A DNA stretch of 32,258 bases from a bacterium. Its GTDB lineage: Bacteria; Ratteibacteria; UBA8468; B48-G9; JAFGKM01. The position numbers and the translations under genes were made by a program. Of this stretch, positions 1 through 32,258 are shown piece after piece. The notes under the pieces are model-generated. The model made no database searches and was not told where the DNA came from. It saw only the letters and a program-made list of their open reading frames with translations. Every line of letters begins with the position of its first letter. Position 1 is the first letter of the stretch. Location: assembly GCA_026414725.1 (NCBI GenBank), contig JAOAIL010000002.1, positions 88,223-120,480 on the forward strand. Direction: 5' to 3'.

Positions 1-1
1 C

Positions 2-691
2 CTTTTTCTAAAAAATATAGATATAGTTCTTTTATTCTTCTCTACTTTACTATGGGCAATTATGCATGGCTTGCCTTTCCCTCATTACTATATTCCTCTC
101 ATTCCTTTTATTTTTCTCTTATCAGTTAAGGGATTTTATAACTTCCATCAGATATATACTTTCGGTAAAGTCAAAAAATATTTTTATCTTTTAATTTTAC
201 TTTCTATTTCCCAATCTCTTTTACACTGGAATGGTATTGACTTTCATAAGCAATGGATAAGATTCATAAAAGAAAAAAAATGGGAAGCAAGATATGAAAA
301 AAATAAAGATATTGAATTGATAAATTATATTCAGGAAAATGTTCCGCAGAATGAAAAAATAGTACTCTGGGGATTAAATCCGAGAATATATATATTCTCA
401 GAAAGAGAACCAGGAACAAGGTTTATTTCATCAGTAGAACCGGTTAATGGTTTTGTTTATTACGATATCCGGAAAATTATACAGTTCCCTGAAGCAGAGC
501 AATTATTTCTTTACGACCTTGAATCCAATAAAGTAAAATATTTTATAGATGTTACTAATAAAAGTTTATTAAATATGGGATATTACACTATAGATAAATA
601 TCCTGCTATTGCAAAGTATCTATATGAAAATTTTATTTTGATAGGTAATATAAATGGATGTTATATATGGAAAAGGAGTAGTTATGAATAA
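2..691 (+). CDS. GT-C family membrane glycosyltransferase, C-terminal part (5' truncated)
   Basis: The frame is open from base 2 through the ATG at 62, so the gene begins before the window and only its last ~230 codons are seen. Three hydrophobic stretches come first: around the ATG, then one containing HYYIPLIPF, then YFYLLILLSISQSLLHW. A soluble tail of about 140 residues follows, with an extended NYIQENVPQNEKIVLWG-like segment and the ending CYIWKR. This shape (last membrane helices, then a periplasmic C-terminal domain) is usual for GT39/PMT_2-type lipid-sugar-dependent transferases. The catalytic N-terminus is missing, so the family call rests on architecture and on the many similar genes nearby. 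Its end overlaps the next gene by 8 nt. Confidence 0.6.
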   Translation, partial: LFLKNIDIVLLFFSTLLWAIMHGLPFPHYYIPLIPFIFLLSVKGFYNFHQIYTFGKVKKYFYLLILLSISQSLLHWNGIDFHKQWIRFIKEKKWEARYEKNKDIELINYIQENVPQNEKIVLWGLNPRIYIFSEREPGTRFISSVEPVNGFVYYDIRKIIQFPEAEQLFLYDLESNKVKYFIDVTNKSLLNMGYYTIDKYPAIAKYLYENFILIGNINGCYIWKRSSYE

Positions 692-1631
692 TAAAAAAAT
701 AAAAATTCTAGTTACTGGTGGAGCAGGATATATTGGTTCTGTTTTAGTCCCCTTTTTCTTAGAAAAAGGTTATGAAATTATAGTTCTTGACAATTTTATG
801 TATAATCAGACGTCACTTCTTGACTGTTGCCACTTTAAAAATCTTGAAATCATAAGAGGAGATGTAAGAGACAAAAATTTATTGAAAGAATTAATAAGAA
901 GAGTGGATATTATTTTCCCACTTGCCTGTATAACAGGTGCACCTGCCTGTGCAAAAAACCCAATTACAGCAGAAGAAGTGAACCTCAATGCAATTAAAAC
1001 CATCATAAAAGAAAGAAGTAAAGACCAAATTATAATCTTCCCAACAACAAATAGTGGATATGGTATAGGACAGGAAGGAATTTATTGCACAGAAGAAACA
1101 CCACTAAATCCCATTTCTTTATATGGTAGATTAAAAGTAGAAGCAGAAAAAGCAATTCTTGACTCCGGGAATTCTATAACTTTAAGATTAGCCACTGTTT
1201 TCGGTATAAGCCCAAGGATGCGACTTGACTTGCTTGTAAATGACTTTGTTTATAGAGCGGTAACAGATAGAAGTTTAATCCTTTTTCAGGGGCATTTTAA
1301 AAGAAACTATGTTTATATAGGAGATGTCGCAAAGGTTTTTTTACACTGTCTAACAAATTTTGATAAAATGAAAAACCAGCCATATAATTTTGGATTAAGT
1401 AATGCAAATTTAAGTAAGATTGAACTCTGTCAGAAGATAAAAGAACAGATACCTGACTTTTATTTTGTTGAAGCAGAAGTAGGAGAAGACCCTGATAAAA
1501 GAAACTATATTGTAAGCAATGAAAAAATAGAAAAGAGCGGTTTTAAAGCAGAAGTATCTGTAGAAGAAGGTATAAAAGAACTTATAAAAGGATACCAGAT
1601 TATAAGAAAAAATCAGTTTACAAATATCTGA
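684..1631 (+). CDS. NAD-dependent sugar epimerase/dehydratase (extended SDR)
   Basis: Predicted cytosolic nucleotide-sugar-modifying enzyme of the extended short-chain dehydrogenase family. The N-terminus has the Rossmann motif TGGAGYIGS (residues 11-19) and an acidic residue after strand 2 (VLDNF). The catalytic Y147-x3-K151 pair lies in SLYGRLKVEAEKA, preceded by FPTTNSGYG. Length 315 is normal. I chose the ATG at 684 rather than an in-frame ATG 30 nt upstream because AAAAGGAG sits at 671-678 just before it. It overlaps the upstream stop by 8 nt and is followed after 2 nt by the radical SAM gene. Substrate cannot be read from sequence; the neighbours suggest a GDP- or dTDP-hexose. It could be a 4-epimerase, reductase or dehydratase. 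Confidence 0.82.
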   Translation: MNNKKIKILVTGGAGYIGSVLVPFFLEKGYEIIVLDNFMYNQTSLLDCCHFKNLEIIRGDVRDKNLLKELIRRVDIIFPLACITGAPACAKNPITAEEVNLNAIKTIIKERSKDQIIIFPTTNSGYGIGQEGIYCTEETPLNPISLYGRLKVEAEKAILDSGNSITLRLATVFGISPRMRLDLLVNDFVYRAVTDRSLILFQGHFKRNYVYIGDVAKVFLHCLTNFDKMKNQPYNFGLSNANLSKIELCQKIKEQIPDFYFVEAEVGEDPDKRNYIVSNEKIEKSGFKAEVSVEEGIKELIKGYQIIRKNQFTNI

Positions 1632-1633
1632 TT

Positions 1634-3103
1634 ATGGAAAACATTGATTTGATTCTGGTCAATCCCGGTGTCCGTTCAGCCACATATGGAAAATTGGGAC
1701 AGTCACTTGCAGGTATAGAACCACCCTTATGGTGTGGACTAACCGCTTCTTTCATAAGACAACTCGGTTTTTCTGTAAAAATCATTGATGCTGATGCAGA
1801 AGAATTATCTCCTGAAGAAACTGCGGACAGGATTTTAGAAAATACTCCATTATTGATAAATATCGTGGTTATGGGAACAAATCCTTCTGCTTCATCCACT
1901 CCCAAAATGGTTGTGACAAGGAAACTAATAGAAAATATTAAGAAAAAATCTGATGTAAAAATAGTATTAAGTGGTATTCATCCTTCTGCGCTACCTGAAC
2001 AGACATTAAAGGAAGAAAAAACAGATTATATTGCTTACGGAGAAGGGTTTTATACCATTCTACAATTACTAAAGATGCTAAAAGATAAGTCCTTAAAAAT
2101 TGATGAGATTGAAGGGCTATTCTATAGAAAAAACGGAGAAATAAAAGCCAATAAACCAGCAGAATTGATTAAAGATGTTGATATGCTTCCTTTTGTTGCC
2201 TGGGACCTTTTACCTATGGAAAAATATAGGGCACACAACTGGCACTGTTTTGGAGATATTGAAAACAGGAGCCCTTATGCTGCTATATATACAAGTTTTG
2301 GCTGTCCATACCACTGCAATTATTGCAATATCCACGCTGTTTATAATCAGAAGCCAGGCATAAGATACCGTTCCTGTGAAAAGGTAGTTGATGAGATAGG
2401 ACTGCTTGTTGAAAAATATAAAATCAGGCATCTTAAAATTGCAGATGAGTTATTTGTATTAAACAAAAAGAGGGTAGAAAAAATATGTGACCTTATAATT
2501 GAAAGAGGATACAAACTAAATATATGGGCTTATGCGAGAATTGATACGGTTGATGAAAACATATTGAGGAAACTAAAACAGACAGGTGTGAACTGGCTAT
2601 GTTATGGTATTGAATCAGCAAATGAACAAGTTAGGGAAGGGGTTTCTAAAAAAATACAGCAGGATAAAATTGAAAATGTAATAAAAATGACGAAAGATGC
2701 CGGTATATATGTATTAGGTAATTTTATATTTGGACTTCCTGATGATAACCTTGAAACAATGGAAGAAACATTACAAATGGCAGAGCGACTGAACTGTGAA
2801 TATGTAAATTTCTATGCAGCTATGGCTTATCCTGGTTCTGGGCTCTACTATGAAGCAATTAAAAAAGGAATAACACTACCTGACAGATGGGATGGTTATG
2901 CTCAACTTTCTTATGAGACATTACCACTACCAACGAAATATCTTACAGGAGAACAGGTTTTAAAATTCAGAGATGAAGCATTTATCAGATATTACAGTAG
3001 AAAGGAATATCTGGATATGATAAATGAGAAATTTGGTAGCAAAGTGGTCCAGCATATAAAACAGATGCTTGAACATAAGATTGAAAGGAAACACATAAAA
3101 TGA
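1634..3103 (+). CDS. Radical SAM protein with N-terminal B12-binding-type domain
   Basis: The N-terminal ~150 residues look like the cobalamin-binding-type domain of class B (BchE-like) radical SAM proteins: IDLILVNPG start, then IVVMGTNP, IVLSGIHPSALPEQ and YIAYGEGF. The usual DxHxxG base-on motif is not clear. The radical SAM core follows, with C224-x3-C228-x2-C231 (CPYHCNYC) for the 4Fe-4S cluster, then KIADELF, YGIESANEQV and a GNFIFGLPDD strand. Length 489 is typical. It starts 2 nt after the SDR stop with no obvious SD, suggesting translational coupling, and ends in an ATGA overlap with the DegT-type gene. The setting suggests a radical step on a sugar or lipid (C-methylation, epimerisation or dehydration). 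The reaction is unknown. Confidence 0.85.
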   Translation: MENIDLILVNPGVRSATYGKLGQSLAGIEPPLWCGLTASFIRQLGFSVKIIDADAEELSPEETADRILENTPLLINIVVMGTNPSASSTPKMVVTRKLIENIKKKSDVKIVLSGIHPSALPEQTLKEEKTDYIAYGEGFYTILQLLKMLKDKSLKIDEIEGLFYRKNGEIKANKPAELIKDVDMLPFVAWDLLPMEKYRAHNWHCFGDIENRSPYAAIYTSFGCPYHCNYCNIHAVYNQKPGIRYRSCEKVVDEIGLLVEKYKIRHLKIADELFVLNKKRVEKICDLIIERGYKLNIWAYARIDTVDENILRKLKQTGVNWLCYGIESANEQVREGVSKKIQQDKIENVIKMTKDAGIYVLGNFIFGLPDDNLETMEETLQMAERLNCEYVNFYAAMAYPGSGLYYEAIKKGITLPDRWDGYAQLSYETLPLPTKYLTGEQVLKFRDEAFIRYYSRKEYLDMINEKFGSKVVQHIKQMLEHKIERKHIK

Positions 3104-4293
3104 AAGTACCCTTTGGAGCATTATCTATCACCCAAAAATCAAAAGAATTGATAGAAGAGATATTAAAAACAGGAAGAGTTTCAAGTGGTAGATATGTAAG
3201 GGAATTTGAAAAAAAATTCGCCGAACTTACAGGAACAAAAGAAGCAGTTGCAGTAAGTTCTGGCACAGATGCACTGGCACTTGCACTGGCAGTTCTTTAT
3301 GACTTTGGAGCAAAGAGAGGCGATGAGGTAATAATACCTGCTCTTTCTTTTATTGCTACTGCCAATGCTGTTTTACAGGCAGGTTTTACACCTGTCTTTG
3401 TTGATATAAAATTAGAGACATTGAATATTGACCCAGAGAAGATAGAAAGTGCCATTACCAAGAAAACAAAGGCAATTATACCTGTCCACCTTATGGGAAA
3501 ACCAGCAGAGATGGATAAGATAATCAATATCGCAAAAAAATATAAGTTGTTTATTATTGAAGACGCTGCTGAAGCTCATGGAGCAGAATATAAAGGAAGA
3601 AAAATAGGATGTCTTGGAGATATGGCTGGTTTTAGTTTATATGTAGCACATATAATAACAACAATAGAAGGAGGAATTATAACAACTGATAGAAGTGATT
3701 TTGCTGAAATTTTAAGGTCATTAAGGTCCCATGGGAGAGCATGTAAATGTAATGTCTGTACATTAAACACATCAGAAGCATACTGTAGGAAAAGATTTAA
3801 AGAAGGTAGAGATATAAGATTTGTCTTTGAACGCGCAGGGTTTTCATCAAAAATGAATGAAGTTGAAGCAGCAATTGGTCTTGGTAATTTAGATATATAT
3901 GAGGAAATTTTGAGTGCAAGAAGGCGAAATTTACATCTTATGATAGAAAGATTTAAAGAATTTTCTGACTACTTTTTTACAATTAAAGAAGAACCTTATG
4001 AAAAGATAGGTCCTCATGCTTTCCCTGTTATTATTAAAAAGGGGGTTGATATTAACAGGAACCAACTCGTTGATTTTCTCACTAAAAACGGAATAGATAC
4101 AAGAGACCTCTTTTCTTCTATACCAACACAGTGTAGTGGATACAAATTTTTGGGCTATAAGAAAGGTAATTTTCCAAATGCTGAATATATAGGAAACAAT
4201 GGTATTCATATAGGAATTCACCAGAATATAGATAAAAGTTTAATAGATTATATCATCAAAATCTTCAGGGATTTTATTAGTAAAAAATCATGA
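3100..4293 (+). CDS. DegT/DnrJ-fold PLP/PMP enzyme with Lys-to-His switch and Cys cluster; candidate sugar 3-dehydratase
   Basis: Fold type I DegT/DnrJ/EryC1/StrS protein of normal length (397). Seen: SSGTDALALAL, IIPALSFIATANAVLQAGF, the cofactor aspartate D155 in IIEDAAEAHG, and a C-terminal domain. The position that holds the PLP-binding lysine (SFxxxKxxxxGEGG) reads SLYVAHIITTIEGG, so H184 replaces Lys. A His here is known in GDP-4-keto-6-deoxymannose 3-dehydratase (ColD) and in the Fe-S enzyme E1 (AscC/RfbH/SpnQ), which remove the 3-hydroxyl instead of transaminating. Residues 215-233 hold C215, C217, C220 and C229 followed by RKRF, in the same place as the 2Fe-2S loop of E1, but spacing differs and the E1 cysteine equivalent to A157 is absent. 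ATGA overlaps join it to both neighbours. Transaminase activity is unlikely; the substrate is inferred only. Confidence 0.8.
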   Translation: MKVPFGALSITQKSKELIEEILKTGRVSSGRYVREFEKKFAELTGTKEAVAVSSGTDALALALAVLYDFGAKRGDEVIIPALSFIATANAVLQAGFTPVFVDIKLETLNIDPEKIESAITKKTKAIIPVHLMGKPAEMDKIINIAKKYKLFIIEDAAEAHGAEYKGRKIGCLGDMAGFSLYVAHIITTIEGGIITTDRSDFAEILRSLRSHGRACKCNVCTLNTSEAYCRKRFKEGRDIRFVFERAGFSSKMNEVEAAIGLGNLDIYEEILSARRRNLHLMIERFKEFSDYFFTIKEEPYEKIGPHAFPVIIKKGVDINRNQLVDFLTKNGIDTRDLFSSIPTQCSGYKFLGYKKGNFPNAEYIGNNGIHIGIHQNIDKSLIDYIIKIFRDFISKKS

Positions 4294-5210
4294 AAAAAGA
4301 CAGTTTAATCTATATTGCAGGTCATACAGGACTCATCGGCTCTGCTATCACCAGAGGGCTTAAATCTCTCGGCTATAAAAATCTTATTTTAAAAACACAT
4401 AACGAATTAGACCTTATAAATCAAAAAGAAGTTGAAAAACTTTTTAAGAAGGAAAGACCTGAATATGTATTTGTATGTGCTGGGAAAACAGGTGGAATAT
4501 ATGCTAATATGAAATATCCGGCTGACTTTATATATCAAAATCTTCTTATATCTGCTAATCTCATTCATTCTTCTTTCCTTTATAAGGTAAAAAAACTACT
4601 TTATATAGGATGTTCCTGTATGTACCCAAAGTTCTGTAAACAACCCATGAAGGAAGAATATCTTTTAACAGGAGCACTTGAACCAACGAGCGAACCATAT
4701 GCTATCGCTAAAATAGCAGGAATCAAAATGTGTATTTCTTATTACAGACAGTACGGTTCTAATTTCATCCCTGTTATAGCAGGAAATATCTATGGTCCCG
4801 GAGGAAGTCATTTTAACGAAGAGGCACATGTTATCCCTTCTTTAATTAGAAAGTTTTATGAGGCAAAAAGAAATAATGAGAAATCAGTAACAATCGGTGG
4901 AACAGGCAAACCCACGAGGGACTTTTTATATGTAGATGACATGGCAGATGCCTGTATATTTTTAATGAGAAACCTGGAAGGTGGTGAAATTTATAATATC
5001 GGAACAGGAACTTCTGTATCAATATCAGAAATAGCGCATATCATCAAGTCGGAAATAAAATATAAAGGGGAAATAGTATTTGATATATCTAAACCTGATG
5101 GAATGTTACAGCGATGCCTTGATATAACAAAGATTAAAAATATAGGATGGAAGCCAAAAACACAAATAAAAGAAGGAATAAAGAAAACTTTACAATGGTT
5201 TATGAGATAA
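4290..5210 (+). CDS. fcl: GDP-L-fucose synthase-like epimerase/reductase
   Basis: Extended SDR closely resembling GDP-L-fucose synthase (GDP-4-keto-6-deoxymannose 3,5-epimerase/4-reductase): GHTGLIGS (11-18), KQPMKEEYLLTGALEPTSEPYAIAKIAG-type core (two blocks), Y137 and K141, C110 and H180 at the epimerisation positions, NIYGPGG, and RDFLYVDDMADA. Length 306 is usual. One oddity: by alignment with E. coli Fcl the catalytic Ser107 is a cysteine here (C108 in GCSCMYP). The gene overlaps the lysine-less DegT gene by 4 nt, and gmd, which makes its expected substrate, lies 1.4 kb downstream. Because the upstream enzyme may be a 3-dehydratase, the product could be a GDP-3,6-dideoxyhexose such as colitose (ColC-like role) rather than GDP-fucose. 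Confidence 0.85.
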   Translation: MKKDSLIYIAGHTGLIGSAITRGLKSLGYKNLILKTHNELDLINQKEVEKLFKKERPEYVFVCAGKTGGIYANMKYPADFIYQNLLISANLIHSSFLYKVKKLLYIGCSCMYPKFCKQPMKEEYLLTGALEPTSEPYAIAKIAGIKMCISYYRQYGSNFIPVIAGNIYGPGGSHFNEEAHVIPSLIRKFYEAKRNNEKSVTIGGTGKPTRDFLYVDDMADACIFLMRNLEGGEIYNIGTGTSVSISEIAHIIKSEIKYKGEIVFDISKPDGMLQRCLDITKIKNIGWKPKTQIKEGIKKTLQWFMR

Positions 5211-5220
5211 TTCTAAAAAT

Positions 5221-5853
5221 ATGCTAACGAATATAAGAATTTTTCTTATTTTAATTAATAGTTTTAGTGTACAAATGTTTGAAAATATTAAATTTAGCAT
5301 TATACTTCACGGTATTCTTTCTTTGTCTGACATACCCGCATATTTCAGAAGAAAAATGAGAAATATAAAAACTAAATATAGCATAACAATAAGTTCAACA
5401 GATACAGATAGTAAAGAAAGAAATGGTTTAAAGAAACTAAAAAAAATCTTCTATTATTTTTTTCTGATAAGGCATCTTTACCGTTTTATCAAAAACATCA
5501 TCTTTACTACAATACTTATTTACTGTAATAACAAGTCCTTAATTAAAAAATGCTATAACTTCATAAATAAAAAGAAAAATTCTAAAGAAAAAGAAGTAGC
5601 TCTGGTGGGCATAAGCGATACAGCCAAAATAATCATATTGCTTATGAAAAGAAGCGGGATAAAAATTAAGGGAATATATGACAATGTTAGTGGCTTAAAA
5701 TTTTTGGGATATTATGTAAAACATTATTCTGAACTATGTGGTTATAATGGTGCGGTTTTAGTCACTTCCTCTATTAATTCATACGAAAAATTTGAAAAAC
5801 TGATAAGAAGTGGTGTCCATCCAGAAAATATAGAGATTTTAAACAATGAATAA
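5221..5853 (+). CDS. Unrecognised protein with C-terminal Rossmann-like domain
   Basis: I do not recognise the N-terminal ~115 residues, which are Lys/Ile/Phe-rich and contain hydrophobic stretches (for example YYFFLIRHLYRFIKNIIFTT). From about residue 125 the protein looks like a small nucleotide-binding Rossmann domain: EVALVGISDTAKIIILLM, then IKGIYDN, FLGYYVKHYSEL, AVLVTSS and a final GVHPENIEIL. Such domains occur in sugar-biosynthesis proteins, including the N-terminal part of PglD-like proteins and some polysaccharide-associated regulators. No SD precedes the ATG at 5221, and ATGs at 5275 and 5356 are alternatives. Hand counts of several lines give about 20-30% G+C, lower than neighbouring genes. 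It overlaps the next gene by 8 nt. It may be a remnant or a divergent accessory protein. Confidence 0.5.
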   Translation: MLTNIRIFLILINSFSVQMFENIKFSIILHGILSLSDIPAYFRRKMRNIKTKYSITISSTDTDSKERNGLKKLKKIFYYFFLIRHLYRFIKNIIFTTILIYCNNKSLIKKCYNFINKKKNSKEKEVALVGISDTAKIIILLMKRSGIKIKGIYDNVSGLKFLGYYVKHYSELCGYNGAVLVTSSINSYEKFEKLIRSGVHPENIEILNNE

Positions 5854-6571
5854 AATTCCAGAAATTTCTCTACTACTACCTACAAGAAATAGAGTATGGG
5901 CATTAAAAAGGTTGTTTGAAAGCATAATAAAAACAACATATGACTATAAAAATATAGAAATTGTTTTATATATTGATGAAGATGATTTACAGAGTAGAGA
6001 TATTACATTAAACGAAATAACTCTAAAAAAGATTACTGGACCTCGCCAGGAAATGGGAAAGGTTTTAAATACCTGTTATAAAGAATCAAAAGGACATTGT
6101 TTAATAAATATAAATGACGATGCCGTGTTTGAAACCGCAAATTGGGATATTTTAATTCTGAATCGTATAAAAGATATTCAGGATGAAATATATCTAATCT
6201 ATGGAAATGACCTGCATAAAGGCAAAAAACATCCTACTTTCCCAGGAATTTCAAGAAAAGTATGTGAGATATTGGATGGATTTTCTCATTATGGATATGA
6301 GAGATTTCTTATAGAAACGCATTTATTTGATATTTTTATCAAACTAAGAAAACTTGGATATAGCAGAATTTTTTACATGTCTGATGTAATTTTTGAACAT
6401 AGACATTACCTTGCAGATAAATCATCACCTGATGAAACATATCTTTCGAGAAATACATATAAAGACCATCATCTATTTATTTCTCTCGCAAGAGATAGAC
6501 ATTATAGCGCTCTAAAATTGGCACAGTATATATGTAATATCAGAAATTATTGTAAAAATGAACTATATTAA
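5846..6571 (+). CDS. GT-A (family 2-like) glycosyltransferase
   Basis: The start resembles GT2 enzymes (EISLLLPTRNRVWALKRLFESI), followed by IVLYIDEDD and a GHCLININDDAVF segment whose D91-D92 probably serve as the metal/nucleotide DxD-type site. A late FEHRHY is a plausible catalytic/metal histidine region. No membrane helix is evident, so it should work in the cytosol or at the inner face of the membrane. Length 241 is short but common for this fold. It overlaps the preceding gene by 8 nt and is followed after 12 nt by gmd, suggesting it transfers a GDP-6-deoxyhexose made by this cassette. That pairing is inference from position only. Confidence 0.65.
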   Translation: MNKIPEISLLLPTRNRVWALKRLFESIIKTTYDYKNIEIVLYIDEDDLQSRDITLNEITLKKITGPRQEMGKVLNTCYKESKGHCLININDDAVFETANWDILILNRIKDIQDEIYLIYGNDLHKGKKHPTFPGISRKVCEILDGFSHYGYERFLIETHLFDIFIKLRKLGYSRIFYMSDVIFEHRHYLADKSSPDETYLSRNTYKDHHLFISLARDRHYSALKLAQYICNIRNYCKNELY

Positions 6572-6583
6572 AAAGGGGAAATT

Positions 6584-7567
6584 ATGAAAAAAGCATTGAT
6601 AACAGGTATTACGGGTCAGGATGGTTCTTATCTTGCAGAATTATTGCTGGAAAAAGGATATGAAGTTCATGGTATTGTAAGAAGAGTTGCTTTTGAAGAT
6701 CCGGAACATAGATTATGGCGAATAAAACACATTAGAGATAAATTATATTTACACTGTGGTTCTATGGAAAGTTATGCCAGTATTTATAATATAGTTGAAC
6801 AGGTCAAACCAGACGAATGTTATCATCTTGCCGCTCAGAGTTTTGTAAGTTACTCATTTGAAGATGAATTTTCCACATTGAATACAAATATAAATGGAAC
6901 AACATATATTCTATCTGCTATAAAAAATAGAAAACCAGATTGTAAATTTTATTTTGCTGCCTCCAGTGAAATGTTCGGACATGTTCTTGAAACTCCTCAG
7001 AAAGAAAGTACTCCTTTTAATCCAAGATCTCCTTATGGAATTTCAAAAGTAGTTGGCTATTATTTTACAAAAAATTATAGAGAAGCTTATAACATATTTG
7101 CCTGTAGCGGCATATGTTTTAACCATGAATCACCGAGGAGAGGATTTGAATTTGTTACAAAAAAAATTTCAAGGGGAGTTGCAATGATAAAATTTGGTCT
7201 TACTGATAAAATAAAGATTGGAAATCTTGAAGCAAAAAGAGATTGGGGATTTGCTCCTGAATATGTAGAAGCAATGTATATAATGCTTCAGCAAAGCAAA
7301 CCAGAAGATTACGTTATAGCAACAGGAGAAACACATTCTGTAAAGGAATTTGTTGAACTTGCCTTTGAAACAGCAGAACTGAACTGGGAAAAATATGTTG
7401 AAATAGATAGTTCTTTATTCAGACCTGCTGAGGTTTATGAACTTAAAGGAGATATAACAAAGATTAAAAAAGAAATTGGCTGGCAACCTAAAATAAAATT
7501 TAAAGAACTTGTAAAACTTATGGTTGAAAATGACCTTAAAGAAATACAGAAACTTCAGAAAAAATGA
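6584..7567 (+). CDS. gmd: GDP-mannose 4,6-dehydratase
   Basis: Converts GDP-D-mannose to GDP-4-keto-6-deoxy-D-mannose, the branch point to GDP-fucose, GDP-rhamnose, GDP-perosamine and GDP-colitose. Clear Gmd motifs: ITGITGQDGSYLAELLLEKG at the NADP site, HLAAQSFV, FAASSEMFG with S128-E129, Y151-x3-K155 in SPYGISK, the NHESPRRGFEFVTKKI signature, and GNLEAKRDWGFAPEYVEAM. Length 327 is slightly below the usual 345-370. A good SD (AAAAGGGG) precedes the ATG. The 3' end overlaps the next gene by ATGA. The DegT-type and Fcl-like enzymes upstream are the probable users of its product. Confidence 0.93.
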   Translation: MKKALITGITGQDGSYLAELLLEKGYEVHGIVRRVAFEDPEHRLWRIKHIRDKLYLHCGSMESYASIYNIVEQVKPDECYHLAAQSFVSYSFEDEFSTLNTNINGTTYILSAIKNRKPDCKFYFAASSEMFGHVLETPQKESTPFNPRSPYGISKVVGYYFTKNYREAYNIFACSGICFNHESPRRGFEFVTKKISRGVAMIKFGLTDKIKIGNLEAKRDWGFAPEYVEAMYIMLQQSKPEDYVIATGETHSVKEFVELAFETAELNWEKYVEIDSSLFRPAEVYELKGDITKIKKEIGWQPKIKFKELVKLMVENDLKEIQKLQKK

Positions 7568-8709
7568 ATATATGCATTGATGCTGGAATGGGACTTATTT
7601 CACGGGAAAAAGGAGGAATTTACTATCTGATACCTCAATTTTTGGATGCACTATATAAGGTCGCACCGGAGAATCAATATATAATCTATGGCTATTTTAT
7701 AAGAAAATATCACAGCAGAATTAAACATATAAAGGAAATACTTACCTCTGATAAATTTCACTTTAGATTTCTACCTTTACCTTCTAAAATTGTAGAAATA
7801 ACAGAGCAAAAAATAAAATTTCCTTTAATAGAACTCTTTTTAAGCAAAAACCCCATATCTGTATACCATGGATTCTGTGGGGGGTATTTACCCTGTTTCA
7901 AAAAGATAAAGACAGTATATACAGTATATGACCTATCGTTTGAAATAAACCCAGGATTTTATCAAGATAAATGGTACAAATATATAAAAGATAGTGCCCT
8001 CAGAGCAGATATTATAATTACTCCTTCACTTTCCACTAAAAATGACCTTATAAGGGTTTATGATATACCTGACAATAAAATCAGAGTTACGCATTTAGGA
8101 ATTAATACATCTATTTTTAAACCTATTGAAAAGGAAATAGCAAGACAATTTTTAAAAAAACATTTTCCATTTGAAAAGTACATTCTTACAGTAGCGACAT
8201 CTATAAAAAGAAAAAACCTTCCTTTCTTACTTGATGTTTATAAAATGCTGAAAGAAAAGAAAATTGAAGAAAAACTTGTAATTATAGCAGGTACTGATTA
8301 TTTGAAGAATGATATTTTAAAAATTTCTATAGACAGAAAAATAGAGCAGGATGTTTTTTGTTTAACAGAAATCCCTGTTGAAAATATGCCTTATTTTTAT
8401 GCAGGGGCTGAACTATTTCTCTTCCTATCTCTTTATGAGGGGTTTGGTCTTCCTGCCCTTGAAGCAATGAGTTGTGGCTGTCCTGTGGTAGTTTCTAATG
8501 TGTCCTCCCTTCCTGAAATAGTTGCTGATGCTGGTATCACTGTAAGTCCTTATGATAAGGAAGAAGCATGTAATAAAATCATAGAAATTTTAAATAATGA
8601 TACTATTAAATCAGCAATGATAAAAAAAGGACTTGAGAGAAGTAAAATATTCAGTTGGGAAAAATGTGCAAAAGAAACATTAGAGGTTTATAAGAGTTTG
8701 GTAACATAA
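7564..8709 (+). CDS. GT4-family glycosyltransferase (GT-B fold)
   Basis: Retaining glycosyltransferase of the GT4 (Glycos_transf_1) type. The N-terminal domain starts MNICIDAGMG and contains YTVYDLSFEINPGF; the C-terminal donor domain has YILTVATSIKRKN and the E292-x7-E300 motif in EGFGLPALEAMSCG, followed by PVVVSNVSSLPEI. Length 381 is usual. No signal peptide or membrane helix, so it acts at the cytosolic face. ATGA overlap with gmd and TAATG overlap with the next GT4 point to co-translation. The donor is probably a GDP- or UDP-sugar; the family alone cannot tell which. Confidence 0.9.
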   Translation: MNICIDAGMGLISREKGGIYYLIPQFLDALYKVAPENQYIIYGYFIRKYHSRIKHIKEILTSDKFHFRFLPLPSKIVEITEQKIKFPLIELFLSKNPISVYHGFCGGYLPCFKKIKTVYTVYDLSFEINPGFYQDKWYKYIKDSALRADIIITPSLSTKNDLIRVYDIPDNKIRVTHLGINTSIFKPIEKEIARQFLKKHFPFEKYILTVATSIKRKNLPFLLDVYKMLKEKKIEEKLVIIAGTDYLKNDILKISIDRKIEQDVFCLTEIPVENMPYFYAGAELFLFLSLYEGFGLPALEAMSCGCPVVVSNVSSLPEIVADAGITVSPYDKEEACNKIIEILNNDTIKSAMIKKGLERSKIFSWEKCAKETLEVYKSLVT

Positions 8710-9803
8710 TGAAAAAAATCAAAATATGTTATGTAATTGGGACTTTAGAAATAGGAGGGGCAGAAAAACAGTTATTGAAACTTATCCAGAATATGGATAA
8801 AGAAAAGTTTTCACATGTAGTTATTGCCTTGAGAGGTGGAAGGTTAAAAGAAGAGTTTGAAAAGGAAACAAATGTTATAATAGCAGGAAAGAAGTGGAAA
8901 ATAGATGTGTTTTTCTTGTTCCGTTTAATCTCAATAATTAGAAAAGAGAGTCCTGATATTCTTCATACCTTTATGTTTACTTCTAACACTTGGGGACGGA
9001 TTTCTGGTATAATTGGGAGAGTTCCTGTAATAATCTCTTCTGAAAGGTGTGTAGATATATGGAAAAGGTGGTATCACAAATGGACGGATAGAATTTTACT
9101 TAAATATACATATAAAGTAGTGGGAAATTCCAATTCGGTGAAAAAATTTTATCAAAAAACAGAAAAAATACCTGAAAATAAGATAACTGTGATTTATAAT
9201 GGAGTGGACTTAAAAGAATTCGGAAATATAAATACCCGAGTTGAAATAAAAAAAGAGGGTTTTTGGGTTGGAGCAGGAGGAAGATTTACAGAACAAAAAG
9301 GTCTTATCAATCTTCTCAAAGCAGTTCCTGAAGTAATAAAAATATTCCCCAAAACTAAGTTTGTACTTGTCGGAGATGGACCTTTAAGAAATACCTTTGA
9401 AAAGTTTGTAAAAGATAATGGAACTTCTGGAAATGTTATGTTTACCGGTTATAGAAAAGACATACTTTCTATATTCTCTTTATGTGATGTTATTGTTGTC
9501 CCATCTTTGTTTGAGGGAATGCCTAATATAGTACTTGAAGCGATGGCACTGAAAAAACCAGTAATAGGAACAAATATACCTGAAATTGCTGAGCTGATTA
9601 TAGATGAAAAAAATGGATTCCTGGTACCTGTAAAGGATAATGTAAAAGATATTGCAGAAAAGATATTATTCCTTTGGAAAACTCCTGAAGTAAAAGAAAA
9701 AATGGGAGAGGCAGGGTATAATTTAATAAAAGAGAGATTTTCGCTTGAAAGAATGGTAAGGGAATATGAAACCTTGTATATAGAGGCATTGGGGTATAAA
9801 TAG
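8709..9803 (+). CDS. GT4-family glycosyltransferase (GT-B fold)
   Basis: Second GT4 enzyme. The N-terminus has the GTLEIGGAEKQLLKLI signature with the glycine-rich acceptor-side loop, then DILHTFMF and SSERCVDIW. The donor domain contains VIYNGVDL, GAGGRFTEQKG and E269-x7-E277 in EGMPNIVLEAMA, then PVIGTNIPEIAELI. Length 364 fits. Its ATG shares one base with the upstream TAA. The stop is followed by the first sizeable gap of the window (70 nt, with an inverted repeat), so the first transcriptional block may end here. Likely role: adding one sugar to a lipid-linked glycan on the cytosolic side. Confidence 0.9.
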   Translation: MKKIKICYVIGTLEIGGAEKQLLKLIQNMDKEKFSHVVIALRGGRLKEEFEKETNVIIAGKKWKIDVFFLFRLISIIRKESPDILHTFMFTSNTWGRISGIIGRVPVIISSERCVDIWKRWYHKWTDRILLKYTYKVVGNSNSVKKFYQKTEKIPENKITVIYNGVDLKEFGNINTRVEIKKEGFWVGAGGRFTEQKGLINLLKAVPEVIKIFPKTKFVLVGDGPLRNTFEKFVKDNGTSGNVMFTGYRKDILSIFSLCDVIVVPSLFEGMPNIVLEAMALKKPVIGTNIPEIAELIIDEKNGFLVPVKDNVKDIAEKILFLWKTPEVKEKMGEAGYNLIKERFSLERMVREYETLYIEALGYK

Positions 9804-9806
9804 TAT

Positions 9807-9843
9807 TTCACTTTTACCCTGCTTTTATCCTCTTAAAAGTGAA
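9807..9843 (+). repeat. Perfect 10-bp inverted repeat in the gap before asnB
   Basis: TTCACTTTTA (9807-9816) is exactly complementary to TAAAAGTGAA (9834-9843), leaving a 17-nt loop. The stem is AT-rich and no T-tract follows on the + strand, so it is not a typical terminator. The loop contains TTTTATCC (9823-9830), which could instead pair with GGATAAAA (9865-9872), overlapping the ribosome binding site of the next gene. The 10-mer TTATCCTCTT (9825-9834) recurs in the gap at 26611-26671. Confidence 0.55.
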
Positions 9844-9873
9844 GAAACTATGAATAATGAAAAGGGATAAAAA

Positions 9874-11778
9874 ATGTGTGCAATATGTGGAATAATAAAT
9901 AAAAATATCTCGGTAGATAGTGAATTACTTAAGAAAATGACAGACATTATGGAATATAGAGGACCCGATGAGAGTGGTTTTTATATAAAAGATACTATAG
10001 GATTAGGACACAGACGACTTAAAATAATAGACCTTATCACAGGAAAACAACCCTTATCAAATGAGGATGAAAGTATATTTCTGATATGTAATGGGGAAAT
10101 TTATAACTTTCAGGAGTTAAGAAAATTATTGGAAGAACAAGAGCATAAATTTAGAAGTAAATCAGATAGTGAGGTTATACTCCATCTTTATGAAGAAAAA
10201 GGAATTGATTGTCTTAATTACTTAAGAGGAATGTTTGCATTTGCTATATGGGATGGTAAAGAGAAAAAACTTTTTCTTGCGAGAGATAGAATAGGTAAAA
10301 AACCACTTGTGTATTGCGAATTACCCGAAGGATTTATATTTGCTTCAGAGATTAAAGCACTGCTTTTACATCCTTCTGTTAGAAAAGAAATTGACCCTCT
10401 CGCTGTTGATTTATTCCTAACATATCAGGCAGTTCCTTCTCCTGGTACGATATTCAAAAAGATTAAAAAATTACCCTCTGCACATTATCTTATATGGCAG
10501 AATGGAGAAATAAAAGAAATTAAAAATTACTGGGATATAAACTTTCATCAAAAGATAAAACTTAAAAGCGAATATGAGTATTCTGACCTTCTCTGGTCAA
10601 AACTTGTTGAGTCAACAAAAATAAGGATGATAGCAGATGTTCCTTTAGGTGTGTTTCTTTCAGGAGGCATTGATTCTTCTACAATTACAGGAATTATGTC
10701 TTCTCTATCCCGCAGGCCTGTTAAGACATTTTCTATCGGTTTTAATGAGAAACAATTTGATGAACTGAAATATGCAAAAATTGTTGCTGACAGATTTGCC
10801 ACAGAACACCACCAGTTTATTGTAAGACCAGATATTATGGAGATACTCCCGAAGCTCATCTGGCATTACAATGAACCTTTTGCTGATACATCAATGATAC
10901 CTACCTATTATGTAGCGAGGGAGACAAAAAAATATGTTACGGTTGCCCTTAATGGAGATGGAGGAGATGAAAACCTTGCTGGTTATACAAGATACTGGCA
11001 GATGATTTTAATGAAAAATATTCAATTTGGTACTTCTATTATTCCATTTGTTATAAAAAAATGGTTGATAGAAACACTTTTGGATGGGTATAATAGACAT
11101 CCCGATTCAACCTTTTTTCGGATATGGAAATGGATGGATGAAACAGAAAAATATGGAGACGCCTATGCATATGGAAGACGGCTTATTTCCTTTGCCTCAG
11201 AACATAAAGAAGAGATTTATTCTAACTGGTTTAAGTCAGAACTACATAATACAGATGCCCTATCTCCCTTAAGAAACTTCTGGGAAGCGACTAAAACATT
11301 AAATTTGCTTGAAAAAATGATTTATACTGACTTTCATTTATACCTAGCAGATGTTCTTACAGTAAAAATGGACATTGCTTCTATGGCTAATTCACTTGAA
11401 ACAAGAAGTCCTTTCCTTGACCAGCAGTTTGTTGAAACAATTGCTTCTTTCCCACCTGAAATTAAATTCAAAAGATGGACATCTAAATATATTTTAAAAA
11501 AGAAACTACAGGGATTTTTACCAGAAGAGATACTTAATAGAGAAAAGATGGGGTTTGGACTTCCTATAGGAGAATGGTTCAGAAAAGAATTAAAGGATTA
11601 TCTATGTTCGTATCTTCTTTCTGATAGTTTTGCAAAAAGAAACTTTTTTAATCCTGAAGCAGTAAAAAATATAATTTATCAGCATATAGAAGGGAAGAAA
11701 AACCATACAGCACGGTTATGGAATTTACTTGTTTTTGAACTCTGGTATAGAATATTTATAGAAGGAGAATCGTTTTGA
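9874..11778 (+). CDS. asnB: Asparagine synthetase-type glutamine-dependent amidotransferase
   Basis: Class II glutamine amidotransferase fused to an ATP-dependent synthetase. MCAICGI exposes the nucleophile Cys2 after Met removal; RGPDESG and GHRRLKIIDL complete the glutaminase domain (to about residue 210). The synthetase domain has the PP-loop SGGIDSS (263-269), NGDGGDENLAGYTRY, and SLETRSPFLD. Length 634 matches AsnB of surface-glycan loci. An SD-like AAAAGGG precedes the ATG. In exopolysaccharide and exosortase loci such proteins are often thought to amidate a sugar acid or protein group rather than make asparagine; the ugd gene downstream supplies a possible uronic acid. Free asparagine synthesis remains possible. 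Confidence 0.9.
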   Translation: MCAICGIINKNISVDSELLKKMTDIMEYRGPDESGFYIKDTIGLGHRRLKIIDLITGKQPLSNEDESIFLICNGEIYNFQELRKLLEEQEHKFRSKSDSEVILHLYEEKGIDCLNYLRGMFAFAIWDGKEKKLFLARDRIGKKPLVYCELPEGFIFASEIKALLLHPSVRKEIDPLAVDLFLTYQAVPSPGTIFKKIKKLPSAHYLIWQNGEIKEIKNYWDINFHQKIKLKSEYEYSDLLWSKLVESTKIRMIADVPLGVFLSGGIDSSTITGIMSSLSRRPVKTFSIGFNEKQFDELKYAKIVADRFATEHHQFIVRPDIMEILPKLIWHYNEPFADTSMIPTYYVARETKKYVTVALNGDGGDENLAGYTRYWQMILMKNIQFGTSIIPFVIKKWLIETLLDGYNRHPDSTFFRIWKWMDETEKYGDAYAYGRRLISFASEHKEEIYSNWFKSELHNTDALSPLRNFWEATKTLNLLEKMIYTDFHLYLADVLTVKMDIASMANSLETRSPFLDQQFVETIASFPPEIKFKRWTSKYILKKKLQGFLPEEILNREKMGFGLPIGEWFRKELKDYLCSYLLSDSFAKRNFFNPEAVKNIIYQHIEGKKNHTARLWNLLVFELWYRIFIEGESF

Positions 11779-12461
11779 AACTGTCAATAATAATACCTGT
11801 ATATAATGAAAAAAATACAATTATTACTGTATTAGAAAAAGTTTTTTCTCTTCCATTAGAAAAAGAAATCATAGTTATAGATGATGGAAGCACAGACGGT
11901 ACAGGAACACTTCTCAAAGAATTCCAATTTTCCAATCCAGTGTGTCAATCTACTAATTGTAAGATAATCTTTAAAGAGAAAAATGAAGGTAAAGGTGCTG
12001 CTATAAGAGAAGGACTAAAATATGCAACAGGAGAATATATAATCTTTCAGGACGCGGATTTAGAACTTAATCCAGAAGATATACCTTCTATCTTTAAATT
12101 AGTTAACGACAAGTATAAAGTTATATATGGTTCAAGATTTCTTAAAAAACAATCAGTGCCATTTATAAACTTTCTGGCTAATAGATTTCTCACCAACCTC
12201 ACAAATATATTATTTGGGAGCAGGATAACCGATATGGAAACCTGCTATAAATTATGCCCGAGAGAATTATTGCTATCCTTAAATCTCCATACAAATGGTT
12301 TTGAAATTGAACCAGAAATAACCTGTAAGATTTTAAAAAAAGGATATAAGATTGAAGAAGTTCCTATAAAATATATTCCAAGAAAAGAAGGGAAAAAAAT
12401 AAACTGGAAGGATGGAATAAAAGCAATTTTTTATCTTATAAAATACAGGATTAAACGATGA
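11775..12461 (+). CDS. Dpm1-like GT2 (polyprenyl-phosphate glycosyltransferase)
   Basis: GT-A inverting enzyme of the dolichol-phosphate mannose/glucose synthase group, expected to move a sugar from a nucleotide to polyprenyl phosphate. Motifs: IIIPVYNE, VIDDGSTDGT, KNEGKGAAIREGL, D93-A-D95 in FQDADLEL, VIYGSRF, METCYKL, and the C-terminal GFEIEPEITCKILKKGYKIEEVPI. It lacks added C-terminal membrane helices. Start is TTG at 11775 (GAAGGAG at 11761-11767), overlapping the asnB stop as TTGA; the next gene starts with ATGA overlap. Being translated with a GT-C gene suggests it supplies its lipid-linked donor. Confidence 0.85.
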   Translation: MKLSIIIPVYNEKNTIITVLEKVFSLPLEKEIIVIDDGSTDGTGTLLKEFQFSNPVCQSTNCKIIFKEKNEGKGAAIREGLKYATGEYIIFQDADLELNPEDIPSIFKLVNDKYKVIYGSRFLKKQSVPFINFLANRFLTNLTNILFGSRITDMETCYKLCPRELLLSLNLHTNGFEIEPEITCKILKKGYKIEEVPIKYIPRKEGKKINWKDGIKAIFYLIKYRIKR

Positions 12462-14179
12462 AATTAGAAAAATATTTCCTCGGTATTTTTCTTCTTCTAT
12501 TTATATATCTTCATTTCTCTGGAATAAATTGGGGCACACCGAGTGGAAAAGTATCTTCTATGGTTTTTGAAAATAAAGAAACTATAGAAAAACTTACGCC
12601 TGTAATGTTAACAACACACCAGGAAATAAGAGAAATGCAGGTATACTATGGTGCTCCGTATAAACAGGATTATAATCTCGGGGAGAAAATAACATTAGAT
12701 TTTAATGGAAAAAGAACCATTTCAAAAGATATTATTAATTCCTGCAGGAGTTATCTCACTCGTTCTTCAGGGGCAGACGAACAAGCGGTCTTAAGTGCAT
12801 TAAGTAAAATGAAACCATCCCATCTTGATTTTAACCCGCATTTTTACGAATATGGAGGTGTCTATCTATATCCAATGGGTGTTTTATTTTATCTTCTTTC
12901 AAAATTAAAAATCATTACTATTACTTCAGATATGTCATTCTATTTTTTCAATCCATATGAGATAGGAAAACTTTATATATGGGGTAGATTTTGTGGTGCA
13001 ATAGGTGCTCTAATTTCCATTATGGTATTTTTCTTAATCTGCAAAGAACTATTCAAAAATAAATTCCTCGTCTATATACTGACTCTATTTTATGGGGCAT
13101 CTGCTGGTTTTGTAATGTGGTCTCATTATCTTAAACCATTTTCCTATGGAATGCTATGGTTTTTACTTACTATATATGCTCTGATAAAATTTTATAAATC
13201 CGAAAAAGAAAAATGGATATTTATCGCCTCTGTATTTTCCGGATTATCATTTGGAACATTACTTTCTTATGGGTATATCTACTGGGCTGTCATCTTATTC
13301 GTTTTATTTGCCAGAAAAAGTATTGTATGGAAAACAAAGAACATTTTTTTATCGTACATAATATTCCTTGCTGTGTTCTTTTTAACAAATCCATATGTGC
13401 TCCTTTCCTATAAAGAATTCTTACAGGAACTTCAATATTTAAGGACATACTGGCATAAAAATATTTCTTTTAGTGCCATATCTATATTCCTTTTTAACAC
13501 TCTCAGATATGGTATGGGAACTTTATTATGGATTACTTTATTAGCAGGATTTATAGCAGGATTGTTTCATAAACCTGACAGATTATCTTTTATATTTTTA
13601 TTTATTATATTACCTGGTTTTTTCTATTTTGCCTTTACAACAGCAGAATGGGTCCATTACAGTATTTTCCTATATCCTTTATTTATAATATATACAGGTT
13701 TATTGTTCTCTCGTGTTAGATTTAGTAAAATCATTACATCCTATCTTATAATTGTTGGAGTATATACTGCACTTTACACTGGTGCTTATGTTAAACTATT
13801 TAATATGGAAAACACACGTATAGAAGCAGGTATGTGGATAAACGAAAATATCTCACCCAAAGAAAAAATAGGACTTTTAGAAGCACCTTCACCTTGGAGA
13901 ACTCCTCCTTTTAGATTTCTTGAATATAATATTTCAATTACAGCAGACAAAAAAGAAATTGAGAAAATAAAACCAGAGTATTTTGTTGTAAGTGAATATC
14001 AGTGGTTGAGAGGACATGGAATAAAAGCAATAAAAGATACTCTTTCTAATTATGAAATTTTGAGAAAATTTGAAAAAGAACCTTCTATATTTGGAATTAA
14101 ATTTAAACATCCAGAAGATATTCCCTATGACTGGTGTCACCCAAATCCTGTAATCTTAATATGGAGAAGAAAAAACTAG
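12458..14179 (+). CDS. GT-C-type polytopic membrane glycosyltransferase (paralogue A)
   Basis: A first membrane helix (YFLGIFLLLFIYLHF) is followed by a ~100-residue soluble segment with VFENKETIEKL, then NFNPH-like FNPHFYEYGGVYLYP, a run of hydrophobic helices, and a soluble C-terminus with AGMWINENISPKEKIG, TPPFRFLEY and a final CHPNPVILIWRR. The same blocks recur in order in the gene at 15404, so the two are paralogues. The architecture (many helices, first extracytoplasmic loop with acidic residues, soluble tail) fits the GT-C fold using polyprenyl-phosphate sugars. The classical DE motif after helix 1 is replaced by FEN(K/E). Length 573. Acceptor unknown. Overlaps the Dpm1-like gene by 4 nt. 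Confidence 0.7.
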   Translation: MKLEKYFLGIFLLLFIYLHFSGINWGTPSGKVSSMVFENKETIEKLTPVMLTTHQEIREMQVYYGAPYKQDYNLGEKITLDFNGKRTISKDIINSCRSYLTRSSGADEQAVLSALSKMKPSHLDFNPHFYEYGGVYLYPMGVLFYLLSKLKIITITSDMSFYFFNPYEIGKLYIWGRFCGAIGALISIMVFFLICKELFKNKFLVYILTLFYGASAGFVMWSHYLKPFSYGMLWFLLTIYALIKFYKSEKEKWIFIASVFSGLSFGTLLSYGYIYWAVILFVLFARKSIVWKTKNIFLSYIIFLAVFFLTNPYVLLSYKEFLQELQYLRTYWHKNISFSAISIFLFNTLRYGMGTLLWITLLAGFIAGLFHKPDRLSFIFLFIILPGFFYFAFTTAEWVHYSIFLYPLFIIYTGLLFSRVRFSKIITSYLIIVGVYTALYTGAYVKLFNMENTRIEAGMWINENISPKEKIGLLEAPSPWRTPPFRFLEYNISITADKKEIEKIKPEYFVVSEYQWLRGHGIKAIKDTLSNYEILRKFEKEPSIFGIKFKHPEDIPYDWCHPNPVILIWRRKN

Positions 14180-15420
14180 TTATAAAATTAATGTTAATTT
14201 TCTTTTTTGCATTAATCCTTCGGATTGGGTTTATTCTTACATTAAATAATACTGTGGATGTATGGGGGGACTGGTGGGATGAACTCGGTTGGAAATTAGC
14301 AACACGACAGGGCTACTGGGTTAACAATCCTTATTTTCCCGATGGCGTAAGATTTTACTCTTGGCGTCCACCTGCTTTTCCTTTTTTTCTTGGATGTATA
14401 TATAAGATATTTGGACACAGTTATTTTGCCGCAAAGATTGGACTTGCTTTATTAAGTTCATTATGTTGTATCCTTTTATTTTTTCTCACCTCAGAAATTT
14501 TGGAAAGTAAAATAGCGGCCTTATGGTGTGCCTTTATATATACTATTTATCCTCCCTCTATCTTCTGGACTGGATACCTTGCACCTGTTACATTAGAGAC
14601 ATTTGTACTTTTACTTATAGTTCTACTATTGATTAAAAGCAAGAATAAAAAAAATAATATATTCTTTTTCATAATATCTGGATTATGTACAGGAATAGGT
14701 ATTTTAACTCGCTCTGTTTTCATTGTATTTTTACCCATTGTATTTATCTGGCTAATTATAACAGACAGAAAACAACTGTTAAGAAAATTCCTTTTTTATA
14801 TAGTAACAACTATTATAACAGTATCTCCATGGGTTTTAAGAAACTACAGAATTCATAAGACATTCGTTTTAACTTCAACGGAAGGAGGTATCGTCTGTTA
14901 TATAGCCAATAATGAAAAATCAATATATCAACCATCCGGGTATTGGGACCCTACAGGATACTACAACGAACCAATTATTCAACAAATTAAAGGACTTTCA
15001 GAGATAGAAACAGATAAATTCTTTTACAGAGAAGCATTAAGATTTATAAAAACACATCCTGATATATACTGGCAACTTGTGAAAGATAGGTTTTTAAGAT
15101 TCTGGAAGTTAACACCACATACATTTTCAGGACCGGGAGAAAGTTATAAGCCATACCATACAAGAATAGCACTTATTACCAATCTACCAATTTTTATACT
15201 TGCTGGACTGGGATTTTTATTATCTTTAAAACAATGGAAGAACTTTTTATTATTTTATCTTATAATTATCTTTTGGTCTCTTCCAATCATTCTATTTTTT
15301 AAAACCATTATAAGATACCGTGAACCTTTAATGCCAATAGTTCTATTTATAGGATGTTATGCTATATATAAAATAAGTATTATGATGAAAAATAAAAAAA
15401 TCTATGAAAAAGAAATGTAA
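14161..15420 (+). CDS. GT39/ArnT-like membrane glycosyltransferase
   Basis: Polytopic protein of about 419 residues. After helix 1 (IFFFALILRIGFILTL) comes W-D40-E41-L, the expected acidic catalytic pair of GT-C enzymes, and then SWRPPAFPFFLGCIY, the conserved RPPxxP loop. Further helices contain RNYR near WVLRNYRIHKTF and an HPDIYWQLVKDRFLRFWKL segment, as in many bacterial PMT_2-like proteins. I prefer ATG 14161 to a GTG at 14134 in the same frame; neither has a good SD and both overlap the previous gene (by 19 or 46 nt). It is flanked by the two paralogous GT-C genes. A homologue lies at 20939. Confidence 0.8.
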   Translation: MEKKKLVIKLMLIFFFALILRIGFILTLNNTVDVWGDWWDELGWKLATRQGYWVNNPYFPDGVRFYSWRPPAFPFFLGCIYKIFGHSYFAAKIGLALLSSLCCILLFFLTSEILESKIAALWCAFIYTIYPPSIFWTGYLAPVTLETFVLLLIVLLLIKSKNKKNNIFFFIISGLCTGIGILTRSVFIVFLPIVFIWLIITDRKQLLRKFLFYIVTTIITVSPWVLRNYRIHKTFVLTSTEGGIVCYIANNEKSIYQPSGYWDPTGYYNEPIIQQIKGLSEIETDKFFYREALRFIKTHPDIYWQLVKDRFLRFWKLTPHTFSGPGESYKPYHTRIALITNLPIFILAGLGFLLSLKQWKNFLLFYLIIIFWSLPIILFFKTIIRYREPLMPIVLFIGCYAIYKISIMMKNKKIYEKEM

Positions 15421-17158
15421 TTTTAATTTCGTTTATTTATTAGCAGGAAGTATTCTCTGTATTTTAATAAATTCAATGGGTCTAAACTTTTTAACACCTG
15501 GGGAAAAAGTAAGAGATATTGTTTTTGAAAACGAAAAAAATGTAAAGGATAATATAGAAACGTTGATAAGAGAACGTAAGACAATAAGAGAAATGGTTAA
15601 AACTGCAGTAGCAGAATATTATCCTACTTACAATCCTGAAGAAAAAATTCCATTTTTATATAATAATAAACAAATTTTTATAGAAAGAAACATAATAAAC
15701 GGGATGAGAAGTTATCTATTACGCACTGGAATACCAGATGAAGGGGTTTTAATTCCATTAGAACGAATGGAGCCCAAACGATTTAACTTCAATCCCTCAT
15801 ACTTTGCATATGGAGGGTTTTACATATATTCCGAGGGGCTGTACCTTGCTATATTGAAATTTATTGGTATTCTAAACATAAAAAAAGATATAGGATACTA
15901 CCTATTAAATCCTTCTGAGATAGGGAAAATATTTATCGCATTAAGAATCGTAAATATATTGTTATCTTTGGGTTCATTCTTCCTTATTTTTCTAATTGGA
16001 TATAGGTTACAAGGACAATTACATGGAATTATATCTTCTTTACTATTTATTTTTACTCCTGGAATTGTAATTTGGAATCATTTTGCAAGACCTCATGTAT
16101 TTTCACTGTTCTGGATTTTACTTGCAGTATATTTTCTTCTAAAGACATTACAAAATAAAAATTGGAAAAACAAAGATTTTGTTTTAGGATGTATATTCAC
16201 AGGATTGACGGTATCTATCTTAATACCTTATGGCATACTCATTTCTCTTTTAATTCCTTTAACTATTATCTTATATAAATCAAAAAACAATTTATCGTTT
16301 ACAAAAAATTTTCTTCTATCTATGTTAATAATTACAGGCGTTTTTTTAATTACCAATCCTTATTTTCTATCTTCTATTAATGAAGTTGTCGCTGAATATA
16401 AATTTACAAGAATGGATGTTCAGTATAGACCTTCCTTATATAATTATTACTATTATCTAACTACGGTATTGAAAATGCATCTTGGAACTCCATTATGGAT
16501 ATTGTTTTTAATATGTATGGCAATTTCTTTATGGAAACTCAAGAAAGAAGAATTGTTAGTCATATCTCCAGTTGTTATTGGTTTTATTCTCTTCGGTACT
16601 TCTTATCCAAACTATCTCTTACGATTTATATTCTTTCTTCCTTTTATAACTTTAATTATCGGGGGTAGTTTAGCAAAAATCTTCAGAATAAAGAAAGTTG
16701 TTCCTTTCAGTATAAGCATTTTTGCTTTTTGTTTTCTTTATACAATATTATATACACTCGCCCATCTACAATTATTCACAACAGATAATCCCCGATACAT
16801 AGCCGGAGAATGGATAAATAAAAATATACCGGAAGGTACAAGTATTGGACTTAAAGAACCACCTGTGGCTTTTAGAACTACTCCTTTTTCCTTCGCAAAA
16901 TATAAAGTGACTATAATAGAAAATAAAAAAGAATTTGAAAAAAATATCCCTGTATATTTTGTAACCAGCAGCTTTGACTGGCGCTTTTCCAGATATGGAG
17001 AAATAGAAAATTATTTATCAGACAATTATGAAAAACTAAAAATTTTTGTGAAATCGCCTTCTATACTTAACATAGAATTTATTAATAATTATGAACCTAT
17101 ACCTCCAGACTATTGCTATTTTAATCCTATAGTAATAATCTGGAAAGCTAATAAATAA
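15404..17158 (+). CDS. GT-C-type polytopic membrane glycosyltransferase (paralogue B)
   Basis: 584-residue paralogue of the 12458 gene. Shared blocks: GEKVRDIVFEN after helix 1, RNIINGMRSYLLR, NFNPSYFAYGGFYIY, NPSEIGKIFIALRI, AGEWINKNIPEG, FRTTPFSFAKY, and the C-terminal DYCYFNPIVIIWK. The pair therefore conserves a specific soluble N-terminal loop and a C-terminal domain, not only hydrophobicity. Expected to transfer a polyprenyl-phosphate-linked sugar outside the cytoplasm. The ATG lies within the upstream gene (17-nt overlap). After its stop there is a 37-nt AT-rich gap before the aminotransferase. Confidence 0.7.
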   Translation: MKKKCNFNFVYLLAGSILCILINSMGLNFLTPGEKVRDIVFENEKNVKDNIETLIRERKTIREMVKTAVAEYYPTYNPEEKIPFLYNNKQIFIERNIINGMRSYLLRTGIPDEGVLIPLERMEPKRFNFNPSYFAYGGFYIYSEGLYLAILKFIGILNIKKDIGYYLLNPSEIGKIFIALRIVNILLSLGSFFLIFLIGYRLQGQLHGIISSLLFIFTPGIVIWNHFARPHVFSLFWILLAVYFLLKTLQNKNWKNKDFVLGCIFTGLTVSILIPYGILISLLIPLTIILYKSKNNLSFTKNFLLSMLIITGVFLITNPYFLSSINEVVAEYKFTRMDVQYRPSLYNYYYYLTTVLKMHLGTPLWILFLICMAISLWKLKKEELLVISPVVIGFILFGTSYPNYLLRFIFFLPFITLIIGGSLAKIFRIKKVVPFSISIFAFCFLYTILYTLAHLQLFTTDNPRYIAGEWINKNIPEGTSIGLKEPPVAFRTTPFSFAKYKVTIIENKKEFEKNIPVYFVTSSFDWRFSRYGEIENYLSDNYEKLKIFVKSPSILNIEFINNYEPIPPDYCYFNPIVIIWKANK

Positions 17159-17195
17159 TTATGTATTATAATATAATAACTTGTAAATTTTAAAA

Positions 17196-18362
17196 ATGAA
17201 AATATACCCTTTAAATAAACCTGATTGGGGAATAAAAGAAATTATTGCGGTAACAAAATATATACTTAGAGGAAAAGGAGGTGGAGGAAACGGTGAAATA
17301 ACAAGAAGAGTTGAAAAAAAAATAGGAGAAATTTTAAATATCCCTTATGTTTTTTTAACATCTTCAGGTACATCTGCATTAGAACTTGGGTTATATGCCC
17401 TACAATTACAACCAGGATATGAAGTCATAACAAGCTCATTTACATTTGTATCTACCGCAACTGCAATTATTCGGCAAGGTGGAATACCAGCTTTTGTAGA
17501 TATTGAAATAAATACTATGAATATAAATCCTGATTTAATTGAAGACAAAATTAACGAAAAAACAAAGGTAATTATTCCTGTACATTACGGCGGCTTAGGC
17601 TGTAAAATGGAGAAGATATTGAATATCGCTCAAAAATATAATCTTTCAGTAATTGAAGACGCAGCCCATGCATTTGGTTCAAAATATAAAGAAAAATATT
17701 TAGGTACATGGGGAGATATAGGATGTTTTAGTTTCCATGAAACTAAAAATATTGTATGTGGAGAAGGTGGAGCTATTGTTACTTCTAACGAAGGATTATC
17801 TGAAAAAATAGATATAATAAGAGAAAAAGGAACTAACCGTTCAAAATTTCTTAAAGGAGAAATAGAAAAATATGAATGGATATCAGAAGGTTCTAATTTT
17901 CTACTTTCAGATATTCTTGCTGTTCTATTAGAACAACAAATTAACAAATTGGAGATAATCAACAAAAAACGTAAAGAAATTGCTGAATATATGTACAACA
18001 AACTTCAATCTTTATCTCCACCTTTAATTTTACCTAATAAAAATTTAATGGAAGAAACAAACTGGCATATTTTTGCAATAAGAGTACCTAATCAGCAAAT
18101 TCGTAGCGAATTATTAATATACTTAAACAAGAATGGTATAAAAGCTTCCTTCCATTATCTTCCATTACATCTTTCTCCATATATTAAAACTAATCCTATT
18201 TATAAATATAAAAATGGAGATTTACCTATAACAGAGTCAGTAGCAAGTACTATAATAAGATTGCCATTAAATACAAAAATGAAATATAAAGATGTAGATT
18301 ATATTGTTTATCATATAGAAAAATTTTTCAAAGGAGAAAAGTGCTGTGAAAACAGAATATAA
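17196..18362 (+). CDS. wecE: dTDP-4-keto-6-deoxyhexose 4-aminotransferase (WecE/RffA-like)
   Basis: DegT/DnrJ family aminotransferase with an intact PLP lysine, K184 in FSFHETKNIVCGEGG, and D156-type cofactor aspartate in VIEDAAHAFG. The stretch IDIIREKGTNRSKFLKG followed by IEKYEWISEGSNFLLSD is characteristic of WecE/RffA, which makes dTDP-4-amino-4,6-dideoxygalactose (Fuc4N) from dTDP-4-keto-6-deoxyglucose. Length 388 is close to E. coli WecE. The needed RmlA/RmlB enzymes are not in this window. No SD is seen before ATG 17196. The next gene starts inside its 3' end (17-nt overlap). Probable supplier of an amino sugar to the module that follows. Confidence 0.87.
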   Translation: MKIYPLNKPDWGIKEIIAVTKYILRGKGGGGNGEITRRVEKKIGEILNIPYVFLTSSGTSALELGLYALQLQPGYEVITSSFTFVSTATAIIRQGGIPAFVDIEINTMNINPDLIEDKINEKTKVIIPVHYGGLGCKMEKILNIAQKYNLSVIEDAAHAFGSKYKEKYLGTWGDIGCFSFHETKNIVCGEGGAIVTSNEGLSEKIDIIREKGTNRSKFLKGEIEKYEWISEGSNFLLSDILAVLLEQQINKLEIINKKRKEIAEYMYNKLQSLSPPLILPNKNLMEETNWHIFAIRVPNQQIRSELLIYLNKNGIKASFHYLPLHLSPYIKTNPIYKYKNGDLPITESVASTIIRLPLNTKMKYKDVDYIVYHIEKFFKGEKCCENRI

Positions 18363-19071
18363 AAAAGGTATTACTGTTATTATACCTTGCTATAATGAGA
18401 TGCCTCATTTGTATTCTAATGTTATGAAGATTTTTTTCATATTAGATATTTTAAAATATCCTTGGGAAATTATACTTATTGATGACAAAAGTTCAGATGG
18501 TACTGTAGAAATGATTAAAAATATAGAGAAACTTATACCAAATGTTAAAACTATATTTCATAAAAATAATATGGGACGAGGTAGATGTGTTATGGATGGA
18601 CTTAAAATAGCTCGGTATGAAATAGCTGGTTTCATAGATGTTGATTTAGAAATAGACATCAATTATATACTCAATGTTTTATATGAAATCGAAAAAGAAA
18701 AAACAGACGTAGTAATTGGAGAAAGATATTATAAGGTAACACTGTCTAATCTCCACCGTTTTATTCTTAGTCGTGGTTATAACTATCTTGTACGAAGTAT
18801 GCTTAAGATTAAACTCAAAGATACAGAAGCTGGATTTAAATTCTTCAAAATGAGTAAAATCTCTTTAATATTTGATAGAATTAAGAATGATGGTTGGTTT
18901 TGGGATACAGAGATTGCAGCATTATGCTGGAAAAATGGGTTAAAGATTAAAACTATTCCTGTTTTATTTGTAAAACAACCTAAAAAGAAATCATCTGTTT
19001 GTATAGTTAAGGATAGTATTACATATCTAATTAATTTAATAAATTATAGAAGGAGTTTTTTTAATGATTAA
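18346..19071 (+). CDS. Dpm1-like GT2 glycosyltransferase
   Basis: GT-A enzyme with TVIIPCYNEMPHL, LIDDKSSDGT, NNMGRGRCVMDGL, the D98-V-D100 metal motif (FIDVDLEI), VVIGERYYK and EAGFKFFKMSKI, all in the order of polyprenyl-phosphate glycosyltransferases. Start is GTG 18346, with AAAGGAG at 18330-18336 ending nine bases before it, inside the end of wecE. Length 241, no C-terminal helices. The FWDTEIAAL block replaces the usual GFEIEPE. Likely transfers the WecE-derived or a related sugar onto a lipid phosphate; the donor is inferred from gene order. Confidence 0.8.
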   Translation: MKTEYKKGITVIIPCYNEMPHLYSNVMKIFFILDILKYPWEIILIDDKSSDGTVEMIKNIEKLIPNVKTIFHKNNMGRGRCVMDGLKIARYEIAGFIDVDLEIDINYILNVLYEIEKEKTDVVIGERYYKVTLSNLHRFILSRGYNYLVRSMLKIKLKDTEAGFKFFKMSKISLIFDRIKNDGWFWDTEIAALCWKNGLKIKTIPVLFVKQPKKKSSVCIVKDSITYLINLINYRRSFFND

Positions 19072-19627
19072 ACCGGCTATAAAAGAAATTGGACTCTCAA
19101 AAGCACTGAAATATATAATAGGAAATTTCTGTCTTCTATTGTTTAATCTGATGTTTATATCTCCTCTCCGAGTATTATATCTAAAACTTTTTGGAGTAAA
19201 AATTGGACAAGGTACTGTTATAGAAAACATAACCTTTATCAATCTTTACAGAACGGGTCTTAAAGGACTTAAAATAGGTTCCAATTGTTTTATTGGAGCA
19301 GAAACAATGTTGGATTTAGCAGGACAAATCACAATATACGACAATGTAACAATTGCTGAGAGAGTAACTATACTTACACATATGAATGTAGGATATAAAA
19401 GTCATCCTTTACAAAAATATTATCCATCAACTACAAAAAATGTAATTATTGAAAGTGGGGTTTTTATAGGAACAGGAAGTATTATACTTCCAGGAGTAAA
19501 AATTCATAAAAATTCCCTCATAGGCGCAGGAAGTGTTGTCAATTCTGATGTAGGAAGCAACTCTGTGGTTGCTGGTGTCCCAGCAAAATTAATAAAGAGA
19601 TTAGAGGATGATAATGTGGAAAAATAG
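19064..19627 (+). CDS. Hexapeptide-repeat (left-handed beta-helix) acyltransferase
   Basis: CoA-dependent O- or N-acyltransferase of the LbetaH superfamily, normally trimeric. After a hydrophobic N-terminal helix (NFCLLLFNLMFISPLRVLYLKLFGVKIG) come hexapeptide turns: IGSNCFIGAETML, ITIYDNVTIAERVTI, the likely catalytic H in LTHMNVGYKSHP, then GVFIGTGSIILPGVKIHKNSLIGAGSVV and the usual end VVAGVPAKLIKRL. Length 187 is typical. AAGGAG just upstream supports ATG 19064; 8-nt overlap with the previous gene. Placed between an aminotransferase and a deacetylase, it could acetylate the amino sugar; O-acetylation is equally possible. Confidence 0.85.
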   Translation: MIKPAIKEIGLSKALKYIIGNFCLLLFNLMFISPLRVLYLKLFGVKIGQGTVIENITFINLYRTGLKGLKIGSNCFIGAETMLDLAGQITIYDNVTIAERVTILTHMNVGYKSHPLQKYYPSTTKNVIIESGVFIGTGSIILPGVKIHKNSLIGAGSVVNSDVGSNSVVAGVPAKLIKRLEDDNVEK

Positions 19628-20327
19628 AAAGGTAAGTGTGATATTTCCAACATATAATGAGAAGGGCTCTATAAAAGAAGCTATAGAGGATTTTTTTGCA
19701 TCGGGATTTGTAGATGAAATAGTGGTAGTAAATAATAATGCCATAGAAGGTACAGATGAAGAAGTAAAGAAAACAAAAGCACGGCTGGTATATGAAAAAA
19801 AACAGGGGTATGGATATGCTATCTGGAAAGGGCTGGAAGAAGCAACCGGTGATTACCTTATAATCTCTGAACCGGATGGTACATTTTCAGGAAAAGATGT
19901 AATTAAACTTCTTGCCTATAGTGATGATTTTGACTATGTACTGGGAACAAGAACAACAAGAGAACTGATATGGGAAGGTGCAAATATGAACTTTTTCTTG
20001 AAATGGGGCAACTGGGCTGTAGGTAAACTTATGGAATTTTTATATAATACTACAACCCTTACAGATGTTGGTTGTACTATGCGACTTATCAAGAGACATA
20101 TTTACGAAAAAATTAAAGAACATTTTACAATTGGCACACAACACTTCGGACCTGAACTTACCTTACTTGTAATAAAGTCGGGTACAAAATTTATAGAAAT
20201 CCCGGTAAACTATAAACCGAGGGTAGGGCAGTCATCTGTAACAGGAAGTATGAGAAAGGCATTTATCTTAGGACTGAAGATGATTTTTCTTATTATAGGA
20301 TACAGATTTAAGAGGATAAAATTTTAA
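19614..20327 (+). CDS. GT2 glycosyltransferase with EPDG motif
   Basis: GT-A enzyme: VSVIFPTYNEKGSI, VVVNNNAIEGTDEE, KQGYGYAIWKGLEEATGDYLII, then E86-P-D88-G in place of the common DxD, VLGTRTT, DVGCTMRLI and an HFGPELTLLVIKSG block. The C-terminus (KAFILGLKMIFLIIGYRF) is moderately hydrophobic. I place the start at ATG 19614 because AGAGG at 19603-19607 is well spaced for it; ATG 19608 is too close. Overlaps the acyltransferase by 14 nt and is followed without a gap by the CE4 deacetylase, an order like arnC-arnD. Probably a polyprenyl-phosphate sugar transferase. Confidence 0.8.
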   Translation: MWKNRKVSVIFPTYNEKGSIKEAIEDFFASGFVDEIVVVNNNAIEGTDEEVKKTKARLVYEKKQGYGYAIWKGLEEATGDYLIISEPDGTFSGKDVIKLLAYSDDFDYVLGTRTTRELIWEGANMNFFLKWGNWAVGKLMEFLYNTTTLTDVGCTMRLIKRHIYEKIKEHFTIGTQHFGPELTLLVIKSGTKFIEIPVNYKPRVGQSSVTGSMRKAFILGLKMIFLIIGYRFKRIKF

Positions 20328-20972
20328 ATGATACTGGCATATCACAGGATTAATCCGTATTATAAGAATGATGCTTTGACTGTTTCTCCTGAAAATTTTC
20401 AGAAACAGATTGAATATCTTTTACAAAAGGGATTAAAACCACTAATAACACTTGATGACGGATATGCTGATAATCTATGGTATGCAATACCTCTGTTAGA
20501 TAAATTTAACATCAAACCTTTAATATTTTTAACTGTAAACTATATAGGAACAAATAATATCTTCCCTAGATATAAAGATTTAGAAAGGGACAGGTTTTTA
20601 AATTGGGCAGAAGTTCGTCAAATGTCAGATAACAGTACTATAGTTGGCTCACACTCCCTTTCACATCCACATCTTACTCTCCTTGATGAAAAAAGTTTAT
20701 GGGAAGAGCTTTCCTTTTCAAAAAAGATAATAGAAGATAAAACAGGTAAAGAGGTATTATATTTCTGTTATCCTTATGGAGACCTTAATGAAAAGGTTAT
20801 AGAAAAAGTTAAAGAGGCAGGGTATAAAGGGGCTTTTGTAACTCCTCCAAAAGGTAAAAAAATAAAGAACACTAATTATACACTTATACGAACAGGGATT
20901 TATGGCCATAATAATTTTATGATATTCAAATTAAAGATATGGAAAACTATTCAGAGAGGAAAAAAATATTAG
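20328..20972 (+). CDS. CE4 polysaccharide deacetylase (NodB domain)
   Basis: Metal-dependent carbohydrate N-deacetylase. Motif 1 is LDD at D43-D44 (TLDDGYADN), motif 2 is H109-S-L-S-H113 (metal ligands), and a later CYPYGDLN matches the conserved YPxG loop. The N-terminal AYHRI fits the minimal NodB domain; at 214 residues with no signal peptide it is a small cytosolic form. It starts directly after the GT2 stop, with AGAGGA upstream, and its end overlaps the ArnT-like gene by 34 nt. In the Arn pathway ArnD (same fold) deformylates Und-P-Ara4FN between ArnC and ArnT, and NaxD of Francisella deacetylates an undecaprenyl-linked amino sugar; a similar role is inferred here. Confidence 0.9.
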   Translation: MILAYHRINPYYKNDALTVSPENFQKQIEYLLQKGLKPLITLDDGYADNLWYAIPLLDKFNIKPLIFLTVNYIGTNNIFPRYKDLERDRFLNWAEVRQMSDNSTIVGSHSLSHPHLTLLDEKSLWEELSFSKKIIEDKTGKEVLYFCYPYGDLNEKVIEKVKEAGYKGAFVTPPKGKKIKNTNYTLIRTGIYGHNNFMIFKLKIWKTIQRGKKY

Positions 20973-22135
20973 TCCTATCTCTTACGGCTTTTTTGATACG
21001 AATTGCTTTTATTTTCACACTTAAGAATGAAGTCTATTTTGCGGATGAGTTTGAGTATTACAGAATAGTCCAGAATTTTCTGTCAGGCAATGGTTTTTTT
21101 GTTAGTGAAGAGTTAAAGGGATTTAGACCGCCTCTTTATCCTTTATTGCTGAGTATTCTTTATTTTCTTAAATTCAATCTTTTTGGTATCCGTATATTTC
21201 AATGCTTTATTTCTTCTATAACTGTATGTCTGACCTATCTCGCAGCAAAAAAACTCTTTTCTGAAAAGGTCGCTTTATGGTCAGGTATTATATCAGTTAT
21301 ATATCCTTTTTTCATCTTTTATAATGGATTTTTACTTACAGAAACGCTTTTTGTTTTTCTTGTACTTCTTGTTATCTATAACCTAATAAATCTTACAGAA
21401 AAAACATCTTCATGGATAAAAGCAGGTATTTCTCTGGGATTGGCAGGACTCTGCAGACCCACAATGCAGTTGTATCTACCCATCGCTCTTATCCATCTCC
21501 TCTGTGACAAAGAACAGTGGAAAATTAAAATAAAAAAAATTTTATTTATTTCTTTTTTCTTCTCACTTACTTTATCCCCTTGGATTTTGAGAAATTATCT
21601 GGTATTTGATAGGTTTATACCTGGAACAACAATGGGAGGCAGGGTTTTCTGGGAAGGTAACAACCCTTATTCAAATGGAGGTCCCTGTAGATACTTCCCA
21701 GTAGAAATAGAAAAATTGCCTGAAATAGAAAGGGATGTTGCTTATTATAAAAAAACCATTGATATTATAAAAGAAAATCCTGCTCGCTTCCTGTGGCTAT
21801 TACAGAATAAATTTAAAAGGTTCTGGAATGTTATTCCAAATGCTTCTGAATTTACAAAGCCATTATACCTTCTAATAAGTGTAATGAGTTTTGGGATTAT
21901 GATGCCTTTCTTTGTTTTAGGATTTTTACTAACCTTTAAAAACAAAAAAGCACAGTTTATCCATTCTCTTATTATTCTTTTTACTATCTTTCATATTATC
22001 TTTCTCGCATCAATTAGATATAGAATACCTCTTGAGCCATTCTACATCATCTTTTCAGTATATGGTTTCTTCTGGTTAGTTAATGGAACATTTGGTATAA
22101 TAAATAGAGGTGTAATTACAAGGAGGGAAAAGTGA
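20939..22135 (+). CDS. GT39/ArnT-like membrane glycosyltransferase
   Basis: Polytopic GT-C protein of 398 residues. After helix 1 comes A-D36-E37-FEYY, the catalytic-type acidic pair, then GFR63-PPLYPLLL. Helices follow, with the SPWILRNYLVFDRF segment and ENPARFLWLLQNKFKRFWN shared with the protein at 14161, and the last helix pair. Such enzymes take a sugar from polyprenyl phosphate outside the cytoplasm and add it to lipid, glycan or protein. Its place after GT2 and CE4 genes parallels arnC-arnD-arnT. Its stop overlaps the HicB start (GTGA). Confidence 0.83.
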   Translation: MENYSERKKILVLSLTAFLIRIAFIFTLKNEVYFADEFEYYRIVQNFLSGNGFFVSEELKGFRPPLYPLLLSILYFLKFNLFGIRIFQCFISSITVCLTYLAAKKLFSEKVALWSGIISVIYPFFIFYNGFLLTETLFVFLVLLVIYNLINLTEKTSSWIKAGISLGLAGLCRPTMQLYLPIALIHLLCDKEQWKIKIKKILFISFFFSLTLSPWILRNYLVFDRFIPGTTMGGRVFWEGNNPYSNGGPCRYFPVEIEKLPEIERDVAYYKKTIDIIKENPARFLWLLQNKFKRFWNVIPNASEFTKPLYLLISVMSFGIMMPFFVLGFLLTFKNKKAQFIHSLIILFTIFHIIFLASIRYRIPLEPFYIIFSVYGFFWLVNGTFGIINRGVITRREK

Positions 22136-22398
22136 AGTTTATTATTTCAGAATATATAAAAGAAGCAATGGAACATGCAGTTTATGAAAAATTAGAAGAT
22201 GGAACTTATGCGGGGAAAATTCCTGAATGCAAAGGAGTTGTTGCTTTTGAAAAAACATTGAGGAAATGTGAAGAAAAATTACAATCCGTTCTTGAAGCAT
22301 GGGTATTACTCGGTTTCAAAATGAAACATCCCTTACCTGTTATAGGTAATATAGACCTGAATAGAGAACTTGATTATGCAGAAATTATCTCCCATTAA
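22132..22398 (+). CDS. hicB: HicB-family antitoxin
   Basis: 88-residue HicB-like protein with a partial RNase H-like fold: YEKLEDGTYAGKIPECKGVVAFEKTLRKCEEKLQSVLEAW in the arrangement of HicB_like antitoxins (G-x-IPxxxGV, then helix). A C-terminal DNA-binding ribbon-helix-helix is not obvious. Start is GTG 22132 with AGGAGG at 22121-22126, overlapping the upstream GT-C stop as GTGA. It overlaps the HicA gene by 29 nt. Role: neutralises HicA and usually represses its own promoter; here no separate promoter is visible. Confidence 0.85.
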   Translation: MKFIISEYIKEAMEHAVYEKLEDGTYAGKIPECKGVVAFEKTLRKCEEKLQSVLEAWVLLGFKMKHPLPVIGNIDLNRELDYAEIISH

Positions 22399-22606
22399 AA
22401 GAAAAAAATTTATACAGAAACTTAAAAAGTTAGGATTTCAAGGTCCTTTTTCAGGCGCAAAACATCAATTTATGATATATAAAAACTATAGATTAGCAAT
22501 TCCCTCTAATAAAGAATATTCTATCGCTCAAGTCAAATTTATACTTACAGAAATAGAGGAAATAATTAATAAAGAGATAACGATAGAAATCTGGAATAGC
22601 CTCTGA
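22370..22606 (+). CDS. hicA: HicA-family mRNA interferase toxin
   Basis: 78-residue HicA (YcfA-like) double-stranded-RNA-binding-fold toxin. Seen: KLKKLGFQGPFSGAKHQFMIYKN-type core, with the catalytic histidine H32 after the GAK turn, then RLAIPSN, a helix, and ILTEIEEIINKEITIEIW matching the C-terminal helix that normally reads IL.qa.I..eeW. The Gly preceding the Lys is Ala here. Whether the toxin is active cannot be told. The start may be ATG 22370 or 22376. It is followed after 5 nt by a GT2 gene in the same direction, so the pair sits inside the glycan operon. Confidence 0.85.
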   Translation: MIMQKLSPIKRKKFIQKLKKLGFQGPFSGAKHQFMIYKNYRLAIPSNKEYSIAQVKFILTEIEEIINKEITIEIWNSL

Positions 22607-22611
22607 ATAAA

Positions 22612-23328
22612 ATGAAATTATCAGTAATAATTCCGGTCTATAATGAAAGATTTACCATCCTTGAAATAATAAAGAAGGTAGAGGAAGTTCCTGTAGAAAA
22701 AGAGATAATAGTTGTTGATGATGGTAGTACTGACGGAACGAGAGAAATCTTACAACGATTTTCTCAAGATTCTCTTTACCCTGATAATAAACTAAATAAA
22801 GATAGGGAACATCTCAAAATTATTTTTAAAGAAAAAAATGAAGGCAAAGGTTCTGCTATAAAAGAAGGGTTAAAAAATATAACAGGAGATATTGTAGTAA
22901 TACAGGATGCGGACTTAGAATATAATCCTATGGATTGGATAAAAATGTTAAAGGTAATGGAAGAGAAAAGAGCAGATGTTATTTATGGTTCAAGAGTTCT
23001 CGGTAAGGGAGAAAAATCATCTCTGTCTTTCTATTTAGGAGGTCGTTTACTTTCTCTCCTTACAAATTTTTTATACAGATCTAATATAACCGATGAACCT
23101 ACATGCTATAAGATGTTCAGAACAGAGATAATAAAAAGAATAAATCTGAAATGCAAGGGTTTTGAATTCTGTCCTGAAGTAACAGCGAAGGTATTGAAAA
23201 GTGGGTATAAAATATATGAGGTCCCAATAACTTATAAACCCAGAAAGATAAAAGAAGGGAAAAAGATAAGATGGTATGATGGTTTAGTTGCTATATGGGT
23301 GTTGGTTAAATACAGGTTTTTCCAATGA
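22612..23328 (+). CDS. Dpm1-like GT2 (polyprenyl-phosphate glycosyltransferase)
   Basis: Close paralogue of the 11775 gene: VIIPVYNERFTI, VVDDGSTDGT, IFKEKNEGKGSAIKEGL, D99-A-D101 in QDADLEY, VIYGSRVLGKGE, EPTCYKMF and GFEFCPEVTAKVLKSGYKIYEVPI, with the RKIKEGKKIRWYDG loop matching RKEGKKINWKDG. Length 238. Expected to make a polyprenyl-phosphate sugar for a GT-C enzyme, most simply the one at 24065. Overlaps the methyltransferase gene by ATGA. Confidence 0.87.
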   Translation: MKLSVIIPVYNERFTILEIIKKVEEVPVEKEIIVVDDGSTDGTREILQRFSQDSLYPDNKLNKDREHLKIIFKEKNEGKGSAIKEGLKNITGDIVVIQDADLEYNPMDWIKMLKVMEEKRADVIYGSRVLGKGEKSSLSFYLGGRLLSLLTNFLYRSNITDEPTCYKMFRTEIIKRINLKCKGFEFCPEVTAKVLKSGYKIYEVPITYKPRKIKEGKKIRWYDGLVAIWVLVKYRFFQ

Positions 23329-24080
23329 TAATATGTCCGCTGTGTAAAAATCAGGGACGGTTGATATGGAAAGAAAAACAGTATAAGGTATATAGATGTA
23401 AAGATTGTAGTGTTGCATTTCTCCATCCTGCACCCGAGACCCCAGAGATTATATATAGTGAAAAATACTTTCAACAGTGGTATATCAGATATTACAAGGA
23501 GCGAAAACAATATATAGAAAAATTATTTACACTGATTGAAAAGTACATTGATAAAAAAGGAAAACTATTAGATGTAGGTTGTGGCACTGGCATATTACTT
23601 GAAGTTGCAAAAGAGAAAGGATGGGATGTATATGGACAGGATATTGCACCTTTTGCTATAAATTATTGTAGAAGCAAGGGCTATATTGTTTATGATAAAC
23701 CCCTGCCAGAATTAAATTTACCTGAACATTCCTTTGATGTAATTACAATGTTTGATGCTATAGCCCACCTGAAAGACCCTGTATTTTATGTAAATACCTG
23801 TGTTAAACTTCTGAAACCTGGTGGATACTTAATAATCAAAACACCTTATCATCCACCATATCTGTTTTTTCTTGCCAATATCCTTTCATTTACAGGAAAA
23901 AGCAGGTCATTACTCCATATCCCTGCTCAGGTATTCCATTTTAGCGAAAAATCTTTGATTTTAATGTTATTTACTAATTTTAAATTATTGAAAAATAAAA
24001 GAATTAATGACTTTTCTTCTTTTAATAAAAAAAGTAAATTAAAAAATATCAGTATAATAAACTTATGGAAAAAAATATAA
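23325..24080 (+). CDS. Class I SAM methyltransferase with N-terminal zinc ribbon
   Basis: N-terminal C4-x2-C7 and C25-x2-C28 form a probable zinc ribbon, then helix YIEKLFTLIEKYI and the SAM-binding loop D83-VGCGTG-89 (Methyltransf_11/12/23 type), VYGQDIAP after strand 2, FDVITMFDAIAHLKDP and LLKPGGYLIIKTP. The C-terminus is Lys/Asn-rich and shorter than in many relatives. Total 251 residues. Proteins of this plan are common in glycan and lipid loci, where they may O- or C-methylate a sugar; the substrate here is unknown. Overlaps the GT2 gene by 4 nt and the GT-C gene by 16 nt. Confidence 0.85.
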   Translation: MIICPLCKNQGRLIWKEKQYKVYRCKDCSVAFLHPAPETPEIIYSEKYFQQWYIRYYKERKQYIEKLFTLIEKYIDKKGKLLDVGCGTGILLEVAKEKGWDVYGQDIAPFAINYCRSKGYIVYDKPLPELNLPEHSFDVITMFDAIAHLKDPVFYVNTCVKLLKPGGYLIIKTPYHPPYLFFLANILSFTGKSRSLLHIPAQVFHFSEKSLILMLFTNFKLLKNKRINDFSSFNKKSKLKNISIINLWKKI

Positions 24081-25576
24081 AAATTTGTAAGAAAGCAGCA
24101 GAAAAAATAATGTCATTGAAGTTATATATACTTATTATAACTGGAATAATTTTAAGAGTATATTGTTTATCTTGCAAGAGTTTCTGGTGTGATGAGTTTT
24201 TAGCAATATCTCTAAGTAAAATTCCTGAATTTTCTGATATGATAAGGTGGATTATAAAAAATGATGCCCATCCACCATTATTCTATTCTGTTATAAGGAT
24301 TATATTTCATTTCACTAATAGCGAGTTTGGATTAAGATTTATGCCTTTTCTTTTTGGAGCATTTGCTATAATCATTTTTTATAAACTTTTGAAAGAAGTA
24401 GATATAAAAAATTACTTACTTCCACTTTCTCTTTTTATCTTTTCACCAGCACAAGTCCTATGGTCCCAAATAGTTAAATCGTACAGTACTCTTACATTTT
24501 TTTCGCTTCTTTCCATTTTTACATTTATCCGGTATAAAAAGACAAATAAAAATGTGTATGCTACATGGTGGATACTATCTTCTATTATTACTCTTTATCT
24601 CCATAACTATGGAATGCTCATTATAGCAGCACAGGTAATTATTCTATTGCTTTATAGAAAGGAGATTTCTTTTAGAAAGTTTATTATTCCATATGTTATT
24701 ATCTTTTTATTTTATCTTCCTTATCTATCAGGACCTTTAGTTTCACAGATTGCCTTTGTAAAAACAGCCCCTCACAGTATATTAAATCCTTTTCTCAGAA
24801 TTGTCTATACATTCTTCTACTTTCTTTTTGGAGAGACATTATCACCATTAAATTTTAAGTTTGTCATACCAGGTATTTTATTATTTTTTATATTTTTTAT
24901 AATAGGACTCAGAAAAGAGAAAAATATTCTTCAGAAATTCTCTTCCATTGTTATTATACTCGGAATCATTTTAATCTTCTCTGTGAAAGCAACCATTCCG
25001 CAAAATCTTATCCATCTTCAACCATTTTTCTTTATTATTGTTGCTTCCGGAGTAGAATGTCTTAAAAAAGCAAAAGTGAAAATACTTTTTTCTTTTTTCC
25101 TTCTTCTATGCTTAATGCCCTCTCTCTATTACTATTACACCAACAATAGTTTACAATATCACGATGTAAGCAAATTAATTCCTTATAAGAAGATAACTGA
25201 AACCATTACAAGAGAAGAAACTATAGGCGAAGTAATTATAATGAATGAAGGACGCGAAACAAGATTTACTGAATTTTTTGAACCATATAGTCCATGGGAC
25301 TGGTATTATAAAGGACATTTACCAATTAAAGATATACATAATGCTGATGAGTTAGAAAAAATCTATAAAATATATAACGGCTTCTGGGTTATTTTAAAAT
25401 ATAATCGCCAAGAGCAGAACTGGGATGAAGATATAAAAAACTTCTTTGTACAGAGAAAATCTGTTAAAATAAAAGAGATGAAATTAATAAAAAACTATTC
25501 TTTTCTTGATGTTTTAAAAGGACAAGAGAAAAAAGAATATTATTTTATTGAGGTTTACCATTTTATAAAAAAATGA
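24065..25576 (+). CDS. GT39/PMT_2-type membrane glycosyltransferase
   Basis: Polytopic protein of 503 residues. Helix 1 (LYILIITGIILRVYCL) is followed by SFWC-D43-E44-F, the family's acidic pair, and NDAH69-PPLFY, the HPPLY motif that occurs in PMT_2/GT39-like proteins. About ten more hydrophobic stretches follow and then a soluble C-terminal domain with FTEFFEPYSPWDWYYKGH. This is a different subgroup from the RPP-type proteins at 14161 and 20939. ATG 24065 overlaps the methyltransferase; an ATG at codon 16 is an alternative. Probable partner of the Dpm1-like GT2 at 22612. Confidence 0.82.
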   Translation: MEKNIKICKKAAEKIMSLKLYILIITGIILRVYCLSCKSFWCDEFLAISLSKIPEFSDMIRWIIKNDAHPPLFYSVIRIIFHFTNSEFGLRFMPFLFGAFAIIIFYKLLKEVDIKNYLLPLSLFIFSPAQVLWSQIVKSYSTLTFFSLLSIFTFIRYKKTNKNVYATWWILSSIITLYLHNYGMLIIAAQVIILLLYRKEISFRKFIIPYVIIFLFYLPYLSGPLVSQIAFVKTAPHSILNPFLRIVYTFFYFLFGETLSPLNFKFVIPGILLFFIFFIIGLRKEKNILQKFSSIVIILGIILIFSVKATIPQNLIHLQPFFFIIVASGVECLKKAKVKILFSFFLLLCLMPSLYYYYTNNSLQYHDVSKLIPYKKITETITREETIGEVIIMNEGRETRFTEFFEPYSPWDWYYKGHLPIKDIHNADELEKIYKIYNGFWVILKYNRQEQNWDEDIKNFFVQRKSVKIKEMKLIKNYSFLDVLKGQEKKEYYFIEVYHFIKK

Positions 25577-26610
25577 AGAAAAAGGTTCTTATAACTGGTG
25601 GAGCAGGATTTATAGGAGTTAATTTAGCAAATCATCTTTTAGCAAATACAGATAATTTTGTAGTTATATATGATAACCTTTCAAGAAATGGAGTTGAATA
25701 TAACCTTGAATGGCTTAAATCCCTGAAATATAAAAATATGCAATTTATAAAAGGCGATATCAGGGATTATAAAAAGATAAAAGAGGTAGTTAAAAAATGC
25801 AATGAAGTATATCATCTTGCTGCTCAGGTAGCAGTTACAAGTTCAGTAAAAGAGCCAGTAGAGGACTTTGAAATAAATGCAACTGGTACTCTTTATCTCC
25901 TTGAAGCAATTAGGAAACAATCTCCTGATGCGATACTCATATTTGCTTCCACAAATAAGGTATATGGTGAACTTTTACATATCAAATTGAAAGAATGCAA
26001 AACAAGATATTCTTTTACTGGAAATCTAAAAGGTATTTCAGAGAACGAAAACCTTGATTTTCACTCCCCTTATGGATGTTCTAAAGGAACTGCGGACCAG
26101 TATGTAAGGGACTATTACAGAATCTATGGACTTAAAACAATTGTGTTCAGACAATCATGTATATATGGTGCTCACCAGTATGGAAATGAAGACCAGGGAT
26201 GGGTAGCACACTTTGTTATAAAAAGTTTATTAAATAAAAAAATAAACCTTTATGGAGATGGGAAACAGGTAAGGGACCTGCTTGAAATAAGAGACCTTAT
26301 AAATGCATATCTGCTTGCAATAAATAATATAGAAAAGACAAAAGGTGAGATATATAACATAGGCGGAGGGATAAAAAATACTTTTTCACTTCTTGAACTT
26401 ATAGAGTTCTTATCAAAAGAACTACGAAAAGATATTGATTATAAGTTTTTCTCTTGGCGACCTGGTGATCAGAAAATTTTCATAAGTGATAATACAAAAC
26501 TGATAAAACATGTACACTGGCAACCAAGAATATCAGTAAAGGAAGGGATAAAAAATTTAATTGGATGGGCACAAGAAAATATAGAACTGATAAAAGCGAT
26601 TAATAAATAA
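25573..26610 (+). CDS. NAD-dependent epimerase resembling CDP-paratose/tyvelose 2-epimerase
   Basis: Extended SDR of 345 residues: ITGGAGFIGVNLANHLL, VIYDNLSRNGVEYNLEWL, FASTNKVYG, Y167-x3-K171 in HSPYGCSKGTADQYVRDY, and the RQSCIYGAHQYGNEDQGWVAHF segment that is the hallmark of RfbE-type CDP-tyvelose 2-epimerases, then YGDGKQVRDLLEIRDLI. RfbE interconverts CDP-paratose and CDP-tyvelose at C2. The rest of that pathway (RfbF, RfbG, RfbS) is not in the window, although an E1/ColD-like protein is, at 3100. Many RfbE-like proteins occur without that pathway, so the substrate is uncertain. ATGA overlap upstream; a 61-nt gap follows. Confidence 0.82.
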   Translation: MKKKVLITGGAGFIGVNLANHLLANTDNFVVIYDNLSRNGVEYNLEWLKSLKYKNMQFIKGDIRDYKKIKEVVKKCNEVYHLAAQVAVTSSVKEPVEDFEINATGTLYLLEAIRKQSPDAILIFASTNKVYGELLHIKLKECKTRYSFTGNLKGISENENLDFHSPYGCSKGTADQYVRDYYRIYGLKTIVFRQSCIYGAHQYGNEDQGWVAHFVIKSLLNKKINLYGDGKQVRDLLEIRDLINAYLLAINNIEKTKGEIYNIGGGIKNTFSLLELIEFLSKELRKDIDYKFFSWRPGDQKIFISDNTKLIKHVHWQPRISVKEGIKNLIGWAQENIELIKAINK

Positions 26611-26662
26611 ACCTTCACAATTATCCTCTTCCTCAAAAAGAGAAGGATAATAAAGAGAGGGT
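26611..26662 (+). repeat. Imperfect palindrome in the gap before ugd
   Basis: Bases 26620-26631 can pair with 26640-26651 (12 positions, one mismatch and one G-T), closing an 8-nt loop; ACC at 26611 and GGT at 26660 suggest a weak outer extension. No T-tract follows, so it is not a standard intrinsic terminator. It holds TTATCCTCTT at 26621-26630, the same 10-mer as in the gap before asnB. It may be an eroded REP-like palindrome or an RNA processing hairpin. Confidence 0.45.
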
Positions 26663-26671
26663 AGATATAAA

Positions 26672-27994
26672 ATGAGAAGCATAGGAGTAATAGGGGCAGG
26701 ACATGTAGGGCTTGTAACTGCTGCCTGTTTTGCTAAAATTAGCCATAATGTTATATGTGCAGACAATGATATAGAAAAAATAAAGAGAATTAAAAACTTT
26801 GACATTCCTTTTTATGAACCAGGACTTGAGGATATTGTAAAAGAAACTCTAAAAAATGGAAGATTAACACTAACTGGTTCTGTAGCAGAACTCACTGAAA
26901 AAAGTGAAGTAATTTTTATTGCAGTTGGAACTCCTTCAACACCTGATGGTGGAGCGGACCTTTCGTATGTGGAAAATGTTACTATTGAAATCGCAAAAGC
27001 ACTCACTAAAATAAAAAAAATCTCTAAAGATAACATTTATAGATTGATTGTTGAAAAAAGTACTGTACCTGTTCTTACAGGAGAGTGGGTAAAAAGGACT
27101 CTTGAACTCATGTCTCCTACCGGCATTGAGTTTGATGTTGCTGCTAATCCTGAATTTTTAAGAGAAGGTAGTGCTATTAAGGATTTCCTTGAACCCGATA
27201 GAATTATCATAGGAGTAGAGAGTGAACGTGCAAAAGAAATTTTTGAAGAGATTTATACTCATATAAAAGCACCTATTGTATTTACTGATGTAAAAAGCGC
27301 TGAACTTATAAAACATGCCTCTAACTCTTTCCTTGCATTAAAAATTTCATATATTAATGCGATATCTCAAATATGTGAAAGAGTAGGGGCAGATGTTGAA
27401 AAAGTAGCAGAAGGGATGGGGTATGATAAAAGGATAGGGAAGGACTTTTTAAAAGCAGGTATTGGATGGGGTGGAAGTTGTTTCCCTAAAGATGTTGCTG
27501 CCTTTATTAAACTTGCAGAAGAGATTGGCTATCAATTTAATCTTTTAAAAGAAGTACAGAAGATAAATAAAGAACAACGAATGTTAATAGTCAAAAAAGC
27601 AAAAGAACTTTTATGGAATTTAAAAGGTAAAGAGATTGCTATACTGGGATTATCATTCAAACCAGATACAGATGATATAAGAGAATCCCCATCTATAGAA
27701 ATAATATCCACTTTATTAAAAGAAGGAGCCATTATTAGATGTTATGACCCAAAGGCAATGGAGAATATGAAAAAGATATTCCCTGATATTGTATACCACC
27801 AAACACCTTATGGATGTGTGAAGGACTCTTCTTTAGTTATACTTCTTACAGAATGGAATGAGTTTAAAAATCTTGATTATGAACAAATAAAAATCTCAAT
27901 GAAAACCCCTTATCTCATTGATGGAAGAAATTTTCTTAATAGAGAGAAATTAAAAAAATTAGGTTTCATTTATAAAGGAATAGGTAGAAATTAA
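26672..27994 (+). CDS. ugd: UDP-glucose 6-dehydrogenase
   Basis: NAD-dependent oxidation of UDP-glucose to UDP-glucuronate, supplying acidic sugars. The N-terminus has IGVIGAGHVGLVTA (GxGxxG at 8-13) and DNDIEKI; then FIAVGTPS, VEKSTVPVLTG, ANPEFLREGSAIKDFLEPDRIIIG, the SAELIKHASNSFLALKISYINAI helix and the catalytic C270 in GWGGSCFPKD; the C-terminal domain has ILGLSFKPDTDDIRESPS and GRN. Length 440 is standard. It starts after the second largest gap of the window, with GAGAGGG as a possible SD about 10 nt upstream, so this may be a second initiation point. UDP-xylose synthase follows directly. UDP-ManNAc-type dehydrogenases are less likely. Confidence 0.93.
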   Translation: MRSIGVIGAGHVGLVTAACFAKISHNVICADNDIEKIKRIKNFDIPFYEPGLEDIVKETLKNGRLTLTGSVAELTEKSEVIFIAVGTPSTPDGGADLSYVENVTIEIAKALTKIKKISKDNIYRLIVEKSTVPVLTGEWVKRTLELMSPTGIEFDVAANPEFLREGSAIKDFLEPDRIIIGVESERAKEIFEEIYTHIKAPIVFTDVKSAELIKHASNSFLALKISYINAISQICERVGADVEKVAEGMGYDKRIGKDFLKAGIGWGGSCFPKDVAAFIKLAEEIGYQFNLLKEVQKINKEQRMLIVKKAKELLWNLKGKEIAILGLSFKPDTDDIRESPSIEIISTLLKEGAIIRCYDPKAMENMKKIFPDIVYHQTPYGCVKDSSLVILLTEWNEFKNLDYEQIKISMKTPYLIDGRNFLNREKLKKLGFIYKGIGRN

Positions 27995-28951
27995 ATGAAA
28001 AAGAAAATTCTTATATCAGGAGGTGCTGGCTTTATCGGAAGTCATCTCTGTGAGTATTATATTGAAAGGGAATATACAATATGGTGCATTGATAATCTAT
28101 GTACTGGCTCTGTAAATAATATACAACATCTTCTTTCTTCACCTCTATTTAAATTCATACAGGAAGATTTGATCACCTTTGAAATAAACTCACTTAAACA
28201 AAAATTTGATATGGTATTTCATTTAGCAAGTCCTGCATCTCCTCCTGATTACTTAAAACTATCAATAGAAACATTGAAGGTGAACTCTATCGGAACTGAA
28301 AAAATGCTTGAGATTGCAAAAATAAGTGGAGCAAAGTTTTTATTTTCTTCAACATCTGAGATATATGGAGATCCAACTATTTCACCTCAATCAGAAACAT
28401 ACTGGGGCAATGTAAATCCTATTGGACCTCGTTCTGTATATGACGAGGGAAAGCGGTATGGAGAATCTCTTGTTATGGCATATCATAGAAAATATGGATT
28501 AGATACCCGTATAATCAGGATATTCAATACCTATGGAGAAAGAATGCGGATTGATGATGGAAGAGTGATACCAAATTTTATCGGACAGATATTAAAAGGA
28601 AAGCCATTAACTATATATGGTGATGGCAAACAAACCAGAAGTTTCTGTTATATTAGTGATCTGATAGAAGGTATTGTAAGAATGATGGAAGTAGATTATC
28701 ATTTTCCTGTAAATCTTGGAAATCCCGTTGAATTCACAGTTCTGGAACTTACAGAAATTATTCAAAAAATAGCAGGTATAAAGACCGTTATTGAATTTCT
28801 ATCACCACTTGAGGATGATCCAAAACAGAGAAGACCTGACATATCAAAAGCAAAAGAGCTCTTGCAATGGGAACCATTAATATCTTTAGAAGATGGACTA
28901 AAGAGAACATTTGATTATTTTAAAGGTAAACTGAAAGGAAACACCAGATGA
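27995..28951 (+). CDS. uxs: UDP-glucuronate decarboxylase (UDP-xylose synthase)
   Basis: Converts UDP-glucuronate to UDP-xylose. It shows the UXS signature set: SGGAGFIGSHLCEYYI (8-), HLASPASPPDY, ETLKVNSIGTEKML, FSSTSEIYGDP, SPQSETYWGNVNPIGPRSVYDEGKR with Y149-x3-K153, RIFNTYGERMRIDDGRVIPNFI in adjacent blocks, and RSFCYISDLIEG. Length 318 is typical. It begins at the first base after the ugd stop and overlaps the next epimerase gene by ATGA, so substrate flow UDP-Glc to UDP-GlcA to UDP-Xyl is well supported by order and motifs. Confidence 0.92.
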   Translation: MKKKILISGGAGFIGSHLCEYYIEREYTIWCIDNLCTGSVNNIQHLLSSPLFKFIQEDLITFEINSLKQKFDMVFHLASPASPPDYLKLSIETLKVNSIGTEKMLEIAKISGAKFLFSSTSEIYGDPTISPQSETYWGNVNPIGPRSVYDEGKRYGESLVMAYHRKYGLDTRIIRIFNTYGERMRIDDGRVIPNFIGQILKGKPLTIYGDGKQTRSFCYISDLIEGIVRMMEVDYHFPVNLGNPVEFTVLELTEIIQKIAGIKTVIEFLSPLEDDPKQRRPDISKAKELLQWEPLISLEDGLKRTFDYFKGKLKGNTR

Positions 28952-30066
28952 AAAAAATATTAGTGACAGGAGGTGCTGGCTTTATTGGAAGTCATTTGGT
29001 AGATGAATTAATAAAAAGGAAATATAAAATCACTGTTTTTGACAATCTTGAGCCACAGGTTCATCCAGATGGACTTCCTGAATATTATAATATCAAAGCA
29101 AAATTTGTACGTGGAGATGTACGAAATAGAAAGCAATTAAAAGAAGTGGTAATAGAATCGGATATCATAGTTCATTTTGCTGCAGCAGTAGGAGTAGGTC
29201 AATCACAGTATCAGATTTCTAAATATGTAGAATCCAATATACAGGGAACTGCAAACTTACTTGATATCCTCGTTAACGAAAAACATAATGTTAAAAAATT
29301 ACTTGTTGCTTCATCTATGAGTATCTATGGTGAAGGTCTTTATGAATGTAAAAAGTGCGGAAAAGTAAAACCGCCTCTTCGTAATTTCGGAAACATAGAG
29401 ATATCTAACTGGGAACCAATATGTCCTAATTGTAAAGGAATAATTAATCCTATTCCAACCACAGAGGAAACACCTCTGACTTCTAATTCCATATATGCTA
29501 TAACAAAAAAAGAACAGGAAGAAATGTCCCTTCTTATTGGAAAAACATATGGAATTCCAGTAGTTGCTTTAAGATTCTTTAATGTATATGGCCCCAGACA
29601 ATCACTTTCTAATCCATATACAGGAGTAGCAGCTATATTCCTGAGTAGAATAAAAAATAACAATCCACCTGTTATATATGAAGATGGACTACAGACGAGG
29701 GACTTTATATGGGTAGGAGATATTGTAAATGCATGCATACTCTCAATAGAAAGAGAAAAAGCAAACTATCAGGTATTTAATGTTGGCTCAGGTAAACCAG
29801 TAAGTATTCTCGGAGTAGCAGAAACATTGATAAACCTATTAAACAAAAAAAATAAAGTCAATCCTGATATAACATATACATTTAGAAAAGGGGATGTTAG
29901 ACACTGTTATGCAGATATTACAAAGATAAAAACAATGATTGGTTTTAAACCAGAGGTATCTTTTGAAAACGGGATGAAAAAACTTATAAATTGGTCAAAA
30001 AAAGTAAAAGCAGTGGATAAATTTGAAAAAGCATCTCAGGAATTGAAAGAGAAAAAACTTGTATAA
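28948..30066 (+). CDS. NAD-dependent sugar epimerase with zinc-ribbon insertion
   Basis: Extended SDR of 372 residues: TGGAGFIGSHLVDELI, FDNLEPQVHPDG, SSMSIYGEGLY, then an inserted zinc ribbon with C134-x2-C137 and C159-x2-C162, PIPTTEETPL, Y183-x3-K187, RFFNVYGPRQSLSNPYTGVAAIF and RDFIWVGDI. An insertion of this kind, right after the SxxS-YGEG strand, occurs in proteins annotated as dTDP-L-rhamnose 4-epimerase (WbiB-like). Because it overlaps the UDP-xylose synthase gene by 4 nt, a UDP-xylose 4-epimerase role (to UDP-arabinose) is an alternative. The motifs fix the family, not the substrate. Confidence 0.85.
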   Translation: MKKILVTGGAGFIGSHLVDELIKRKYKITVFDNLEPQVHPDGLPEYYNIKAKFVRGDVRNRKQLKEVVIESDIIVHFAAAVGVGQSQYQISKYVESNIQGTANLLDILVNEKHNVKKLLVASSMSIYGEGLYECKKCGKVKPPLRNFGNIEISNWEPICPNCKGIINPIPTTEETPLTSNSIYAITKKEQEEMSLLIGKTYGIPVVALRFFNVYGPRQSLSNPYTGVAAIFLSRIKNNNPPVIYEDGLQTRDFIWVGDIVNACILSIEREKANYQVFNVGSGKPVSILGVAETLINLLNKKNKVNPDITYTFRKGDVRHCYADITKIKTMIGFKPEVSFENGMKKLINWSKKVKAVDKFEKASQELKEKKLV

Positions 30067-30067
30067 T

Positions 30068-30775
30068 ATGGATATATTTCTCAGTATTATAATACCCGCA
30101 AGAAATGAGGAAGACAATATAGAAGAAACAATAAAAGAACTTATATCTTACATCTCTCCTGAAAACACAGAAATTATTGTGGTCAATGACCATTCTCAAG
30201 ATAACACTAAATCTATAGTAGAACACCTAAAGAAACAATATCATTTTATAAAACTTATAGATAATAAAGGACAACCTGGATTTGCCAATACATTAAAGCA
30301 AGGTTTTCGGGAAGCACATGGAGAGTTTGTCTTACCTGTTATGGCAGATAGATGTGATGCTCCACTAACAATCCCTTTAATGCTTGAAAAAGCAAAAGAA
30401 GGATATGACCTGGTATGTGGTTCAAGATATGTAAGAGGAGGTAAGAGAGTAGGAGGCCCAATAATTCAGGGATTTTTTTCAAGGTTTGTTGGAATAACAC
30501 TTCACTTTCTCACAGGAATTCCTACAAGAGATGTAGCCAATGCCTTCAAATTGTACAGAAAGGATATTCTGCTTACCCTTGATTTAAAGGAAAAGGGATT
30601 TGCTATTTCAATGGAAGCGTGTGTAAAGTTTTTTATCAATGGTTACAAAATATGCGATGTGCCAACTATCTGGTATGGCAGGAAAAAAGGACAGTCAAAG
30701 TTTAAATTATCAAAAACATTGCCTTATATAAAACTTTATTTATGGACAATATGGAAAAAATGGATATCTCAATAG
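30068..30775 (+). CDS. GT2 glycosyltransferase (Dpm1-like, variant DxD)
   Basis: GT-A protein: LSIIIPARNEEDNIEETI, IIVVNDHSQDNT, KGQPGFANTLKQGF, then MA-D94-R-C-D97-AP in place of the common DAD, LVCGSRYVRGGKRVGG, RDVANAFKLYRKDIL and GFAISMEACVKFFINGYKICDVP. Start set at ATG 30068, immediately after the upstream stop, rather than a TTG at 30059. About 236 residues, no clear membrane helix. Member of the large family of polyprenyl-phosphate or direct sugar transferases; the following GT2 gene begins inside its 3' end. Confidence 0.82.
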   Translation: MDIFLSIIIPARNEEDNIEETIKELISYISPENTEIIVVNDHSQDNTKSIVEHLKKQYHFIKLIDNKGQPGFANTLKQGFREAHGEFVLPVMADRCDAPLTIPLMLEKAKEGYDLVCGSRYVRGGKRVGGPIIQGFFSRFVGITLHFLTGIPTRDVANAFKLYRKDILLTLDLKEKGFAISMEACVKFFINGYKICDVPTIWYGRKKGQSKFKLSKTLPYIKLYLWTIWKKWISQ

Positions 30776-31461
30776 TAATCCCTGCATATAATGAGGAAAG
30801 ACGCCTTGGTAATACGCTCAAAGAAGTACATACTTATTTTAGAAATCTTGGTTTGAATTTTGAAATTATCGTAGTGGATGATGGGAGTAAAGATGGTACT
30901 GTAAATGTTGTAAAACAATTTTCCATAGAACATCCGGAAGTAAAATTAAGATGCCATCTCAAAAATAAAGGTAAGGGGGCTGCAGTAAAAACAGGTGTTC
31001 TGTCAGCAGAAGGAAAGATAATTCTATTCACAGATGCAGATCTTTCTACTCCCATTCAAGAATTTGTTAAGTTAAAACAGGCAATAGATAATGGATATGA
31101 TATTGCCATAGGGTCAAGGGGAATAGCAGGAGCAAAAGTAAAGATAAAACAGAACATTATAAGACGACTTATAGGAATTTTAGGAGGTTATATAATAAAA
31201 ATCATAATTTCAAATAAGTTTGCAGATACTCAATGTGGGTTTAAAATGTTTAAAAATGCGTGTGGGAAAAAGTTGTTTAATGAACTGAAAGTCAGTGGAT
31301 TTGCTTTTGATGTTGAGGTTCTCTATAAAGCAATAAAAAGGGGATATCAGGTAAAAGAGATACCTGTAGAGTGGTTAAACTCTCCTGAAAGTAAGGTAAA
31401 TGTTTTAAAAGACCCTTTAAGATTTTTAAAAGATATAATAAGAATAAGAATGGATTTTTAG
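30742..31461 (+). CDS. Dpm1-like GT2 glycosyltransferase
   Basis: Classic dolichyl-phosphate-sugar synthase-like protein: ISIVIPAYNEERRLGNTL, IIVVDDGSKDGT, KNKGKGAAVKTGVLSAEGKIILFTDADLSTP in consecutive blocks with D98-A-D100, IAIGSRGIAGAKV, DTQCGFKMFKNACG and GFAFDVEVLYKAIKRGYQVKEIPVEW. It resembles the dolichol-P-glucose synthase subgroup (ALG5-like). ATGs at 30742, 30751 and 30760 are all possible starts; 30760 has a GGA just before it. Only the longest gives a 34-nt overlap. Donor unknown. Confidence 0.85.
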   Translation: MDNMEKMDISIVIPAYNEERRLGNTLKEVHTYFRNLGLNFEIIVVDDGSKDGTVNVVKQFSIEHPEVKLRCHLKNKGKGAAVKTGVLSAEGKIILFTDADLSTPIQEFVKLKQAIDNGYDIAIGSRGIAGAKVKIKQNIIRRLIGILGGYIIKIIISNKFADTQCGFKMFKNACGKKLFNELKVSGFAFDVEVLYKAIKRGYQVKEIPVEWLNSPESKVNVLKDPLRFLKDIIRIRMDF

Positions 31462-31464
31462 CGT

Positions 31465-32258
31465 ATGGACGATATAAAATTTTCTGTAGTTGTTGCTGTT
31501 GCTCCTGAACGAAATCCAGAAGTGATACAATATCTTAAAAATCAGGATTATCCTGAAGATAGATATGAAATCATAGTAAAAAAAGGAGCAAATACTTCGC
31601 AAAACAGGAATGATGGAGTAAAAGAATCTAAAGGAAAATATATTGCCTTTGTAGACGATGATGCTATAGTAGAAAAGGACTGGCTGAAGAAAGCTGAAGA
31701 GTTTTTTGAAAAATATCCAGAAATAGACCTGGTTGGGGGACCTCAACTGACCCCTATGGATGATACTCCTTTTGGATATGCTTCAGGTGTTGTTCTATCA
31801 AGTATTCTGGGAGGTGCCTCCATAAGAAATAGATATAGAAAAGGCAAACTTAACCTTAATTCTGACGAAAGAGAATTAAGTTCAGCCAATATATTCTGCA
31901 AAAAAAGTGTCTTTGAAGATATAGAGTTTAATCCCGCCTTCTGGCCCGGAGAAGACCCTGTATTTTTTAATGAACTTATCAGAAAAGAGAAAAAACTTGC
32001 ATACTGTCCAGAGTTATATATATATCACAGAAGACGAAGTACGCCGAGAAGTTTATTCATTCAGGTATTCCGTTATGGCTATGTAAGACCCAAAATAAAA
32101 AATGTAAAAAAGACAGGGATATATTCATATCTTTTTATTATTCCTTCTCTGTTTGTATTATATCTTGTTTTGCTTCCCTTTCTTTCAATAGTTAATATTT
32201 TTTTTCTCATTCCTGCCTCTATCTATTTCCTTACTATCATTATATTTTCCTGTTTTAT
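31465..32258 (+). CDS. GT2 glycosyltransferase with C-terminal membrane helices (3' truncated)
   Basis: Reading from ATG 31465 the frame stays open to the window end (264 codons plus two bases). GT2 features: FSVVVAVAPERNPEVI, ANTSQNRNDGVKESKGKYIAF, D64-D65-D66 in FVDDDAIV, LVGGPQLTP, SSANIFCKKSVF and WPGEDPVFFNELI with the ED catalytic pair, then YIYHRRRSTPR. After about residue 212 two hydrophobic segments begin (YSYLFIIPSLFVLYLVLL and the next), so this is a membrane-anchored processive-type or rhamnosyl-type GT2. It follows the previous stop by 3 nt. No strong SD. Confidence 0.85.
   Translation, partial: MDDIKFSVVVAVAPERNPEVIQYLKNQDYPEDRYEIIVKKGANTSQNRNDGVKESKGKYIAFVDDDAIVEKDWLKKAEEFFEKYPEIDLVGGPQLTPMDDTPFGYASGVVLSSILGGASIRNRYRKGKLNLNSDERELSSANIFCKKSVFEDIEFNPAFWPGEDPVFFNELIRKEKKLAYCPELYIYHRRRSTPRSLFIQVFRYGYVRPKIKNVKKTGIYSYLFIIPSLFVLYLVLLPFLSIVNIFFLIPASIYFLTIIIFSCF

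Follow-up and report, generated by a model that had tools for sequence, protein, structure and literature searches.

To our knowledge, few kinds of B6 enzyme with histidine in place of the cofactor-binding lysine remove O3 from activated sugars, namely E1, ColD and SpnQ. For E1 (also AscC or RfbH; CDP-4-keto-6-deoxyglucose 3-dehydrase, PDB 3bcx), Agnihotri's work of 2004 is said to have named C193, C251, C253 and C261 as the ligands of the cluster. In all three enzymes the histidine lets pyridoxamine phosphate (PMP) eliminate the C3 oxygen (PMC8987622). SpnQ, a His-type 3-dehydratase with a [2Fe-2S] cluster which is served by general ferredoxin/flavodoxin reductases (PMC8987622), is likened to the enzyme discussed here by description and not by sequence, and it differs in its substrate (dTDP-4-keto-2,6-dideoxyglucose) and in belonging to an antibiotic pathway. 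The C3-dehydratases of Campylobacter jejuni HS:5 and HS:11 are 62-67% identical to ColD (PMC10440746), and they too are of the His type, with GDP-4-keto-(6-deoxy-)heptose as substrate. When the HS:5 enzyme was combined with Cj1427, GDP-D-glycero-4-keto-3-deoxy-heptose was obtained as a novel in vitro product (Raushel and colleagues, PMC10680097). In the heptose pathway of C. jejuni HS:2, however, an epimerase and not a C3-dehydratase acts at the equivalent step, and the pathway as described includes neither a radical SAM protein nor a TPP enzyme.

The window (the whole stretch of 32,258 nucleotides that was analysed) encodes a His-type DegT-fold protein (Table 1). Its top NCBIfam model is the E1/RfbH equivalog (NF011936), at 272.8 bits and hence far under the cut-off of 423, so that by the NCBIfam rule the protein is not RfbH. 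An AlphaFold2 model built from a 71-sequence alignment reached a mean pLDDT of 94.7, with the weakest confidence at about residues 211-240, where the cysteine loop lies (10-residue block means of 66-83). In a Foldseek search E1 was matched at E 1e-37; among the top fold matches it also gave the highest TM-score to the query (3bb8/3bcx, 0.90-0.91), with ColD close behind. H184, which lies in SLYVAHIITTIEGG and is invariant across the window family in the alignment, coincides in the PDB alignment with H220 of E1 (3bcx), the residue mutated to lysine in the H220K structure 3bb8. The reading frame, its coordinates and the histidine at the cofactor-lysine position are as the preliminary description had them, and the assignment as a His-for-Lys DegT enzyme of the 3-dehydratase type is supported by these alignments. 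Most likely, the product removes the C3 oxygen from an activated sugar, which is probably a seven-carbon one. Elsewhere in the window (17196-18362) lies a second DegT protein, an ordinary one that keeps the lysine and passes the model for dTDP-4-amino-4,6-dideoxygalactose transaminase (NF008687; 388 bits vs 375).

Table 1. Features of the window and of related loci (positions are those of the window unless a locus is given)
Feature	Position	Strand	Basis
Cj1427-like SDR, GDP-heptose C4-dehydrogenase homologue	654..1631	+	PDB 6vo6/6vo8, 403 bits; linked in 12/23 loci
B12-binding-domain radical SAM protein (BchE/HpnJ/AprD4-like)	1634..3103	+	PF04055, PF02310
Predicted nucleotide-sugar C3-dehydratase, His-type DegT-fold	3100..4293	+	397 aa, ATG start; PF01041 (DegT_DnrJ_EryC1), 338 bits
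Ala157 codon, position of E1 cluster ligand C193	3568..3570	+	Alignments (EDAAEAH vs EDCCDAL)
His184 codon, Schiff-base lysine position	3649..3651	+	Alignment: corresponds to E1 H220, ColD H188
Four-cysteine loop RACKCNVCTLNTSEAYCRKRF, residues 213-233 (C215, C217, C220, C229)	3736..3798	+	Alignments of relatives
GDP-L-fucose-synthase-like (Fcl-like) SDR	4290..5210	+	NF047922, 402 bits (cut-off 500); PDB 7anh, 314 bits; 12/23 loci
Gmd (GDP-mannose 4,6-dehydratase)	6584..7567	+	TIGR01472, 414 bits (cut-off 415)
Two-subunit TPP enzyme	L131:8738-10505; L031:2362-4371; L137:16988-19008

As regards descent, all 44 His-type sequences in a 120-sequence tree, ColD and E1 included, fell into one clade (support 0.98). 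In a tree computed without the loop columns, the window family (with L042-L045) formed one group (96/98), ColD and E1 grouped together (99.9/100) and the node uniting the two was well supported (99.5/100), which supports, on sequence grounds, the earlier suggestion of a third lineage, i.e. a third branch beside the ColD and E1 enzymes. A further His clade (L006-L009, L047), which is flanked by Gmd, fell outside, and its joining node was weaker (62.8/87). At the loci L126-L129 and L047, His-type DegT genes of a clade that has no cysteine loop, and that falls outside both ColD and the window family in the loop-free tree, adjoin Gmd, with an Fcl-like gene at three of them; these loci are, from their gene content, probable GDP-colitose cassettes.

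In the histidine, the fold, the place of the loop, three ligand cysteines (C215, C217 and C229, which correspond to C251, C253 and C261 in the PDB alignment to 3bcx) and the RF behind them, the window protein resembles E1. It differs in that the fourth of the E1-type [2Fe-2S] ligands, C193, is replaced by A157, and in that the loop holds an extra cysteine, C220, for which the alignment gives no ligand counterpart in E1; the rearranged cysteine set proposed at the outset is thus borne out. Position 157 is alanine in the loop-bearing relatives (serine in L042), while the E1/RfbH group, as sampled, always has cysteine there. The spacing C215-x-C217-x2-C220-x8-C229 followed by RKRF (residues 215-233) is present as originally described and is not a matter of chance, since every one of the 14 complete loops carries the four cysteines at identical spacing, namely the loops of the window, L002-L005, L031-L037, L042 and the Solidesulfovibrio magneticus protein (13 distinct genomic sequences including the window, plus S. 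magneticus). A fifteenth loop, that of L046, runs into the contig end after its third cysteine, which it retains. These relatives, with 54-72% identity to the query, share the stretch HGRxCxCxxC-x8-C-xxRF and belong to Omnitrophota, Nitrospirae, Chloroflexi, Desulfovibrionaceae and the phylum of the window itself. Conservation of the cysteines in homologues, on which the preliminary description had staked its proposal, holds among loop-bearing members and fails in sister sublineages, where the loop is absent and the histidine is kept (L038-L041, 56-62% identical to the query, and L043-L045). In the loop-free tree, members with the loop and members without it are intermixed, which implies that the loop has been lost or gained more than once.

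The position of the loop and its Cys-x-Cys...Cys-xx-RF pattern suggest that it is the same loop as that of E1. Pairwise shuffle tests of window-type against E1 loops, which are short, gave p values from 0.0005 to 0.57 depending on the pair, and homology by pairwise shuffling was set aside, the similarity beyond the cysteines being only suggestive. The E1 loop of Yersinia pseudotuberculosis holds a further, non-ligand cysteine (C257), so an extra loop cysteine is not unique to the window family. That the cysteine set is invariant speaks for a metal site in the loop-bearing members, and the odds that the loop holds an Fe-S cluster in a rearranged way may be put slightly above even. It is also possible, with a lesser probability, that the four cysteines bind zinc or are structural, the enzyme then being a ColD-like hydrolytic dehydratase without a redox function: C-x-C-x2-C motifs occur in zinc sites too, the loop-less sisters, whose operon is the same, have to function without the loop, and no electron partner is encoded nearby. 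Against this stand the three cysteines (of four) at the [2Fe-2S] ligand positions of E1, with the RF common to both behind them (KRF in most), and the identifiable hosts of the loop, among which are anaerobic groups (Solidesulfovibrio and Pelotomaculum, for instance). A motif scan (plant-type and 4Fe-4S) of the sequenced flanks of 23 loci revealed no E3-type reductase or ferredoxin, the lone ferredoxin motif match falling in a probably spurious 80-aa frame; the absence of an E3-type gene that had been noted for the window holds for these loci as well, and a dedicated ferredoxin or E3 partner was discarded as a candidate. In this the window family departs from E1, as it does in having neighbours of the GDP-heptose and not the CDP-hexose type.

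Gene neighbourhoods were compared at 23 window-family loci, many of which are ended by contig ends. Like ColD, the family combines histidine for lysine with a GDP-sugar gene context; unlike ColD, which groups with E1 and is without the cysteine loop, it has a C4-dehydrogenase and a B12-radical SAM protein as neighbours. Over 308 aa, the SDR at 654 shares 56% identity with PDB 6vo6, which, together with 6vo8, we take to be Cj1427, the PDB title itself reading sugar-nucleotide epimerase/dehydratase. In three of the 23 loci this gene is replaced by a Gmd-like 4,6-dehydratase (cluster c10). With the Cj1427/Cj1428 heptose pathway of C. jejuni the loci share the C4-dehydrogenase (at the identity just given), an Fcl-like C4-reductase and heptose kinase/guanylyltransferase-like genes. 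The Fcl-like SDR of the window is, judging from its matches, likely the C4-reductase of the pathway, with or without epimerase activity. An HddA-like kinase was found in 15 of the 23 loci and an HddC-like nucleotidyltransferase in 14; HddA and HddC are their best NCBIfam names, with scores well under the cut-offs, and in the PDB the kinase is best matched by a heptose kinase. The GmhA candidate in the window genome scores 207.6 bits vs a cut-off of 209.45. A TPP enzyme of two subunits, either a split transketolase or a PDH-E1-like alpha/beta pair, also recurs across loci. In the window genome (G000) the split transketolase and the kinase occupy L131 7745-10505, no more than 4.5 kb upstream of L131 12224, where the window begins. 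At one locus, an RmlC-like 3,5-epimerase (L045:7483-7986; 153.8 bits, cut-off 155.75) stands directly upstream of a loop-less dehydratase.

In the window, some 2.3 kb separate the dehydratase gene from Gmd downstream of it, and Gmd, the His-type DegT gene and the Fcl-like gene fall together within 4.5 kb. A colitose-type route, in which Gmd supplies GDP-4-keto-6-deoxymannose and the DegT and Fcl-like proteins act as ColD and ColC to give GDP-L-colitose, would account for this arrangement, and the distant His clade (L006-L009, L047) adjoins Gmd in 5 of 5 loci, with an above-threshold Fcl-like gene in three. It is nevertheless unlikely here, since a comparison of the 23 family loci, with the upstream side of the window genome itself among them, turned up no Gmd at 45% identity or more, vs a Cj1427-like or c10 gene in 15, so that no conserved Gmd, ColD and ColC cassette emerges; furthermore, the DegT gene sits directly within the Cj1427-like/radical SAM operon. 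Gmd 6584 probably belongs to a separate pathway. GDP-4-keto-6-deoxymannose, the substrate put forward in the preliminary description, is accordingly not preferred, as Gmd is not a conserved neighbour and the Cj1427-like GDP-heptose C4-dehydrogenase gene is. It is improbable that the protein is an atypical aminotransferase making a 4-amino sugar by means of PMP and either His184 or another lysine: sugar aminotransferases, perosamine synthase in most cases, lead the fold matches when these are ranked by E-value, and SpnQ, also of the His type, transaminates without its reductase (PMC8987622), but the characterised His-clade enzymes are all 3-dehydratases (E1 and ColD in the tree, SpnQ and the C. 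jejuni enzymes from the literature) and no conserved formyl- or acetyltransferase partner was identified in the loci examined.

The complete cassette, four-cysteine dehydratase (DMR_RS22010) included, is present on the 58.7-kb plasmid pDMC1 (L137, NC_012797.1) of Solidesulfovibrio magneticus RS-1, a cultured sulphate reducer. There it is accompanied by a GmhA-like isomerase and by an L-2-hydroxyglutarate oxidase that scores above its curated cut-off; since Cj1427 yields L-2-hydroxyglutarate (PMC10680097), the oxidase fits a role in recycling or removing this by-product. The guanylyltransferase of S. magneticus scores slightly higher as a mannose-1-phosphate guanylyltransferase, and the heptose assignment is not certain because the kinase and transferase scores all lie below cut-offs. 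The best reading of the operon is that it would be a natural counterpart of the in vitro combination of Cj1427 and a C3-dehydratase. We put at roughly 55% the probability that the window protein is a PMP/PLP-dependent GDP-4-keto-sugar C3-dehydratase with GDP-D-glycero-4-keto-heptose as the likeliest substrate and a probable cluster in the loop. Observed are the fold, the histidine, the conservation of the loop, the union of all His-type sequences in one clade and the recurrent heptose-type operon; the reaction and its substrate, like the cluster and its electron source, are inferred.

In the proposed mechanism, the Cj1427-like C4-dehydrogenase encoded two genes upstream would make GDP-D-glycero-4-keto-heptose. 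With H184 in place of the Schiff-base lysine, the cofactor would work as PMP and would condense with the C4 ketone to a ketimine; H184 would then deprotonate PMP at C4', and the hydroxyl at C3 would depart. The resulting 4-keto-3-deoxy-heptose would subsequently be reduced by the Fcl-like reductase. In loop-bearing members, C215, C217, C220 and C229 probably bind an Fe-S cluster, with C220 taking the place of C193 of E1; such a cluster would imply reductive turnover as in E1 and SpnQ, for which a general ferredoxin or flavodoxin may provide the electrons. The loop-less sisters may instead follow a hydrolytic turnover with glutamate, as in ColD. Two loop-less sublineages keep the same operon, which argues that the pathway does not depend on the loop.

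The radical SAM protein is nearest to the BchE and HpnJ models and, in PDB, to AprD4, all with modest scores, and an orthologue occurs in 15 of the 23 window-family loci. Of 35 genomes in the phylum, five have the dehydratase, and these five and no others have the radical SAM orthologue (Fisher p = 3e-6, uncorrected for relatedness); the SDR at 654 is present in four of the five, and in the remaining one the contig stops inside the radical SAM gene. The association underlying the earlier proposal of a coupling to the dehydratase is real. The link is not specific to the dehydratase, however, as radical SAM orthologues also accompany its loop-less versions, and those on Azospirillum plasmids (L138, L139, L140; 47-49%) occur with an HddA-like kinase in regions without a His-type DegT gene, that of A. 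argentinense also having a Cj1427-like SDR and a split transketolase. For the same reasons direct coupling was set aside, and the radical SAM protein appears to belong to the core heptose pathway and not to the dehydratase. For the TPP enzyme, two-carbon branching is a possible role, and a dedicated supply of sedoheptulose-7-phosphate is equally so. PDH-E1-like pairs attach two-carbon branches to 4-keto sugars in avilamycin biosynthesis, and the same has been proposed for paulomycin (PMC4425429), so a branched 3-deoxy-heptose is conceivable. A search of a limited literature collection returned no prior account of the four-cysteine dehydratase family or of a radical SAM protein in heptose pathways.

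More tentatively, these loci may represent a widespread, undescribed GDP-3-deoxy-heptose pathway with a possible TPP-dependent two-carbon branch and a radical-SAM modification, in which the fourth ligand of an Fe-S cluster would have moved from the place of C193 in E1 into the loop (C220), and the sisters would have lost the loop and become hydrolytic. If true, one and the same pathway would hold a natural switch between turnover of the E1 type and of the ColD type. As both forms share one operon context, the question of why some His-type enzymes need an Fe-S cluster becomes testable on close relatives. Furthermore, the window family points to a natural source of GDP-3-deoxy-heptose, previously known from mixed-enzyme synthesis with C. 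jejuni proteins, and S. magneticus RS-1, with its plasmid pDMC1, is a cultured anaerobe in which this sugar could be sought.
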